Translations under genes and position numbers: made by a program
Shown: in pieces, positions 1 to 64,000 of the stretch
How the letters are laid out: each line of letters begins with the position of its first letter
Position numbering within the stretch: position 1 is the first letter of the stretch
Notes under the pieces: generated by a model
Database searches by the model: none
What the model was told of the DNA's origin: nothing
What the model saw: the letters and a program-made list of their open reading frames with translations, nothing else
Source: an uncultured Eubacteriaceae bacterium
Lineage (GTDB): Bacteria; Bacillota; Clostridia; Eubacteriales; Eubacteriaceae
Direction: 5' to 3'
DNA length: 64,000 bases
Assembly: GCA_945867155.1 (NCBI GenBank)
Contig: CAMBHL010000001.1
Coordinates: 248,001-312,000 of the forward strand

Positions 1-756
1 CACACAGAAAACTTTAACGTCGATATAGTCGATCGCATTGACAATGATTTTATTAAAGTCCTGAATGGAAAGCAGCTGTGCTTCGATGGCGTCGTAATTT
101 AAAGCTCGAAGGTCTTCGAGAGAAATGCTGACGCAGTCTTTTGCTTTAAAAGCGCCGTTTGTTTTTTCCTCGATGTAAGCCTTGATGTCGCTGTGGTGAT
201 AACCAAAGGTCGGGTCCTTTGCAAACTCTGTTTCAGCAGCAGGAATCAGGTTTTCCCCTTCCTGCACATAATGCACATCGTCAATCGTAAAGCGGCCGCC
301 TTCTTTGAAGAACGGGCACATCACTTCGCCGTCAACTGTCCGGCCTGTATCTTTTTCATATGCTGCTTTCAGCAGCATGGTTTCCAGTGGATAATGTCCC
401 CGGAGGGTTGAATCAGAGCGACTGATATAAAGATAATCCTTACCTGTCGCTTTCGATGCAGCATTGACTGCTGCCGCAATCTCATGATGTGCGGCTGTTG
501 TCTCATCCTGAGTCATGCCTCTGGAATTGGTCAACACATAAAATAAGGCGTTGTCTTCAGAAAAAGCATCTTTCATGGTATCCAAACGCCAGTTCGTGTA
601 CACTGAGATGTCGTGAACCGTCTGCACGCCCGTCGGGTCATCGTCCAGAACGACGATCTTTTTGTTATTTTTGGCAATCTCACTCTTTAATGCGGCATCG
701 ACTGCGCGTTCATCAACCTCAGGATACTGTTTTAATACGTCGATGGTTAATCCCAT
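1..756 (-). CDS. Four-carbon acid sugar kinase (DUF1537/OtnK family), N-terminal part, cut by window edge
   Basis: The gene runs off the left edge; about 252 codons are visible from an ATG at 756. The translation shows the family's N-terminal hallmarks: the VVLDDDPTGVQTVHDI nucleotide/acid-sugar loop near residue 35, then LTNSRG, then SRSDSTLRGHYPLE. Known family members phosphorylate D-threonate, L-threonate, D-erythronate or related four-carbon acids at the 4-OH using ATP in the cytoplasm. The start codon lies 4 bases after the stop of the upstream dehydrogenase gene, so the two are co-transcribed and probably act in sequence (oxidation, then phosphorylation). A PdxA2-type decarboxylating dehydrogenase may follow beyond the edge. 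The substrate cannot be told from sequence alone. Confidence 0.88.
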   Translation of the reverse strand, partial: MGLTIDVLKQYPEVDERAVDAALKSEIAKNNKKIVVLDDDPTGVQTVHDISVYTNWRLDTMKDAFSEDNALFYVLTNSRGMTQDETTAAHHEIAAAVNAASKATGKDYLYISRSDSTLRGHYPLETMLLKAAYEKDTGRTVDGEVMCPFFKEGGRFTIDDVHYVQEGENLIPAAETEFAKDPTFGYHHSDIKAYIEEKTNGAFKAKDCVSISLEDLRALNYDAIEAQLLSIQDFNKIIVNAIDYIDVKVFCV

Positions 757-760
757 GAGC

Positions 761-1651
761 TTATTCGCCTTTCTTCACTTCCACATCGGCCAGCTTTTCA
801 AAATACTGAACGATGCCGCCATGATCATCCTGCATATGGCCGTGCACTTTCAGGGCCTGGAGAATTTCATACAGCTGCGCCGTGTATGGAATCGGAACAT
901 CTAAAGCATGCGCCGTATTCACAACGTTTTTAATGTCTTTATGATTAATGGCAATCTTTCCACCCGGCTTAAAGTTTCGTTCGATGATCATTGGAATTTT
1001 GGCGTCAAGCACCGCACTTCCGGCCAGTCCGCCGCGGATGGCCTGATACACTTTTTCAGGGTCGGCCCCTGCTTTGGTCCCCAGTACAAAAGCTTCGGAA
1101 ACCACGGCAATCGTATTGTTGACAATCGCCTGATTGACCAGTTTTGTCACAGAGCCACTTCCCACATCTCCAATTAAAATCGACGAATTTCCGAGAATTT
1201 CAAAATAGGGCTGCATTGCATCGAAAACTTCAGGGGCGCCGCCGCACATAATCGCAAGGGTTCCATTGACTGCGCCCGGTTCACCGCCAGATACAGGCGC
1301 ATCCATGAACTGAACTTGTTTATCCTTCAGTTTTTCCTGGCACGTTTGGGATTCGACCGGTGTCACAGAGCTCATATCGCAGACAATCGCGCCCGGCTTA
1401 ATCGTTTCAGCCACCCCGCCTTGACCAAATAAAATCTGCTGGCTGATCTGACCATTGGGGACGATCAAAATGATGATTTCGCATTTTTCGCCAATTTCCC
1501 GATAGTTTCCTGATTCTGCTCCCATTGCTGTTAATTCTTCGACAACTCGATCGTTGATGTCATTGACCATTAAAGGCACATTCGCTTTTAAAAGATTTTT
1601 AGCCATGGGTTTTCCCATAATTCCCAAGCCAATAAAACCGATTCTTTTCAA
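761..1651 (-). CDS. NAD(P)-dependent 3-hydroxyacid dehydrogenase (LtnD/GarR-like)
   Basis: This is a 296-residue member of the beta-hydroxyacid dehydrogenase family, which includes L-threonate dehydrogenase, tartronate semialdehyde reductase and 3-hydroxyisobutyrate dehydrogenase. It has the Rossmann motif GFIGLGIMGKPMAKNL at the N-terminus, the substrate loop DAPVSGGEPGA, and the catalytic lysine region GSVTKLVNQ. I chose a TTG start at 1651 because a strong GGGGAGG lies 7 bases before it; the longer reading from 1693 has no ribosome site. Its co-transcription with a four-carbon acid sugar kinase favours an LtnD-like role, oxidising a C2 hydroxyl of a threonate-type acid before phosphorylation. 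A GarR-type function is the main alternative. Confidence 0.85.
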   Translation of the reverse strand: MKRIGFIGLGIMGKPMAKNLLKANVPLMVNDINDRVVEELTAMGAESGNYREIGEKCEIIILIVPNGQISQQILFGQGGVAETIKPGAIVCDMSSVTPVESQTCQEKLKDKQVQFMDAPVSGGEPGAVNGTLAIMCGGAPEVFDAMQPYFEILGNSSILIGDVGSGSVTKLVNQAIVNNTIAVVSEAFVLGTKAGADPEKVYQAIRGGLAGSAVLDAKIPMIIERNFKPGGKIAINHKDIKNVVNTAHALDVPIPYTAQLYEILQALKVHGHMQDDHGGIVQYFEKLADVEVKKGE

Positions 1652-1682
1652 AATATAACCTCCCCATTTATTTTTAATATAC

Positions 1683-1730
1683 CGATATATCACTTGTTTT
1701 TATTATACGATGTATCGATATATCATTCAA
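1683..1730 (-). promoter_or_regulatory. Promoter with overlapping repeated operator for the acid-sugar operon
   Basis: On the minus strand a -35 box TTGAAT (1730-1725) and a -10 box TATAAT (1707-1702) are separated by exactly 17 bases. The spacer is filled by a near-palindrome, GATATATCGATACATC. The ten bases CGATATATCA (plus-strand reading) occur at 1716-1725 inside the promoter and again at 1683-1692 just downstream of the -10 box. Two operator copies in these positions suggest repression by a dimeric regulator, plausibly of GntR type, that senses the sugar acid. The regulator gene is not in the window. Confidence 0.7.
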
Positions 1731-1748
1731 GGCGTTTTTATTTTCTGC

Positions 1749-1791
1749 AAAAAAAGAACACATTGCAAAAATATTACATTTTTACAATGTG
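1749..1791 (-). terminator. Rho-independent terminator after the HIRAN gene
   Basis: Reading the minus strand, CACATTG pairs with CAATGTG through a stem extended by an A/T-rich inner helix (13 base pairs with one wobble), followed by TTCTTTTTTT. It lies just past the stop of the HIRAN-domain gene at 1808. Confidence 0.8.
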
Positions 1792-1807
1792 CTGATTTTT
1801 TTCATTA

Positions 1808-2770
1808 TTAATTAAGAACTAAAATACTCATCATATCTTTAACTGGAATACGGTAGATACTCGGCACACCGTCAATATCGAGGAGCAGCGCTTCTTCACC
1901 TTTGATGTCATCTTTGGCGTTCAGATACAAATAAACGCGCCCTTCCCATCTTTCGTGTTCGTTGCTGACAATCTGAACCTTTTGATCGACCAGATCCTGC
2001 ATCTTCATTTCGGGTCCGATACAAAAGCGCAGCTCGCCTTTATAAGCCGCCTGTTCCCGTTCCACCGATTCGTAAATTGCCTTGTCCCGCGCCGGACTGT
2101 AGCCGCTGTACAAAATGCGAGAGGGTCCCCCTGTGATCATACAGCTGGCATTGCCGACTTGATGATGCGATAATAGGGAGCGAATCTCATCTGTCTCTCT
2201 TTTTTTGATATAACCGATACTCTTTCCGGCCACATCGACGCGGATGGCGTTGGGGTCTGACGGATTTTCTGGTTCAAACACAAGCTCTGCATCCTGCTGA
2301 TCGAAAAGGTATCTTGGAATATCACAGTCCACCATTTCATCTTCGATCAATTCTGACTGACTTCTTTTGTAATCCGGATTGTCCCGGCACAGTTCTCTGA
2401 TTTGCCGGCGGTGATAATACAGGCCCGCGATGTCAAAAAATTCGATCTTCCAAAAAGGTCTGTCCTGATCTTCTTCAAAAAGCTCACTTTCCGTATCATC
2501 GACGTGGTAGGCATATTCTCTGAATTCGAGGAGAATATCGATGATCTCTCTTCTCAACAGATCGACATCTTCTCCGCCATCTCTGTAAAAACGTGAAACT
2601 GCTTTAAAGACGCGGGTATCGTAGAGAAAACCATAGTAGGTTTTCCCCGCGTCTTCAGTTTCATTCAAAGTCTGATCAAGCTTGTCCTGGAGCTCAAAAG
2701 GATCAATGGCTCCGGCGATAAAAGCTTTCAACGGGCCCGCAAGGGCTTTTCTTATCTGTTGTTCTGTCAT
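1808..2770 (-). CDS. HIRAN-domain protein of unknown function
   Basis: The protein has 320 residues and no signal peptide or membrane segment. Around residues 165-200 it has a HIRAN-like signature: ELVFEPENPSDPNAIRV, then GKSIGYIKKRETDEI. In known proteins the HIRAN fold binds DNA ends or single-stranded DNA and occurs in repair factors such as HLTF; stand-alone bacterial versions are uncharacterised. The rest is acidic and helical with no family I recognise. The start ATG overlaps the dut stop codon (ATGA), so it is translationally coupled to dUTPase. That pairing hints at a role in DNA metabolism, but this is inference. Confidence 0.7.
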   Translation of the reverse strand: MTEQQIRKALAGPLKAFIAGAIDPFELQDKLDQTLNETEDAGKTYYGFLYDTRVFKAVSRFYRDGGEDVDLLRREIIDILLEFREYAYHVDDTESELFEEDQDRPFWKIEFFDIAGLYYHRRQIRELCRDNPDYKRSQSELIEDEMVDCDIPRYLFDQQDAELVFEPENPSDPNAIRVDVAGKSIGYIKKRETDEIRSLLSHHQVGNASCMITGGPSRILYSGYSPARDKAIYESVEREQAAYKGELRFCIGPEMKMQDLVDQKVQIVSNEHERWEGRVYLYLNAKDDIKGEEALLLDIDGVPSIYRIPVKDMMSILVLN

Positions 2771-3195
2771 TTTCCTGTCGATCCGAATCCGCCTTTTCCC
2801 CGTTCCGTCTGATCCAGTTCTTCAACGACCGTCATGTCAGGCATCACATAGGGCACGATGACGAGCTGAGCAATGCGTTCCCCCGGTTCGATGACTCTGG
2901 GGGTATCGCTGTCATTGTGAAGGGCCACCGTCACTTCACCCCGGTAATCTTCGTCGATGACGCCGACACAGTTGGCCGGCCTCAGACCTTCCCTGAGGGC
3001 CAGGCCGCTTCGCGCGAAAACCGCCCCAAAGGTATTGGCTGGAAGGGCAATGGCAAGGCCCGTGGGAATCATCGCGGTCTCATGGGACGGTATCGTCACC
3101 GCATCGTCAAGGCAGGCAAAAAGATCTGCCCCTGCGGCATGTTTTGACCCCCGGAGCGGGAGCTTTGCCTGATCCCGTAATTTTTTAATTTCCAT
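2767..3195 (-). CDS. dut: Deoxyuridine 5'-triphosphate nucleotidohydrolase (dUTPase)
   Basis: A trimeric-type dUTPase of 142 residues, the normal length. All five motifs are visible in order: HAAGADLFA, FARSGLALREG, the uracil-binding GVIDEDYRGEV, GERIAQLVIVP, and the C-terminal arm RGKGGFGSTGK that closes over the triphosphate. It hydrolyses dUTP to dUMP and pyrophosphate, keeping uracil out of DNA and supplying dUMP for thymidylate synthesis. The thymidylate synthase in this window is the flavin-dependent ThyX. A good AGGAGA site precedes the ATG, and the gene overlaps the HIRAN gene by 4 bases. Confidence 0.97.
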   Translation of the reverse strand: MEIKKLRDQAKLPLRGSKHAAGADLFACLDDAVTIPSHETAMIPTGLAIALPANTFGAVFARSGLALREGLRPANCVGVIDEDYRGEVTVALHNDSDTPRVIEPGERIAQLVIVPYVMPDMTVVEELDQTERGKGGFGSTGK

Positions 3196-3259
3196 TTTCT
3201 CTCCTTTATCATCTATAAAAACAAACCAAACGTCTGTGATCGCTGTTATTTATTTTGAA

Positions 3260-3288
3260 ATTATATTATAACGCTCCTGGATTTGCAA
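3260..3288 (-). promoter_or_regulatory. dut: Promoter of dut-HIRAN operon
   Basis: On the minus strand TTGCAA (3288-3283) and TATAAT (3265-3260) are separated by 17 bases, about 65 bases before the dut start. A second TATAAT copy overlaps at 3270-3265 but has no matching -35 box. Confidence 0.6.
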
Positions 3289-3305
3289 TTGCCGTCTGAA
3301 TTCAT

Positions 3306-3334
3306 AAAAAAAGACGAACCGAAAAGGGTTCGTC
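3306..3334 (-). terminator. Terminator downstream of tRNA-Thr
   Basis: GACGAACC pairs with GGTTCGTC around a six-base loop and is followed on the minus strand by seven T. It begins about a dozen bases after the CCA end of tRNA-Thr. Confidence 0.8.
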
Positions 3335-3345
3335 GCTTTTTTAAA

Positions 3346-3421
<76 letters not shown>

Positions 3422-3490
3422 TTGAATACTTTGCTATTATATCGAAAGCTTTTTGATTTTGCAAGTCTTTTTCCAATTCTTTTTTATTTA

Positions 3491-3519
3491 TTGAACTGTA
3501 TTCCCTTTCATCTTATAAT
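3491..3519 (+). promoter_or_regulatory. Promoter of the aldolase-rluA-recU-luxS operon
   Basis: TTGAAC (3491-3496) and TATAAT (3514-3519) are spaced by 17 bases. The AAAAGGAGGAG ribosome site and ATG at 3556 follow after a short leader. Confidence 0.75.
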
Positions 3520-3555
3520 ATTAAAGATAGAGTAAAAAGAAAAAGGAGGAGACCT

Positions 3556-4473
3556 ATGCCCTTAGTGACATCTGAAAAAATGTTCCGCGACGCCTTGGAC
3601 GGGCATTACGCCATCGGCGCTTTTAACGCCAACAACATGGAAATTATTCAGGGAATTGTCGCTGCTGCAGAACGTGAACACTGTCCTGTCATCCTTCAAG
3701 TCTCTGAAAAATCGCGAATTTACACCAATCCCGTTTATGTGATCAAACTGGTCGAGGCGGCGGTGGAAACGTCAAACATCGACATCTGCCTGCACCTTGA
3801 CGACGGCCCGGATTTTGAAACCTGCGCCGCCTGTATTGACTCCGGCTTCACGTCCGTTATGATTGACGGCTCCCGGCTGCCCTTTGATGAAAATGTCAAA
3901 CTGACGAAAAAAGTGGCCGATTACGCCCACGACCACGGTGTCGTCGTGGAAGGGGGGCTCGGCGACATCCACGGCGATACGGACTCCGACATTCCCCTCG
4001 AGCTGACGAATCCGGAACAGGCTGCGGACTTTGTGATGCAGACCGGCGTCGATTCCCTCGCCGTCGCCATCGGCACCTGTTACGGGCCCTATAAATTTAA
4101 AACTGAACCGACACTGGCTTTCGACCGCTTAAAGGATTTAACCGAATGCCTCAACCATCTGCCTCTGGTTCTTCACGGCGCGTCTTCAGTACCAAAGGAA
4201 TTTGTCGATCTGAACAACCAGTACGGTGCTGCCATCGAACGCGCTCAAGGCGTGCCTGAAGATTTGCTTCGGGATGCGGCCCGAATGGGCATCTGCAAGA
4301 TCAACATCGAAACGGATTTGAATCTCGTCATGACCGCCTGCATCCGCCAGTTTTTCGTCGAACATCCGGAAGCTTACGATCCCCACGAATACCTGGGACC
4401 GGGCCGGAAGGCCGTGCGTTCCATGGTCGTCCACAAAATGCGACAGGTGCTCGGCTGCAGTCAGAGGATTTAA
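3556..4473 (+). CDS. Class II fructose-bisphosphate aldolase-like protein with altered metal site
   Basis: The 305 residues match class II aldolases throughout, for example AIGAFNANNMEIIQGI, FTSVMIDGS and LVLHGAS. The catalytic Asp is present (D82 in HLDDG). However, the metal ligands are mostly missing. The zinc-binding His after D82 is D83. The second Glu of the usual VEAELG motif is Gly in VEGGLG. The His of the usual GTSHG motif is Y176 in GTCYG. Only H207 in LHGAS remains. The phosphate-binding NIDTD is NIETD. Known class II enzymes need that zinc to cleave fructose-1,6-bisphosphate, so this protein probably does not do the standard reaction. It heads an operon with rluA, recU and luxS. 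I cannot name its substrate. Confidence 0.8.
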   Translation: MPLVTSEKMFRDALDGHYAIGAFNANNMEIIQGIVAAAEREHCPVILQVSEKSRIYTNPVYVIKLVEAAVETSNIDICLHLDDGPDFETCAACIDSGFTSVMIDGSRLPFDENVKLTKKVADYAHDHGVVVEGGLGDIHGDTDSDIPLELTNPEQAADFVMQTGVDSLAVAIGTCYGPYKFKTEPTLAFDRLKDLTECLNHLPLVLHGASSVPKEFVDLNNQYGAAIERAQGVPEDLLRDAARMGICKINIETDLNLVMTACIRQFFVEHPEAYDPHEYLGPGRKAVRSMVVHKMRQVLGCSQRI

Positions 4474-4474
4474 C

Positions 4475-5452
4475 ATGATTGACTACCGCATTCCTCAAAC
4501 TGCTGACGGTCAGCGCTTAGACCGCTTTCTTATGAAATTCATGCCCGGCGCCGGCAAGGGACTGCTCATGAAAATGCTGCGCAAAAAGCGCATCAAACGT
4601 AACGGACGCCGGGCCGAGCCCAAAGATATGGTGGTTCAGGGCGATGTGCTCACCTTCTATTTTTCAGAAGAGACGTTTAATAAATTCAGAGGAGAAACTG
4701 AACAAGAACCTTCGAAAGCCCAGCCGCTTCCCAGGGTACTGGCGGATTTGACCGCGCCGCCCCTTTACGAAGATGCGCATCTTGTGGGGATCAACAAGCC
4801 GGCGGGCCTCTTGACCCAGCCGGACCGGACCGGCGCCCCATCCGTCGCAGATCTGGCGGCCCGGTACAGCACGGGCACGTTTCACGCCGCGCCGGCGAAC
4901 CGCCTCGACCGCGGCACTTCCGGCGTCATCCTGATTCCAAAGGATTATGGCACACAAAAAATACTGAGTGGGGCCATCCGGGAGCATCAGACCCAAAAGA
5001 CCTATCTCGCGCTGGTTTTCGGACAGATCACTGAGGCCGGCGACTGCGATGACCGGCTGGTGCGCAAAAATAACAAAACCTGCGTGGTCTCAGAGACAGA
5101 CAACAGCGAAAGCAAACGCGCACGGCTCCGCTACACCCCCATCAAAAGCAATGGGCATTACACCCTGCTTAAAATCCGGCTGTATACCGGAAAGACCCAC
5201 CAGATCCGGGTGCAGCTCGCCCATCTGGGCCACCCGATCGTCGGCGACGTCAAATACGGTTCCGCTGAAGCCAACCGCAGGCTAAAACGTCAATACGGCC
5301 TCAGCCACCCGCTGCTCCACGCCATGCGCTATTCACTGGACTCAAAAGCGCTGCATTTCGATATCGAAGCGCCTGTCACAGATCCGGCTTTCAATCAAAT
5401 CTTAGATGCGTTACAATGGGACGTGAAGCTTTGCGGGAAAAGAGGCGAATAA
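4475..5452 (+). CDS. RluA-family pseudouridine synthase
   Basis: A 325-residue protein with an N-terminal S4-type RNA-binding region (QRLDRFLMKFMPGAG through about residue 65) and a catalytic domain whose NRLDRGTSGV motif holds the essential aspartate. HQIRVQLAHLGHPIVGD is the usual C-terminal signature. Family members convert uridines in 23S rRNA or tRNA to pseudouridine. The exact target site (RluC- or RluD-like) cannot be assigned. It starts one base after the aldolase-like stop codon, without a strong ribosome site of its own, so it is probably read by coupling. Confidence 0.9.
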   Translation: MIDYRIPQTADGQRLDRFLMKFMPGAGKGLLMKMLRKKRIKRNGRRAEPKDMVVQGDVLTFYFSEETFNKFRGETEQEPSKAQPLPRVLADLTAPPLYEDAHLVGINKPAGLLTQPDRTGAPSVADLAARYSTGTFHAAPANRLDRGTSGVILIPKDYGTQKILSGAIREHQTQKTYLALVFGQITEAGDCDDRLVRKNNKTCVVSETDNSESKRARLRYTPIKSNGHYTLLKIRLYTGKTHQIRVQLAHLGHPIVGDVKYGSAEANRRLKRQYGLSHPLLHAMRYSLDSKALHFDIEAPVTDPAFNQILDALQWDVKLCGKRGE

Positions 5453-5455
5453 GCG

Positions 5456-6001
5456 GTGGGATACTGGCACACCCGGGGCCTGAGGGGCTCCGTTTTAGAA
5501 GATTTAATCAATCAGAGCAACCATTATTATCTGGAACACGGTTTGGCCGTCATGCAGAAAATTCCGACCGCCATCACCCCAGTGAAGCTCGACCAGCAGA
5601 AGGGTGTCATCAAGCTCGCCTATTTCGACGCGAAAAGCACCGTCGATTACGTCGGCAACGTCCAGGGCATTCCCGTGTGTTTTGACGCCAAGGAAACCCA
5701 TTTAAAAAACCTGCCGCTGTACAACATTCATGAACATCAGGTGGCTTTTATGGAAGCCTTTCAAAAGCAGGACGGCCTGGCTTTTTTGATCGTCTACTTT
5801 AAACAGACCGATCAATATTTTCTCCTGCCCTTCGAAGTCCTGATGCACTATTGGAACGGTGCAAAAAAAGGCGGGCGCAAGTCGATTCCCTACGCGGCAT
5901 TTGAACCCCAGTATTTAATCCGTGCCCACGGCGGCATTCAGCTCCACTACCTCGAAACCCTGAACCGCTACCTCACAAATCTGAACAAAGGAGGCCAATA
6001 A
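5456..6001 (+). CDS. recU: Holliday junction resolvase RecU
   Basis: A 181-residue protein starting at GTG 5456, just past the pseudouridine synthase stop. The nuclease core is clear: GNVQGIPVCFDAKET, with the Asp/Glu/Lys metal site in FDAKET, then the HEHQVAFM helix. RecU cuts four-way junctions during recombination and chromosome segregation in Bacillota, where it replaces RuvC. In many relatives it sits beside penicillin-binding protein genes; here its partners are an RNA-modifying enzyme and luxS. Confidence 0.92.
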   Translation: MGYWHTRGLRGSVLEDLINQSNHYYLEHGLAVMQKIPTAITPVKLDQQKGVIKLAYFDAKSTVDYVGNVQGIPVCFDAKETHLKNLPLYNIHEHQVAFMEAFQKQDGLAFLIVYFKQTDQYFLLPFEVLMHYWNGAKKGGRKSIPYAAFEPQYLIRAHGGIQLHYLETLNRYLTNLNKGGQ

Positions 6002-6002
6002 C

Positions 6003-6491
6003 ATGGCAGAACTCAAAAAAATACCCAGCTTTACAGTGAATCACTTAAAATTAAAACGCGGCATTTACGTTTCTAGGAAAGACCAGGTCGGCGATCAGAT
6101 CGTCACCACCTTCGATATCCGGATGAAAGCGCCGAACCGCGAACCGGTGCTCAACACGGCGGAATGCCACACCATCGAACACCTCGGCGCCACCTATCTG
6201 AGAAATGATCCAAAAATTTCAGACCAGATCATCTATTTCGGCCCCATGGGCTGCCGCACCGGCTATTACCTCGTGATGAAAGGCGATCTCGATTCCAAGG
6301 ACGTGGTGCCTCTGGTTCGGGATCTCTACGCGTTCATGGCCGATTACGAAGGGGATGTACCCGGCGCTGCGGCCAAAGACTGCGGCAATTATCTGGACCA
6401 GAACCTGAACATGGCGAAGTATGAATCTAAAAAATTCTTGACCGAAGTGCTCGACCATATCGATGAAAGCCGCTTGATTTATCCGCAATAA
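6003..6491 (+). CDS. luxS: S-ribosylhomocysteine lyase (autoinducer-2 synthase) LuxS
   Basis: A 162-residue metalloenzyme that splits S-ribosylhomocysteine into homocysteine and DPD, the AI-2 precursor, in the activated-methyl cycle. The iron-binding HTIEH motif is in ECHTIEHLGAT, the third ligand Cys is in AAKDCGNYLDQNLNMAK, and the substrate loop is GPMGCRTGYYL. A strong AAAGGAGG precedes the ATG, which lies one base past the recU stop. It is the last gene of its operon and a terminator follows. No mtn/pfs gene is nearby. Confidence 0.97.
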   Translation: MAELKKIPSFTVNHLKLKRGIYVSRKDQVGDQIVTTFDIRMKAPNREPVLNTAECHTIEHLGATYLRNDPKISDQIIYFGPMGCRTGYYLVMKGDLDSKDVVPLVRDLYAFMADYEGDVPGAAAKDCGNYLDQNLNMAKYESKKFLTEVLDHIDESRLIYPQ

Positions 6492-6501
6492 TCATCAAAT
6501 C

Positions 6502-6543
6502 AAAAAAGGCGTTCTGATTTTTATAAATCAGAACGCCTTTTTG
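6502..6543. terminator. Bidirectional terminator between luxS and YgjP-like gene
   Basis: A perfect 14-base-pair stem (6507-6520 with 6525-6538) sits between an A run and a T run. It can end luxS (+) and the convergent peptidase gene (-). Confidence 0.9.
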
Positions 6544-6559
6544 TTTGCGCTTAAATGCA

Positions 6560-7117
6560 TTAAACGGGATAGTATTCTTTTAAGATTTTTTCCCGTTCTA
6601 CCCAGTCCGGCATCAGCGTCTTCATCGCCGTGAAAAATGCCGTGTTGTGGCTCGGATATTTCAAGTGCAGTACCTCGTGCTGAGCGACAAAAGCCGTGCA
6701 CGCGTCGGGCACCTTAATGAGTTCCAGGTTCAAAATCAAAAGCCCGGTTCTTGGGTTGCAGGCCCCCCACTGATCGAGCATGCGCTTAATTTTAAGCCGA
6801 GGCACTGCCGTACGGATATAAGGCCTCGCGTTGAGCATCGCCTTCGCGACCATTCCCGCAAAAAGCGCCTTGGCCTGATGATAATACCATTCATCGAGAA
6901 TGGCGGCATTGGCTGCGGGGTTTTTGGGCTTCGAAGAATGAATCACGAGATGGCCCTGGGCAATTTCGACGCTGTCGCAAGCGGCGTCTGTCACGGGTTT
7001 AATCACCAAGGGATAATAATGTCCCCGGTATTTATGCAGTTCGCCAGTGGTGAACTGGTATTTTTTTTCGTGTTCCGGTACAATGCGGTACGGAAATTTC
7101 GTTTGATATGATTTCAT
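6560..7117 (-). CDS. YgjP/M48-like zinc metallopeptidase
   Basis: A 185-residue protein carrying the zinc motif HEVLHLKYPSH (HExxH with a downstream His), as in YgjP/DUF45 (WLM-like) proteins. RLKIKRMLDQWGACNPRTG is the other conserved block of the family. The physiological substrate of this family is not known. I place the start at ATG 7117. A longer reading reaches 7195 but would run into the thyX start. No ribosome site precedes 7117; instead a TATAAT box ends six bases before it, suggesting a leaderless message. Confidence 0.8.
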   Translation of the reverse strand: MKSYQTKFPYRIVPEHEKKYQFTTGELHKYRGHYYPLVIKPVTDAACDSVEIAQGHLVIHSSKPKNPAANAAILDEWYYHQAKALFAGMVAKAMLNARPYIRTAVPRLKIKRMLDQWGACNPRTGLLILNLELIKVPDACTAFVAQHEVLHLKYPSHNTAFFTAMKTLMPDWVEREKILKEYYPV

Positions 7118-7123
7118 GTTATA

Positions 7124-7129
7124 ATTATA
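7124..7129 (-). promoter_or_regulatory. -10 box of a probably leaderless promoter
   Basis: TATAAT on the minus strand is followed by six bases and then the ATG at 7117. Transcription would start at or next to the start codon. The -35 region is weak (AATTAA at 17 bases). Confidence 0.5.
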
Positions 7130-7185
7130 ATACAAATCGAAATTAATTAATTGGCTGATGCCGATAAAAAATTGCAGGAGGACCC

Positions 7186-7962
7186 ATGGAATCAAAATTA
7201 AATGTCATTTTACTCGCCCACACGCCGGATCCTGAAAAAGTCGTCGCCTCTGCCGCCAAGCTGTGCTATTCCAGCGCCGACATCGAGGACTTGACCGAAA
7301 AGCAGACCCCTGAAAAAGTAAAGGCTTTTCTGGACCGGCTGTCCAACTACGGGCACATGTCGCCCGTCGAACACATCAGTTTTACCTTTGGCATTGAAGG
7401 CGTCAGCCGCTCCCTCACCCACCAGCTAGTGCGCCACCGTCTCGCCAGCTACAGCCAGAAATCCCAGCGCTACGTCGCAGAAGGACAGTTTCACTACATC
7501 GTCCCTCCTGCCATTGCCGAAATCCCTGAAGCAAAGGCCTTGTATCTCAAGACGATGGAAGCGGATCAGAAAGCCTACGACACTCTGGTCGAACAGCTGA
7601 CGGCCCATCATCTCAAAGTTTTGACAGCCCAAGGCAAATCCGAAAAAGAAGCAAAGCCGGCTGCTCAGAAAAAAGCTTTCGAAGATGCCCGCTACGTTCT
7701 GCCCAATGCCTGCGAAACAAAAATCATCGTCACCATGAACGCCCGGGAACTGCTTCACTTTTTCAACCTGCGCTGCTGCAACCGGGCCCAGTGGGAAATC
7801 CGGGAATGCGCCACCCAGATGTTAAAACTCGTCAAGCCTGTCGCCCCGACGCTTTTCGCCGACGCCGGTCCCTCCTGTCTGACCGGTCCCTGTCCCGAAG
7901 GCAAGATGTACTGCGGCGACATCCAAGGCGTCCGGGAAAAATTCAAAAACTTATCCAAATAA
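7186..7962 (+). CDS. thyX: Flavin-dependent thymidylate synthase ThyX
   Basis: A 258-residue enzyme making dTMP from dUMP with methylene-tetrahydrofolate, FAD and NADPH. The diagnostic RHRxxxxxxxS motif is [11 protein letters not shown] near residue 83. Other conserved blocks are [14 protein letters not shown] and [22 protein letters not shown]. Unlike ThyA it leaves tetrahydrofolate reduced. It has its own AGGAGG site and is transcribed divergently from the YgjP-like gene. With dUTPase in the same window it covers the last steps to dTTP. Confidence 0.97.
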
Positions 7963-7968
7963 ATGCCT

Positions 7969-8012
7969 AAAAAAACCCGAATGTATTGAATGCAATACAT
8001 TCGGGTTTTTTA
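7969..8012. terminator. Bidirectional terminator between thyX and aspartokinase
   Basis: A 19-base-pair perfect stem (7970-7988 with 7993-8011) has a four-base loop and A/T runs on both sides. It serves convergent genes on both strands. Confidence 0.9.
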
Positions 8013-8018
8013 ATGCGC

Positions 8019-8489
8019 TTACATTTCAAATTTCTTATGGATGTGAACCATCGCTTCTTTGGCTCTGTCCTTGTCGATTAAACAGCTGATTTTGATTTCA
8101 GAAGTTGAAATCGTCAGGATGTTGATGCCGAGTTCATAGAGCGCTTCAAAGAACTGGCTGGCGATGTCCGCGTTGGCCACAATGCCGGTTCCGACAATGG
8201 AAAGCTTGGCGACACCCTGGTCAAATTCAACTTTCTGGGCGCCGACATCGAAGGCAAACTTCTGAGACACTTCGACAGCTTTCTGCAGTTCGTCGACGTT
8301 GACAGTGAATGAAATATCGTTGACAGCCGTCCGGTTGACGTTCTGAACGATCATGTCGACGTGAATGTTCTGAGCAGCCAAGAACGAGAACAAACGGAAA
8401 GCGATCCCCGGCTTGTCCGGCACTTCCAAAATTGAAATTTTTGCGATGTCTTCGTCAAGGGCGATGCCCCGGATTAACACTTTTTCCAT
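8019..8489 (-). CDS. Aspartate kinase beta subunit from in-frame internal start
   Basis: Translation from ATG 8489 gives 156 residues beginning MEKVLIRGIALDEDIAKISI, exactly the start of the ACT-domain half. The internal ribosome site AAGGAGG (8507-8501) has 11 bases to the ATG, a little long but usable. Alpha2-beta2 aspartokinases with the beta chain encoded in frame inside alpha are established in Bacillus and Corynebacterium. The protein is not separately proven here. Confidence 0.65.
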   Translation of the reverse strand: MEKVLIRGIALDEDIAKISILEVPDKPGIAFRLFSFLAAQNIHVDMIVQNVNRTAVNDISFTVNVDELQKAVEVSQKFAFDVGAQKVEFDQGVAKLSIVGTGIVANADIASQFFEALYELGINILTISTSEIKISCLIDKDRAKEAMVHIHKKFEM

Positions 8490-9230
8490 GCGATTTACTT
8501 CCTCCTTGATCAAAGTCCCTGGATTGTCATTAAATGACGACCGGACCACCAATGGCAATTTATATTTTTCAGCCAGTTCAACTGAACGGGTATGGAGCAC
8601 CCCTGCGCCGAGACTGGCCATTTCCAAAACTTCCTTATACGAAATTTCGTCGATTTTTTTAGCATCCGGCACAATGCGCGGATCGGCGTCGTAAACGCCG
8701 TCGACATCCGTATAAATTTCACAGCTTTCGGCTTTTAAAGCGGCTGCGAGGGCAACAGCAGACGTATCCGATCCGCCTCGCCCGAGGGTCGTCACTTCGT
8801 CCCGGTCGTCGATTCCCTGAAAGCCGGCGACAATGACCACCTGATGGGATTCGATTTCCCGCTGCAAACGGCTCGTGTCAATGCCTTCGATACGAGCTTT
8901 CCGATGAACTTCCGAGGTCTTGATTCCGCACTGGGCACCGGTTAAAGAAATGACCGTGTGGCCGAGGGCCTGGATCGCCATCGCCAAAAGCGCAATGCTT
9001 TCCTGTTCACCGGTTGCCATGAGCACATCCAATTCCCGGCTCGGGGGGTTGGGGTTGATTGCCTTGGCCATTTCAACCAGATGATCCGTTTGTTTGCCCA
9101 TAGCCGAAACAACCACAACCATCTTTTTGCCCTGATCCGCCCGGTCGACGATTTGCTTTGCAACATGCTTAATGCGGTCGACGCTGCCAACAGATGTGCC
9201 GCCGTACTTCTGAACAATTAAATCTTTCAT
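8019..9230 (-). CDS. Aspartate kinase (alpha subunit; beta subunit made from an internal start)
   Basis: A 403-residue enzyme phosphorylating L-aspartate, the first step to threonine, methionine and lysine. The N-terminal VQKYGGTSVG holds the catalytic lysine; GRGGSDTSAVALAAAL and TDVDGVYDADPRI form the aspartate/ATP site. The last third holds two ACT domains for amino-acid feedback (GIAFRLFSFLAAQNIHVDMI; GINILTISTSEIKIS). Inside the gene an in-frame ATG at 8489 follows a strong AAGGAGG, predicting a separate 156-residue ACT-only beta subunit as in Bacillus aspartokinase II. The gene follows hom by 11 bases and is probably co-transcribed with it. Confidence 0.95.
   Translation of the reverse strand: MKDLIVQKYGGTSVGSVDRIKHVAKQIVDRADQGKKMVVVVSAMGKQTDHLVEMAKAINPNPPSRELDVLMATGEQESIALLAMAIQALGHTVISLTGAQCGIKTSEVHRKARIEGIDTSRLQREIESHQVVIVAGFQGIDDRDEVTTLGRGGSDTSAVALAAALKAESCEIYTDVDGVYDADPRIVPDAKKIDEISYKEVLEMASLGAGVLHTRSVELAEKYKLPLVVRSSFNDNPGTLIKEEVNRMEKVLIRGIALDEDIAKISILEVPDKPGIAFRLFSFLAAQNIHVDMIVQNVNRTAVNDISFTVNVDELQKAVEVSQKFAFDVGAQKVEFDQGVAKLSIVGTGIVANADIASQFFEALYELGINILTISTSEIKISCLIDKDRAKEAMVHIHKKFEM
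8501..8507 (-). promoter_or_regulatory. Internal Shine-Dalgarno site in the aspartokinase gene
   Basis: AAGGAGG on the minus strand lies in the linker between kinase and ACT domains, 11 bases before an in-frame ATG at the domain boundary. Confidence 0.65.
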
Positions 9231-9241
9231 CCGGCACCTGC

Positions 9242-10486
9242 TTATTCATAAATGCGGGCGTAGAATAATTTTGGCGTCCGTTCTTTCAATCTGCCGACCA
9301 GAGAATCAAAGACATCCGCCTGGATTTCCGATGTGGTAAAGAAAATGTCATCGCCGCTGACGACGATCTGCCCTCTGCCCTTATCAGCATCCATAACCGA
9401 CATGACATAGGCCATTTCGTCGTTGTTGGTGACATGCACTCTTAAATAATAGCGGCCGGAAAAACCGGAATTGCCCATCTTGTGCAGATCTTTATTTAAT
9501 GTCTTGTAGTGGGGGCGTCTTTCTTCTTTCAAACTGTTGATGATGTAGAGAACATCGCCCACTACGGCGTTAGCCGTTGCGTCTTTGCCGGCACCCTTGC
9601 CGTAAAACTGCAGCTCGCCGATCACGTCGCCTTTGATCGAAATGATGTTGAATTCCGAATCGACGTGGCCCATCATGGATCCATTGGGGAACAACACCGG
9701 TTCGACGGTCGTGTACACCTGGTTTTTGTTCAAAAGCTTGGAATGACCGAGGTATTTAATGACGTAGCCGATGGATTTCACCATTTCCACATCCACGGCT
9801 TCAACATCGGACAGCCCGCGTTTTTTAATATCTTCATCCCGGATAATGCCGCCGTAGGCCAAAGTCGAAAGGATCGCCAGCTTTCTCGAAACGTCGTAGC
9901 CTTCGATATCCGCTGTGGGATCAGCTTCAGCAAAGCCGATCTTCTGCGCCAGTTTCAGGGTATCGTCAAAATCAGCATTGTTTTCCGTCATCTTCGACAA
10001 AATGAAGTTCGTGGTCCCGTTCAAAATCCCTTTGATTTCATCGATATGGTTGATTTTCAGTTCTTCGTTTAAAGATCCGATAATGGGGATGCCGCCGCCG
10101 ACAGCCGCTTCATATCTTAAGAAAACATGGTGTTCATCCGCAATGGCATTGAGTTCTGCAAAGTATTCAGACAATACGGCTTTGCTGGCGGTGACCACGT
10201 TTTTGTCATGTTCCAGAGCCGTTTTGATCATTTTATATTCAAAATCCATGCCGCCTAAAAGGGAAACGACTATTTTGATTTCCGGATCGTTCATGATGAG
10301 ATCCGGGTTTGTCACAATTTCGCAGTGATGATCAGACGGGTCCACTTTTTTGTTAGGATCCCGGTCTAAGATCTTGGTGATGTAAACGGGTTCGTCCAGA
10401 TTATCTGCAAAGCGCCCTTTGTGAAGGTTGATGAGCTCGTAAACCCCTGAACCGATTGTTCCGAATCCAAGTAATGCAATATTCAC
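9242..10486 (-). CDS. hom: Homoserine dehydrogenase
   Basis: A 414-residue enzyme reducing aspartate semialdehyde to homoserine with NAD(P)H. The N-terminal Rossmann motif is ALLGFGTIGSGVYELI. The catalytic region is NGTTNFILSKMTENNADFDDTLKLAQKIGFAEADPTADIEGYD (shown here only by its two ends: NGTTNFILSKM and ADPTADIEGYD). A C-terminal ACT-like segment (YYLRVHVTNNDEMA) suggests threonine feedback. The start is GTG at 10486 preceded by ATGAGG. It is transcribed with aspartokinase and divergently from thrC, so the threonine genes form a two-way cluster. Confidence 0.95.
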   Translation of the reverse strand: MNIALLGFGTIGSGVYELINLHKGRFADNLDEPVYITKILDRDPNKKVDPSDHHCEIVTNPDLIMNDPEIKIVVSLLGGMDFEYKMIKTALEHDKNVVTASKAVLSEYFAELNAIADEHHVFLRYEAAVGGGIPIIGSLNEELKINHIDEIKGILNGTTNFILSKMTENNADFDDTLKLAQKIGFAEADPTADIEGYDVSRKLAILSTLAYGGIIRDEDIKKRGLSDVEAVDVEMVKSIGYVIKYLGHSKLLNKNQVYTTVEPVLFPNGSMMGHVDSEFNIISIKGDVIGELQFYGKGAGKDATANAVVGDVLYIINSLKEERRPHYKTLNKDLHKMGNSGFSGRYYLRVHVTNNDEMAYVMSVMDADKGRGQIVVSGDDIFFTTSEIQADVFDSLVGRLKERTPKLFYARIYE

Positions 10487-10545
10487 GGTATGACCTCATT
10501 TCTTGATTTTAAATACAACTTTTCACTTGTAATTCAATTTAAATC

Positions 10546-10575
10546 ATTCTATCATAGAAACAGATTACGTCGCAA
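10546..10575 (-). promoter_or_regulatory. hom: Promoter of hom-aspartokinase
   Basis: On the minus strand TTGCGA (10575-10570) and TAGAAT (10551-10546) are 18 bases apart, about 60 bases upstream of the GTG start. It is a moderate match only. Confidence 0.4.
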
Positions 10576-10620
10576 TTTTTTATTGCGTTTTTATTATTTT
10601 ATACTAGATGGAGGCGTTCT

Positions 10621-12138
10621 ATGCAAATCGACTACCGAGACCACTACGTCAGCACCCGCGGCCGTGAACAGAATATCACCGCTTCCCAGGCCATCATCGC
10701 CGGCCTGGCCAAAGACGGCGGATTATACGTTCCTTCTTTTATAAGGAACTGCCATTTTGACATTCAAAGCCTGATGTCCAAAACCTACTCAGAGCTCGCC
10801 CAAACCCTCTTTGAAGCGTTTCTCGACGACTTCAGCCCTGAACAGATCAAAGTCTGTGTCCACGGTGCCTATCAAACCGGGCTGTTTGACGATGCAAAAT
10901 GCCCGGTAAAAGTTCAAAAGGCCAAAGACCGCTATTTCCTTGAACTTTACCACGGTCCGACCTGTGCTTTCAAAGATATGGCGCTGACGATTCTGCCCCA
11001 TTTCATGACAAAAGCCGTCGATATTCAAAACGTCAACCGCGAAATCATCATCCTGACCGCCACTTCCGGCGATACGGGCAAGGCAGCGCTTTCCGGATTC
11101 TGCGACGTGCCGGGCATTGACATCATCGTCTACTACCCGAAAGACGGCGTTTCCGCTGTTCAGGAAAAGCAGATGTTAACCCAGGGCGGAAAAAACACCT
11201 GCGTCGTCGGCGTTCGCGGCAATTTCGACGATACCCAGAACGGCGTCAAAAAGATCTTCTCGGATCAGGCGCTCAACGCCAAACTTGAAGACCAGGGCTT
11301 TCTGCTCTCTTCTGCCAATTCGATCAATATCGGCCGTCTGCTGCCTCAGGTGGTCTACTATTATTACAGCTACTGCGAACTGGTCCGCAATGACGCCATT
11401 CAATGCGGCGATCCCGTCAATTTTGTCGTGCCAACCGGCAATTTCGGCGACATTTTAGCCGGCTATTACGCGGCCTTGACAGGACTTCCGGTTCACCGTC
11501 TGATTTGCGCTTCAAACGCCAACCGCGTCCTAACGGATTTCTTTGAAACCGGCGAATACAACCGCAACCGCGATTTTTACAAGACCATGTCACCGTCGAT
11601 GGACATCCTCATTTCAAGCAACCTTGAACGCCTGCTTTACGACGTCTCAAAAGATACCGACCAGGTGTCCGACTGGATGGCCACCCTTCAGGAAGACGGG
11701 CACTACACCATACCCGAAGCCATCAAAGCCAAAACCCGCAAAATTTTCTGGGGCGGATGCGCAGACGAAACCCAAACGGCTCAGACCATCGCTGATATGT
11801 TTAAAAAGCATCATTATCTCATCGACCCTCACACCGCCGTCGCCAGCCACGTTTACGATGAATATCTCAAAAATACAGCAGATGAAACGACGACGGTGGT
11901 GCTGTCCACGGCAAGTCCCTACAAATTTGCCAACCACGTCTACCGCAGCATTTTCGGCGAAATTCCTGAAGGCCTTAACGACTTTGACGTGCTGTCGGCC
12001 TTGTCCGCCGCGACAGATACAGCAGTTCCAAAGCCCCTGGCTGATCTGGCCAACCGGCCAAACCGCCACAACCAGGTCTGCAGTGTGAACGAAATGGACC
12101 GCTCTTTACAGGATTTTCTGACCCGAATTAAAGCATAA
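10621..12138 (+). CDS. thrC: Threonine synthase
   Basis: A 505-residue PLP enzyme turning O-phosphohomoserine into L-threonine. The Schiff-base lysine is in HGPTCAFKDMA, the phosphate-binding loop is TATSGDTGKAAL, and VVPTGNFGDILAGYYA is another family block. The length and the N-terminal YVSTRG segment fit the longer class found in E. coli and yeast. A TGGAGGCG site precedes the ATG. The homoserine kinase gene follows after 27 bases, so both act in turn on homoserine from the divergent hom gene. Confidence 0.96.
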   Translation: MQIDYRDHYVSTRGREQNITASQAIIAGLAKDGGLYVPSFIRNCHFDIQSLMSKTYSELAQTLFEAFLDDFSPEQIKVCVHGAYQTGLFDDAKCPVKVQKAKDRYFLELYHGPTCAFKDMALTILPHFMTKAVDIQNVNREIIILTATSGDTGKAALSGFCDVPGIDIIVYYPKDGVSAVQEKQMLTQGGKNTCVVGVRGNFDDTQNGVKKIFSDQALNAKLEDQGFLLSSANSINIGRLLPQVVYYYYSYCELVRNDAIQCGDPVNFVVPTGNFGDILAGYYAALTGLPVHRLICASNANRVLTDFFETGEYNRNRDFYKTMSPSMDILISSNLERLLYDVSKDTDQVSDWMATLQEDGHYTIPEAIKAKTRKIFWGGCADETQTAQTIADMFKKHHYLIDPHTAVASHVYDEYLKNTADETTTVVLSTASPYKFANHVYRSIFGEIPEGLNDFDVLSALSAATDTAVPKPLADLANRPNRHNQVCSVNEMDRSLQDFLTRIKA

Positions 12139-12165
12139 GACTTCAAAGCAAAGGACCTGATCATC

Positions 12166-13101
12166 ATGCATCATTCCAATCATTCTTCTCATCCGGCTGT
12201 CCGCGTCACAGTCCCCGGCACCTCTGCCAACATTGGTCCGGGGTTCGACGCTTTCGGCCTCGCGTTCAATCTCTATAACGTCTTTACCTTCAAAGAAAAA
12301 GATGACGGCAAACTGACCATCCGCGGCGTGCCCCGAAAATACCAGGGCACAAACAACCTCGTCTACCGGGCCATGCAGCGCGTCTTTAAACGCGTCCATT
12401 ACTATCCAAAGGGCCTTTATATCCACACCGAAACCAACGTCCCAGTGAGCCGCGGTCTGGGTTCTTCTGCGACGTGCATCGTGGGCGGACTGGTCGGTGC
12501 CAACGCGCTGTGCCACAGCCCACTGTCTCAAAATGAATTGTTCGATATAGCCGTCGCCATGGAAGGCCATCCGGACAACATTGCGCCGGCCATGTTCGGC
12601 GGCTTGGTCTGTTCCATCGGCGCCGGCCGCCACTTTCAATACATCAAAAAGGAAGTTGCGGACTGCTTTGCCTTTCATCTTATCGTGCCGAATTTTGAAT
12701 TGTCGACCAAAGCCTCCCGGGCCGCGCTGCCGGACGAAATTTCAAGACAGGACGGCGTTTTCAATGTTGCCCACGCCACCATGACGTATCTGGCTTTATC
12801 CGACGGGCGCCCGGATATTTTAAAGAACAGCATGAAGGACAAGCTTCACGAACCTTACCGCAAGCCCCTCATCCGATCTTTTGATAAAGTGAAAAAGACC
12901 GCTTTGGATTTTGGCGCGCTCGGGGTCTCCATTTCAGGCGCCGGCCCCACTATCCTCGCCATCACCCGCCAGAACAACCTCTCGCCTTTTTCTGAAAAGA
13001 TGCAGAACTTTTTGGCCGAGGCGGAACCCCAGTGGCGGTATTTTGATTTAAAACCCGAAAACGAGGGAACGAAAATCGAATTTAATGTCAAAATCAATTG
13101 A
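12166..13101 (+). CDS. thrB: Homoserine kinase
   Basis: A 311-residue GHMP-family kinase phosphorylating homoserine for ThrC. It shows the N-terminal PGTSANIGPGFDAFGLA, the ATP loop PVSRGLGSSATCIVGG, and the C-terminal GVSISGAGPTILAI. An AAAGGACC site precedes the ATG. The order thrC-thrB is reversed compared with the E. coli operon. Confidence 0.96.
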   Translation: MHHSNHSSHPAVRVTVPGTSANIGPGFDAFGLAFNLYNVFTFKEKDDGKLTIRGVPRKYQGTNNLVYRAMQRVFKRVHYYPKGLYIHTETNVPVSRGLGSSATCIVGGLVGANALCHSPLSQNELFDIAVAMEGHPDNIAPAMFGGLVCSIGAGRHFQYIKKEVADCFAFHLIVPNFELSTKASRAALPDEISRQDGVFNVAHATMTYLALSDGRPDILKNSMKDKLHEPYRKPLIRSFDKVKKTALDFGALGVSISGAGPTILAITRQNNLSPFSEKMQNFLAEAEPQWRYFDLKPENEGTKIEFNVKIN

Positions 13102-13139
13102 CAGCCCTTCTGGTATTTAATTTTTTATATAATCAAGGG

Positions 13140-13167
13140 TTGTACTCGTCTTTTTTTCTGATATAAT
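13140..13167 (+). promoter_or_regulatory. purC: Probable purC promoter
   Basis: TTGTAC (13140-13145) and TATAAT (13162-13167) are spaced by 16 bases and lie 33 bases before the purC start. An earlier TTGACA at about 13098 has no well-placed -10 box. Confidence 0.5.
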
Positions 13168-13200
13168 CAGTGTGATTTTGAAAGTTACAGGAGGCTTTTC

Positions 13201-14073
13201 ATGAAAACATACCAGCCAGTCAAAGAAGGCAAAGTCCGGGAAATTTACGACATCGGCGATGCCCTGGTCATGGTCGCAACCGACCGTATCTCTGCCTTTG
13301 ATGTCATTTTAAAAAATCAAGTCAAAAAAAAGGGAACCGTTCTGACCCAGATGTCAAAATTCTGGTTTAATTATACAAAGGATATTATCGACAACCACAT
13401 GCTCTCTGTCGATGTCCACGACATGCCGGAATTTTTCCAGGCGCCGCAGTTCGACGGCAACAGCATGCTCTGCAAAAAATTAAAGATGCTGCCGATCGAA
13501 TGCATTGTCCGCGGCTACATTACAGGCAGCGGCTGGAAGAGCTATCAGGAAAACGGCACCGTCTGTGGCATCAAACTGCCAGGCGGTTTAAAAGAATGCG
13601 ATAAATTATTAGAACCCATTTATACGCCGAGCACTAAAGCTGAACTCGGCGATCACGACGAAAATATCAGCTACGAACAGAGCATCGACGTTCTCGAAAA
13701 ACAATTTCCGGGACACGGCGAAGCCTACGCCAAGGCCCTTCGGGACAACACCATTGCCCTGTACAAAAAATGTGCTGACTACGCACTCTCTAAAGGGATC
13801 ATCATCGCGGATACCAAATTTGAATTCGGCCTCGATGAAAACGGCAAGCTCGTCCTCGGAGACGAAATGCTCACACCGGACAGCAGCCGCTTCTGGCCTC
13901 TGGAAGGCTACAAGCCTGGCCAAAGCCAGCCTTCATTCGACAAGCAGTTTGTCCGCGATTGGCTGAAAGCCCATCCCGACTCCGACTACAATCTTCCCCA
14001 GGATGTCATCGACAAAACCATCACTAAATACAAAGACGCCTATCACATGCTGACCGGTGAAACCATCGATTAA
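13201..14073 (+). CDS. purC: Phosphoribosylaminoimidazole-succinocarboxamide synthase
   Basis: A 290-residue SAICAR synthetase that joins aspartate to CAIR in purine synthesis. Typical blocks are GKVREIYDIGD, ATDRISAFDVIL, IECIVRGYITGSGW and GDEMLTPDSSRFWP. A GGAGG site precedes the ATG. It stands alone with its own promoter and terminator, not in a large pur operon. The length is at the upper end for the bacterial enzyme. Confidence 0.97.
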   Translation: MKTYQPVKEGKVREIYDIGDALVMVATDRISAFDVILKNQVKKKGTVLTQMSKFWFNYTKDIIDNHMLSVDVHDMPEFFQAPQFDGNSMLCKKLKMLPIECIVRGYITGSGWKSYQENGTVCGIKLPGGLKECDKLLEPIYTPSTKAELGDHDENISYEQSIDVLEKQFPGHGEAYAKALRDNTIALYKKCADYALSKGIIIADTKFEFGLDENGKLVLGDEMLTPDSSRFWPLEGYKPGQSQPSFDKQFVRDWLKAHPDSDYNLPQDVIDKTITKYKDAYHMLTGETID

Positions 14074-14082
14074 TTTTAAATT

Positions 14083-14123
14083 AAAAAAAGCTTTGACTGC
14101 CATTTGCAGCCAAAGCTTTTTTT
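14083..14123. terminator. Bidirectional terminator between purC and ribH
   Basis: 14087-14100 pairs with 14106-14119 (one mismatch), with A and T runs on the two sides. It fits both convergent transcripts. Confidence 0.85.
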
Positions 14124-14136
14124 ATGATGAGATGCT

Positions 14137-14604
14137 TTAAGCGTCAATTTGATGAATCAAGTTGACCATTTCAATCGCCGAGCACGCGACATCGTAGCCT
14201 TTGTTACCGGCTTTTGTGCCTGCGCGTTCGACCGCCTGTTCGATGTTTTCGGTGGTCAGTACGCCAAAGAGAACCGGGATCCCTGTCTTTAAGCTGACCT
14301 GGGCAATGCCCTTGCTCGCTTCGTTGCAGACGTAGTCGTAATGACTGGTTGCGCCGCGGATCACGCTGCCCAGACAGATGACCGCGTCGTATTTTCCGGA
14401 TTCTGCAAATTTCTGCGCAATGATCGGAATTTCAAAGGCACCTGGAACCCAGGCAATATCGATGGCATCGTCTTCGACGCCGTGGCGGATGAGGGCATCC
14501 TGAGCCCCTGACACCAGTTTGGAGACGATGAATTCATTAAAACGCGCCGCAACGATGGCGACTTTCATTTCCTGTGCAACAACTTTACCTTCTAATTTAT
14601 GCAT
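14137..14604 (-). CDS. ribH: 6,7-dimethyl-8-ribityllumazine synthase
   Basis: A 155-residue protein that condenses the ArP pyrimidine with dihydroxybutanone phosphate to lumazine, the penultimate step to riboflavin. Diagnostic segments are [38 protein letters not shown] and [23 protein letters not shown] (ends only: [11 protein letters not shown]). It usually assembles as a 60-mer or pentamer. It is the last gene of the ribDEAH operon. Confidence 0.97.
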
Positions 14605-14637
14605 GATTTTTACCTCTTTTCAATATATTTTATCTTT

Positions 14638-15915
14638 TTATTTGTCAGTTTCTGCCTTGTCCCGTTCCTTCTGGCTGAAGCTGATGGGATAGGCGTGAAC
14701 GTGATGATCGTGTTCGTAATGGGTCATGTGGTGCATCCGTTCCTGTTTCGTCATCAGATAATTGTAGTCGTAGGGCTGAGCCTGAATCTGAATCGGCACC
14801 CGTTCTTCTATGGTGATGCCGTATCCCGAAAGTCCCGTGATTTTCTGGGGGTTGTTGGTCAAAAGTCTCAGCCGTTTTGCGCCGAGATCCCGGAGAATCT
14901 GTGCGCCGACCCCATAATCTCTCAAATCCGGCGGAAACCCTAATTTAATATTGGCTTCCACGGTATCGTAGCCTTGTTCCTGAAGAGCATAAGCTTTGAT
15001 TTTATTGATCAGTCCGATGCCCCGGCCTTCCTGACGCAGGTAGACCAAAACGCCCCGGCCTTCTTCTGCGATCTGACGCATCGCCTGATGAAGCTGATCG
15101 CCGCAATCGCAGCGTTCCGACGCGAAAACATCGCCGGTCAAGCATTCCGAATGGACCCGGCAGAGCACCGGTTCGCCGTTGCCGACATCCCCCATGGTCA
15201 GTGCCACATGATGTTCTCCGTTGATCTTATTGCAGTAGCCGTAAATCTTGAAAGTGCCGTAATCGGTCGGCAGCTTCGCTTCCGCTTCCCGCACCATGAT
15301 CGTGTCGTGCTGCACACGGTACTTGATCAAATCGTCGATGGTCACGACGGTAAAATCGTGTTCTCCCGCCAGTTCCAAAAGTTCCTGGGTGCGCATCATG
15401 GTGCCGTCATCCCGCATGATTTCGCAGCAGAGTCCCACCGGCTTGAGGCCGGCGATTTTCATAAGGTCGACCGTCGCTTCCGTGTGGCCGCCCCTGGTCA
15501 AAACTCCGCCGGATCTCGCCTGAAGAGGAAACATGTGCCCCGGACGTCTGAACATTTCGGGCTTCACATCGTCCGCCACCGTGGCAATGGCCGTCATCGA
15601 ACGTTCATAGGCTGAAATGCCGGTCGTCGTGTCGACATGGTCGATGGACACCGTAAACGCTGTGCTGTGATTGTCCGTATTATCTTCCACCATCTGGGGC
15701 AGATCCAGTTTCTGGCACCATTCCCGGCTCATCGGCATGCAGATGAGTCCTTTGGCTTCGCTGGCCATCATGTTGATATTTTCCGGGGTGGCAAATTCTG
15801 CCGCGCAGATCATATCTCCTTCGTTTTCCCGGTCCGGGTCGTCGATACAGAGAATGATCTTGCCGTCTCTTAAATCCTGTGCCGCCTGCTCAATGGTTCC
15901 AATTTCTTTTTTCAT
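14638..15915 (-). CDS. ribBA: Bifunctional DHBP synthase / GTP cyclohydrolase II
   Basis: A 425-residue fusion. The N-terminal half (about 1-200) is 3,4-dihydroxy-2-butanone-4-phosphate synthase with [12 protein letters not shown] and GHTEATVDL. The C-terminal half is GTP cyclohydrolase II with its three zinc cysteines in [15 protein letters not shown] and the RQEGRGIGL loop. It supplies both starting materials for lumazine. A histidine- and lysine-rich tail (about 30 residues) is likely disordered. It lies third in the operon, 24 bases after ribE. Confidence 0.97.
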
Positions 15916-15939
15916 TTTTGCCTCTCGTAAATTTAGTCC

Positions 15940-16605
15940 TTATTTTTGATAGCCGCATTGTTCTAAAAAATCCAGCGTCAGTCCTTCATTCTGGCTGTTT
16001 TCGGGCTGAGTTTTGAAATGATTGTCACACCATTTTTGAATGTATTTGCCCACCATGTCGCATTCCAGGTTGACCGCATCCCCGATCTTTTTCGTTCCCA
16101 GCGACGTCACTTCCAGGGTATGGGGAATGATGGAGACGTCAAAACTTTTGAGGCCGACACTGGCCACTGTCAGGCTGATGCCAGAAAGGGCAATCGATCC
16201 CTTTTCGACAATCCCCTCTAAAACCGGCGGGGCAGTTTCAATGGTGTACCACACCGCGTTGTCATCCCGGCGCCTGTCGGTGATGATCCCGACGCCGTCA
16301 ATGTGGCCGGCGACCATATGGCCGTCAAAACGGCCGTTTGCTGGCATGGCGCGTTCCAAATTCACCTTGTCTCCGGCTTTGAGTTTTCCCAGAGCGCTGC
16401 GGTTCAACGTTTCGGCCATCACATCTGCTGTGAAATACCGGCTGCCGACGGTCGTCGCCGTAAGGCAGACCCCGTCGGTCATGATGCTGTCGCCGATCTT
16501 GGTTTGTTCCAGCACGTCATGGCAGCCGATAGTCAAAATGCAGGATTTTGCGCCTTTTTTAACGCTCTGGATCGTTCCAACTTCTTCTACGATGCCTGTA
16601 AACAT
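15940..16605 (-). CDS. ribE: Riboflavin synthase alpha chain
   Basis: A 221-residue enzyme that dismutates two lumazines into riboflavin. Two tandem lumazine-binding barrels are visible: MFTGIVEEVGTI with DSIMTDGVCLTAT in the first, and MVAGHIDGVG with GSIALSGISLTVA in the second. It is second in the operon behind ribD. Confidence 0.96.
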   Translation of the reverse strand: MFTGIVEEVGTIQSVKKGAKSCILTIGCHDVLEQTKIGDSIMTDGVCLTATTVGSRYFTADVMAETLNRSALGKLKAGDKVNLERAMPANGRFDGHMVAGHIDGVGIITDRRRDDNAVWYTIETAPPVLEGIVEKGSIALSGISLTVASVGLKSFDVSIIPHTLEVTSLGTKKIGDAVNLECDMVGKYIQKWCDNHFKTQPENSQNEGLTLDFLEQCGYQK

Positions 16606-16619
16606 CTCTCGTTCCTTTC

Positions 16620-17738
16620 TTATTTTCCATAAACCGGATAACCCGTCATGCAGATATCCGGCCCGTATTGTCTGTACGCTGCACGTTCAAATTGAATGGC
16701 CTGGCTCATTTTTTTAACGCCCTGTCCCCCAACGGGCGATTTCGCGTTTTCGCCGCCGACGATTTTCGGCGCGATAAAAACATGAACTTTACTGACGAGA
16801 TGCGCGGCAAAGGCGTCGGCCATTAGGGTTCCCCCACCTTCGAGGAGGATACCGTCCACTTCCCGCTCTGCCAGCATTTTCATCGCCTGATTCAAATCGA
16901 CGTGTCCATCTGCATTTAACCCGCACGAAAGCACTTCAACGCCTTGTTCTTCAAGGGTCTGTTGCTTTTGGGGGTCAATGTCAGGTCCTGCCAATACCCA
17001 AGTCGGAATATCGCTTGCAGTTTGCACCAATTTTGAATGCATCGGAATTCGAAGATGGGTGTCGCAGATGAGACGAATCGGATCGACCCCAGATTCAATC
17101 CGGCAGTTGAGCATCGGATCGTCCTGAAGGACGGTGCCAATGCCGCACATGATGCCCTTGTAATGTTTCCGAAGGCGGTGAACCTCTTTAAGAGACGCGT
17201 CGCTGCTGATCCACTTTGCATCTCCCGTCGCCGTGGCGATTTTGCCGTCGGCCGTCATCGCGTATTTGGCATCGACAAAGGGCAGATGCGCCGTCATATA
17301 ATGCTCAAACACTTCGTTTAAGGCGTGGCATTCAGCTTCGAGAAGCCCCGTTTTGACTTCAATGCCCGCTTCCCGGAGCAGGCGCACCCCTTTTCCGGAA
17401 ACAATGGGATTGACATCCATTGCCCCAACGAAAACCCGGGCAATTTGCTTCTCAATGATGATATCCGTGCACGGCGGGGTTCTCCCTGTGTGGCAGCAGG
17501 GTTCCAGCGTCACATATAAATCGGCGCCCGCCGGGTCTTCTGTACAGTGCAGCAGCGCGTTGCGTTCCGCGTGGAAGCCACCAATGTGTTCGTGAAACCC
17601 TCCAGAGATGATCCGGCCGTCTTTGACCACCACGCAGCCCACCATCGGGTTCGGCGAAGTCCGGCCTTCCCCCCGCTTCGCGAGTGCCAAAGCCCTGCGC
17701 ATCATTTTTTCTTGAAATGCTTCTTCCTGTGTGTCCAT
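16620..17738 (-). CDS. ribD: Bifunctional riboflavin deaminase/reductase
   Basis: A 372-residue fusion. The N-terminal deaminase has the zinc motif HAERNALLH and PCCHTGRTPPC; the C-terminal reductase (from about residue 150) has KYAMTADGKIA and LLEGGGTLMADAF. It deaminates and reduces the pyrimidine intermediate of the riboflavin pathway. A strong AGAAAGGA site precedes the ATG. It is first in the operon behind an FMN riboswitch. Confidence 0.97.
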   Translation of the reverse strand: MDTQEEAFQEKMMRRALALAKRGEGRTSPNPMVGCVVVKDGRIISGGFHEHIGGFHAERNALLHCTEDPAGADLYVTLEPCCHTGRTPPCTDIIIEKQIARVFVGAMDVNPIVSGKGVRLLREAGIEVKTGLLEAECHALNEVFEHYMTAHLPFVDAKYAMTADGKIATATGDAKWISSDASLKEVHRLRKHYKGIMCGIGTVLQDDPMLNCRIESGVDPIRLICDTHLRIPMHSKLVQTASDIPTWVLAGPDIDPQKQQTLEEQGVEVLSCGLNADGHVDLNQAMKMLAEREVDGILLEGGGTLMADAFAAHLVSKVHVFIAPKIVGGENAKSPVGGQGVKKMSQAIQFERAAYRQYGPDICMTGYPVYGK

Positions 17739-17762
17739 GAAAATCCTTTCTATTCAGGGCAC

Positions 17763-17789
17763 AAAAAAACGCCCTGAAAAATCAGGGCG
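17763..17789 (-). terminator. Terminator of the FMN riboswitch expression platform
   Basis: An 8-base-pair stem CGCCCTGA/TCAGGGCG is followed on the minus strand by seven T. It lies between the riboswitch aptamer and ribD, so FMN binding should favour it and stop transcription. Confidence 0.9.
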
Positions 17790-17812
17790 TCGAGCGACAT
17801 TTTATCGTTTCG

Positions 17813-17920
17813 ATCTTCTTCCATCCGGACTATAACCGTCGGTCCCGGAATTTCACCGGATCATGCCAAAAGGCTCGCGGACTTTACCGCCGATAGGGAA
17901 TTTCACCCAACCCTGAAGAT
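17813..17920 (-). promoter_or_regulatory. FMN riboswitch (RFN element)
   Basis: The minus strand carries the conserved RFN aptamer: a closing stem ATCTTC/GAAGAT, then GGTGAAATTCCC, GGCGGTAAA, CCGCGAGCC, GGTGAAATTCC, CCGACGG and TATAGTCCGGATG in order. This class is established as an FMN sensor controlling riboflavin genes by premature termination in Bacillota. Confidence 0.97.
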
Positions 17921-17978
17921 TGAAATATTTATTTTTTACAAGTAGAGTATAGGCCTTCTTTTTTTCTTTGTCAAGTTC

Positions 17979-19070
17979 TTAACGAAAAATTTCAAGGTAA
18001 CGGGGCGGCACCTGTTTCGTCAGCCAGATGCCGTTGGCCGATAAATAAAAAGAATAGCCATCTTCCGCCATCTGCGCGGTATTGATTTTAAAGACAACCG
18101 GCCTGCCGTGACGGCTGCCGACTTTTTTAGCCGTCTCCAGATCTTTTGACAGGTGAACGTAAAGACGCCCCATCGGTTTGAGGCCTTCTTGAAGAATCGC
18201 GCCGACAGATTTTTCTCCGGTTCCGTGCCACAGCACAGCTGGCGGCCGGCCCTGTTTGAGTTCCACGTCCACCGGAATCGAATGTCCCTGATTGGCGCGA
18301 ATCTTGGTGCGATCAGCGTTAAAAGCGTAGCGCTGTTTGGCATCCGTCCTCACAATTTTTTCAAGATAAGCCCGGTCAAAATCCCGGGTTTTGGACATAC
18401 CTGCGATCAATTCATTCACATCCGCCCAGCCGTGGCGGTCCAGCCTGATCCCGATTTTTTCCGGATGATGCCTGAGAATCAGACTTAAAAACTTGCTGTC
18501 CCGGGTCATTTGCTTGGCTGCGCTCGGCGGACGGAACCGCTGGGTGCGGCCTCGTTCGTCTACAGAAAATAAATCGACATAATGGATTTTGCCAGTATGG
18601 TCCTGTTTGGACCAAAACAGCGTCAGATGGGAGATCATCCCCTCTGCCGGATCGACATGAAGGGAAAACGGGTGCCGGCATTTCACCTTTCTCAAAATGG
18701 TCACATGGGCCTTAAAGGGCTTTTGGTCAAAGGTAAAGCCGGCGCGGTCCAGCGCTTTTCGAAGCTGCTTCACCAGACGGTCAAGTGCCGGCTGAGGCTT
18801 CGTGCCGATCCAGACCAGATCGCCAAAATGACCGCCTTCCGCCAGCTGAAGGGGAAAAGCCTTAAAACTCATCTTTTTGATTAATTTAACAATTTGGTCG
18901 ATTTCTTTTTCTTTGCAGTCTCCCAAAAAAGCCAAAGTCAAGTGAAGATTTTTCTGCGGCGTATACCTACCGGTCACCCCCTGCCGCTTTAAATCTTCCT
19001 GAGCCCGCGAAATGGCCCAGCATTGTCCATGGGTCAAATGCAGGCCAATAAACAGCCGCATGTTCTGCAT
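17979..19070 (-). CDS. Fusion: RNA 2',3'-cyclic phosphodiesterase (ThpR/LigT) + RNA 2'-phosphotransferase (KptA/Tpt1)
   Basis: The protein has 363 residues. Residues 1 to about 185 are a 2H phosphoesterase with both catalytic motifs, HLTL at 43-46 and HVTI at 122-125; such enzymes open RNA 2',3'-cyclic phosphates, leaving a 2'-phosphate. Residues 188-363 are a full KptA/Tpt1 domain, with LSLILRHHPEKIG, FNADRTKIRANQGHS, LWHGT and VHLSKD; it moves a 2'-phosphate from RNA onto NAD+. One chain therefore holds two reactions that could follow each other. No frameshift or stop separates the halves. It is the last gene of the long operon, 25 bases after a NudC-like Nudix gene. The cellular RNA target is unknown. 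Confidence 0.88.
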   Translation of the reverse strand: MQNMRLFIGLHLTHGQCWAISRAQEDLKRQGVTGRYTPQKNLHLTLAFLGDCKEKEIDQIVKLIKKMSFKAFPLQLAEGGHFGDLVWIGTKPQPALDRLVKQLRKALDRAGFTFDQKPFKAHVTILRKVKCRHPFSLHVDPAEGMISHLTLFWSKQDHTGKIHYVDLFSVDERGRTQRFRPPSAAKQMTRDSKFLSLILRHHPEKIGIRLDRHGWADVNELIAGMSKTRDFDRAYLEKIVRTDAKQRYAFNADRTKIRANQGHSIPVDVELKQGRPPAVLWHGTGEKSVGAILQEGLKPMGRLYVHLSKDLETAKKVGSRHGRPVVFKINTAQMAEDGYSFYLSANGIWLTKQVPPRYLEIFR

Positions 19071-19095
19071 TGAAGCATTTCCCCCTTTATCACAC

Positions 19096-19599
19096 TTAAA
19101 ACGGATAATGGCCGTCCAGATAACCGATCAAAAAATCCCGGGCCAGGCTGTGGGGTCGAATCGCCTGCCGCGCTTCTTCAATGGTAAACCACTGCCAGTC
19201 ATCGACTTCCCAATTCGGATTGGGAGCGCCTTTCACAATCGCCGTGAAATTGAGCATCAGCGTGTTGGTCGGTTTGAAGTAATGGGAATGGTTGAATTTC
19301 AGTTTTTTAACCTCAAGGCCCATTTCTTCGTTCACTTCCCGGCAGACCGTGTGTTCGGCGTCCTCTCCCTGGTTCACGTAGCCCGCCACGAGAATATAGC
19401 CGGGGCGCCCGTACTGACGGATCAACAGAATATGATCCCGTTTTTCATTCATCACAATCGTGCTGATGGCAGTACTAAAGACCGGAAATCGGTATGCCTT
19501 GCAGACCGGACAGTAAGGAATCATGCCTTCATCTTTCAAATACCGCTTGACTAAAGGGGCCCCGCACTGTATACAATGGGTCATTTCAGGAAAACTCAT
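19096..19599 (-). CDS. NudC-like zinc-ribbon Nudix hydrolase
   Basis: A 167-residue protein with a short zinc ribbon (CIQCG and CPVC) and an exact Nudix box, G-x5-E-x7-REVNEEMGL. The block HYFKPTNTLML sits where NudC enzymes carry SQPWPFPxSLM, so NADH pyrophosphatase or NAD-cap removal is plausible but not certain because that motif is degenerate. It lacks the N-terminal domain of E. coli NudC. It begins 6 bases after hydE and is followed by an NAD+-using RNA 2'-phosphotransferase fusion, which makes an RNA-end or NAD-related role attractive. Confidence 0.8.
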   Translation of the reverse strand: MSFPEMTHCIQCGAPLVKRYLKDEGMIPYCPVCKAYRFPVFSTAISTIVMNEKRDHILLIRQYGRPGYILVAGYVNQGEDAEHTVCREVNEEMGLEVKKLKFNHSHYFKPTNTLMLNFTAIVKGAPNPNWEVDDWQWFTIEEARQAIRPHSLARDFLIGYLDGHYPF

Positions 19600-19605
19600 T
19601 TTGCC

Positions 19606-20676
19606 TCACGCCTCTTTTCTCTTATCTTCTGCCTTGTAATCACCGCGGTCCACCACCACATGATAGCCCGTTTTTTCAACCCGCATGGCCATGCAGCGCC
19701 GGCATTCTGCGGCCTCATCCCCGGTGCAGATCTTGCCGTCGTACAGCAGGTACTTGCCTCTGACGGCTGTCGGCGAAAGGTTGGGCATCACCACATTGGC
19801 GCCGGCCAAAAGGCCTTTTTCCCGGCCAAAGGGATCAATGGTGCCCAGGGCAGTTGTTGCGGGCAGGAGCACGTGGGGATGCATCAGCCGGATGATCGCC
19901 AGAAGATGGAGGGTGTCGATGAGGGTGCCCGCCTCCTCTTGACCAAAAGGGGTATCCTTTTGGGGAATAAAGGGGCCGATGCCGATCATTTCCGGCTTCA
20001 GCACCTGCAGATACCGCAGATCGTCAACGAGGTCGTCGAGAGTCTGATCGGGAGAGCCAACCATCATGCCAGCGCCCACCTGGTAGCCGATGGCTTTCAG
20101 GATTTGCAGGCAGCGCTGACGGTGCCACCCTGAAAGTTCCGGCGGATGCAGTCTGCGGTAATGGCTGAGATTGGCCGTTTCATGGCGCAGCAGATAACGG
20201 TCGGCGCCAGCTTCGAAATAAGCGCGGTAGCTGGCTTCCGATTTTTCGCCGATAGAGAGCGTCACGGCGCAGTCCGGGTGCTGCGCTTTGATCTTTCGGA
20301 TCAGCCGGCAGATCTCCTTGTCCGAATACCTGAGATCTTCGCCGCCCTGGAGCACGAAGGTTCTGAAATCCAGATCGTATCCCCGGTCGCAGCAGTCCAG
20401 AATGGTCGCTTCATCCAGCCGGTAGCGTTCGATTTTGCAGTTGTCCCGTCGAATGCCGCAATAATAGCAGTTGTTTTTACAGAAGTTCGTAAATTCAATG
20501 AGTCCCCGCAGATAAACGGCTTTGCCATAGACGCGCTCCCGCACTTCTCTGGCACGAGCATACAAAATCTGTGCCTCGTCTTCTGTCAGAGTAGCCATCA
20601 GCGCTTTTAAATCCGCTCTGGGAAGATCCCCTGTCTTTGCCAGGCGCGCAATGCGTCTTTCATTCCCAGTGGCCAT
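19606..20676 (-). CDS. hydE: [FeFe]-hydrogenase maturation radical SAM protein HydE
   Basis: The 356-residue protein has the radical-SAM cluster motif CKNNCYYC (C66, C70, C73) and the family blocks TFVLQGGEDLRY, MMVGSPDQT and IGIGPFIPQKDTPF. A second cysteine set near the C-terminus (C-x7-C-x2-C in the ICTGDEAAECRRCM region) matches the accessory cluster of Thermotoga HydE. Known HydE acts on the Fe(CO)2(CN)-cysteine complex made by HydG while building the H-cluster. No hydG is present here; the neighbours are HypCDEF and nitrogenase-like genes. The start overlaps the hydF stop. Confidence 0.94.
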   Translation of the reverse strand: MATGNERRIARLAKTGDLPRADLKALMATLTEDEAQILYARAREVRERVYGKAVYLRGLIEFTNFCKNNCYYCGIRRDNCKIERYRLDEATILDCCDRGYDLDFRTFVLQGGEDLRYSDKEICRLIRKIKAQHPDCAVTLSIGEKSEASYRAYFEAGADRYLLRHETANLSHYRRLHPPELSGWHRQRCLQILKAIGYQVGAGMMVGSPDQTLDDLVDDLRYLQVLKPEMIGIGPFIPQKDTPFGQEEAGTLIDTLHLLAIIRLMHPHVLLPATTALGTIDPFGREKGLLAGANVVMPNLSPTAVRGKYLLYDGKICTGDEAAECRRCMAMRVEKTGYHVVVDRGDYKAEDKRKEA

Positions 20677-21853
20677 CCAATACCTCTAAACTTCTCGGCA
20701 GAATGCCGTTAATTTCAGCGATAACAGTCCCGTAGTTGGTAAAGGGAATCCCCTGGCGAACGGCTTCTTCCATGCGCGACCGGACTTCCCTAGCGTTCTG
20801 CATGCATCCTCCGCAGTGCACCACCAGAGCGTACCGCCTGAGATCTCCTGGAAAGCCCTTTCCTGAGGATGTTTCAAAAACGAGACTTTTGCCTGTTTTC
20901 TTCTCAATCCAATGGGGCAGTTTGACCGTGCCGATATCCTGACATTGACGGTGATGGGTGCAGCCTTCTGCCATTAAAATTTTATCGCCGTCCTGAAGGG
21001 CGTACAACTGCTTGACGCCTTGAACCGCTGTTTTTAAAAAGCCTTTATGGCGTGCCATCAGAATTGAAAAAGACGTGAGCTTGACCGCCGGCGGGACCAC
21101 TGAGGCGACTTTTTTGAAAGCCTGGGAATCCGTCACCACAAGGGCCGGCGCATGCGTTAAGGCTTCGAGCGTCTGGGGCAGTTCCGTTTCCCGGCAGCAG
21201 ATCCCCATGGCGCCGATGTCCAATAATTCACGAAGCACCTGCTGCTGGGGCAGAATCAAACGCCCCTTTGGTGCTGAGGCGTCGATGGGAATCACCAGCA
21301 CCACCACATCGCCGGTTTTGACCAAATCTTTAATAATCGGCTGTTCCTTAATCTGGGGATTCATAGAGGCGAGCTTGTCTTTGAGCTCACGAATATGCCA
21401 TCCGGTTTTGGCGGAAACTTCAATTTCGTTGGCTTTGAGGCTGCGGTTTCCTTCTGCGAGATCGGCCTTGTTGTAAACCACGAGATAAGGCAGATTTTTT
21501 GCTTTAAAGCGGCCGATGAGGTCCTGATCTTCGTCAGAAAGCCCTTTTTCGCCGTCGACGACCAATACAGCAATGTCGGTGCGTGCCATTTCCCGATAGC
21601 TTCGCGCGACCCGCTTTTCCCCGAGGTCGCCCACATCGTCTGTGCCCGGCGTGTCGACAATGAGCACCGGCCCCAAAGGCAGGATTTCCATTGCCTTTTC
21701 AACCGGGTCTGTCGTCGTACCGGCTTTTTCTGAAACCACGGCCAGATCCTGACCGGTGACCGCATTGACCACACTGGATTTTCCTGCATTGCGCTTGCCA
21801 AAAAATGTAATATGCAGCCGTTCCCCTACAGGGGTTTCATTTAATACTGCCAT
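20660..21853 (-). CDS. hydF: [FeFe]-hydrogenase maturation GTPase HydF
   Basis: A 397-residue three-domain protein. The GTPase domain (1 to about 170) has GKRNAGKSS, DTPGTDD and NKAD. A middle dimerisation domain follows. The C-terminal cluster-binding domain has C298-T-H300 and HCGGC (H346, C347, C350), the CxH...HCxxC pattern of HydF. Known HydF is the scaffold that loads the diiron unit into HydA. A GAAAGGA site precedes the ATG, and the gene overlaps the upstream component-1-like gene by 17 bases. Confidence 0.94.
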   Translation of the reverse strand: MAVLNETPVGERLHITFFGKRNAGKSSVVNAVTGQDLAVVSEKAGTTTDPVEKAMEILPLGPVLIVDTPGTDDVGDLGEKRVARSYREMARTDIAVLVVDGEKGLSDEDQDLIGRFKAKNLPYLVVYNKADLAEGNRSLKANEIEVSAKTGWHIRELKDKLASMNPQIKEQPIIKDLVKTGDVVVLVIPIDASAPKGRLILPQQQVLRELLDIGAMGICCRETELPQTLEALTHAPALVVTDSQAFKKVASVVPPAVKLTSFSILMARHKGFLKTAVQGVKQLYALQDGDKILMAEGCTHHRQCQDIGTVKLPHWIEKKTGKSLVFETSSGKGFPGDLRRYALVVHCGGCMQNAREVRSRMEEAVRQGIPFTNYGTVIAEINGILPRSLEVLDGHWE

Positions 21854-23009
21854 TTTCTGTCCTTTCTAATATTTTCTGATACGCGGAATCTTCAAACACA
21901 TTCTCTGCCTGATCGTAACCGATTCGCCCTGAAAAGGCGAAATGGTGGTAAGGAACCAATGCTGTGTCCCGATGCAAAAGGGTGTGATACAACGGATCTG
22001 CGACAACACAGTCAGCCCGATTGATTCTGTCTTCTATGGCCGACTCCCCATCGGTTCGGGAGGCCTTCGGACAAAGTGCTGCGGGACTTTCCGTCGGCAC
22101 CGTGATTTGAACGGCCTTCCCCTGATCGAGCGCCAGGGCAGCCCCTAAAGACGCGGCGCCAACCGCTTCTCCAACGACAGCTGTTTCTGGTTTTAAATTT
22201 GTTTTTGCCGATAATATCTCAGCATAGGGAATCCGGTTTTTGCCGTCTGCTTCACTTTGATTCATTGCATCAATAACCAGCGGCGCAAAACCGCCGACCG
22301 GGCATCCTGCCACGGCCGGAATGCCAAAACGCCGTTTCAAAATCTGCGCGGCCTCCCATCCCGTCGAGGACACCACCAGGCTGACTGCTGCAGAACCGGC
22401 CTGAAGGATTTCGTCCGGTTCGCAGTCCAAGGCCCAGTTGGACACCACCTGCCACCCAGAGGCTTCCAATTTTTGAATGAGAGAAGCCGCACTTCCAGGG
22501 GCATCAAAATCAAGGGGCGTCAGCCCCAGAATATTCACACTGTGGGGTTTCGTCTTGATCGGCTGAATCATCTCCTGCTCTGCCACCGCGGCAAAAGCCC
22601 CCGCTGCGCCGCTGACGTAATCGTGAAGCCCGTTCGTCTGGATATAAAAAACCGGAATATCGAGCTGATCTTCAATCATCGCGGCCAGCGCCTCAAAATC
22701 CGTCCCCGTGATGTAGGGAATCGGCGAATTGCATAAGGCGACAAACCGGGGATGAAGGCTCTGCGCCGCCTCGACGACGTCTGCCACGAATTTCTCGTCG
22801 TTGCCGACAATCGCGTCCATGTCGTTGAGGCCGGAGATGAAAATCAGGCTTTCCTGTTCATACCAGCGGATTTCATCGTGGGTGTTGTAGGTGGAGTTGC
22901 ATCCCGACGGGTCGTGGATGACGACCATGCCCCCCAATTCAAACAGGGCCGACGCGGCACCGGACACATCTCCGCTGTAGCACGGAATTTTGGTATATAC
23001 AGTTTTCAT
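21837..23009 (-). CDS. Nitrogenase component 1-like protein (second system, short subunit)
   Basis: A 390-residue protein of the NifD/NifK/NifE/NifN superfamily. I place the start at ATG 23009, which overlaps the stop of the preceding subunit gene (ATGA); a longer frame begins at 23123 inside that gene. Likely cluster ligands are C10 (KIPCYSGD) and C37 (PSGCNST). Blocks such as GLNDMDAIVGNDE, NSPIPYITGTDFEALA and GLTPLDFD match its paralog at 30014-31054, including C37 and the GTD motif. The canonical FeMo-cofactor Cys/His pair is not evident. It is predicted to pair with the 445-residue subunit as a reductase complex fed by the NifH-like ATPase. Confidence 0.82.
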   Translation of the reverse strand: MKTVYTKIPCYSGDVSGAASALFELGGMVVIHDPSGCNSTYNTHDEIRWYEQESLIFISGLNDMDAIVGNDEKFVADVVEAAQSLHPRFVALCNSPIPYITGTDFEALAAMIEDQLDIPVFYIQTNGLHDYVSGAAGAFAAVAEQEMIQPIKTKPHSVNILGLTPLDFDAPGSAASLIQKLEASGWQVVSNWALDCEPDEILQAGSAAVSLVVSSTGWEAAQILKRRFGIPAVAGCPVGGFAPLVIDAMNQSEADGKNRIPYAEILSAKTNLKPETAVVGEAVGAASLGAALALDQGKAVQITVPTESPAALCPKASRTDGESAIEDRINRADCVVADPLYHTLLHRDTALVPYHHFAFSGRIGYDQAENVFEDSAYQKILERTENGSIK

Positions 23010-24343
23010 AGGGTACACGCACACCCCCATCCTTTTTGGGTGATGACCGGCTTTACGGCCTTGGGGTGTGCGCAGGCATCCATCATGCTTTTCATGAGCC
23101 CGATCCAGGCGCCGTAGCCCCACAGCCCGCCGTTTTCGATCATCTGAACGAAAGTCGGGCTTTTTTCAAACCACGCCGCCCGCGGTCCAATCGCCAGAAC
23201 TTTTTCTTTCGGCTCGGGCCAGCGCCGCATCTCCGGCCGCAGGGTCGAACAGATTGTCAAATTGCCCGCATGTTCCTTAAGCCACAGATAATCTTCATGT
23301 TCCGCTTCTGAAAAGCCGTCGGCGTAAAGGCGCACCACGTTAAAGCCGTGGGCGGTAAGCATCCGGGCCAGACTCAAAGGCCTTAATACCCCGACAGTGT
23401 CAATGGCGATGGGCATCCCGCCGATCTGCGCTTTGGCGAACTGAACAGCTTCTTCCGCCTGCGCTTTCCGGGTTTCAAGCCAGGCCGCAAGATCCCAGCC
23501 ATAGAAATCCCCTAAGGCGTAAAGGGCCGGATCGATTTCATCTTCGTTCCAGAGGGCGTCCATAAAGAGACAGGGCCGTTTCAGACGCTTGGCCAGTCCC
23601 TCTGCTGCCAATTTTGAAAATGACGAGATGTAAAGTTCAAGTCCGGCTGCGCCGGTCTGTCGGTACGTTTCAAAATCCTGACATTTGCTGATTTCGTTGA
23701 GCTGGATGCCCCCGCGTTTAAACAAAGCCGTCAGATCGTTTTCGGCTGCGCCGGCAAGGGGCACGTCCATCCCGATGAGGTTGGCCTGGGATAGATCTTC
23801 TGGCAGATCGTACAAGGGACGGGTCATCTCAAGGCGCTCCCGTTCATCCGGCGTCGTGCCCCGCTTTTGCATGATGGGGTCCATCCAGCACTTCAGCCAG
23901 AAAATATCCGGGTATTTTTCTTCAAGGATTTCATAAACCTGATCCATGTCTGTCCCCATGAAATGGTGCAGACAGACCGGAAAAACCAGGACGGCTTTCG
24001 GATGGGTCTGCCATTTTTCAATGCAGTCTTCAATGCCCCGAAGGGTCACCTGGGTCAAGTCGCTGTCAAGGAGATCCTGGTCTTGCAAAAGTACCATCGC
24101 GAAACGGTCTGAAGCGGCCATTTCAGCCGCCGTCATCACCACGCCGCGCATACAGTTGTCGCCGCAGATATAGATCTGGCGGCTTTCCGGCAGCTGCATC
24201 CCAATGTGGACGATGTTCCAATGACTGTGCTCCGGCGTATTGTACTCCAGGCCCGGATTAAAAGGATTGGGAAATGCCGCCTGACTGATGGGAACCGCCG
24301 CCTTTGAAAAAATATCTGCTTTTCTGATTTGCTTTAACATCAT
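23006..24343 (-). CDS. Nitrogenase component 1-like protein (second system, long subunit)
   Basis: A 445-residue nitrogenase component-1 superfamily member. Candidate Fe-S ligands are C60 and C64 ([10 protein letters not shown]) and C124 ([14 protein letters not shown]). The FMGTDMD block is shared with its paralog at 31041-32363. The protein ends in an unusual cysteine-bearing tail, GWGCACTL. It starts by ATGA overlap with the NifH-like gene and stops by overlap with the short subunit. The pattern of few cysteines and no visible cofactor ligands is typical of nitrogenase-like rather than N2-fixing enzymes. Substrate unknown. Confidence 0.8.
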
Positions 24344-25101
24344 TCAGCCCCGCATTCCCGTCTGTAAATCAGATCGGCCAGCTGCCGGTATTTTTCTGCC
24401 AAAGACGAAGTTTTCGCCATTCTCAAGACAATGTCGTGGGCCTGATCCGCTTTTTTAACCATCTCGTCATCGGGGAGCCTGCCAACAATGCTGCTGTTGA
24501 ACTGATCGGCCATATGGGCCGCCTGCGCAATGTCTTCTTCATTGTGATAACGGTTGACGATGAAGCCGCCAAGCCCTGCGTAATGGCGTTTTTTGAACCG
24601 GTCCACCGCCATGGCGATGTTCGCTGCCGCGTAAATCGACATGGCTTCGCCAGAAGTAAGAATATAAACGGTCTGGGCGTACTGCCGGCGCATCGGCATG
24701 GCAAAGCCGCCGCAGACCACATCCCCGAGCACGTCGTAAAGCACCACATCCGGAGAGAGTGCTTCGTACAAGCCCTTTTCTTTCAGCTTTTCGAGGGCTG
24801 AGATCACGCCGCGTCCGGCGCATCCCACGCCGGGAACCGGGCCGCCCGTTTCGGCGCAGTAAACGCCAATGTCGCTTTTGACGACAACATCCGACAGTTT
24901 GAAATCGTCGTTGTATTTCCGGCAGGTGTCCATCACCGTCGGAATCCGCCTGCCGTGGCACAAATTCAAAGTCGAATCCGCCTTGGGGTCGCAGCCGATC
25001 TGCACCACCCGGTGTCCCTGTTCAGCCAAAGCTGCGGCCAGATTGGAAACTGTGGTGGATTTGCCGATGCCCCCTTTTCCATAAAACGCAAGCTGAATCA
25101 T
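24340..25101 (-). CDS. NifH-like Fe-protein ATPase (second system)
   Basis: A 253-residue homolog of nitrogenase iron protein, BchL and CfbC. It has the P-loop GKGGIGKST at residues 8-16, the GCDPKADST switch, and the two cysteines that would hold a subunit-bridging [4Fe-4S] cluster, C94 (GVGCAGRG) and C130 (GDVVCGGF). It should pass electrons, driven by ATP, to the two component-1-like subunits encoded immediately downstream. It is shorter than true NifH at the C-terminus. The start overlaps the TM1266-family gene stop (ATGA). Divergence from the first-system copy suggests two separate complexes. Confidence 0.9.
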
Positions 25102-25358
25102 GGCAGGTCCGTGATCACATCGGAATACGCCGTCTTGACGTTGATGCCTTCGAGCTGTCCCAAACTGCCAGACAGCGTCGAAATGACATTTTGAGGGGCG
25201 TCGACAGCCACGCTGATCAGATTGATTCCTTTTTTGGCATAGGGAATGCCCATCCGGCCGATAATATAATCTGACGCTTCGTGAAGCAGCGCATTCACTT
25301 TTTCAACCGATTCTTTATCGTGCACAATAATGGCGATGACAGCAACTCTGGTTTTCAT
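25098..25358 (-). CDS. TM1266-family small protein (putative [FeFe]-hydrogenase system regulator)
   Basis: An 86-residue protein starting [17 protein letters not shown], with [20 protein letters not shown] and a closing ACT/NikR-like beta pattern ([20 protein letters not shown]). It matches the family described as 'iron-only hydrogenase system putative regulator' (TM1266), which often lies beside hydE, hydF and hydG. Its ligand is not known and it has no DNA-binding domain. An AAAGGAG site precedes the ATG. It lies 17 bases after hypE and overlaps the second NifH-like gene, bridging the Hyp block and the second nitrogenase-like block. Confidence 0.8.
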
Positions 25359-25375
25359 CTTTTTCTCCTTTAAAT

Positions 25376-26389
25376 TTAACAAATCCGCGGCAGCAGTTCC
25401 GTTCCCGGTTCCGGCAAATAGGTCTGGGTGCCGATTTCGGTTTCCATGACAACCCGTTCCGGTTCCTCGGCGGTTACTTCGCCGATCTGGCAGATGCCCT
25501 GGGTATCCGGGAGGACAGCCAAGGCATCGATGACCGCCTGGGCTTCTTCCTGGGGAACGATCATCACCATCCGCCCTTCGCAGGCGAGGTACAGAGGTTC
25601 TAATCCCAGCATGCCGCAGACCCCGGCCACCGATGGGTCGACGGGAATGGCATCGGCTTTGAGGCGGATGCCTGTATGGCTTTGATGGGCGATTTCGTAC
25701 AGGACCGTCCCCACACCGCCCCGGGTCGCATCCCGAATGACGTGGAGATCCGGCGCCGCCTTGAGGGCCGCAGAAACAGGCTTCCAAAGGGGTGCGCAGT
25801 CGCTTTCCACCTGGGCATCAATGCCGTATTCGTCCCGGGACAGCAGGACCGCACAGCCGTGGCGTCCCACATCCCCGGTCACCAGCACCGCATCCCCGGG
25901 CGCTGCTTTTGCGCCGGACAGCGGATTTTGAGATACCACATCACCGACTCCTGTCGTCGTGATAAAGACCTGATCGGCCTGCCCCTTGCCGACAACTTTG
26001 GTGTCCCCGGCCACGAGGACAGCCCCGACTTTTTCAGCGGTTTCTGCCATCGACGCGGCGATCTGATCGAGTCTTTCCACTTCAAGTCCTTCTTCGATAA
26101 TAAACGAGCAGGTCAGATACAAAGGCTTCGCGCCCATGCACGACAAATCGTTCACCGTTCCGCAGATAGACAGTTCGCCAATATTGCCCCCCGGAAAAAA
26201 TGCCGGCGAAACCACAAAACCGTCCGTCGACATCGCGATCTGATGTTCCGGCCGCGGCAGGACGGCCGCATCATCTGCCGTCAGCAAAGTGTTTTTAAAA
26301 TGCCGTTCAAAAATCTGATGAATCAGCGCCGACGTCTGCTTACCGCCGGCACCGTGAGCCAAAGTAATCTGTTCAGGCAGTGTTTCCAT
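25376..26389 (-). CDS. hypE: Hydrogenase maturation protein HypE (carbamoyl dehydratase)
   Basis: A 337-residue protein of the PurM-like fold, with LAHGAGGKQTSALI at the N-terminus and GDVGRHGCAVL, RDATRGGVGTVLYEIA and the C-terminal PRIC tail. In known HypE the terminal cysteine receives a carbamoyl group from HypF and is dehydrated with ATP to a thiocyanate, the source of the cyanide ligands of [NiFe]-hydrogenase iron. The tail is intact, so activity is expected. The start overlaps the hypD stop by one base (TAATG). Confidence 0.96.
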   Translation of the reverse strand: METLPEQITLAHGAGGKQTSALIHQIFERHFKNTLLTADDAAVLPRPEHQIAMSTDGFVVSPAFFPGGNIGELSICGTVNDLSCMGAKPLYLTCSFIIEEGLEVERLDQIAASMAETAEKVGAVLVAGDTKVVGKGQADQVFITTTGVGDVVSQNPLSGAKAAPGDAVLVTGDVGRHGCAVLLSRDEYGIDAQVESDCAPLWKPVSAALKAAPDLHVIRDATRGGVGTVLYEIAHQSHTGIRLKADAIPVDPSVAGVCGMLGLEPLYLACEGRMVMIVPQEEAQAVIDALAVLPDTQGICQIGEVTAEEPERVVMETEIGTQTYLPEPGTELLPRIC

Positions 26390-27456
26390 TATTTTTTACC
26401 TCCGTACAAATAAAACGCCGAGCAAGCGCCTTCACTCGAAACCATGCACGCCCCTGTAGGATGAACCGGTGTGCAGACGGTGCCGAACAGCGGACAGTCT
26501 TCCGGCCTGCAGCGGCCCTGAAGCACATCGCCGCAATGGCAGCCTGGGTTGTCCTTGCCCACCCCTTCCGGGAGGGCGTAACGCACCGCCGCATCAAATT
26601 GAGCGTAAGCCTTTTTCAAGTGCATGCCGGAGCCTGGCAGCATGCCGATGCCCCGCCACCACGCGTCACAGGGTTCCATGTACTGGCTGACAAGCTTTTG
26701 AGCTTCCGGGCTGCCGTCTTCGGTGACGACCCGGGGATAAGCATTGATGTAAAAAGGCTCGCCTTCTCCGTATTTTTTCACCGCGAGGGCCAGCGCAGTG
26801 ATCAGCTCTCCCGCTGTAAAGCCGGCCACAACACCGCTGACACCTTCTGCTTGCATTTTTTTAATGTCGGAAAGACCAGTAATCGCGTGGACATGGCCGG
26901 GATACAAAAAGAGATCTGTGCTGTCTTTCATGGCTTCATAAGCCGCCGGCATGGTCTTGTTCGCCGTTAGCAGCATGAAATTATCCAGACCGTCCCGAAT
27001 GGCATGATCCACGGCGAGGCAGGATGACGGGGTCGTCGTCTCAAAACCCACTGACAGAAAAGCGAAGGGCTGATCCGGATGTTCTGCCGCAAGTTTTTCG
27101 GCATCACCCGGCGCGTAGACGACCCGGACATCGCCGCCGCGCCCCCGGGCCTCACTGAGACTCATTTCCGTTCCCGGCACCCGCATGAGATCGCCAAAGG
27201 TGCACACGGTCACCCCATGGTCGAGAGCTAAGGCAACAGCCCGGTCGATATAACCGGCCGGCGTAACGCAGACCGGACACCCCGGACCGGAAATCAAGGT
27301 GATTTCCGGCGAAAGGATCTGACGGACCCCCTGCTTGAAAATCTCGTGGGTGTGGGTGCCGCAGACTTCCATGATCCGTACTTCAGGACCGTCGTAGTTT
27401 TTCAGATAGCCGATGGCCCGGCGCAGCGCTTCTGATATTTGGTGATTTTGTTTCAT
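26389..27456 (-). CDS. hypD: Hydrogenase maturation protein HypD
   Basis: A 355-residue iron-sulfur protein. It has the conserved EVCGTHTHEIFKQGV, the GPGCPVCVTP motif, FLSVGFETTTPS, and a C-terminal cysteine set (GCHCGDVLQG, RCRPEDCPLFGTVC) that holds the [4Fe-4S] cluster. With HypC it is the scaffold on which the Fe(CN)2CO unit is assembled. It overlaps hypC (ATGA-type junction) and hypE. All key cysteines are present. Confidence 0.97.
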   Translation of the reverse strand: MKQNHQISEALRRAIGYLKNYDGPEVRIMEVCGTHTHEIFKQGVRQILSPEITLISGPGCPVCVTPAGYIDRAVALALDHGVTVCTFGDLMRVPGTEMSLSEARGRGGDVRVVYAPGDAEKLAAEHPDQPFAFLSVGFETTTPSSCLAVDHAIRDGLDNFMLLTANKTMPAAYEAMKDSTDLFLYPGHVHAITGLSDIKKMQAEGVSGVVAGFTAGELITALALAVKKYGEGEPFYINAYPRVVTEDGSPEAQKLVSQYMEPCDAWWRGIGMLPGSGMHLKKAYAQFDAAVRYALPEGVGKDNPGCHCGDVLQGRCRPEDCPLFGTVCTPVHPTGACMVSSEGACSAFYLYGGKK

Positions 27457-27665
27457 AGCAGATGATCCAGCAGGTTTTCAGTTTCATGATGGTCATCGTC
27501 GGTGATTTTGGCAATGGCCGTTCCCGCATGAACCATCACGTAGTCTCCCGGTTCCAGATGATCCAGCAGAGACGCGGCAACTTCCCGCTTAGCCCCTGAA
27601 GCATCTACCAGTACCGTTCCCTTATCTTTGATTTTCACGACTTTTGCCGATAATCCTACACACAT
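27453..27665 (-). CDS. hypC: Hydrogenase maturation chaperone HypC
   Basis: A 70-residue protein beginning MCVGLSAKVV, with the invariant Cys2 that binds the iron of the Fe(CN)2CO unit, and ending in a short acidic helix. HLEPGDYVMVHAGTAIAKI is the rest of the family signature. HypC normally carries the iron unit from HypD to a hydrogenase large subunit. No such subunit is in the window, so its client here is unknown. It lies 25 bases after hypF. Confidence 0.95.
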   Translation of the reverse strand: MCVGLSAKVVKIKDKGTVLVDASGAKREVAASLLDHLEPGDYVMVHAGTAIAKITDDDHHETENLLDHLL

Positions 27666-27690
27666 ATTGTTTTCCTTTCTCTTTTTTACT

Positions 27691-30021
27691 CTATTTTTGA
27701 TCGTTCAGGCGGGACATCGCCGCCACAGCCTGCCCCAGGGCGATGCCGCCGTCATTGGGCGGCGCGAAGCGGTGAAGCAGCACGTTAAATCCTTTTTTTT
27801 CGAGGGCTTCCGCGGTCATTCGGGTCAATGTTTTGTTCTGAAAGACACCGCCGCTTAAGGCCACAATATTGATACCCCGGCTTTCACGGAGCTTCTCACA
27901 GGCGGCAACCAGCATTTGAGACAGTCCCCTGTGAAAATCCGAGGCCAGCTTTCCCGAATCCGCGCCTGTCATTTTTTCAGCCATCAGGGTTTTAAAAAAC
28001 GACGTCGTCAGAAGCATAAGCTGTCCCGAATCTTCTGTTTTCACGTCTGTCTGAATATCTGGTGATATGCCAGGATGAGCGCGGTCGTATTTTTCTGCCG
28101 CTGTCTCAAGGGCCATCGCCGCTTCGCCCTCAAAGGTCGAACACCGGCAGATGCCAAGACCGGCCGCCACGGCGTCAAAAAGCCGTCCGGCGCTGGTGGA
28201 GCGCACCGCGTTGATTTTTCGGTCTGCCATCATGTGAATGGCTCTGGCCTCCTGCAGCGAGCACAGCCCAAGTTTTGTCACTGCCGCTTCGTATTGCTTT
28301 GCATCCTGGATGCGGTCGAGGAGAAGGGCCGCGGCGATGCGCCACCCTTCCCGGGAGGCGGTATTCCCGCCCAGCTGCAGGAAGGGCTCGATATGCCCGG
28401 CCCGCTCATAATCCTGCCAATCCGCAATTAAAATCTCGCCGCCCCAGATGCTGCCGTCAGGGCCGTATCCGGTGCCGTCAAAGGCGAGCCCAATCACTGG
28501 TTCCTGCACATCATTTTCTGCCATGCAGGAGACGATATGGGCGTAATGATGCTGAATTCGGATCACCGGAAGGCCCAGGGACTCGGCGTAATGGGTGGAC
28601 TGGTAGCCCGGGTGAAGGTCACAAGCCACAGCCTGAGGCCTGATCTTGAGCAAGGTTAGCATCCTTACAACCGCTTCTTTTAACGCCTTCGTGGTCCGCA
28701 CATCGGCCAGATCGCCCACATAGGCCGAGGGATAAAAAATCTGACCCTTGCCGACGCAGAAGGTGTTTTTCAGTTCCCCGCCGATGGCCAAAACCTGTCC
28801 TTTCATTTTTTTGGATACAGCATAAGGCAGCGGCGCGTACCCTCTGGAGCGCCGGATCATATAAGGCTGACGCCTGCCGTCCACGGTGATGAAATCCATC
28901 ACCGAATCGTCTGAACGGGTCACGATCGGTCGGTCGTTAGACAAAATCACATCGGCAAAGCGGGACAATTCCTGCCGCGCTTCTTCATCATTGTGGCAGA
29001 TGGCCGCACCGCGGACATTGCCGCTCGTCATGACCAGGCAGTCGGAAACATTGATGCCGTCGTCATAATCAAACAGCAGGCACTGCACCGGCGCATAGGG
29101 CAGCATCACGCCGACGGTCAGCTGCCCCGGTGAAATGGCCTCACATAAAGACGTGTGCTTCTTCTTTTCGAGAAGTACGATGGGTTTCTGATGCCCGGTG
29201 AGAATGCGAGCTTCCTCTCTCCCCAGCACGCATTCCCGTCTGACGGCCGCTTCATCGCGCATCATCACCGCCAGGGGTTTTTTCGGGCGCTGTTTGAGTT
29301 TTCTCAAGCGTGCGACGGCCTGTTCATTCTTGGCATCACAGCACAGATGGAAACCGCCGATCCCTTTGATGGCCGCGATGCCGCCTTCTGAAATGATTTT
29401 CCGGGTTAAACGCATCGCAGCATGCCCTTTTTCCGGCCGGTCCAGCAAATACAGTTCGGGGCCGCAGTTAGGGCAGCAGACGGGCTGAGCGTCGTACCGC
29501 CTTGAAGACGGGGTGACGTATTCCGCTGCACATTCCGGACACATGTCAAAGGCTTTCATACTGGTCCGCTCCCGGTCGTAAGGCATTTCATCCAGGATTG
29601 TAAACCGCGGACCACAGTCCGTGCAGTTGATAAAGGGATGAAGATAGCGGCGGTTGTGGGGATCGAAAAGTTCTTTTTTGCACTGATCGCAGATGGCGAT
29701 ATCCGGTGAGACAAAAATATCTCCGGCGACTTTTTCACTGCTCACGATCTCAAAGTCAGCGTAACGGGGTGCCTTCTCTATTGCTTTGATGTCGATTTTA
29801 AGAATGTCGGCCCGTTCCGGCGGTGAGACCTCGATTTGTTTTTCGAAAGCGCTCACCTGGGAAGCCGGCCCCTGGGCAATGATTTCGACCCAGGCCCCGC
29901 GGTTGCTGACCTTTCCCGTAAGGTTGAATCGTCTGGCGTACCGGCTGACCGTCGGCCTGAAGCCGACCCCCTGTACGATGCCGTAGATTCTGATCTGATG
30001 GGTACAAGTCTGATCATTCAT
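27691..30021 (-). CDS. hypF: Carbamoyltransferase HypF
   Basis: The 776 residues hold all four HypF domains. First is an N-terminal acylphosphatase (IRIYGIVQGVGFRPTVSR). Next come two zinc-finger repeats (CDQCKKEL...CTDCGPRF and CPECAAEY...CPNCGPEL). A YrdC-like nucleotide domain follows (KGIGGFHLCCDA). The last is a Kae1-like carbamoyl transferase domain (HHYAHIVSCMAEN, GLAFDGTGYG). It carbamoylates the HypE C-terminal cysteine from carbamoyl phosphate and ATP. I take ATG 30021 as the start because it overlaps the preceding nitrogenase-like gene by 8 bases and gives the normal N-terminus. Coupling of hypF directly to a nitrogenase-like subunit is unusual. Confidence 0.96.
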   Translation of the reverse strand: MNDQTCTHQIRIYGIVQGVGFRPTVSRYARRFNLTGKVSNRGAWVEIIAQGPASQVSAFEKQIEVSPPERADILKIDIKAIEKAPRYADFEIVSSEKVAGDIFVSPDIAICDQCKKELFDPHNRRYLHPFINCTDCGPRFTILDEMPYDRERTSMKAFDMCPECAAEYVTPSSRRYDAQPVCCPNCGPELYLLDRPEKGHAAMRLTRKIISEGGIAAIKGIGGFHLCCDAKNEQAVARLRKLKQRPKKPLAVMMRDEAAVRRECVLGREEARILTGHQKPIVLLEKKKHTSLCEAISPGQLTVGVMLPYAPVQCLLFDYDDGINVSDCLVMTSGNVRGAAICHNDEEARQELSRFADVILSNDRPIVTRSDDSVMDFITVDGRRQPYMIRRSRGYAPLPYAVSKKMKGQVLAIGGELKNTFCVGKGQIFYPSAYVGDLADVRTTKALKEAVVRMLTLLKIRPQAVACDLHPGYQSTHYAESLGLPVIRIQHHYAHIVSCMAENDVQEPVIGLAFDGTGYGPDGSIWGGEILIADWQDYERAGHIEPFLQLGGNTASREGWRIAAALLLDRIQDAKQYEAAVTKLGLCSLQEARAIHMMADRKINAVRSTSAGRLFDAVAAGLGICRCSTFEGEAAMALETAAEKYDRAHPGISPDIQTDVKTEDSGQLMLLTTSFFKTLMAEKMTGADSGKLASDFHRGLSQMLVAACEKLRESRGINIVALSGGVFQNKTLTRMTAEALEKKGFNVLLHRFAPPNDGGIALGQAVAAMSRLNDQK

Positions 30022-31054
30022 AGACGTCAATCTGCTTTCCTGAAATAGCAAAATAGGGCCAGTCTGACCATTCGCCTTCAAAATTTTTGGCCAGAGGCCT
30101 GAGCACGGCATCCGCCACAATCATATCGTAGTCCCCAGATGCCGCTGCCGCTTCAAATTCATCTTCTTCTTTAAACTGAAGATCACCAGGCTGTCTCAGG
30201 GCTTTGTCATTCATAAACCAGGTGCCGGCGGTGACCGACGCCGCGCCTCTGTCCAGCCAAACCTGTCTCGCCGATTTCAGCGCCACCTGCTGATGCACGG
30301 CTAAAATGCGCCTGCCGCGCACATCAGACAGCGACTCGGCAAAAGAGACCGCTGCCGGATCTTCAACCGTATAATCCACATCAAAATGCTGCTTCAGCCA
30401 TCGGGCCGCCTTCAGCCCGCTGGGCGAGACCACGATGTTGTGCTGCATTTTTCCGGCCTGGCAGAAAGCCTCCAAATCCGGCTGCCATCCAAAGGGACAC
30501 CAGGTGTCATGCGCCGCTAAAATCGGCTGCATCTTCTGCATATCGACGTCAAAGGGGGTCATCCCTAAAACGCCGACTTTTTCACAGGCAGCGCCTTCAG
30601 AATCCTCGACTTTGCAGTATTTTCGAAGCAATGCCAGATAGGTTTTTTCAACGCCTTTGTCGTAAAGCTGAAACCCGTTTGTCACGACGGCAAAGGCCGG
30701 GACCCCGCTTTTTTTCTCGATCAGCCGGGCCAGGGATTTCAAATCTGTCCCGATCACGGCCGGCACCGGGGTTCCGATCAGGGCAACGAATTGGGGACGT
30801 ATGGTCTGGGCCAATTCACAGGCTTTGTCGACGAGGAGCTGGTCCCGGCCCAAAATCGCGTCCATATCCCGAAGCCCGGCGCTGAATACAGCGGCCGCCT
30901 GATGCTGCCACCGGGGTTCATCAAAACCGCAGATGTTGCCAGTGCATCCCCCTGCGTCGACGACGATCACGGCGCCCCCCAAAGGGTAAAGCACCGAAAC
31001 GGCGCCGGACTGATCTGGTGCAAAAGGCGTCAGCACTTTTCTAAGCCCTTTCAT
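30014..31054 (-). CDS. Nitrogenase component 1-like protein (first system, short subunit)
   Basis: A 346-residue nitrogenase component-1 superfamily member. The start is set at ATG 31054 by a clear AGGAGA site 6 bases upstream; it overlaps the long-subunit gene by 14 bases. Candidate cluster ligands are C37 (DAGGCTGN) and C42 (NICGFDE). Shared blocks with the paralog at 21837-23009 are GLRDMDAILGRDQ, VPAVIGTDLKSLA and GMTPFDVD. It is one of the shortest subunits of the superfamily and lacks visible FeMo-cofactor ligands. It should pair with the 440-residue subunit. Function unknown. Confidence 0.82.
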   Translation of the reverse strand: MKGLRKVLTPFAPDQSGAVSVLYPLGGAVIVVDAGGCTGNICGFDEPRWQHQAAAVFSAGLRDMDAILGRDQLLVDKACELAQTIRPQFVALIGTPVPAVIGTDLKSLARLIEKKSGVPAFAVVTNGFQLYDKGVEKTYLALLRKYCKVEDSEGAACEKVGVLGMTPFDVDMQKMQPILAAHDTWCPFGWQPDLEAFCQAGKMQHNIVVSPSGLKAARWLKQHFDVDYTVEDPAAVSFAESLSDVRGRRILAVHQQVALKSARQVWLDRGAASVTAGTWFMNDKALRQPGDLQFKEEDEFEAAAASGDYDMIVADAVLRPLAKNFEGEWSDWPYFAISGKQIDVYE

Positions 31055-32363
31055 CTTCTTCTCCTTCTCTGCCAAATTCTGCGATGGCCGCTTCAACAGA
31101 CCGGGCCAATTTTTTAACCCCATCAAAGCCAAAGGGCTGCCTGGGGTTGCGCCAGATCACTTTGGCCGTCTGGGGCACGTCCCGATAATAATAAGCCGCA
31201 TCCGCGCCGACCGCCACCGTGGGCGCTGTTCCTTCCGGACGGCAGGCCATCATTTCCGGGGACGTATTGTCCATGATCTTAACGCCAGGATTTAGTTCCG
31301 CGATCTTGGTGAGCCATGGCCAGTATTCCGAAATCACGGTGCCGTAAATGGCCTTCACCTCAAATCCTTCCCGAAGCAGCGCAAGGGCAAGCTCAAAGGG
31401 ATTGGCATCTGCCACTTCGCCCACGGCAAACTGCCAGCCCGCCGCTGCACCTTTTAAATGCGACAGCGCTGCTTCAGCTTGTTCCCGGCGTTTTTCAAAA
31501 TCAAAATGAACACCGAGGGCACGGCCGAGAGCCTCGTACTGAGCGGCAATTTTATCGATCTGATACAACTGGTTCATCTGAATAAAGGGCATGTTCAGCC
31601 GCTTGCAGAGATCTTCCGCAGCCGGCAGCGCCTCGGGATTGAGCACCAGATTGAAATTGGCTTCCGCCATTTGATCAAAATCCTCAATGCTCCGGCAGTC
31701 TTTTAATGTCCGCACGTTTCGAACGCCAACGGCATTGAGCAATTCGAAAAGCTCACTGTCCCGGTCCACACCGTTGAAAAAGCCGAGCAGGTTGACACAG
31801 TCCACCTTTCTCTGGCGCTTTTTGAGCAAATCGTAAAGGGATTGTCTGACATGCACCATCGGTGGTTTGCGCCCTTCCCGGGTCAGGGCATACATGTAGC
31901 AGGGTCTTACCGGAACCCCCGCTGCCTTTTCGGCCTTCCGGCACACCCGATCCATGTCTGTTCCCAAAAGGGCGTCCACACAGGTGATGCAGATCATCAC
32001 CACCGACGGCTTTTGAGGCAGAAACGCGGTGATTTCCTCGACGGCGTCCGGAATTTTTGTTAAATGCCGGCCGGTGATTAAATCCGTTTCATCCATCGTC
32101 AAATAAAAGAAACGATGCCGGTATTCCGGAAGCTCAGAAAGTTCTGAAGTGTTACGGCCGCAGCATCCTGGAGAGACAATGAGCATCACGGAGCCGGGAA
32201 TGGCAAGACCAGCCCGCTTGACGCCGTAGCCTTCAGCGCCCGGCGAGTTGTACGCCAAAGTCGCCGGTGAAGAATAGATCAAATCTCTCGTTTCGGCAAT
32301 TTGAGACTGAAGGGCTTTTTCCCCCTTGGAAAGCAGTTCAGAAACGGTTTGTCCTGTTTTCAT
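31041..32363 (-). CDS. Nitrogenase component 1-like protein (first system, long subunit)
   Basis: A 440-residue homolog of NifD/NifE. Candidate Fe-S ligands are the adjacent pair C67-C68 (SPGCCGRN) and C125/C128 ([14 protein letters not shown]). The GTDMD block matches the second-system long subunit, but overall similarity between the two is low, so they are not a recent duplication. The start overlaps the NifH-like stop (ATGA). In known relatives (NifEN, BchNB, CfbD, MarDK) this type of subunit binds the reductase cluster and substrate. No specific substrate can be assigned. Confidence 0.82.
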
Positions 32364-33109
32364 GTCAGTGCCTCCAGACGCTGTGAAAGGGCGATAAATT
32401 TTCGAGAAATATCCAAGTCGGGATCCCCCTCTACGACCGTTTGTCCCAAGTCTTCATAATGGTTGATGGCATCGCTTCTGGGAAAATCTGCGAGAATGGG
32501 CAGATGGCTTTTCTCTGCAAATTGTCTCACTTTTTCTTCTTCATCCGGAACATGGCGGCGGTTTAAAATGAGTCCGCCGACCGAAGCGTATCCCCGGTCT
32601 TCAAAATTGTGAACCGCCGTGTTGATATTGTTCGCCGCGTACAAGGCCATCTTCTCTCCCGACGTGACAATCAGCACTTTTTCGGCATAGCCTTCCCGAA
32701 TCGGCGCGGCAAATCCGCCGCAGACGACGTCTCCCAAAACATCGTACAAAATCACATCCGGTTTGACCGTCTCAACCAATTCCAAATCCTCCAATAGCTG
32801 AAACGTAGCAATAATGCCTCTTCCGGCGCAGCCCAGGCCCGGCGTCGGGCCGCCGGTTTCGATGCACAGAACACCGCCGTAACCCGTTTTGGAAAGCGCT
32901 TCTAAGCTTTCAGGTTCTTCACCTTCCCGAAGCCGGCTCATCACCGGCTCGACCGGATGATTGTGCAGAAGATTCACCGTCGAATCCGCCTTCGGGTCAC
33001 AGCCGATTTGAATCACTTTTTTCCCGCGGTACGCAAAAGCGGCTGCCAAATTACTGGTAATGGTTGATTTTCCAATACCGCCTTTTCCGTAAATGGCAAT
33101 TTTTAACAT
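32360..33109 (-). CDS. NifH-like Fe-protein ATPase (first system), first gene of the long operon
   Basis: A 249-residue NifH/BchL/CfbC-like ATPase with GKGGIGKST (8-16), GCDPKADST, and cluster cysteines C94 (GLGCAGRG) and C130 (GDVVCGGF). It is predicted to form a dimer bridging one [4Fe-4S] cluster and to reduce the component-1-like pair encoded next. It is the first gene after a strong promoter and a structured leader; AAAGGAG precedes the ATG. It is about 40 residues shorter than N2-fixing NifH. Confidence 0.9.
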
Positions 33110-33139
33110 CTTCTCTTTTTTCTCCTTTGAAATAAAAAA

Positions 33140-33175
33140 GACTTTTATTTTAATTTCTCAACTAAAATAAAAGTC
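33140..33175 (-). terminator. Leader terminator (attenuator) before the nitrogenase-like operon
   Basis: A perfect 13-base-pair inverted repeat, GACTTTTATTTTA with TAAAATAAAAGTC around a 10-base loop, is followed on the minus strand by TTTTTT. It sits about 30 bases upstream of the first ATG and downstream of the promoter, so it would abort transcription before the first gene unless prevented. Confidence 0.7.
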
Positions 33176-33236
33176 AGTGCAAGTGCGAATTGTTCTGACT
33201 TTCCTGTCAAGAATGTGTTCCTTTTCAAGTCAGTCT
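33170..33236 (-). promoter_or_regulatory. Leader with mutually exclusive hairpins (riboswitch or attenuator candidate)
   Basis: Minus-strand CTGACTT occurs twice, at 33233-33227 and 33177-33171, and its complement AAGTCAG lies between them at 33201-33195. If AAGTCAG pairs with the second copy (8 base pairs with the neighbouring base), it takes the 5' arm of the terminator at 33140-33175 and acts as antiterminator. If it pairs with the first copy, the terminator can form. No known riboswitch class is recognised, and the ligand or factor is unknown. Confidence 0.6.
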
Positions 33237-33242
33237 GTGAAT

Positions 33243-33271
33243 ATTATAATATGTGCTGAAAATTTCGTCAA
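33243..33271 (-). promoter_or_regulatory. Promoter of the nitrogenase-like/hyp/hyd operon
   Basis: On the minus strand TTGACG (33271-33266) and TATAAT (33248-33243) are spaced by exactly 17 bases, the best sigma-70-type match in the window. The transcript would start near 33236, immediately before the first CTGACTT of the leader. The remainder of the 33110-33403 gap holds this leader and the start region of the divergent VTT gene. Confidence 0.8.
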
Positions 33272-33403
33272 TCACGCTCCTATTATTTTTCGAGAAGCTT
33301 GACAATAAATAAAGAATTGCGATAATATAATTGTTATTCATGTATCGTTAAATGAAACTTTACTTTTAATCCATCAAAACTTTATATTCTAGAGGATGCG
33401 TGT

Positions 33404-34147
33404 ATGAATCATTCGTTCAAATCTTTTATGCATAAATACTGGAAAAATCTTGTATTGCTCGCAGCCTTCACCATTTTTGTCTGGATGATTTATATCGCTT
33501 TCGGCAACGCCGCAAAATCATTTCCCCTGCTCGTCAAGCTGCTTCAAAAGGGAGATGAAAAGCAGATTGCCGCTTACCTGCAGCGCCAAGGAAGATGGCG
33601 CGGATACATCACGATTGTCCTTTTTTCAATCATTCAGGTCATCAGTATCGTTTTCCCCGGCATGGCCATTCAAGTGGCCGCAGGGTTAATTTACAGATGG
33701 TGGACGGCTTTTATCCTTTGCTACGTCGGATTTGTCGCGGGCAACTGCATGGTTTTTATTTTTGCCCGAAGAATCGGCAAACGCTTTTCGGAACGCTCTG
33801 CCCTTGGCCGCAAGATCTCAAATTATTTCCGGAAAAAAACGAGCAAGAGCTGGATCATGGGCAAAATCAACTCGGCCAATCCAGAATTTGTCTTTGGGAT
33901 GGCCTGCCTGATTCCCGGCATTCCCAACGGCATTATCCCCTATCTCGCCTCGTCGACACGGATCTCAGCCGTGGGCTTCGGCGCGGCGGTGGCGGCCTCG
34001 AGCTGGATTCAGATCATCTTGAACTGTCTGGCCGGTTCTTTCCTGATTCGCGGGAAATATCTTTTTGTGGTTCTCTCTTTTGCCGCACAGATCGCTTTGA
34101 TCTTATTTATGCTGTGGAAAAAAGACTGGTTCTTATCCAAAATGTAA
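33404..34147 (+). CDS. VTT-domain (TVP38/TMEM64, DedA-like) membrane protein
   Basis: A 247-residue integral membrane protein. A first membrane segment lies at residues 15-33, further segments follow, and the VTT core includes FPGMAIQVAAGLIYRWW, GFVAGNCMVFIFARRIG and ACLIPGIPNGIIPYLAS. Proteins of this superfamily are involved in lipid (including undecaprenyl phosphate or phospholipid) translocation. The exact lipid here is unknown. It is divergent from the long operon and alone between its promoter region and a terminator. Confidence 0.85.
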   Translation: MNHSFKSFMHKYWKNLVLLAAFTIFVWMIYIAFGNAAKSFPLLVKLLQKGDEKQIAAYLQRQGRWRGYITIVLFSIIQVISIVFPGMAIQVAAGLIYRWWTAFILCYVGFVAGNCMVFIFARRIGKRFSERSALGRKISNYFRKKTSKSWIMGKINSANPEFVFGMACLIPGIPNGIIPYLASSTRISAVGFGAAVAASSWIQIILNCLAGSFLIRGKYLFVVLSFAAQIALILFMLWKKDWFLSKM

Positions 34148-34156
34148 GCTCAAAAT

Positions 34157-34197
34157 CAAAAATACGCTTTTTAAAAAATTAAAAAGCGTATTTTTTT
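34157..34197. terminator. Bidirectional terminator after VTT gene
   Basis: A 15-base-pair stem (34160-34174 with 34179-34193) is flanked by A and T runs and separates the convergent VTT gene (+) and the 169-residue gene (-). Confidence 0.85.
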
Positions 34198-34203
34198 ACG
34201 GTC

Positions 34204-34713
34204 TTATTCTGCAATGGCCTTTAACGAAATTGCAAAGGTGTAATCCGTATAGTCGTGCTTGGCATCGTCGAAGCACGCGTCGTAGAACTGCTGCATCGCC
34301 CAAATTTCCGGGACCTTTTTAACTGCCCGGGATAAATCTTCCTTCTGGGAGGTTAAAAGCTTTTCGGAGTCGCCGCCCGCAAAATCCGCCAAAGCGTTGC
34401 TCGAAGTGATCCGCAGCACCGTTGCAAGGAAAACCTGAGCGCTGTTCCATTCCACCACATGATAGTCCGGCGCGTCGCCGATGTTTTCCAAAGTCTGCAT
34501 AATCCCTGTAATTTCATATTCAAGGTCCGGCGTTACACCGACCGTTAAGGTATAGCGGTTCTGCTTCAAGCCGTCTTTTTCACTGAGGGGCGATGCATCG
34601 ATGATTTTCGGTTCAATCTGACCTTCCGTCGCCATTTTCGCTTTTTCTTCGTCTGATTTTGCAATGATCTGCATATTTAAAATCGCCGTCGATTCTGAGC
34701 CTATTACTTTCAT
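34204..34713 (-). CDS. Hypothetical protein encoded after a P-type ATPase
   Basis: A 169-residue soluble protein with no signal peptide, membrane segment or family I recognise. It has an even alternation of beta- and helix-like stretches (NRYTLTVGVTPDLEYEITGIM; QVFLATVLRITSSNALADF) and an acidic C-terminal half. A GAAAGGAAG site precedes the ATG, only 15 bases after the ATPase stop, so the two are co-transcribed. It might be a cytoplasmic partner or regulator of the pump, but nothing in the sequence proves that. Confidence 0.65.
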   Translation of the reverse strand: MKVIGSESTAILNMQIIAKSDEEKAKMATEGQIEPKIIDASPLSEKDGLKQNRYTLTVGVTPDLEYEITGIMQTLENIGDAPDYHVVEWNSAQVFLATVLRITSSNALADFAGGDSEKLLTSQKEDLSRAVKKVPEIWAMQQFYDACFDDAKHDYTDYTFAISLKAIAE

Positions 34714-34728
34714 ATTCTTTCTTCCTTT

Positions 34729-37092
34729 CTATATTGATTCATGCATTTCTTCATGCCGTCTTGAAGCGGCATGATCGATCGAAACAAAAAGCTTCGTCAA
34801 GATGCGCATGCACGGCACTGTCGCCACTGCAAAAAGCACGAAGAGCATGACACATTTAACTGAAATAAACTGAATGTCAAACAACTGATTCATGGTCACC
34901 GCCAGCACCACTAATCCTGCAATGCACCCACAGATCACAACACCTCTAAATACATTGATCGGGCTTGAAATATTGTAAAGGATTATGAAACCGACGATGG
35001 CCAGAAGAAATGTCGCGGCCACTGAAATGTCCTGACTGCCGACGCCAAAGGTTTTGCCGAAGACGACCAGCGCCGCAATCATAAAGAAATCCGTTAAGGC
35101 CGCCGGCATGGCCCTGAGCATCACCCGCTGGATGAAGTGTCCCTCTATGCGCCGGTTGTTGGGCTCCATGGCCAGGAAAAAGGCCGGAATGCCGATGTTA
35201 AACATCGAAATCAGTGAAATCTGAGACGGTGTCAGAGGATATTCCATGATGCTGACGATGGTAAAAATCGACAGCAGAAACGAGAAGATGTTTTTGACCA
35301 AAAACAGCGTCGCCGAGCGCTCGATATTGTTAATCACACGCCGGCCTTCGGAAACGATCTGGGGCATGTGCGAGAAATCCGAATCCAAAAGCGCCACCTG
35401 GGCAGCCTGAACTGCGGCTTCTGAGCCGGAGGCCATCGCGATGGAACAGTCCGAATCCTTCATCGCCAGAATGTCGTTGACCCCGTCGCCGGTCATGGCC
35501 ACGGTGTGGCCCTGGGCCTGCAGCGCGTGGACGATCTGGCGCTTCTGCTCCGGTGTGACGCGTCCAAACACCGTCGTCTTTCTGACGGCATCGTCAATGT
35601 CTTCCTGCGTCTTTAAATCCTGGGCATTGACGTAGTCTTCAGCGCCTGAGATCTGCGCTTTCCTTGCTACTTCCGATACGGTCACCGGATTGTCCCCGGA
35701 AATGACCTTCACCGTCACACCTTGTTTCTCGAAATATTGAAACGTCGCCGGCGCATTTTTCCGGATCGGATTGGTCAGCAGAACAAAAAAGATCGGATTG
35801 ACATCGCTTTGGGATAAATCTTCCCGGGGAATCGCCGAGGCGCCTTCGAGTTTGGCAAAGACGATAACCCGGTAGCCCTTTTGTGCGTAATGATTCACCT
35901 CTTCTTCATAAAGGCGGAAACGCCGTTTCAAGACAATTTCAGGGGCGCCCAACACAAAGACCCCTTCTCTGAACTGAACCGCGGAATACTTGTAGCGCGA
36001 CGAAAAGGGCAGCACTTCAAGGGCATTAGCCCCTTTTTCATTTTTGCCGAAATACTTCGTCATCGCGGCAGACGTCGCATTTTCGTCTTTCTGAGCGCCG
36101 AGATAACGGCTCACAAGATCCCCCGCCCGTTCCATTTCTGAGCGGTTCATTTCCTGAACCGGCACGATGTCTGCGACCAGCATGGCGTTGTCGGTGATCG
36201 TCCCGGTTTTATCGACGCAGACCACATCGACCCTTGCCAGGGATTCGATGCTTTTCATGTCGTGGAGCATCACTTGTTTTTTTGCCAGGCGCATCGCCGA
36301 GACCGCAAGGGTTACAGAAAGGAGCAGATACAGCCCTTCAGGAATCATGCCGATCACCGCAGCCACCATCGACGGCACCGCCTTCGCGATGCTGCGGTGG
36401 GCGACGCCGATGCTCTGATACAAAAGCAAAATCCCGATGGGAATGATCGCAATACCGGCCACTTTGACGATGCCGTCAATGGAACGCACCATTTCCGAAC
36501 GATCGTCGGACTCCACGGCCTTCGCCTTTAAGGTCAGCTGATTAATATAGGCCTTTGCACCGACACGAACCAGCCTGGCCGTGCATTTGCCGGACACCAC
36601 AAAGGCCCCTGACATCAGTTCATCTCCCGCTGCCTTGGTGATTTCATCGGCCTCCCCGGTTAAAAGCGCCTCGTTGACCGCAATCTCGCCGGCAACCACT
36701 TCCGCGTCCGCGGGAATTTGAACGCCTCCTTCCAGCACGACGACATCGCCGAGGACCAGATCCTCTATGGACACTTTTTTGACCCTGCCGTCACGGTAAA
36801 CTTTTGCCACCGGCGTGTTCATGATCTTCAGGTTGTCCAGCACTTTTTTCGCCTGGATTTCCTGAATGATCCCGATCAGCGTGTTGGCGACAATCACGGG
36901 CAGAAAAGTCAGGGCATTCCACGCCTGCACAAAAATCAAAAGCAGCGCCAGAACTGCAAAGATCAAGTTGAAATAGGTCAGTGTATTTTCCTTGACGATG
37001 TCTTTAACGGTTTTGGCCGATTTCGAAACCTGATCGTTTCCCTGGCCCTTCTGTTTAAGTTCTAATGCCTGCTTGGACGATAATCCAGTCAT
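34729..37092 (-). CDS. Cation-translocating P-type ATPase
   Basis: A 787-residue P-type ATPase. It shows the phosphatase loop LLTGEADEI, PEGL at 251-254 in the fourth membrane segment, phosphorylated D294 in DKTGTIT, and the hinge TGDGVNDILAMKDSD. There are no N-terminal heavy-metal domains. The PEGL motif and short N-terminus resemble the P2-like group with mycobacterial CtpE (calcium) and some magnesium pumps. The transported ion is not certain. A CAGGAGG site precedes the ATG. It is divergent from aroD. Confidence 0.88.
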   Translation of the reverse strand: MTGLSSKQALELKQKGQGNDQVSKSAKTVKDIVKENTLTYFNLIFAVLALLLIFVQAWNALTFLPVIVANTLIGIIQEIQAKKVLDNLKIMNTPVAKVYRDGRVKKVSIEDLVLGDVVVLEGGVQIPADAEVVAGEIAVNEALLTGEADEITKAAGDELMSGAFVVSGKCTARLVRVGAKAYINQLTLKAKAVESDDRSEMVRSIDGIVKVAGIAIIPIGILLLYQSIGVAHRSIAKAVPSMVAAVIGMIPEGLYLLLSVTLAVSAMRLAKKQVMLHDMKSIESLARVDVVCVDKTGTITDNAMLVADIVPVQEMNRSEMERAGDLVSRYLGAQKDENATSAAMTKYFGKNEKGANALEVLPFSSRYKYSAVQFREGVFVLGAPEIVLKRRFRLYEEEVNHYAQKGYRVIVFAKLEGASAIPREDLSQSDVNPIFFVLLTNPIRKNAPATFQYFEKQGVTVKVISGDNPVTVSEVARKAQISGAEDYVNAQDLKTQEDIDDAVRKTTVFGRVTPEQKRQIVHALQAQGHTVAMTGDGVNDILAMKDSDCSIAMASGSEAAVQAAQVALLDSDFSHMPQIVSEGRRVINNIERSATLFLVKNIFSFLLSIFTIVSIMEYPLTPSQISLISMFNIGIPAFFLAMEPNNRRIEGHFIQRVMLRAMPAALTDFFMIAALVVFGKTFGVGSQDISVAATFLLAIVGFIILYNISSPINVFRGVVICGCIAGLVVLAVTMNQLFDIQFISVKCVMLFVLFAVATVPCMRILTKLFVSIDHAASRRHEEMHESI

Positions 37093-37146
37093 CTGACGAA
37101 CCTCCTGTCCCTGAGCTTAATTTCTTGTTTTTTATTATAACACAAC

Positions 37147-37175
37147 TTGAAATATGCACCGCTGAGGCGTAAACT
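37147..37175 (+). promoter_or_regulatory. aroD: aroD promoter, probably leaderless
   Basis: TTGAAA (37147-37152) and TAAACT (37170-37175) are spaced by 17 bases, and the aroD ATG follows six bases after the -10 box. No Shine-Dalgarno sequence is present. Confidence 0.6.
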
Positions 37176-37181
37176 GAACTT

Positions 37182-37937
37182 ATGAAAACTTTAAGTCAAT
37201 CTTTTAATTTAGAGCCGCAAACTTTTGCCCTCTGTGTTCCCATCGGCCCCAACTCTGAAGATGCCCTGCCTGCCCTTCTCAATCAAGCCGCAGTCGCGAA
37301 GCCTGATCTCATCGAGTGGCGGCGCGATGCGATGGGCCTTCTGTCAAACGACGCCCAGGACGACTGTCTCGATCTCATGGCTGAAAAAAAGATTCCGATT
37401 TTGTACACCTTTCGCGACTTTTCAGAAGGCGGTGCCTGTGCAGATGCCGACAGTGCTTTTCGGGAAGACGCCATTCTCAGTGCCGTCGACCATCCCGCTG
37501 TGGCTTATGTCGACATTGAAGCCAGACAGTCTGAAAAAATGATCAAGACGGTTCGCAAAGCGCTTCACCGTCAAGATAAACAGCTCATTTTATCTTATCA
37601 TAATTTTAAAAAAGCGCTGAAGCCAAAGGCTTTTAAGCAAAAGCTCTACGATATTGCCGAAAAAAATCCGGATGTCATCAAAATTGCCATGCAGGCAGAC
37701 AGCAAAGCGGATATTCTGCAGTCAAGCTACGGCATTTTGCATTTTCTCAAGAAAAGTCACTGGCAAAAGCCAATCATTTTCATTATGATGGGCACTTGCG
37801 GCAGGCTTCTGCGCATCGCGCCGGAATATTTTGGTGGAAGCTTGACCTATGCAGCCCTTTCAGAAGCCGCAGCGACGGCCCCGGGCCAGCTTTCTCCAGA
37901 TCAGATTCGTCAATTCAGAAAAGACTTATACCTTTAA
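37182..37937 (+). CDS. aroD: Type I 3-dehydroquinate dehydratase
   Basis: A 251-residue shikimate-pathway enzyme removing water from 3-dehydroquinate through a lysine Schiff base. Signature blocks are LIEWRRD near the N-terminus, the catalytic His in SYHNF, the Schiff-base lysine in VIKIAMQ, and MMGTCGRLLRIAPEYFGGSLTYA (ends only: MMGTCGRLLR). Shikimate kinase follows 33 bases downstream. There is no ribosome site; the start codon sits six bases after a -10 box. Confidence 0.95.
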   Translation: MKTLSQSFNLEPQTFALCVPIGPNSEDALPALLNQAAVAKPDLIEWRRDAMGLLSNDAQDDCLDLMAEKKIPILYTFRDFSEGGACADADSAFREDAILSAVDHPAVAYVDIEARQSEKMIKTVRKALHRQDKQLILSYHNFKKALKPKAFKQKLYDIAEKNPDVIKIAMQADSKADILQSSYGILHFLKKSHWQKPIIFIMMGTCGRLLRIAPEYFGGSLTYAALSEAAATAPGQLSPDQIRQFRKDLYL

Positions 37938-37970
37938 AGACAATACAAAAGAACAGGAGACACACACCTC

Positions 37971-38537
37971 ATGGCAACCCCTCAAAACATTGCATTAATC
38001 GGTTATATGGGCGTCGGAAAATCGACCGTCGGAAGAGCTTTGTCCCATAAGCTCCACTGCGGTTTTTACGACACTGACGAGATCATCGTTCAGGAAACTG
38101 GAAAATCCATTGAAAAAATTTTCGACGATGACGGCGAAGCGACTTTCCGCAAAAAAGAAACAGAAGTGCTGAAAGAAATTCTGAATGCGCCGGCTGAAAA
38201 TGGCCGCGTCATCGCGTGCGGCGGTGGCCTGCCGCTTTCCAAGGAAAATCAGCAGTTATTAAAAGACAACTGCTTTACGGTCGAACTCATCTGCAGCGAC
38301 GACGTGATCGCCGAACGCATCGAAGCCGACGGCACGGTGCGGCCGCTCTTAGCAAAGCTCTCTTCCCACGAAGCGCTGCTGAAGGAAATTTCGAAGATGA
38401 AAATGACCCGCCGCTTCTATTACGAATCGGCAGCGGACATTAAAGTCGAAACGGACATCCTGGACATGGACGACGTTCTGGATTCGATCATGCTCTTCGG
38501 AGAAATGTGGCAGAACCGCCGTGACCGGATGGTCTAA
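37971..38537 (+). CDS. aroK: Shikimate kinase
   Basis: A 188-residue P-loop kinase making shikimate 3-phosphate. GYMGVGKSTVGRAL is the Walker A motif, DTDEIIVQETGKSI and FRKKE bind shikimate, CGGGLPL is the third conserved loop, and RPLL the lid. An ACAGGAG site precedes the ATG. It forms a two-gene operon with aroD. Confidence 0.95.
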   Translation: MATPQNIALIGYMGVGKSTVGRALSHKLHCGFYDTDEIIVQETGKSIEKIFDDDGEATFRKKETEVLKEILNAPAENGRVIACGGGLPLSKENQQLLKDNCFTVELICSDDVIAERIEADGTVRPLLAKLSSHEALLKEISKMKMTRRFYYESAADIKVETDILDMDDVLDSIMLFGEMWQNRRDRMV

Positions 38538-38580
38538 CAAAAAAAGTGCTTCTGAAAATTCAGAAGCACTTTGTTTTTTT
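38537..38580. terminator. Terminator after aroK
   Basis: A 13-base-pair stem (38543-38555 with 38560-38572) has A and T runs on either side, serving aroK (+) and the tRNA-Leu transcript (-). Confidence 0.85.
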
Positions 38581-38582
38581 TA

Positions 38583-38669
38583 TGGTGCCGAAGGTGGGAT
38601 TCGAACCCACACGGTATCGCTACCAACGGATTTTGAGTCCGCCAAGTCTGCCAATTCCATCACTTCGGC
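38583..38669 (-). tRNA. tRNA-Leu (anticodon CAA)
   Basis: An 87-base class II tRNA on the minus strand. The acceptor stem is GCCGAAG/CTTCGGC with encoded CCA. The anticodon loop CTCAAAA gives CAA, which reads TTG. A long variable arm (TGGTAGCGATACCG) is typical of leucine tRNAs. The T-arm contains GGTTCGAATCC. Confidence 0.95.
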
Positions 38670-38723
38670 ATCGCTGACCTGATTATAATACCAAATATTC
38701 TTTCACAAATCAAGTCTTTTTTT

Positions 38724-38758
38724 AAATAAGCTCAAGGCAGCACGTCCTGAGCTTATTT
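38724..38758 (-). terminator. Possible terminator after the antiporter gene
   Basis: AAATAAGCTCAAGG (38724-38737) pairs with CCTGAGCTTATTT (38746-38758), apart from one unpaired base. The U-rich end is part of the stem rather than a clean run, so the call is tentative. Confidence 0.45.
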
Positions 38759-38770
38759 CTTTGAATTCAA

Positions 38771-40135
38771 TTATTTCCGGTCTGAATCTTCGGACCCCTT
38801 GATGCCGTTTCCGCTTTCCTGCATGCTGTTGACATCTTCGTAAGTCTTGGCAAAGGCATTTTCCTGATAGGCCTGGTCTTCGTCCACAGGGGCACCGCCT
38901 TGAGCCGCTGCCAGCCGTCTCTTGTACGCGGCAACCCCCTGAGGCGTGTACTTCATCGTCCGGGCAAAAACAGACTTCAGCATGATCGGCGTCACAATCG
39001 TCGTGATGATGACGACTAAAATCACAGGACCGATGATTTCCTGAGAAATCAATCCTAGCGCCTGGCCTTTGCTCGCCACGACCAAAGCCACTTCCCCGCG
39101 GGAGATCATCCCGACACCGATTCGAAGGCTCTGATATTTTCTGTAATGGCAGACCAAGGCGCCAACCCCACAGCCGATGATCTTCGTGATGATCGCGATA
39201 ATCACGAGGATCACGGAAAACATCACGATGGTCGAATTCATCGCCGGCAGTTTGACTTCCAGCCCGATGCTGGCAAAGAAAATCGGCGACAAATAGAGAT
39301 AGGACAGGGTGGAAAACCGGTTGGCCACATATTCCCGCTTCGGCGTCATGGAGATCACGAGTCCGGCGATGTAAGCGCCGGTGATATCGGCGACACCGAA
39401 AAACTTTTCAGCGCAGTACGAAATGATCAGGCAGAAGACAAAGGCGATGATGGTGTGCCGTCTAAGACCTTTTTCCGATTTTGCCGTCCACCACCGGTAA
39501 AACTTGAGAAAACCGTATCCGGCGACGCCGGCAAAGACGAAAAACAAGGCAATCTTTAACAGCACTATCACAAGAGACACCGACGTGTCCGCCATCGATG
39601 TGACAATCGTCAGGGCAATAATGCCGAGGACGTCGTCGATGATCGCGGCGCCAAGGATCGCATTTCCCGAATGGGTGTTCAGTTTTCCGATTTCCTTGAG
39701 GGTTTCAACGGTGATCGAAACAGAGGTCGCCGTCAAAATGACCCCGATGAAGATATTCTGCAGATACCGCGGCGTCGAAAGACTTGAATTGATCAGTCCC
39801 GGCCGATTGAAATACTGGGCGACAAAATAGCCGCCGATCAGCGGGACGATGACGCCGATCAGTGCGATGACAAATGACGCTTTGCCGCTTCGTTTAAGTT
39901 CGTGCACATCCGTTTCAAGCCCTGCTGTAAACATCAGCACGACGACGCCGATTTCTGCGGAATCTTTGATATATTGGGTGTCTGAAATCACATTCAGCAT
40001 CGCCGGTCCGAGAATGAGTCCTGCGAGAAGAGCCCCCACAACCTGCGGCATCTGCACCCGTCTCGTCAACAGCCCTAATAATTTGGTCGACAAGAGAATG
40101 AGTGCCAGATCCAAAAGAAATTTATACCCCTGCAT
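38771..40135 (-). CDS. Cation:proton antiporter (CPA2/Kef-type)
   Basis: A 454-residue polytopic membrane protein with about a dozen hydrophobic segments. GALLAGLILGP, the conserved TSVSITVETLKE with GAAIIDDVLG (the Asp pair used in ion exchange), and SRGEVALVVASKG identify the CPA2 monovalent cation/proton exchangers. The cytoplasmic tail is short, with no RCK (TrkA-N) domain. It starts 2 bases after the ClC gene stop, implying joint control of cation, chloride and proton balance. Whether Na+ or K+ is exchanged is not clear. Confidence 0.88.
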   Translation of the reverse strand: MQGYKFLLDLALILLSTKLLGLLTRRVQMPQVVGALLAGLILGPAMLNVISDTQYIKDSAEIGVVVLMFTAGLETDVHELKRSGKASFVIALIGVIVPLIGGYFVAQYFNRPGLINSSLSTPRYLQNIFIGVILTATSVSITVETLKEIGKLNTHSGNAILGAAIIDDVLGIIALTIVTSMADTSVSLVIVLLKIALFFVFAGVAGYGFLKFYRWWTAKSEKGLRRHTIIAFVFCLIISYCAEKFFGVADITGAYIAGLVISMTPKREYVANRFSTLSYLYLSPIFFASIGLEVKLPAMNSTIVMFSVILVIIAIITKIIGCGVGALVCHYRKYQSLRIGVGMISRGEVALVVASKGQALGLISQEIIGPVILVVIITTIVTPIMLKSVFARTMKYTPQGVAAYKRRLAAAQGGAPVDEDQAYQENAFAKTYEDVNSMQESGNGIKGSEDSDRK

Positions 40136-40137
40136 TG

Positions 40138-41481
40138 TTACGCCTCCTTTAAAGTCATTTCTGATTGGGTAGTAATATGTCGAGTCTGAATCAGCTGATT
40201 TAAGCCTGATTCATACATCGGTTCTGTTTTCATTAAAGTCGATACCAATTCCGCCACGGTGACTACAATGCCAAAATAAATCAAGTGGCTGAAGCTGCCT
40301 GTGAGTTCACAGGCCAAAGCGACTGCGGTGAGCGGTGTGCGGACGATGGCGGCAAAATAACCGGCCATCGCAAGAATGATGAAGTTATTTAAATAAGTGG
40401 TTTGAAGCCCCAAAGCCGAGACGGCAAGATGACCGTACAAACCGCCGACAAAAGCCCCAAGCACCATCATCGGCGCCAGGGAGCCGCCCGGTGTCTTGGA
40501 GGTAAAGCACAGCATTGAAAATCCGAATTTGACGGCTAAAAGCAGGGCGATCATCGTCAGGGTGAACTGGCCCCTAACCAGCTGCGTCAGGATGATATCG
40601 CCGTCTCCCAGCACGTCCGGCAGGACGAATCCCAGAATTCCCGCAGCCAGAAACGGAATCAGCGGTTCCATGTTGTCGGGCAGCGGCAGTTTTTGATAAA
40701 ATTTCCGGGTTTTCTGCATGGACCAGTTGAAGAACTTCCCTGTAATTCCGCAGAAAACCCCCAGCAGAATCACAAACCCCACAGAGGTCAGCGGCAGAAA
40801 TTTGAGCAGCGGCACCGAAAAAACCGGGCTCATGCCAAAACAAACTTTCGAAACGAAATCCGCCGTCACCGAGGCCACCATAGCCGTGAACAAAAGATTG
40901 ACCGAATACGCCGTGTTAAATGTTTCAAGAGCAAACATAACCCCTGTCAAAGGGCAGTTAAAAGCCGCCGAAAGCCCGGCGCTGGCGCCGCAGGTGATGA
41001 GGTAGCGTTCTGCTTTTTCACCCCGATGGGACAATTTCGCCAGCCCCTTTCCAGCCATGGCGCCCATCTGAACTGACGGGCCTTCTCGGCCGAGAGACAG
41101 GCCGCCGGCCATCGCCAAAAGGCAGCCGACAAACTTGGCAATCAGTACTTTGAGCCAGTTCATTTTAAAATACCCCTGAACTTCCCCGCGTACTTCTGAA
41201 ATGCCAGAGCCCGCTACAAAGGGTTCCCAGGTAATAATTTTTCGCACGGCCAGTGCCATAAATACAAAAACCAGAAAATACAGCATTACCATCCAGACGT
41301 TTGTCGCGTAGCCGATAATAAAGTGGTGTACTTTTTGAAATTCGCTGCTCACCAGACGGTAAACGATGGCGACGCCCCCGGAAACCAGGCCGACAAGGAG
41401 ACCGCCAACGGTACTCTTAAAGACGGTTTTTCGCTTATATTTTCTTTTGATCAGTTTCGGTTTGGTTTTTCCTGACGGCAT
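40138..41481 (-). CDS. ClC-family chloride channel/transporter
   Basis: A 447-residue ClC protein. The three selectivity stretches are GSGIS (91-95, where GSGIP is usual), GREGPSVQMGA with the gating glutamate E133, and GGSLAPMMVLGA. At the inner proton-glutamate position (E203 in E. coli ClC) alignment of FALET suggests Thr187; the algal CmClC exchanger also has Thr there and still couples protons. Whether this is a channel or an exchanger is open. It is the first gene of a pair with the antiporter. Confidence 0.88.
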   Translation of the reverse strand: MPSGKTKPKLIKRKYKRKTVFKSTVGGLLVGLVSGGVAIVYRLVSSEFQKVHHFIIGYATNVWMVMLYFLVFVFMALAVRKIITWEPFVAGSGISEVRGEVQGYFKMNWLKVLIAKFVGCLLAMAGGLSLGREGPSVQMGAMAGKGLAKLSHRGEKAERYLITCGASAGLSAAFNCPLTGVMFALETFNTAYSVNLLFTAMVASVTADFVSKVCFGMSPVFSVPLLKFLPLTSVGFVILLGVFCGITGKFFNWSMQKTRKFYQKLPLPDNMEPLIPFLAAGILGFVLPDVLGDGDIILTQLVRGQFTLTMIALLLAVKFGFSMLCFTSKTPGGSLAPMMVLGAFVGGLYGHLAVSALGLQTTYLNNFIILAMAGYFAAIVRTPLTAVALACELTGSFSHLIYFGIVVTVAELVSTLMKTEPMYESGLNQLIQTRHITTQSEMTLKEA

Positions 41482-41614
41482 GCTTCTCTCCTACATTAAA
41501 TCCAACTCTATTTTAACATATTCAATTCAAAACAAAGGGGACAATCCGGATAAATAATAAGATTACTTTACAATATTTCAATCATAAAACCATGCAAAAA
41601 ATAGTCGGTCTCTG

Positions 41615-42766
41615 TCAAATTTTAGCCCGGGGATTCTGGAGCAGTTCGTCATTAAACTGCTGCATCACGGCCGCAATTTTAATGTTCTGAGGGCAGACCT
41701 TTTCGCAGCTGTGACAGGCGATGCAGTCGCAGGGCAGATGCCCGGCGCCCAAGGTTTTCAGCCGCGTCGGCACGATGAAGCCGCCTCCTGTAAAATGCTG
41801 TTCGTTGTAAAGTGCGATCAGTTTGGGGATGTCCAGTCCCTGGGGGCAGTGGTCGACGCAGTAATGACAGGCGGTGCAGGGCACTTCCTCTTTTTTGATC
41901 ATCGCCCCTGCAATCTTTTGAAGGGTCTCCCACTCTTTGTCATTTAACGGCGCCGATTTTGCAAAAATATGGCCGTTTTCTCCAAGCTGGCCGGGGGTGC
42001 TCATGCCCGACAAAATCATCTGAACGCCGGGAATGGTCTGGAGGAAGCGAAATCCCCATTCAGCGGCTGAGACGCCTGGCCTAAGCGCTTCAAGCTGTGC
42101 CATGGCGCCATCTGGCAAAGCGGCGAGCTTGCCGCCGCGCAGGGGTTCCATCACCCACACCGGCAAATCGTACTCCCGGGCCAGTTCGACTTTTTCTTTC
42201 CCCTGCTGAAACGTCCAGTCGATCCAATTGAGCTGAATCTGCATGAATTCCATGTCATCGCCATAAGCTTCAAGAAAACGGCGGATCGTCGGCAGTTCCC
42301 CGTGAGTCGAAAAACCCAGGTGATGAATTTTACCCAGACGGCGCTGTTCAGCGAGGTAGTCCCTCACACCGTACTTGGGATCTAAATAAAAGTCAATATT
42401 GCTTTCGTTGACGTTGTGAAACAAATAGAAATCAAAATAATCCGTCTGGCATTTTTCCAGCTGTTTTTCAAAAATGGCTTTTACTTTTGGAAAATTGGCC
42501 GTGTCATAGCCTGGAAATTTGGAGGCCAGATAATACGAATCCCGGGGATAGGCCGACAGCGCTTTTCCCATCACAATTTCAGACTGGCCTTTGTGATAGC
42601 CCCAGGCGGTATCGAAATAATTAATGCCTTCGTAAATGGCGGATTCGATCAGCGCTTTGGCCTTGGCCTCATCAATCCGACCGTCATCGCCGTCTATCAC
42701 AGGCATCCGCATGCCGCCAAATCCTAAAGTTGACAACGAAATTTTTTGAAAATTTTGATACAACAT
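41615..42766 (-). CDS. Aldo/keto reductase with C-terminal ferredoxin-like domain
   Basis: A 383-residue protein. Residues 1 to about 290 are an aldo/keto reductase barrel (LGFGGMRMPV, GINYFDTAWGYHKGQSE, LASKFP). The rest has two [4Fe-4S] motifs (CTACHYCVDHCP and CDCIACHSCEKVCP). This family is common in anaerobes; substrates are mostly unknown. I place the start at ATG 42766 because AAGAGGT lies 7 bases before it; a TTG at 42793 has no such site and overlaps the thioesterase gene end. It probably shares a transcript with that thioesterase. Confidence 0.88.
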   Translation of the reverse strand: MLYQNFQKISLSTLGFGGMRMPVIDGDDGRIDEAKAKALIESAIYEGINYFDTAWGYHKGQSEIVMGKALSAYPRDSYYLASKFPGYDTANFPKVKAIFEKQLEKCQTDYFDFYLFHNVNESNIDFYLDPKYGVRDYLAEQRRLGKIHHLGFSTHGELPTIRRFLEAYGDDMEFMQIQLNWIDWTFQQGKEKVELAREYDLPVWVMEPLRGGKLAALPDGAMAQLEALRPGVSAAEWGFRFLQTIPGVQMILSGMSTPGQLGENGHIFAKSAPLNDKEWETLQKIAGAMIKKEEVPCTACHYCVDHCPQGLDIPKLIALYNEQHFTGGGFIVPTRLKTLGAGHLPCDCIACHSCEKVCPQNIKIAAVMQQFNDELLQNPRAKI

Positions 42767-42789
42767 CTGATTTACCTCTTCTTTTTCGT

Positions 42790-43209
42790 TCAATACGCCA
42801 TTTTCATGATCGCATAGTCAAACAGCCCGCAGGCAATTTCTCTTTGATTTTCATCTTTTATCGAAACGTCAACCACGATGATGCGCTTGCCTGTTTTTCT
42901 CGCTTTCGCCACAGCCTTTAGTGTTTTGCAGTTGAGGGCCGGGCGCATGAACTGCAAGTCCCCGCTGAGGGTTGAAACCCGGTAGCCGCAAGACGATGCG
43001 CAGGCGCCGCCGGCGTTGTCAGCCAGCGTGTACAGACAGCCACCGTGAACAGAATGGTTTAAATTGAGATGTCTTGGCTCCACAGCCAGTTCCGTTTCTG
43101 CGTACCCATCCTCAATCACCTTCGTCCGGATGCCCATGTCATTGGCAAACGTATTTTCCCGTTCCCGAATTTCCAATATTTTTTTTAAATTTTCCTGTTG
43201 TTTTTCCAT
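42790..43209 (-). CDS. PaaI-family hotdog thioesterase
   Basis: A 139-residue hotdog-fold protein with HLNLNHSVHGGCLYTLADNA (the HGG loop and catalytic acidic residue region) and SGDLQFMRPAL. Relatives hydrolyse acyl- or aryl-CoA thioesters. The substrate is not known. The aldo/keto reductase gene follows on the same strand. Confidence 0.88.
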   Translation of the reverse strand: MEKQQENLKKILEIRERENTFANDMGIRTKVIEDGYAETELAVEPRHLNLNHSVHGGCLYTLADNAGGACASSCGYRVSTLSGDLQFMRPALNCKTLKAVAKARKTGKRIIVVDVSIKDENQREIACGLFDYAIMKMAY

Positions 43210-43278
43210 GATAAGATTCCTGTTTTTGATAAAATGTTAATTATACTTTATCATAAATTCGATGGGAATAACTGAATT

Positions 43279-43959
43279 ATGAAAAAATTGATCAAAACCG
43301 ACCGCCTTTCCGGCGTCATTTTCGATGTCGACGGCACCCTGCTGGATTCCATGCCGATCTGGCGCAATGCCGGCGCCCGGTACCTTAACACTCAGCACAT
43401 CGTACCGGAACCCCACCTTGGCGATTTGTTGTTTAACATGACTTTAACGGAAAGCAGCCAGTATCTTAAAAGCCACTATGGACTCAAGGCTTCCTGCGCT
43501 GATATTCAAAAGGCCGTTCTCGACGACATCGCGGACTTTTATCGCAGCCAGGTGCTGCTTAAGCCCGGTGCCCAGCGCGTCCTTGAATGCTTCGGAAAGC
43601 AGCTGCCCCTCGCCGTCGCTTCTGTCGGCGACAAAGCGTTGATCCGCGCCGCTTTTTCGAGGTTAAAAATACTAAAGGCCTTCTCCGCCATAGTAACGGA
43701 TCGGGATCCCGGCATTCACGGAGGAAAAGAGACCCCTGAAATTTTTTTCGCCGCTTCCCGCGCAATCGATTCCCCAACGGCCACAACCCTCGTCGTCGAA
43801 GACAACCTCACTGCTGTGTCGACGGCCAAATCTGCCGGATTTTTAACCCTGGGGGTTTATGACCCTGCCAATGAAAAAGACTGGCCCCTCATTTGCAAAA
43901 AAGCAGATGCCGCAATCTTGTCCTTTCAAGATCTTGACATCTGCCTGAATGTTAAATAA
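43279..43959 (+). CDS. HAD-superfamily phosphatase (beta-phosphoglucomutase-like)
   Basis: A 226-residue HAD protein. Motif I is VIFDVDGTLLDSMP, motif II is in VASVGDKALIRAAF, and motif III/IV is LVVEDNLTAVSTAKSAGF. The helical cap between motifs I and II is of the C1 type. Substrate may be a sugar phosphate or phosphoglycolate. It is divergent from the thioesterase and its end overlaps the convergent SGNH gene by 8 bases. Confidence 0.88.
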   Translation: MKKLIKTDRLSGVIFDVDGTLLDSMPIWRNAGARYLNTQHIVPEPHLGDLLFNMTLTESSQYLKSHYGLKASCADIQKAVLDDIADFYRSQVLLKPGAQRVLECFGKQLPLAVASVGDKALIRAAFSRLKILKAFSAIVTDRDPGIHGGKETPEIFFAASRAIDSPTATTLVVEDNLTAVSTAKSAGFLTLGVYDPANEKDWPLICKKADAAILSFQDLDICLNVK

Positions 43960-44620
43960 AAGGTTTCACATACCGCGCCACGGCTTTCCCCAGCTGACGC
44001 TGGCTGTCTTCGGTTAAATGAATGTAATCCACGGAACACCCTTGAACGATTTCCCCGGCATCAAAAAAGGGCACCTGCTCTTTTTCAGCCAATGTCCGGT
44101 AAGCCGCCCGGAGCGCTTTGCTCTTTTGGAAAAATCCCGCGAGGGTCGTTTCGCCTAAGGCCGCGCAGTAGCCGCCCAGATAATCGTCAGAGCGCTGATC
44201 AGTCATCTTCCCGATCTGGGGCGGCGCCAGCAGGAGAATCTGCGGACTTTCACACCACCACGGCGCCCTTTTGGCCTTGTGAATCAGTTCAGCCATTCTC
44301 GCTGTGATCTGTTCAACCGAATCCGGCCGCAGGCAGTCGTTGCTGCCGAGCATCACAAATAGCCAGTCAAAGGGCGCCTGGCCTTTCATGGAAGTACTGA
44401 AAAGATCTGTCCCGTTGCCGTAATAATCCGGGAAAAGCACAGTGGACAGGGTCCGGCCTGGAAAGCCGCTGTTGACAGCTTCAACTTTCTGACCCATATC
44501 CGCTAAAGCCGACGCCATCACTTCAGGCCACCGATGGTTCTTATCGTACCGGTCTCCGCCGCCGTTTCTCGGATCGTAGCCGTACGTGTTGGAATCTCCG
44601 TAACAGATGATTTTCTTCAT
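43952..44620 (-). CDS. SGNH/GDSL-family hydrolase
   Basis: A 222-residue esterase of the SGNH fold: nucleophile serine in CYGDSNTYG, glycine block in VNSGFPGRTLS, Asn in MLGSNDCL, and the C-terminal YIHLTEDSQ with the catalytic His. There is no signal peptide, so it is likely cytoplasmic. Substrate unknown. It is the last gene of the long phoH-to-SGNH run, 15 bases after the macro-domain gene. Confidence 0.9.
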   Translation of the reverse strand: MKKIICYGDSNTYGYDPRNGGGDRYDKNHRWPEVMASALADMGQKVEAVNSGFPGRTLSTVLFPDYYGNGTDLFSTSMKGQAPFDWLFVMLGSNDCLRPDSVEQITARMAELIHKAKRAPWWCESPQILLLAPPQIGKMTDQRSDDYLGGYCAALGETTLAGFFQKSKALRAAYRTLAEKEQVPFFDAGEIVQGCSVDYIHLTEDSQRQLGKAVARYVKPFI

Positions 44621-44635
44621 GAAGTCTCCTTTTTC

Positions 44636-45163
44636 TCAATACGGATGATCCATCAAATACTGCCAGTACGCTTCGTACACCACTGGAATAATGCCAATGA
44701 CGAAGACGATAATCGGATAATCCGGATGGCTATTGATCCAGCTTCGAATGGTTTCGATGGCTAAAGGCGCCGCTTTCTCGATGGGGAATTCCCCGCCGCC
44801 GCAGCTGATCGCCGGAATGACCACCTGGTGCAGATCGTGATCTTTAACGAGTTCCAAAATATTCAGATAACAGGCGGCCAAATCCCGCATATCCTGGGTT
44901 TTGCCGGTATATTTCGGACCGCAGGTGAAAATAATATGATCGGCATCGCTGTGAAAACCGTCTGTCATCACCGCTTCTCCGGTGTTAAGATGGCCGATTT
45001 TCCGGCACGCTTCGATCAATTCTTTGCCGCCGGCTTTGCGAATGGCCTGATCGGTGAGGCCTTGACCGGAAAGGTCCGGATCGGTCGGGTCGACGATGCA
45101 CGGGACATTAAGTTCTGCCACGCTGCCCCGGCGCACCACAATTCTGCCAATAGGATTTTTCAT
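44636..45163 (-). CDS. Divergent macro-domain protein
   Basis: A 175-residue macro-domain protein. Order and spacing match, for example IVDPTDPDLSGQGLTDQAI, HIIFTCGPKY and VIPAISCGGGEFP. However, the ADP-ribose site is altered: the usual IVNAAN reads IVDPTD (both Asn replaced), and the usual GDI near the N-terminus is GSV. Standard macro domains bind or hydrolyse ADP-ribose derivatives; this one may have another ligand. It follows the tandem Nudix gene by 20 bases, so a nucleotide-diphosphate-sugar theme is plausible. Confidence 0.75.
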   Translation of the reverse strand: MKNPIGRIVVRRGSVAELNVPCIVDPTDPDLSGQGLTDQAIRKAGGKELIEACRKIGHLNTGEAVMTDGFHSDADHIIFTCGPKYTGKTQDMRDLAACYLNILELVKDHDLHQVVIPAISCGGGEFPIEKAAPLAIETIRSWINSHPDYPIIVFVIGIIPVVYEAYWQYLMDHPY

Positions 45164-45183
45164 ATTCTATGCCACCTTCCCTC

Positions 45184-46281
45184 TTATCTCTGCTTTGTTC
45201 TATTATACCGAAATCCCTTTCCGTCTTCTGCTAAAGTCTTTCCTTTTCCCCGTAATATTTCATCTTTCACCATGTCGAATTCATCCATATGAATACAATT
45301 CGGAATGCTTTGATCCGAAATCCCCTGGCGCGCGGCCTTTAAATCAAACCATTTGACCAAAGCGACTTCGCTTTCCTGCAGCTTCAATTCTTTTAAATCA
45401 AAGGCCTTGAAGCAAAGATACACCGTGCTGAGTTCCTGATCCACAAAGGGTTTGCCGTGAAACCGGGCAGAAAACCCCGCGCGGTGGGTACCGATTTTAA
45501 TCAGATCCGACGGAACGACGCTCAGCCCCAGTTCTTCGCCGACTTCCCGAACTGCTGCCTGAATCGGCGTCTCCCCTGAAGGGATGTGTCCGGCTGACGA
45601 AATGTCGTAGCGTCCGGGGTTGGAATCCTTGACGGCTGATCTTTTCTGAAGGAGGACTTGCCATTTTCCCTGATGCTCTCGCAAAAACCAGATGTGCACC
45701 GTACCGTGGAGACTGCCGTCCCTGTGACAGACGTTGCGCTCTCTGACGATTCCGGTTTTCTGGCCCGATTCGTCGAGAACGTCAAACAGTTCCATATCGC
45801 GGCCGTCCTGAACCGCAGAACACAGGCGTCCGTTTCCATCGTAAACCAGCTTTAATGAAAAGAAATCCGGATCTTCTAGGATCAATCGAAAGAAAATGCG
45901 GTCGCCTTCCCAGAGATTAAGTTTTAAGACTTCTTCTTTGGGCACCCATTTAAGCTCCCCCTCGTCGCAGTCGTGAAGGGTCCCAGTAAAGGCATCGGAC
46001 GTGTAGAGATGCATGTATTCGGTCACGCCGTCGCCGGAAATAAAGGTGACGATCCCCTGGAAGTGCCACTTTGTAAGCGTCAGCCCCGTTTCCTCCCGCA
46101 CTTCCCGGAGCAGACAGTCTTCGGGGCTTTCGTCTTTCTCAAAATGTCCGCCGATGCCGATCCATTTACCGTGATTGACGTCGTGGTGTTTTTTAACCCG
46201 GTGGAGCATCAGAATCTGATGCGTCTCAGGATCTTCGATGTAGACCAGGGTTGAAAGAGAAGCTTTGTAATGTTCGCCCAT
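45184..46281 (-). CDS. Tandem double-Nudix hydrolase
   Basis: A 365-residue protein with two complete Nudix boxes: G45-x5-E51-x7-REVREETGL in a MutT-type first domain, and G231-x5-E237-x7-REVGEELGL in a second domain resembling the IDI/YfcD type (ELFDVLDESGQKTG leads in). Both boxes keep all catalytic residues. Substrates may be oxidised nucleotides for the first and an unknown diphosphate for the second. It starts 9 bases after mnmA and precedes the macro-domain gene. Confidence 0.87.
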   Translation of the reverse strand: MGEHYKASLSTLVYIEDPETHQILMLHRVKKHHDVNHGKWIGIGGHFEKDESPEDCLLREVREETGLTLTKWHFQGIVTFISGDGVTEYMHLYTSDAFTGTLHDCDEGELKWVPKEEVLKLNLWEGDRIFFRLILEDPDFFSLKLVYDGNGRLCSAVQDGRDMELFDVLDESGQKTGIVRERNVCHRDGSLHGTVHIWFLREHQGKWQVLLQKRSAVKDSNPGRYDISSAGHIPSGETPIQAAVREVGEELGLSVVPSDLIKIGTHRAGFSARFHGKPFVDQELSTVYLCFKAFDLKELKLQESEVALVKWFDLKAARQGISDQSIPNCIHMDEFDMVKDEILRGKGKTLAEDGKGFRYNRTKQR

Positions 46282-46290
46282 CGTCTGCTC

Positions 46291-47436
<1,146 letters not shown>

Positions 47437-47441
47437 TCATT

Positions 47442-48041
47442 TTATTCAATCGTATAGTCGTCATAGCCTTTCCGGTCTTTTTCAATCTGCTTTTCCGTCT
47501 GATGCATGGCGGCAGATCGGTTCAACAGATAGCCGCCAAAGACAATGAGCAGGACGGCGAAAATCAAAACGATGATCTGTGCCGTCTGATGGGGATTGAA
47601 TGCTGCAAGAATCCCGAAGACGATTAAAAGAATGCCGACAATGGTGCGGCTTGCCAGATGTTCATCGCCGCGGTTGTTGATCAACATGCCGATGCCGGCG
47701 ATGAATGCCCAGAGCGCTAGCAGAAAAATAAAAAAGCTTAAGAAAAAGCCCGGCATCAGTGCCAGGAAAAAGCCGATGATCAAATTGACCAAGGCCTGGC
47801 TCGAAATGATGAACCCTGAAATCGGGTCCCGAAGACTTAAGATTAAATAGCAGAAGCCAATGATGAGCCGTTCCAGGCCGATGAGGCGAATGATGATGGT
47901 CAGTGTTCTAAAGCCCGGGATCACGGCGATCAGCGCGCCGAGGACGATCATCAGAATCCCTTCGATGAGCATCATCCACCAATGGCCATAAAACCTCTCA
48001 AGAAATCCAAATTTGTGTGTCTCTTTATGATTTGAAAACAT
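47442..48041 (-). CDS. DUF308 (HdeD-like) membrane protein
   Basis: A 199-residue protein with six predicted membrane segments of the HdeD/DUF308 type (for example MLIEGILMIVLGALIAVIPG and TIVGILLIVFGILAAFNP) and a charged cytoplasmic tail. HdeD is linked to acid resistance in E. coli; the role in Bacillota is unknown. It lies between the acidic membrane protein gene and mnmA. Confidence 0.8.
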   Translation of the reverse strand: MFSNHKETHKFGFLERFYGHWWMMLIEGILMIVLGALIAVIPGFRTLTIIIRLIGLERLIIGFCYLILSLRDPISGFIISSQALVNLIIGFFLALMPGFFLSFFIFLLALWAFIAGIGMLINNRGDEHLASRTIVGILLIVFGILAAFNPHQTAQIIVLIFAVLLIVFGGYLLNRSAAMHQTEKQIEKDRKGYDDYTIE

Positions 48042-48058
48042 GTTCTTCTCCTGTTTTG

Positions 48059-49378
48059 TTACGGAATGATCGACGATACCCAGCTGTTGAGCTGATTCAC
48101 CGCCTGTTCCAATACGGTATTGCTCCCACTGCTGTCAGATTGATCGGATGTACTTTGATCCGTCGACGTGCTGCTGGTGGTATCTGAGCTTGTGTCAGTA
48201 CTCGTATCGGAACTCGTATCCGGCGTGTTCTGCACATTCTGACCGGTGCTCTGCTGATGCTTGTTTTTTAGGGAAGTGAAGGTCTGTCTGTTGATGCCGG
48301 TATTGACCCCGATGAAGCCCAGCCAGATAAACAAGAAGTACGCGACGCCGAGGACCGTCGCCAGCACGCGTTTTCCTCCATTGAAACGCTTGTAGTGCCA
48401 AATCAGATAAATCCCCAAGGGCGGAAAAAGCACCAGCATGAGAATCAAAAACCACGTTTTTTCAGTGAGGGCTTCCCATTTTTCTCTAAAGGTCGCGGGC
48501 TCTTCCGCTTCTTCTTCGTCTGAATATCTGCCGTCCCCTTCATCTTCTTCTCCGTAATTGTACGCCGCATCATAATCGGCATCATAATCTTCGCCGTAAT
48601 CGCCGTAATCGTACGCAGCTGCCTCATCTTCATCGCAGACCGCTTCGGGATCATCAGCATAACCCTCGTCTGTGTAGGCTTCATCGGCATAGGGATTGCC
48701 CGTCTCTTCGCCGTCATAAAAAGCTTCTCCTTCGTCATCCGGCGCGTAAGCCGCTTCGTAGGGATTGCCCTCGTCTATTTCTTCTTCAAAGGGCAAATCA
48801 TAATTCGTGTTGTCGTCCTGATCATAAACACCGTCATCGGTATCATAGGCCTGCCCTTGTCTGCCTGCATTCGAGCCGTGGAGAAAAGAAGCCGGCGCAA
48901 TGCGCGTCGCCTCGGGATCGTCATCCCAATTTCGGGTATCCGGCACCACACGGGTTTTTTCTGCGTCTTCGTACGCGGCTTCTTCTTCCGTCGCCTGCTG
49001 CCGTTCCGCGTGTGCCTTGCGGTACGCTTGTTCAAAGGCCGTCTGTCCGTCCATCGCAGAAGAAGGCGTTTGTCTGTTGTCATAATGCTGTTTTGAAGCG
49101 GCCTGACGCTGACTCGGCCAGACATTCTGCATGACTTCCGTCACACAGGATTTAAACCATTTGAGCACTTCTCCTGAAGTCGATTCAATGTGCAGATAAA
49201 CGCGGTCTGATCCCTTCGGCGACAATTCAATTAAAATGTCGTCCGCGCCGTATTCTGCCAGGATCAGCCGGCGGTGATTGCGTACGCGGACTCTCGTGAA
49301 ATCGCCGTCCTGAAGGGCTTCAACGCAGCCCTCTGACCATTGTTCCAATTCTCCCGGTGCGGACAGATTTTCTATCAT
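48059..49378 (-). CDS. Acidic, mostly disordered membrane protein
   Basis: A 439-residue protein I cannot assign. Residues 1 to about 95 form a folded domain (TRVRVRNHRRLILAEYGADD; RVYLHIESTSGEVLKWF). Residues 100-300 are a very acidic, Tyr/Asp/Glu/Ala-rich low-complexity stretch with irregular copies of YADE, TDEGYADD and YDADYD. Two membrane segments follow (FLILMLVLFPPLGIYLIW; VLATVLGVAYFLFIWLGFIG), and the end is a Ser/Thr/Asp-rich tail. Two matching short motifs, EKTRVVP and EATRIAP, resemble phosphothreonine/FHA-type sites; this is speculation. It sits between recO and the DUF308 gene. Confidence 0.75.
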   Translation of the reverse strand: MIENLSAPGELEQWSEGCVEALQDGDFTRVRVRNHRRLILAEYGADDILIELSPKGSDRVYLHIESTSGEVLKWFKSCVTEVMQNVWPSQRQAASKQHYDNRQTPSSAMDGQTAFEQAYRKAHAERQQATEEEAAYEDAEKTRVVPDTRNWDDDPEATRIAPASFLHGSNAGRQGQAYDTDDGVYDQDDNTNYDLPFEEEIDEGNPYEAAYAPDDEGEAFYDGEETGNPYADEAYTDEGYADDPEAVCDEDEAAAYDYGDYGEDYDADYDAAYNYGEEDEGDGRYSDEEEAEEPATFREKWEALTEKTWFLILMLVLFPPLGIYLIWHYKRFNGGKRVLATVLGVAYFLFIWLGFIGVNTGINRQTFTSLKNKHQQSTGQNVQNTPDTSSDTSTDTSSDTTSSTSTDQSTSDQSDSSGSNTVLEQAVNQLNSWVSSIIP

Positions 49379-49393
49379 ATCAATCTCCTTATG

Positions 49394-50155
49394 CTAATTC
49401 TGTGCGGCTTTCTGACCGGTCAGCTCTTGATAAAACCGAAAGCTTTTCGTCGGATGTCCCAGCTGCGCCACAATGTAGCGGTCCATGAGTTTTAGTCCCT
49501 TCTGGACATTGGCCGCTTCCCATTTTTTGTGGCAAATGGTTTTGATGGGCAGCTGCATCCAGTCCCGCATATCTTGAAGCAGGGGCTGATCGATGGGTTT
49601 GTCGCCGGGCCTGAAGCACGACTGGCAGACCGTGCCGCCGTCTGGAATCGAAAAGCCTGTAAGTGCTTCTTCGCGGGCGCCGCAGCGCACGCATCGGGTG
49701 AGCACTGGCCCCAGTCCCTGAATGCGCATCAGTTTGAGCTGAAAACAGACGGCCAGCGCCTCGTCATTTTGAGCCAGGCCTTCAGACCAGTAATAAAAAA
49801 TATGGGTGACAGCCTTGAGCATTTCCGGATCGCCCTGATAAAAATCGTAAAAATCGTCTAAAAGCTCTGCAATGTAAGAAGCCAGCGTCATTTTGATGAC
49901 GTCGCCCCGCAGGGGATAAAAGGATTCGATCAGCGTCCCGTCCGAAATATTCGCAAAATTTTTGCCTTCAAAATACATGAAGCGCGCGTAGGCAAACAGT
50001 TGGGTCACACTGCGCAGGGAGCCTTTGCGTCTCCGGGCACCCCGGGCAATGGCGCGCTGTTTCCCGTATTTTTCCGTAAACAGGGTCAGCAGCTTGTCGT
50101 TGTCCTGGTACGGAGACTCCCTGATAACCAGAGCGTTCGTTTTGACCGATGCCAT
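49394..50155 (-). CDS. recO: DNA repair protein RecO
   Basis: A 253-residue protein with the N-terminal OB fold (TNALVIRESPYQDNDKLLTLF) and a four-cysteine zinc site (CVRCGA and CQSC). RecO anneals single strands and loads RecA with RecR. It follows era by 3 bases, an arrangement conserved in Bacillota. Confidence 0.95.
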   Translation of the reverse strand: MASVKTNALVIRESPYQDNDKLLTLFTEKYGKQRAIARGARRRKGSLRSVTQLFAYARFMYFEGKNFANISDGTLIESFYPLRGDVIKMTLASYIAELLDDFYDFYQGDPEMLKAVTHIFYYWSEGLAQNDEALAVCFQLKLMRIQGLGPVLTRCVRCGAREEALTGFSIPDGGTVCQSCFRPGDKPIDQPLLQDMRDWMQLPIKTICHKKWEAANVQKGLKLMDRYIVAQLGHPTKSFRFYQELTGQKAAQN

Positions 50156-50158
50156 GAC

Positions 50159-51064
50159 TTAATACCGATATCCCAGATCTTTAAGGGCCCAGTCGTCGTC
50201 CCGCCATTTCGGCCGGACTTTCACCCACAGCTGAAGATTCACCTTTTTGCCTAAAAACCCTTCGATTTCCTGCCGGGCATCGCTGCCGATTTTTTTCAGC
50301 ATGGCGCCGCCTTTGCCGATGATGATGCCTTTGTGGCTCTTCTTTTCACACTCAATATCCGCTTCGATATCGACGACGGTTTTGCCGTGCTTGCCCTTTC
50401 GGTCATGCATTTTGGTCACTTCCACCGCGATGCCGTGGGGCACTTCATCCCGCAGGTATTTTAAGGCCTTTTCCCGGATGATTTCAGAGGCGATAAAGCG
50501 TTCGCTCTTATCAATCACCATGTCGTCCGGGAAATACATGGGCCCTTCGGGAAGCAGCTCCTGAATGCGGCGAATCAGGGCGTCAACGCCGTCGGATTTG
50601 ACGGCTGACACCGCCATGATATCGGCAAAAATGCCCTGCTTTTTCGCCCAGTCCATCTTTTCAAGGAGCGCGCTTTTGGGAATCTGGTCGATTTTGTTGA
50701 GCACTAAAATCACAGGTGCTTTTTTCTTTTGGATGATCTTTTGGATATACTGATCTTCCGGGGTTATTTTTTTAAGCGCGCTGTCCATCAAATACAGGGC
50801 CACGTCGACATCTTCCAGGGTGTCATTGATCGCCTGCTTCATCGCCTCATCGAGGCGGTTGTTCGGACGGTGCACCCCCGGGGTGTCGACAAAAACCATT
50901 TGACTGGCCGCATCTGTCCGGATGCAGCGAATGGCATTTCGCGTTGTCTGGGGTCTGGGAGAGGTAATGACCAGCTTTTCTCCCATTAAGGCGTTTAACA
51001 ATGTCGATTTCCCCGCGTTGGGCCGTCCAATCAGCGCCACTAAACCTGATTTAAATGCACTCAC
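50159..51064 (-). CDS. era: GTPase Era
   Basis: A 301-residue GTPase for 16S rRNA maturation and 30S assembly. G1 is GRPNAGKSTLLN, G3 is DTPGVHRP, G4 is NKID, and the C-terminal KH domain contains GIIIGKGGAMLKKIG. It lies between dgkA and recO, a conserved order. Confidence 0.97.
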   Translation of the reverse strand: MSAFKSGLVALIGRPNAGKSTLLNALMGEKLVITSPRPQTTRNAIRCIRTDAASQMVFVDTPGVHRPNNRLDEAMKQAINDTLEDVDVALYLMDSALKKITPEDQYIQKIIQKKKAPVILVLNKIDQIPKSALLEKMDWAKKQGIFADIMAVSAVKSDGVDALIRRIQELLPEGPMYFPDDMVIDKSERFIASEIIREKALKYLRDEVPHGIAVEVTKMHDRKGKHGKTVVDIEADIECEKKSHKGIIIGKGGAMLKKIGSDARQEIEGFLGKKVNLQLWVKVRPKWRDDDWALKDLGYRY

Positions 51065-51085
51065 CTTTACCTCACTTTTCTAAAC

Positions 51086-51442
51086 TCAAAATAAAGCCAG
51101 CACCTTTGGCGCAAAGATCAAAATGCCGACGATGACCGAAATAATGGCCATGCACAAAACCGCTGCGGCCGCCGTATCTTTTGCAATCTTAGCCAGATGG
51201 TTAAATTCCTCGGTGTAGAGATCCACCAGTGTTTCAACTGCGGTGTTGATGACCTCCAAAATCATCACAAAGCCGATGACCAGCACCAAAGCCAGCCATT
51301 CAGCGTGACTTACATGGAAAATAAACCCCAATGCGATGGCGATGGCGGCCATGACAGAATGGATGCGCATATTGGGCTGGGTTTTGAGCACATAGCCAAG
51401 CCCTTCAAAGGCGTAATGAAAACTTTTTCTCAAACGTCTCAT
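51086..51442 (-). CDS. dgkA: Diacylglycerol/undecaprenol kinase
   Basis: A 118-residue membrane kinase with three membrane segments and the signature EVINTAVETLVDLYTEEFNHLAKIAKD (ends only: EVINTAVETLVDL and HLAKIAKD). In Bacillota this enzyme phosphorylates undecaprenol for cell-wall carrier recycling. I chose ATG 51442 (MRRLRKSFHYAFEG); longer frames reach into ybeY. It sits between ybeY and era. Confidence 0.93.
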   Translation of the reverse strand: MRRLRKSFHYAFEGLGYVLKTQPNMRIHSVMAAIAIALGFIFHVSHAEWLALVLVIGFVMILEVINTAVETLVDLYTEEFNHLAKIAKDTAAAAVLCMAIISVIVGILIFAPKVLALF

Positions 51443-51456
51443 GATATTTCTCTTTT

Positions 51457-51945
51457 CTAAATGGGCTGGGGCGCGTCCACATCGCCAATGACGGCTTTTT
51501 CCCGCGCCCGCATTTTCTGCTTGTCCGCCGCTTCCATATGATCGTAACCCAAAAGATGCAGCATCGAGTGGACGGTCAGATAACACATTTCCCGTTTAAA
51601 GCCGGTGCCGTACATCTTCCCTTGTTTTTCTGCCCGGGCCGGATTTAAAACGATATCGCCTAAAAGAACGGGAATATCTGACGGTGCCGACAGCACGGCC
51701 TGATCTTCCGGGAAATTGTACATTGGAAACGAAAGCACATCCGTTTCCCGATCCACGTTTCGGTATTCGGCGTTAAGTTTGTGAATGGTGTCAGGGGTGA
51801 CCCAGGTCAGCGACACTTCGTAGTCGTTCAAATCCAAATCAACGCCCTCAGTCTTTAATGTCTTTTCAATGTAGCGGCGCATCAGCGGAAGCCATGCTTC
51901 TTCTTCTTGATAGGCGGTCTGATTTTCAAAGTCAATTTCAATCAT
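51457..51945 (-). CDS. ybeY: Endoribonuclease YbeY
   Basis: A 162-residue metalloprotein for rRNA maturation and ribosome quality control. The zinc motif HSMLHLLGYDH is complete and YRNVDRETDVLSFPM is the other signature. The start at ATG 51945 has an AAGAGGAAG site and overlaps the end of the PhoH-like gene by 8 bases. Confidence 0.95.
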   Translation of the reverse strand: MIEIDFENQTAYQEEEAWLPLMRRYIEKTLKTEGVDLDLNDYEVSLTWVTPDTIHKLNAEYRNVDRETDVLSFPMYNFPEDQAVLSAPSDIPVLLGDIVLNPARAEKQGKMYGTGFKREMCYLTVHSMLHLLGYDHMEAADKQKMRAREKAVIGDVDAPQPI

Positions 51946-52996
51946 AATGCTTCCTCTTGTGAGATGGTTTTTTCTGATGCTTTTGATCTGAAGTTTCACC
52001 TTCACCTTTTTCTTCATCCGGCTGGTGTTTGTCCTGGAACATCTGATCGTATTTTTCATAAGCTTCGATGATCCGCTGGACTAGTCTGTGGCGAACCACA
52101 TCGGAATAATCAAAATCGATAAAGGCGATGTCCTTGATGCCCCGAAGCACCCGCTGGGCTTCGATGAGTCCGGAGCGTTTTCCAGAGGGCAGGTCGATCT
52201 GGGTAATATCCCCGGTCACGATCACCTTAGAGCCCGCGCCGAAACGGGTCAGAAACATTTTCATCTGAGCCGGCGTCGTGTTCTGGGCTTCATCCAAAAT
52301 GATATAGGCATTTTCGAGGGTCCGGCCGCGCATGTACGCCAAAGGCGCCACTTCGATGAGTCCTTTTTCCATATTGCGCTCAAAGGCTTCCGGCCCCATG
52401 ATTTCAAACAAGGCATCGTAGAGAGGGCGCAGATAAGGGTCGACCTTGTCCTGGAGGTCCCCGGGCAGAAAGCCGAGCTTTTCGCCGGCTTCAACCGCCG
52501 GACGCGTCAGAATCAGCCGGGTGACGTCTCCGTTTTTAAAAGCCGTGATGGCCATCGCCATCGCCAGATAAGTCTTGCCGGTGCCCGCCGGTCCGATGCC
52601 GAAGACAATGTCGTTGTGGCGGATGGCTTCGATGTAGCGGTGCTGGCCCAGGGTTTTGGCCTTGATGGGCTTGCCCCGAGTCGTGAAGCAGATGATGTCA
52701 TCCATCATCTTGGCATACTGCCCGTTGACACCCTTCATCCGCATTTCGATGAGGTAATGGGTCGTGTCCGCGCTGATGACTTTGTCTTTCTTGATCACTT
52801 CAACCATGTCGCCGATCGTGGCCAATGCGCCATCGACGCCGGGGGCTTCCCCCGTCACTGAAAGCTTCGAATCCCTGACGTTGACATGAACCCCGAAGCT
52901 TTTTTCAATCTGAGCCATATTGCGGTCGTATTCCCCAAAAAGCGGGGTCAGGATCTCTGACGAATCGATTAATATTTCTCGTTTAACTTTTTCCAA
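51938..52996 (-). CDS. PhoH-like ATPase
   Basis: A 352-residue protein with an N-terminal KH-like region and a P-loop ATPase domain: GPAGTGKTYLAMAMA, ILDEAQNTTPAQMKMFLTR and VTGDITQIDLP. The C-terminal 35 residues are a charged tail rich in Lys, His, Glu and Asp. PhoH2/YbeZ proteins act with YbeY in RNA metabolism, and here ybeY overlaps it. It opens the operon that runs to the SGNH gene. Confidence 0.93.
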   Translation of the reverse strand: MEKVKREILIDSSEILTPLFGEYDRNMAQIEKSFGVHVNVRDSKLSVTGEAPGVDGALATIGDMVEVIKKDKVISADTTHYLIEMRMKGVNGQYAKMMDDIICFTTRGKPIKAKTLGQHRYIEAIRHNDIVFGIGPAGTGKTYLAMAMAITAFKNGDVTRLILTRPAVEAGEKLGFLPGDLQDKVDPYLRPLYDALFEIMGPEAFERNMEKGLIEVAPLAYMRGRTLENAYIILDEAQNTTPAQMKMFLTRFGAGSKVIVTGDITQIDLPSGKRSGLIEAQRVLRGIKDIAFIDFDYSDVVRHRLVQRIIEAYEKYDQMFQDKHQPDEEKGEGETSDQKHQKKPSHKRKHYD

Positions 52997-53011
52997 ATTA
53001 CTCCCCTATTC

Positions 53012-53611
53012 CTATAAAGCCGGCGGGACAAACCCGCAGATCAAGCCGAAATCCTCGATCAATTTAATTTTCACTACCGCTGCCGGCGCGCTTTCAAAAT
53101 GCCAGGTCAAATCGTCCGGGAACGCACAGAGCACCGCGAGAGCGGCTCTGACGATCCCACCGTGGGTGACGCAGGCAATATTGGCTGCATCTGGATATGC
53201 TTGCTTTATCTTCTCCCAAAATCCTTTAAAACGGCTTTTAACTTCCTGGAAGCTTTCGCCTCCAGGCAGCCTGTAATGATCAAAATCGGACAGCCAGCGC
53301 TGCCAGACTTCCGGCGACTTTGCATGGGCTTCCTCTGCTGTCAGGCCGTCGAAAAGGCCAAAATACATCTCTCTTAAGCGTTCATCTGCCACGACAGGCA
53401 GGCTGTTTTGATTGGCGAGGGCTTCTGCCAACGCCAGGGTCCGCCCGCTCGGGCTGCTGTAAACCGCATCGAAGGTGATCGGAGAAAGGCGCTTTAATGT
53501 TTCAAGCTGCTGATGCTCTCCCCTTTCAGTTAATGGCGACTCCGTGACGCCCAGATAGCGTTTTTCTACATTGCCCTGGGTTTGGGCATGCCTGATGATA
53601 TAGATATTCAT
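53012..53611 (-). CDS. Histidine phosphatase family protein
   Basis: A 199-residue phosphoglycerate-mutase-like phosphatase. The catalytic motif is IYIIRHAQTQGNVEKRY, with SPLTERGEHQ, YSSPSGRTLALAEAL and the second His in VTHGGIVRAAL. Possible roles include alpha-ribazole phosphatase or a sugar phosphatase. Two ATGs are available (53617 and 53611). The second lies six bases after a TATAAT box and there is no ribosome site, so I favour a leaderless start at 53611. Confidence 0.87.
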   Translation of the reverse strand: MNIYIIRHAQTQGNVEKRYLGVTESPLTERGEHQQLETLKRLSPITFDAVYSSPSGRTLALAEALANQNSLPVVADERLREMYFGLFDGLTAEEAHAKSPEVWQRWLSDFDHYRLPGGESFQEVKSRFKGFWEKIKQAYPDAANIACVTHGGIVRAALAVLCAFPDDLTWHFESAPAAVVKIKLIEDFGLICGFVPPAL

Positions 53612-53617
53612 GATCAT

Positions 53618-53623
53618 ATTATA
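53618..53623 (-). promoter_or_regulatory. -10 box of a probably leaderless promoter
   Basis: TATAAT on the minus strand is followed by six bases and ATG 53611. The first ATG (53617) directly abuts the -10 box and would lie upstream of any normal transcription start. Confidence 0.5.
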
Positions 53624-53663
53624 ACGAATCCGTGCTGAAAAATAAACGGATAACGCGACTTTA

Positions 53664-53700
53664 CAAAAAAACTCCTGTACCGGAAAATCCGGACAGGAGT
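53664..53700 (-). terminator. Terminator of the ATP synthase operon
   Basis: A stem of 12-13 base pairs (53671-53683 with 53689-53700, with one bulge) is followed on the minus strand by seven T, 17 bases beyond the atpC stop. Confidence 0.9.
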
Positions 53701-53716
53701 GATAGAGATGCCTTTA

Positions 53717-54115
53717 TTATTTTTTGACTTTCAGCCGGGCCATGGCACGGGAAAGCGCCGCCTGGCCTTTGTAATATTCCTGCAGGCTCTTTTTCTGGCG
53801 CAGTCTTTCTTCGGCGCGTTCGGCCGCCGCCTGGGCGCGGTTGGCGTCGATTTCGTCCGGCCGTTCCACCGTGTCAACTACAACGGTCACCTGATTGTCG
53901 ACCACTTCAGCGAATCCCGTTCCGGAAGCCGCAATGGTTTCTTTGCCGGATTCATCGGTAAACCGAAGGGTGCCGTTGGTCATGGCGATGAGCATGGCGG
54001 AATGATGGGCTAGGACCTGCTTGTCGCCGTCTGTACACGGCAGCGTAATTGACTGGCACTTGCCCTGATAAAACAAACGGTTGCTCGCCACAATTTTTAA
54101 ATCAAACAGTGTCAT
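53717..54115 (-). CDS. atpC: ATP synthase epsilon subunit
   Basis: A 132-residue F1 epsilon chain. The N-terminal beta sandwich has TLPCTDGDKQVLAHHSAML, and the C-terminal helical hairpin is rich in Ala, Arg and Glu (AQAAAERAEERLRQ). It couples gamma rotation and inhibits ATP hydrolysis. It is the last gene of the atp operon. Confidence 0.94.
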   Translation of the reverse strand: MTLFDLKIVASNRLFYQGKCQSITLPCTDGDKQVLAHHSAMLIAMTNGTLRFTDESGKETIAASGTGFAEVVDNQVTVVVDTVERPDEIDANRAQAAAERAEERLRQKKSLQEYYKGQAALSRAMARLKVKK

Positions 54116-54127
54116 GGAACCACCTGC

Positions 54128-55528
<1,401 letters not shown>

Positions 55529-56413
55529 CTAGTTTCCTTTCTGTGCTCTTGCGCCTGCAGCGATTTCTGTGATTTCCTGGGTGATGCTGGCCTGTCTGGC
55601 GCGATTGTACTCCAGTTTCAAATCCGACAGGATATCTTTGGCAGAATCTGTCGCATTTTCCATGGCCATGACCCTTGAATTCTGTTCAGAGCAATAGGCT
55701 TCGACCAGCGCACTGTAGATTTCGCCGACGGTATAATCCGGAACGACCGTATCAACAACGGATTTTGGATCCGGATACAGTTCAAATTCCGAATGCATCG
55801 GATCTTCTATGCCCTTGACGCTTTCTGGCTGCAGGGGCAGAAGATGGGTCTTGGTCGTCTGCATTGTCACAGAGTTGATCATTTTCGTATAAATGACGTA
55901 GACATCGTCGATCATATGATGATGAAAGGCCTGAAAGACCTGATACGCCATATCTCTAGCTCTGCCTAACGTCGGGTTCTGAGCGGTGTACATAAAGTTC
56001 ACATCAAAGGGAATCTTTTTCTGGCGCAGGAAATGCACACCGACCTGCCCAACAACAAAAATCTGATTGTTTGGGGTTTCCTTGAGAGAGGCTTCCAGCA
56101 TTTTAAAGATATTCTGATGGTAAGCGCCGGCTAAGCCTTTATCCCCGGTAATCACGATATATCCGGTTTTGCGTTCCGATTCCGGAATGTCTGACCGCTG
56201 ATCAAACAGAGAATGTTCAGCATCGTCATCCGGCATATGGCGCAGCGCGAGGGCCAGAACCGATTCCAGGGTACTGAAGTACGGCTGGGTGTCCTGCCAC
56301 GTTTTTCTCGCCTTGCGCATCTTGTTGTTGGAAATCATGTACATCGCATTGGTGATCTTCATCGTATCCTGGACCGAAGCGATCCGGGTTTTAAGTTCGT
56401 TCAATGAAGCCAT
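55529..56413 (-). CDS. atpG: ATP synthase gamma subunit
   Basis: A 294-residue rotor shaft. The N-terminal helix LKTRIASVQDTMKITNAMYM and the C-terminal helix with ATDSAKDILSDLKLEYNRARQASITQEI (ends only: ATDSAKDILSDL) are typical; GDKGLAGAYHQNIFK is the conserved middle block. It sits between atpA and atpD. Confidence 0.97.
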   Translation of the reverse strand: MASLNELKTRIASVQDTMKITNAMYMISNNKMRKARKTWQDTQPYFSTLESVLALALRHMPDDDAEHSLFDQRSDIPESERKTGYIVITGDKGLAGAYHQNIFKMLEASLKETPNNQIFVVGQVGVHFLRQKKIPFDVNFMYTAQNPTLGRARDMAYQVFQAFHHHMIDDVYVIYTKMINSVTMQTTKTHLLPLQPESVKGIEDPMHSEFELYPDPKSVVDTVVPDYTVGEIYSALVEAYCSEQNSRVMAMENATDSAKDILSDLKLEYNRARQASITQEITEIAAGARAQKGN

Positions 56414-56418
56414 TGTGT

Positions 56419-57933
56419 TTACCTCGCTTCGTCAAGATTCATCCCTGCAACGATTTCCTTTGAGGCTTCTGCGATCTGCTGTTTCAGGCTGTCATCCAAA
56501 TCCTTGGTCTGATTGAGCTGACTGACAATGTCAGGATGCTTCGTCTTAAATGCGTCGAGCATCGCTTTCTGAACGGCTTTGACGCGGTCAACCGGCACCT
56601 TGTTGAAGGCCCCATTTTCAGCGCCGATCAGGGAAATGACCTGTTCATCCATGGACATCGGCTGATGCACCGGCTGTTTTAACATTTCCATCAGGCGCTG
56701 CCCGTAAGCCAGCTGAGCCTGGGTTTCTTCATCCAGATCAGAGGAGAACTGGGTAAAGGTTTCGAGTTCCCGGTACTGGGACAAATCGATACGAATGGTC
56801 CCGGTGGCTTTCTTCATTGCCTTGGTCTGGGCGTCGCCACCGACACGGGAGACGGACAAGCCGACGTTGACAGCCGGACGCTGGCCGGAATGGAACAGCG
56901 AAGATTCCAGGAAGATCTGCCCGTCGGTAATGGAAATGATGTTGGTCGGAATGTAAGCCGAAACGTCTCCGGCCTGGGTTTCAACGATTGGCAGGGCCGT
57001 AATGGAACCGCCGCCAAGGGCGTCGCTCAAGTGACTCGATCTTTCGAGCAGACGGGAATGCAGATAAAAAACATCCCCCGGATACGCTTCACGTCCCGGT
57101 GAACGGCCAAGGAGCAGCGACAGGGCGCGGTAGGCCACCGCGTGTTTAGACAAATCGTCGTAGATAATCAGGACGTCTTTGCCTTTATGCATGAAGTATT
57201 CGGCAATCGCCGTCCCGGAATAAGGCGCTACATATTGTTCTGAAGCGGTGTCCGCCGCCGAAGCGTTGACGATCACCGAATATTCCAGCGCACCGTAATC
57301 TTCAAGGGTTCTCGCGAGCTGGGCAACCGATGACGCCTTCTGACCAATGGCCACGTAAATGCAAATGGTGTCCTTGCCTTTCTGGTTAATCATCGTGTCT
57401 ACGGCGATAGACGTTTTCCCGGTCTGGCGGTCGCCGATAATCAGTTCACGCTGACCGCGGCCGATAGGGAACATCGTATCGATTGAAAGAATCCCGGTTT
57501 CCATCGGGGTGTCGACGGCTTGACGGTCGAGAATGCCCGGCGCCGGCGATTCAATCGGCCGGCGTCCGTCGGATTCAATGGCGCCTTTGCCGTCGATGGG
57601 ATCGCCTAAAGCGTTGACCACGCGGCCTAAAAACTGGTCGCCCACCGGCACACTCATTTCCTGGCCGGTGCGGTGCACTTCCATACCTTCTGAAATATTG
57701 GTGTCCCGACCGAACAGGATGCAGCGGGTCAGGTCTTCACCGATATCCTGGACCATGCCCCGTTCGCCGGATTCGAAAGTGACAATTTCGCCGTAAAAGG
57801 CGCGGCGCATTCCATAAACGGATACAATGCCATCGCCAACGGTGAGAACTGTCCCGACTTCCTGAACGTTGTCGTCTTTCTTATAATTATTGATTTCGTC
57901 CTCTAAAACGCGGACAATATGTTCTGAGTTCAC
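56419..57933 (-). CDS. atpA: ATP synthase alpha subunit
   Basis: A 504-residue non-catalytic nucleotide-binding subunit with GDRQTGKTSIAVDTM, VYVAIGQKASSVA-type sequence (IYVAIGQKASSV), and PGREAYPGDVFYLHSRLLERS (ends only: PGREAYPGDVF). Length and motifs are normal. Confidence 0.98.
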   Translation of the reverse strand: MNSEHIVRVLEDEINNYKKDDNVQEVGTVLTVGDGIVSVYGMRRAFYGEIVTFESGERGMVQDIGEDLTRCILFGRDTNISEGMEVHRTGQEMSVPVGDQFLGRVVNALGDPIDGKGAIESDGRRPIESPAPGILDRQAVDTPMETGILSIDTMFPIGRGQRELIIGDRQTGKTSIAVDTMINQKGKDTICIYVAIGQKASSVAQLARTLEDYGALEYSVIVNASAADTASEQYVAPYSGTAIAEYFMHKGKDVLIIYDDLSKHAVAYRALSLLLGRSPGREAYPGDVFYLHSRLLERSSHLSDALGGGSITALPIVETQAGDVSAYIPTNIISITDGQIFLESSLFHSGQRPAVNVGLSVSRVGGDAQTKAMKKATGTIRIDLSQYRELETFTQFSSDLDEETQAQLAYGQRLMEMLKQPVHQPMSMDEQVISLIGAENGAFNKVPVDRVKAVQKAMLDAFKTKHPDIVSQLNQTKDLDDSLKQQIAEASKEIVAGMNLDEAR

Positions 57934-57937
57934 GTTC

Positions 57938-58456
57938 TCACCTCCGTTTATGTGTTCTCACAATTGCATTAATTTCTTTAAAGCTTCCGGCCACAGAATG
58001 GTCGTAGATAAAATCGCGGATGCGGATGCGGAAGCCGCCGATAAGCGACGAGTCGTAAACTTCCTTCCACTTGATATCCCGAACCCCGAATTTGTCCAGA
58101 ACCAACTGTTCTAAAAGGGTTTGATCCGGCTTTTCTCCGGCATACCACAAAGTCCCGTGTCCGGTTCCCGTTTCAATTTCCGATAAGTTCTCGCAGGTGC
58201 CAAGGATTTTCTGAATGTCTTTGAACTGCCCGTGCCGGCACAAAATCACAAAGGTCGGCACCACTTCTTTCGGAAAGATCTGTTCAATGATGTTGGCCTT
58301 CGCTTTGGTGTTGATGGTCGGATTGGACAAAACCTGGATAAGTTTGGGATTCTGATTGAGAATCGCCTGACATTCTTTCAGCGTTTCCAGCTGAATCTGC
58401 TGTCCGCGGATGACTTTCGCGTCATCAATGACCTGCTGACTAACGAAGCGTTCCAT
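57938..58456 (-). CDS. atpH: ATP synthase delta subunit
   Basis: A 172-residue stator protein linking F1 to subunit b. The C-terminal block SLIGGFRIRIRDFIYDHS is the family signature. It starts inside the end of atpF (17-base overlap) and lies 4 bases before atpA. Confidence 0.93.
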   Translation of the reverse strand: MERFVSQQVIDDAKVIRGQQIQLETLKECQAILNQNPKLIQVLSNPTINTKAKANIIEQIFPKEVVPTFVILCRHGQFKDIQKILGTCENLSEIETGTGHGTLWYAGEKPDQTLLEQLVLDKFGVRDIKWKEVYDSSLIGGFRIRIRDFIYDHSVAGSFKEINAIVRTHKRR

Positions 58457-58898
58457 AACGACCCTCCGATAACGGTTTGCCGCTTTCCAAAGCTTTCTTT
58501 GCCGCCTTCATCGCCAGATCGGCCACTGCATCCTGCAGTTCTCTTTCGGTCTGTCTGCGTTCTTCTTCAAGCTGATGACGAGTTTTTTCAGCCAGCTCTT
58601 TAGCGTCTTTTTCCGCCTGAGCCAGTCTTTCCTGGTAAACCTGATCCGCTTGTTTTTTCGCTTCTGATAAAATCTTTTCCCGCTCAATTTGAACGTTCTT
58701 CAGTTCTGTTTCGTATTGGGCCTTTAATGCTTTGGCAGAGGTTTTGTCCGCCGCTGCCGCATCGAAATCGTCCTGTATCATTTTTTTTCGATTCGCCAGC
58801 ATATTGCTGAACGGCTTGAATAAAAACTTCTTTAATAATAAATACAGAACAATGACATTAATAACGGTCCAAACGAGATTAATGTCTATTTTCAGCAC
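58440..58898 (-). CDS. atpF: ATP synthase b subunit
   Basis: A 152-residue peripheral stalk protein. One N-terminal membrane segment (LVWTVINVIVLYLLLKKFLFKP) is followed by a long charged coiled coil rich in Ala, Glu, Lys and Gln. Only one b gene is present, so the stalk is a homodimer. Confidence 0.95.
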   Translation of the reverse strand: MLKIDINLVWTVINVIVLYLLLKKFLFKPFSNMLANRKKMIQDDFDAAAADKTSAKALKAQYETELKNVQIEREKILSEAKKQADQVYQERLAQAEKDAKELAEKTRHQLEEERRQTERELQDAVADLAMKAAKKALESGKPLSEGRYGTLR

Positions 58899-58918
58899 AG
58901 TTTGTCACCGCACTTTCA

Positions 58919-59143
58919 TTATTTTAACATGATGATAATTAAGAGCCCGATAACGAAACCATAAATAGCGGTTGCTTCGGCCAGTGCGCAGCCTAAAAGC
59001 AGGTTTCTCATGATTTTGCCTTCAGCTTCCGGCTGACGAGAAATGGCTTCCGTCGCCTTTCCTGTCGCAATACCAATCCCGATGCCAGCGCCAATCCCTG
59101 TTAAAACCGCAATACCTGCGCCAATTGCAATAAGTGTAGCCAT
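58919..59143 (-). CDS. atpE: ATP synthase c subunit (predicted proton type)
   Basis: A 74-residue double-helix hairpin forming the rotor ring. The loop is SRQPEAEGK and the ion-carrying carboxylate is E56 in [10 protein letters not shown]. Sodium-type rings, as in Acetobacterium and Ilyobacter, carry Gln in the first helix and Ser/Thr after the Glu. Here those positions are I23 and A57, so two Na+ ligands are absent and proton coupling is predicted. Confidence 0.95.
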
Positions 59144-59202
59144 AATTTTTTTCTCCTTTAATTAATAATAAATTCTATTTTTTAGATAACTACTAAATTC
59201 AA

Positions 59203-59898
59203 TTAATCATCTACCAATCCTTCCTGCATAAACAATGCAGTCAAGAAAACAAAAACGATCATCTGAATCAATCCGTCGAAAATGTCAAAATACATACTGA
59301 ACGGAATAGGTAACAGCAGCGGACAAACCGCCTTGAGCAATTCCATGACAACAAAGGAACCGAGCACGTTTCCGAAAAGCCGCATACACAGCGACAGCGG
59401 ACGGATTCCCAATTCCATAATATTAAACGGCGTCATAAGCGGAAGTGGTTCTGCAAAGCTTTTGAAGAATTTCTTTCCGCCGTTGTGATGGGCATTGGAA
59501 TATTCAATGAGCACAATGGACATCAGCGCCAAAGCGACTGTGACGTTCAAATCTTTTGTCGGCGGCGTGAAGCCGATAATTCCGATCAGATTTGCGAAGC
59601 CAAGATAGAACATGACGGTCAGCAAGTATGGAATATACATGGCGCCATTGTCTCCCAAAATGCCGTAAAACAAATTGTATCCTGCTGTCATAACTGATTC
59701 CAGAAAGATTTGTTTCTTGCCGGGATTTTTCACCTTGAGATCATGGGTCAGAAAAATCGCCAGAAAAACGAGAATCGCCATAATGATCCAGGTGACCACA
59801 ACCGATTCCGAAACATTCACAGTAAAACTGCCGATTCGGAAGCTGAACGCGGTCTTGATCTTCAGCGCTTCGCTCAAATCTTTCGCAAGATTTGCCAA
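59203..59898 (-). CDS. atpB: ATP synthase a subunit
   Basis: The membrane stator of Fo, 231 residues from a TTG start. I favour TTG 59898 because AAAGGAAG lies 7 bases before it; the upstream ATG 59916 has that ribosome site inside its own codons and only T-rich sequence before it. The essential arginine helix is MELGIRPLSLCMRLFGNVLG. ALALMSIVLIEY and the C-terminal QMIVFVFLTALFM segment are typical. No atpI gene precedes it. Confidence 0.93.
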   Translation of the reverse strand: MANLAKDLSEALKIKTAFSFRIGSFTVNVSESVVVTWIIMAILVFLAIFLTHDLKVKNPGKKQIFLESVMTAGYNLFYGILGDNGAMYIPYLLTVMFYLGFANLIGIIGFTPPTKDLNVTVALALMSIVLIEYSNAHHNGGKKFFKSFAEPLPLMTPFNIMELGIRPLSLCMRLFGNVLGSFVVMELLKAVCPLLLPIPFSMYFDIFDGLIQMIVFVFLTALFMQEGLVDD

Positions 59899-59937
59899 AT
59901 GACCACTTCCTTTCATTAAGAAAAACTAAAAAGCTTT

Positions 59938-59976
59938 AAAAAAGAGGGCACACCGACATCATGCCTGCGTGCCCTC
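59938..59976 (-). terminator. Terminator hairpin inside the atp operon leader
   Basis: GAGGGCAC pairs with GTGCCCTC around a 17-base loop and is followed on the minus strand by TTTTTT. It lies downstream of the best atp promoter and upstream of atpB, so it could be an attenuator. The alternative is that it simply ends the acyltransferase transcript. Confidence 0.7.
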
Positions 59977-60038
59977 GTTGGCCTTCGGTCGAAGATATAA
60001 ATTATTCTTCTGTATCCCCTTTTTTTAAAACTGTGACT

Positions 60039-60066
60039 ATTATAAGCCTTTATAAAATTATTTCAA
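60039..60066 (-). promoter_or_regulatory. atpB: Promoter of the atp operon
   Basis: On the minus strand TTGAAA (60066-60061) and TATAAT (60044-60039) are spaced by 16 bases. The predicted leader to atpB is about 135 bases and contains a small hairpin CTTCG-ACC-GAAG and the terminator at 59938-59976. I see no other promoter between that terminator and atpB. Confidence 0.65.
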
Positions 60067-60132
60067 GCTTTTTTTGTAAATTTACTGAAAAGAGTCTACA
60101 AAAATCCATTTTTCGAATTTTTATTTTCATAG

Positions 60133-62019
60133 TTATTTCATTTTTGTGTAATTATTTTCAATCTTTTCCTGCTTTTTTTGCACGTCCTGAACTTTTTTGT
60201 AAATCAGCGCGGCATACGCCTTCGACCCTTCGGGATTGGGATGAATGCCGTCTTCCCAGAGCCATTCCGGATGTGCAGACAACTGGCTGTTCCAATCGAT
60301 CACCGTCACATTGCGATGCTTTTGGGAAAGCTGTATTAAATACTGATTGTTCGCGTCTGTCCAGTCCAGACTCGGCCCGTAGACGTTGACCCAGAACACC
60401 GAGCGGTTTTTCCCCAGCACTTTAAGCAGGGCTTCCACTTTCTGGGAATAGAGCTCGCCGTTAGTGCCCAGAGAAATCACCACGGTCTGACCGAGACGGT
60501 GTTTCTTCCGCTGAGCTTTCACCCAGTCCAGCTCGTCGCCGATATGACGGGACTGTTCAGCGTTGATCACCGCGTCTGGAAATTTTTTCTTAAGTTCCGG
60601 AGAGGCGTCCAAAGTCACTGAATCCCCGATGATGGTAACACCCTTTGTCGAAACTTTTGCAGTGTTGCCGCTTTTAGCATAATGCCATTTTGGAGCTGGC
60701 GGGTCCAGCGCCCGATAAGCGGTTTTCTGGCCTTTCTGGTGACTGAGGGCTTCTTGATTATGAACCAAGCGGTTTTTAAGTTTTCCCTGGGCAGCCGTTT
60801 TGCTCGAATGATCGGTCACCGTGAAAAAGAGACCGGAACACATGAGAACCAGCGACAGCCCTGCCGCGACTCCTGACAAAATCCTGCGCTTTCTCTTCAG
60901 GTGTGCGAAATGTCTGCGGCCATTTTCAGAGACACACACATCCGTCAAATATTTGGACAGCGCCGACAGCAGGAGTACCATCGCCAGGGCTGCTGCCCTG
61001 CCGGTCCATCCCTTAAACCATCCTTTATTTTCAAACACAAAGATCACCGGATACTGCCAGAGAAACAAACCGTAGCTGTGATCCCCGATCCAGTTTAAGA
61101 TTTTAACCCGATCCAGGATTCTGCCATAGGGCAGGCTGATGTGCCACATCAGCAGCATGCCGAACAGCACCGTATAGGCGGCCATGCCGCCGTTGTAGAC
61201 AAATGGCAGGCTGCCGGCGGCCATGCCGTAACTGACGGCCACGGCGGCCAGCATGATCCCGTACAAGAGATGCTTTTTCAAACCCAGTGCCTGTGCCTTT
61301 TTCTGGTGCCGTTTTTTTGCGCTGCGCTCCGTCTGCCACTGATACACCCCCAATGCGGCGCCAAACAGCAGCGAAAACACACGGGTGTCCGTGCCGTAAT
61401 AGACCCGGGTGACCTGATGGGTGACATCATAAATCACAGCCATCATTACCGCGCTGAGGACCGCCAGACCCAGCAGAAAGTGCCGGGCTTTTTTAAAGCC
61501 GCCGCGTTTTTGCAGGGCCTTAACCATAAGAAAGATGAGCGGCCAGACGAGGATGTACTGCACTTCGATGCTCAAAAACCAAAGGTGGGTAAAAGGCGAC
61601 GCGTTGGCAATTCTCGTAAAATAGTCGGCATTTTGCGCAATCTGCCACCAGTTGTTGTAGCCGAATAATATGCTCACAATTTCAGGACGGATGCCTTTAA
61701 CCGCCCACGGCACCAAAAACCGAACGGCGCCCACGGAAAAAAACATAACAAAAAGCAGCTCGGGGTAAAGACGCCTGATGCGCTTTTTGTAAAACCCGGC
61801 AGCGGAAAACTGACCGGCATCGTTCTGGGCCAGCGAGGTATAGGCCAAAAGAAAACCGGTCAGCACAAAAAACAGAATCACCCCAAGATAGCCCCCTTTA
61901 AACGTCTTCGGACTTAAATGAAAAAAGGTGACCCCAAAAATGGCCAGTGCCCGCAGGGCATTCAGTCCCTGAAAATAGCGGTGCCTGCCTGTGCTGTCCT
62001 GTCTTTTCCGCTTTTGCAT
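60133..62019 (-). CDS. OatA-like membrane acyltransferase with SGNH domain
   Basis: The 628 residues comprise two parts. Residues 1 to about 400 are an acyltransferase-3 membrane domain with about ten segments (GLNALRALAIFGVTFFHLSP at the start, with the conserved His). The C-terminal part is an extracytoplasmic SGNH esterase-like domain with VTIIGDSVTLDAS and EDGIHPN. This architecture is that of OatA, which O-acetylates peptidoglycan and gives lysozyme resistance; other cell-surface polymers are possible. ATG 62019 is chosen because AAGAGGC precedes it. Confidence 0.9.
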   Translation of the reverse strand: MQKRKRQDSTGRHRYFQGLNALRALAIFGVTFFHLSPKTFKGGYLGVILFFVLTGFLLAYTSLAQNDAGQFSAAGFYKKRIRRLYPELLFVMFFSVGAVRFLVPWAVKGIRPEIVSILFGYNNWWQIAQNADYFTRIANASPFTHLWFLSIEVQYILVWPLIFLMVKALQKRGGFKKARHFLLGLAVLSAVMMAVIYDVTHQVTRVYYGTDTRVFSLLFGAALGVYQWQTERSAKKRHQKKAQALGLKKHLLYGIMLAAVAVSYGMAAGSLPFVYNGGMAAYTVLFGMLLMWHISLPYGRILDRVKILNWIGDHSYGLFLWQYPVIFVFENKGWFKGWTGRAAALAMVLLLSALSKYLTDVCVSENGRRHFAHLKRKRRILSGVAAGLSLVLMCSGLFFTVTDHSSKTAAQGKLKNRLVHNQEALSHQKGQKTAYRALDPPAPKWHYAKSGNTAKVSTKGVTIIGDSVTLDASPELKKKFPDAVINAEQSRHIGDELDWVKAQRKKHRLGQTVVISLGTNGELYSQKVEALLKVLGKNRSVFWVNVYGPSLDWTDANNQYLIQLSQKHRNVTVIDWNSQLSAHPEWLWEDGIHPNPEGSKAYAALIYKKVQDVQKKQEKIENNYTKMK

Positions 62020-62194
62020 TTTTTCTGCCTCTTTTCCCAATTGATACTTAAACTAAAAACATTATACGAGTTCCGACGGGCAAAATAAAGCGCCAATCTA
62101 AAAGATGATTTTGTGAATGGGCTTTTCCTGTTTTGTTTTTATGATATGATAAGGGGCGTTCAAAATATAAAAACATTAAACAAGGAGGAATTTC

Positions 62195-63568
62195 ATGGAA
62201 CAGGATATGACCCGGGGCCGCATTCTGCCGCTGATTGTCAAATTCACGATTCCTCTGCTCATCGGTGACGTCTTTCAAATGCTCTACAACATGGTCGACA
62301 CCATCATCGTCGGCCGTTACGTTGGAGCCGACGCCCTCGCCGCGGTCGGCGCCACCGGCGGGCTCATGTACTTAATCAACGGTTTCGCCATCGGCATCAC
62401 CGCCGGTTTTACGGTGTTGACTGCCCAGCGCTACGGTGCGAATGATCCGGACGGGGTGAAAAATTCTTTTGCCAGCGGCATCGAACTCGGCTTTGTGCTG
62501 TCGCTGATGCTTACCTTTGTGTTCTACGGCTTCGCGCCCCAGATTCTGAGACTGATGAACACGCCGGCTGCCGTCTTTTCGATGTCCCTTTCCTACATCC
62601 GGATCATCTGCCTCGGCACCATCTGCACGATCTTCTACAATCTGCTGTCAGCTTTTTTGAGGGCTCTCGGCAACAGCCGCGTGCCCCTCTATTTTTTGAT
62701 CTTCTCAGCCTGTTTAAACGTCGTCCTCGATTTGCTCTTTATTCTCAAATTCCATGCAGAGGTAAGAGGTGCGGCTGAAGCTACGGTGCTCTCCCAGGGC
62801 ATTTCGGCCGCGCTGTGCGCGCTCTACACAGTCCGCCGCGTGCCGCTGCTCATTCCCCAAAAAGAACACTGGCTGCCCAAGCGCCAGGTGATTCTGTTTC
62901 AGATTAAAATGGGTCTGCCCATGGCTCTCCAATACGCGATCACCGACTCGGGGATCATGATCATGCAGGCGGCCATCAATTTGTTCGGCGCCAACGCCGT
63001 CGCTGCCTTCACTGCTGCGTCAAAAATTCAAAACATCCTGATGCAGGGCATGATCGCCATGGGGCAGACCATGGCCACTTTCTGCGGACAGAACGCCGGC
63101 GCCCGCAAACTCGACCGCATTCTTAAGGGTGTCAAATGCTCGGTTATCATCGAAATCCTCTATTCCCTCGCCGCGATGGCTCTGATGCTTCTGCCCCTGC
63201 GCACTTTTTTGAGCCTGTTCTTCCCGAGTGCGAAGGACTTGAGCGCCATGATGCCCTGGGCGCTGACCTACGCAAAGATTTCTATTCCTTGCTACATTTT
63301 CCTGGCCATGATCTTCATCTTCAGAAGCAGCATGGAAGGCTGCGGCTACGCCATGCTGCCCCTGATCTGCGGGCTGACTGAACTCGCGGCCCGGTCCTCA
63401 ATGGCTTTTCTCGGCATGCATCTGCATTCCTACGCCGTTTCCTGCGCCTGCGACCCAGCAGCGTGGCTCCTCGCCGGGATCATGTCCATTTTGATCTTTG
63501 TCTGGATGTACCGCGACATCAAGAAAAAATCTGAATTTTCAACAAAGGAGCATCAATCCTATGTCTAA
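62195..63568 (+). CDS. MATE-family efflux transporter
   Basis: A 457-residue transporter with about twelve membrane segments in two repeats. MTRGRILPLIVKFTIPLLIG and MLYNMVDTIIVGRYVGADALAAVGATG (ends only: MLYNMVDTIIVGRYVG) are typical of the DinF/NorM-like group, and GQNAGARKLDRI is conserved. It exports drugs or metabolites using Na+ or H+. An AAGGAGG site precedes the ATG. Confidence 0.93.
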   Translation: MEQDMTRGRILPLIVKFTIPLLIGDVFQMLYNMVDTIIVGRYVGADALAAVGATGGLMYLINGFAIGITAGFTVLTAQRYGANDPDGVKNSFASGIELGFVLSLMLTFVFYGFAPQILRLMNTPAAVFSMSLSYIRIICLGTICTIFYNLLSAFLRALGNSRVPLYFLIFSACLNVVLDLLFILKFHAEVRGAAEATVLSQGISAALCALYTVRRVPLLIPQKEHWLPKRQVILFQIKMGLPMALQYAITDSGIMIMQAAINLFGANAVAAFTAASKIQNILMQGMIAMGQTMATFCGQNAGARKLDRILKGVKCSVIIEILYSLAAMALMLLPLRTFLSLFFPSAKDLSAMMPWALTYAKISIPCYIFLAMIFIFRSSMEGCGYAMLPLICGLTELAARSSMAFLGMHLHSYAVSCACDPAAWLLAGIMSILIFVWMYRDIKKKSEFSTKEHQSYV

Positions 63569-64000
63569 CGCATTCACTATGGGCTTTGCCCACTTTAAAA
63601 CCATTACCCATCACAAATGGCTGGTCATGAAACACTGCTTCAAGGTCGGGCTTTACAAACAGGGCCTGCTCCACGACATGAGCAAATACAGCTGGACCGA
63701 GTTTTCAACGGGCATCCGCTACTACACCGGCACCCACAGTCCCAACGCGGAGGCCCGCCGCCAAACCGGGATCTCCCGGGCCTGGCTCCACCACAAAGGA
63801 CGCAACAAGCACCATTTCGAATACTGGATTGACGCAGACCTGAAAGACACCAGCAAAATGGTCGGCTTCCGCATGCCTTACAAATACGTGGCGGAGATGT
63901 TCTGCGACCGCGTCGCCGCCAGCAAAATTTACTTAAAAGACAAGTACACCGAAGATCAGCCCTGGCAGTATTATCAGCACATCGCGGGCTCTCCCTACAT
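63561..64000 (+). CDS. DUF5662 family protein, cut by window edge
   Basis: The first 146 codons of a gene running off the right edge. The translation starts MSNAFTMGFAHFKTITHHKW and contains GLLHDMSKYSWTEF, RAWLHHKGRNKHHFEYW and MPYKYVAEMFCDRVAASKIY. Histidine-rich HDMSK and HHKGRNKHH blocks fit DUF5662, a family with HD-like metal-binding residues but no known function. It overlaps the MATE stop by 8 bases and has an AAAGGAG site, so the two are co-transcribed. Confidence 0.85.
   Translation, partial: MSNAFTMGFAHFKTITHHKWLVMKHCFKVGLYKQGLLHDMSKYSWTEFSTGIRYYTGTHSPNAEARRQTGISRAWLHHKGRNKHHFEYWIDADLKDTSKMVGFRMPYKYVAEMFCDRVAASKIYLKDKYTEDQPWQYYQHIAGSPY

Follow-up and report, generated by a model that had tools for sequence, protein, structure and literature searches.

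What controls an operon in which nitrogenase-like genes stand together with hyp and hyd genes, and what might its leader sense? This question is raised by a 64,000-nucleotide stretch of DNA from an uncultured Eubacteriaceae bacterium (hereafter the window), for which a first-pass annotation had proposed an on/off switch in the operon leader. Our analysis suggests that this leader harbors an RNA of a new cis-regulatory class, through which the assembly of the H-cluster of [FeFe]-hydrogenases is kept under feedback control, a reading to which we give a probability of roughly two in three.

The operon and its leader

The operon comprises 13 genes (window positions 19606-33109), all on the minus strand, in the order H1-D1-K1-hypF-hypC-hypD-hypE-TM1266-H2-D2-K2-hydF-hydE. 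H1 (32360..33109) encodes a NifH-like ATPase that matches nifH/CfbC models below their cut-offs, and is followed by the NifD/NifE-like D1 (31041..32363) and the NifK/NifE-like K1 (30014..31051), both with PF00148. Each of the next five genes matches its model over the cut-off: hypF (27691..30024; TIGR00143), hypC (27453..27665; 70 aa; TIGR00074), hypD (26389..27456; TIGR00075), hypE (25376..26389; TIGR02124), and the gene for a putative regulator of the TM1266 family (25098..25358; TIGR03959). A second set consists of the NifH-like H2 (24340..25101; profile match) and the nitrogenase component 1-like D2 (23006..24343) and K2 (21837..23009), both with PF00148, and the operon ends with hydF (20660..21853; TIGR03918) and hydE (19606..20676; TIGR03956), again over the cut-offs. 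The nitrogenase-like systems Mar, Nfl, CfbCD, and DPOR are likewise built from H, D, and K subunits of the NifH and PF00148 families. In contrast to these systems, the operon combines its subunits with hyp and hyd genes, and when nitrogenase, CfbCD, or DPOR identity was sought for its H, D, and K subunits, all scores fell below the named-family cut-offs.

Gene order is identical in five Pseudoramibacter genomes. A search of one genome per species found relatives of D1 encoded on 112 stretches. We retained 80 loci (L066-L145), mostly from Lachnospiraceae, Oscillospirales/Saccharofermentans, and Olsenella-like genomes, in which hyp genes, D2-K2, and usually TM1266 and hydF or hydE adjoin D1 where the contig is long enough. 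Elsewhere in the window, an ordinary FMN riboswitch (17809-17924) lies upstream of riboflavin synthesis genes.

The leader is 130 nt long between the promoter and the region of the first gene, which starts at 33109; all leader features given here and below lie on the minus strand. The sigma-70 promoter described in the first-pass annotation is present, with TTGACG at 33271-33266, a 17-nt spacer, and TATAAT at 33248-33243. It matches 11 of the 12 consensus positions, and its hexamers are kept in four species. The three short elements were also located: CTGACTT at 33233..33227, AAGTCAG at 33201-33195, and a second CTGACTT at 33177-33171, the middle one being able to pair with either copy. Pairing with the second copy forms an antiterminator hairpin (33171..33201) with arms that are invariant in four species, a variable loop, and an equally invariant inner pairing of CAA (33192-33190) with TTG (33182-33180). 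The intrinsic terminator (33134..33175) consists of a stem-loop at 33175-33140 and six T at 33139-33134, with a predicted energy of -15.8 kcal/mol; the 13-bp helix annotated earlier corresponds to 13 perfect pairs within an A/U-rich stem of 16 pairs obtained by folding. A generic terminator scan did not list the terminator of the window leader because it requires at least three G-C pairs and the stem has only two. The ribosome binding site AAAGGAGAA (33120..33128) then precedes the first operon gene.

Across four Pseudoramibacter species, little or no change is seen in the promoter hexamers, the three elements, the inner CAA/TTG pairing, the terminator arms, and the T-run, and the loops vary; conservation in related operons, as the proposed switch would predict, is thus borne out in these species. 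The leader of P. alactolyticus, initially read as lacking the motif described below, carries a divergent copy (E 1e-4), and the initial reading was dropped once this copy was found.

Folding of the entire leader gave a structure more stable than 200 of 200 dinucleotide shuffles (z -4.1). For the complete leader, folding favors the terminated form, at -29.2 kcal/mol versus -25.1 kcal/mol with the antiterminator forced. For a partial transcript ending at the second CTGACTT, the minimum is the antiterminator (-12.9 kcal/mol), with the sensor alone at -11.2 kcal/mol. An antiterminator minimum in the partial transcript and a terminator in the full leader are what a cotranscriptional switch requires.

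The leader RNA motif and its covariation

The leaders of distant operons share a pattern, e.g., GACUCUGACGGCAAGG...CCGAGCGGGAAUAGUC, that folds into a hairpin of 38-60 nt, in which a 2x2 RA/RA loop separates helix P1 from helix P2 (4 bp), and a second RA/RA loop links P2 to a variable hairpin, P3. The two loops (5'-RA/RA-3') may correspond to tandem sheared R.A pairs, since R as G or A fits sheared G.A or A.A. In the window, this H-cluster leader RNA motif, the putative sensor domain, occupies 33195..33237; it is assigned from models R2 and R3 (see below) and from covariation, and reaches E 8e-6 by direct model search. Its P1 pairs 33237-33232 with 33200-33195, followed inward by loop 1 (GA 33231-33230 / AA 33202-33201), P2 (CTTG 33229-33226 / CAGG 33206-33203), loop 2 (AA 33225-33224 / GA 33208-33207), and P3 (33223-33219 / 33213-33209). 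The first CTGACTT and AAGTCAG are hence the outer part of a larger motif (33237..33195), and as AAGTCAG is common to P1 and the antiterminator, the expression platform is mutually exclusive with part of the sensor.

Among 76 leaders of this operon from distant genera, the motif was detected in 66 at E<0.01, in every case on the mRNA strand, and across the 1.46 Mb surrounding the related operons, the best match not located in an H1 leader had an E of 0.8. A structural scanner was positive for 73% of leaders, compared with 1.3% of their reverse complements and 1.9% of dinucleotide shuffles. Double changes occur in 12 of the 13 motif pairs, both among 46 leaders and among 53 sequences that include 22 model-found copies. 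The covariation score was 0.42 for the 46 leaders, against at most 0.11 for slid partners, and 0.51 for the 53 sequences, against at most 0.15, and the covarying pairs to be looked for in homologous leaders were therefore found. Among the 53 sequences, P2 occurs in 30 different sequence combinations, and U6, A8, A14, A32, and A33 are invariant. Pair counts in the first alignment (A7) are inflated by the scanner that collected it, which demanded at least three of the four P2 pairs; the model hits in alignment A8 and the gene association are independent of this scanner. An earlier model trained on Pseudoramibacter only (R1) was too narrow, as it found those species alone and missed the distant copies, and its weak family matches were at chance level and were discarded. 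No further motif within two mismatches of the core was found in the window's genome, and a search near the [FeFe]-hydrogenase genes in three Pseudoramibacter genomes likewise gave no copy. One leader (L118) carries tandem copies at 8941-8980 and 9005-9041, the first with an E of 0.9, an arrangement also seen in some tandem riboswitches.

At the gathering threshold, none of the 4227 families of Rfam 15 matches the motif in the window or in 10 loci with hydG, TM1266, hydF, aspA, and operon copies, and a relaxed search with the leader and one relative returned only sub-threshold matches of unrelated families. In the literature searched, which was mostly outside subscription papers, no paper links a riboswitch or RNA motif with hydE, hydF, or hydG. 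The RNA-discovery papers examined likewise contain no hydrogenase motif, with the 2017 set of 224 candidate RNAs, which may already name it, outside this comparison. The Moco/Wco candidate riboswitches (PMC2408646) and the cobalamin riboswitches resemble this RNA in standing in cofactor-pathway leaders across phyla, in covering many steps of one metal-cofactor pathway, and in using mixed transcription and translation platforms, but the lack of an Rfam match, gathering or relaxed, sets the present RNA apart as a separate family. The earlier suggestion of a switch outside known RNA classes thus gains from the covariation, the gene association in unrelated genomes, the conserved terminators, and the empty Rfam search.

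Target genes and HydG-free genomes

Model R2, trained solely on leaders of this operon, gave 32 matches at E<=0.01 in 391 genomes of the class, a lower bound like all match counts reported here, because the genome search, which scores a candidate subset only, missed the window's own copy. Thirty of these matches lie upstream of H-cluster genes, and the two exceptions have E>0.004. The genes downstream are this operon, hypC-hypD, TM1266 (followed by hydE and others), hydG, hydF, and aspA followed by hydF. Model R3 gave 12 matches in 398 genomes of the phylum, 9 of them upstream of TM1266, hydE, or hydG; at E<1e-4, all eight matches precede one of these genes. Control of the nitrogenase-like operon, as proposed at first, is consistent with the position of the RNA ahead of it but is too narrow a description, because the same RNA also precedes hydG, TM1266-hydE, hydF, and aspA. 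Aspartate ammonia-lyase (AspA) supplies the nitrogen that goes into the bridging ligand, and aspA is found clustered with hyd genes (PMC11736057). The genes hydG, hydE, hydF, and aspA, which the RNA precedes, belong to the published maturation pathway of HydE, HydF, and HydG, with this lyase as the supplier of ammonia (PMC11736057). The window operon differs from that pathway in having no hydG and in carrying hypCDEF and two Nif-like sets, and the literature searched describes no regulatory RNA for it.

Several loci vary this arrangement. In two Saccharofermentans-like genomes, the motif lies inside the operon before hypC-hypD (L197, 8896-8936; L198, 11088-11051). In G196, the motif before hypC-hypD comes in addition to another copy and has a terminator-like hairpin of its own; in G246, the operon genes are the same but reordered, the motif lying between TM1266 and hydF. 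In three genomes from a single family that are 98-99% complete (G149, G172, and G095; loci L230, L201, and L153), no HydF or HydG over the cut-off was found, and the motif stands upstream of a TM1266-like gene. An ECF transporter S component comes after the motif and the TM1266-like gene in G149 and G172, and its substrate could be a hint to the ligand; in G149, a group A6 [FeFe]-hydrogenase is encoded immediately upstream of the motif locus. In G013, from the same family, a weak match (L212, about 1538-1501; E 0.002) precedes a gene for an NMT1/SsuA-type periplasmic binding protein, possibly a transporter for a pathway compound.

HydG over the cut-off was found in none of the 25 operon-bearing genomes, among them the window's own and G246 (one genome is only 65% complete), and the sub-cut-off matches in operon genomes are the operon's own HydE or ThiH-sized proteins. 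By comparison, HydG over the cut-off is present in 20 of 25 other motif-bearing genomes, plus G013. All 18 operon genomes checked encode an [FeFe]-hydrogenase, and no match to a [NiFe] large subunit in these 18 genomes is longer than 69-70 residues. Given an [FeFe]-hydrogenase without HydG or a convincing [NiFe] enzyme, the operon probably replaces HydG. Judging from gene content and the shared RNA, HypCDEF and the two Nif-like sets would probably supply the iron-CO-CN unit to HydE and HydF. Taken together, the two NifHDK-like sets, hypFCDE, TM1266, hydF, and hydE look like an undescribed HydG-free route to the H-cluster.

Expression platforms and the presumed signal

Of the 66 operon leaders, 62 carry a terminator hairpin with a T-run 3' of the motif. 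The ribosome binding site of many Oscillospirales leaders, directly before the ATG, coincides with the 3' arm of this terminator. In four leaders (L122, L134, L137, and L143), the arm that doubles in this way is AAGGAG, 5-8 nt before the ATG, so that a single hairpin may block transcription as well as translation. The motif pairs with the 5' arm of its terminator better than with shuffled arms (KS p 5.5e-7, 21 clusters), and the comparison with the terminator arms of other leaders is suggestive only (p 0.08). In hydG leaders, the motif mostly ends 12-23 nt from the ATG and no terminator follows, an arrangement that makes translational control likely, and these genes are probably controlled at that level.

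The mechanism that follows builds on what was shown by computation, namely the motif with its covariation, the terminator, the alternative pairing, and the gene set. If P1 is held closed, presumably by a ligand, AAGTCAG would be locked in the sensor, leaving the downstream CTGACTT free to start the terminator stem; transcription would stop and the operon would be off. With P1 open, AAGTCAG would pair with CTGACTT, the terminator would be blocked, and the operon would be read. In hydG leaders, where the same sensor stands directly before the ribosome binding site, a closed sensor would again mean that the gene is off, with bound meaning off as the presumed polarity in both layouts. The RNA very likely turns H-cluster genes off, either by ending transcription prematurely or by blocking translation. 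As in riboswitches, a covarying, structured sensor stands in the 5' leader, the target genes belong to one pathway, and, in the window, the platform excludes part of the sensor. The RNA is probably a feedback riboswitch for H-cluster assembly, a protein also being possible as the sensor.

The signal would be a small molecule connected with H-cluster assembly; the likeliest is a late precursor or product common to the HydG route and the Nif-like/Hyp route. The first-pass annotation had named the cofactor, a metal, CO, or cyanide as possible signals, a suggestion that is speculative. Because tyrosine and p-cresol are specific to HydG and the two routes share only late steps, they are less likely signals than a late precursor, CO, cyanide, iron, or ammonia. 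In a tentative and, in its full detail, rather improbable version, the ligand of the riboswitch would be an iron-CO-CN species that arises on the way to the H-cluster (or free CO or cyanide). Feedback would then act on two nonhomologous routes, that of HydG and an undescribed one without HydG, in which the diiron precursor used by HydE and HydF would be made by HypCDEF together with two nitrogenase-like complexes.

The same small motif, with no obvious deep pocket, might instead be recognized by a protein that brings about termination or obstructs the ribosome; this is the main competing reading. Small helices with tandem purine mismatches can serve as protein sites. The foremost candidate is TM1266, which would then act by autoregulation; maturases such as HydF and HydE are others. 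The TM1266 family is named a putative regulator of the H-cluster system, its gene is the first after the motif in many matches, and 37 of 40 motif-bearing genomes encode it. However, no TM1266 match was found in the remaining three (G053, G231, and G688; 93-97% complete), which gaps or a weak homologue could explain, and near-invariant loop adenines within helices of freely changing sequence fit a ligand pocket as well. We regard a protein site as possible but unlikely. Much further down comes a DNA operator for a transcription factor that lies in the leader by chance. Short, conserved, imperfect inverted elements near a promoter would suit such an operator, yet P2, with its 30 combinations, conserves complementarity and not sequence, all copies are on the mRNA strand, several of them just before a ribosome binding site, and the reverse complement shows no motif enrichment, making this reading very improbable.

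Two further explanations are less probable still. Attenuation by translation of a leader peptide was rejected: a TTG/GTG-started frame of 27 codons is open in three of the four Pseudoramibacter leaders, but no ribosome binding site accompanies it, and in P. porci it ends after 6 codons; for its counterpart, a T-box, the leader gave no match to that or any other Rfam family. A constitutive terminator hairpin that senses nothing would agree with the stability of the hairpin alone and with the terminated minimum of the full-length leader, but hardly with a covarying, conserved, sensor-like motif upstream of it or with the same motif in the terminator-free, translational layouts of hydG leaders.

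If the feedback reading of this RNA is correct, it would be the first RNA regulator of [FeFe]-hydrogenase assembly found in the literature searched. The RNA is widespread among gut and rumen anaerobes and, on this reading, would offer a natural sensor for the state of the pathway. It would also link H-cluster synthesis with the Nif-like/Hyp operon, so far unexplained, on grounds that do not depend on gene content, and so make the HydG-free route directly testable.
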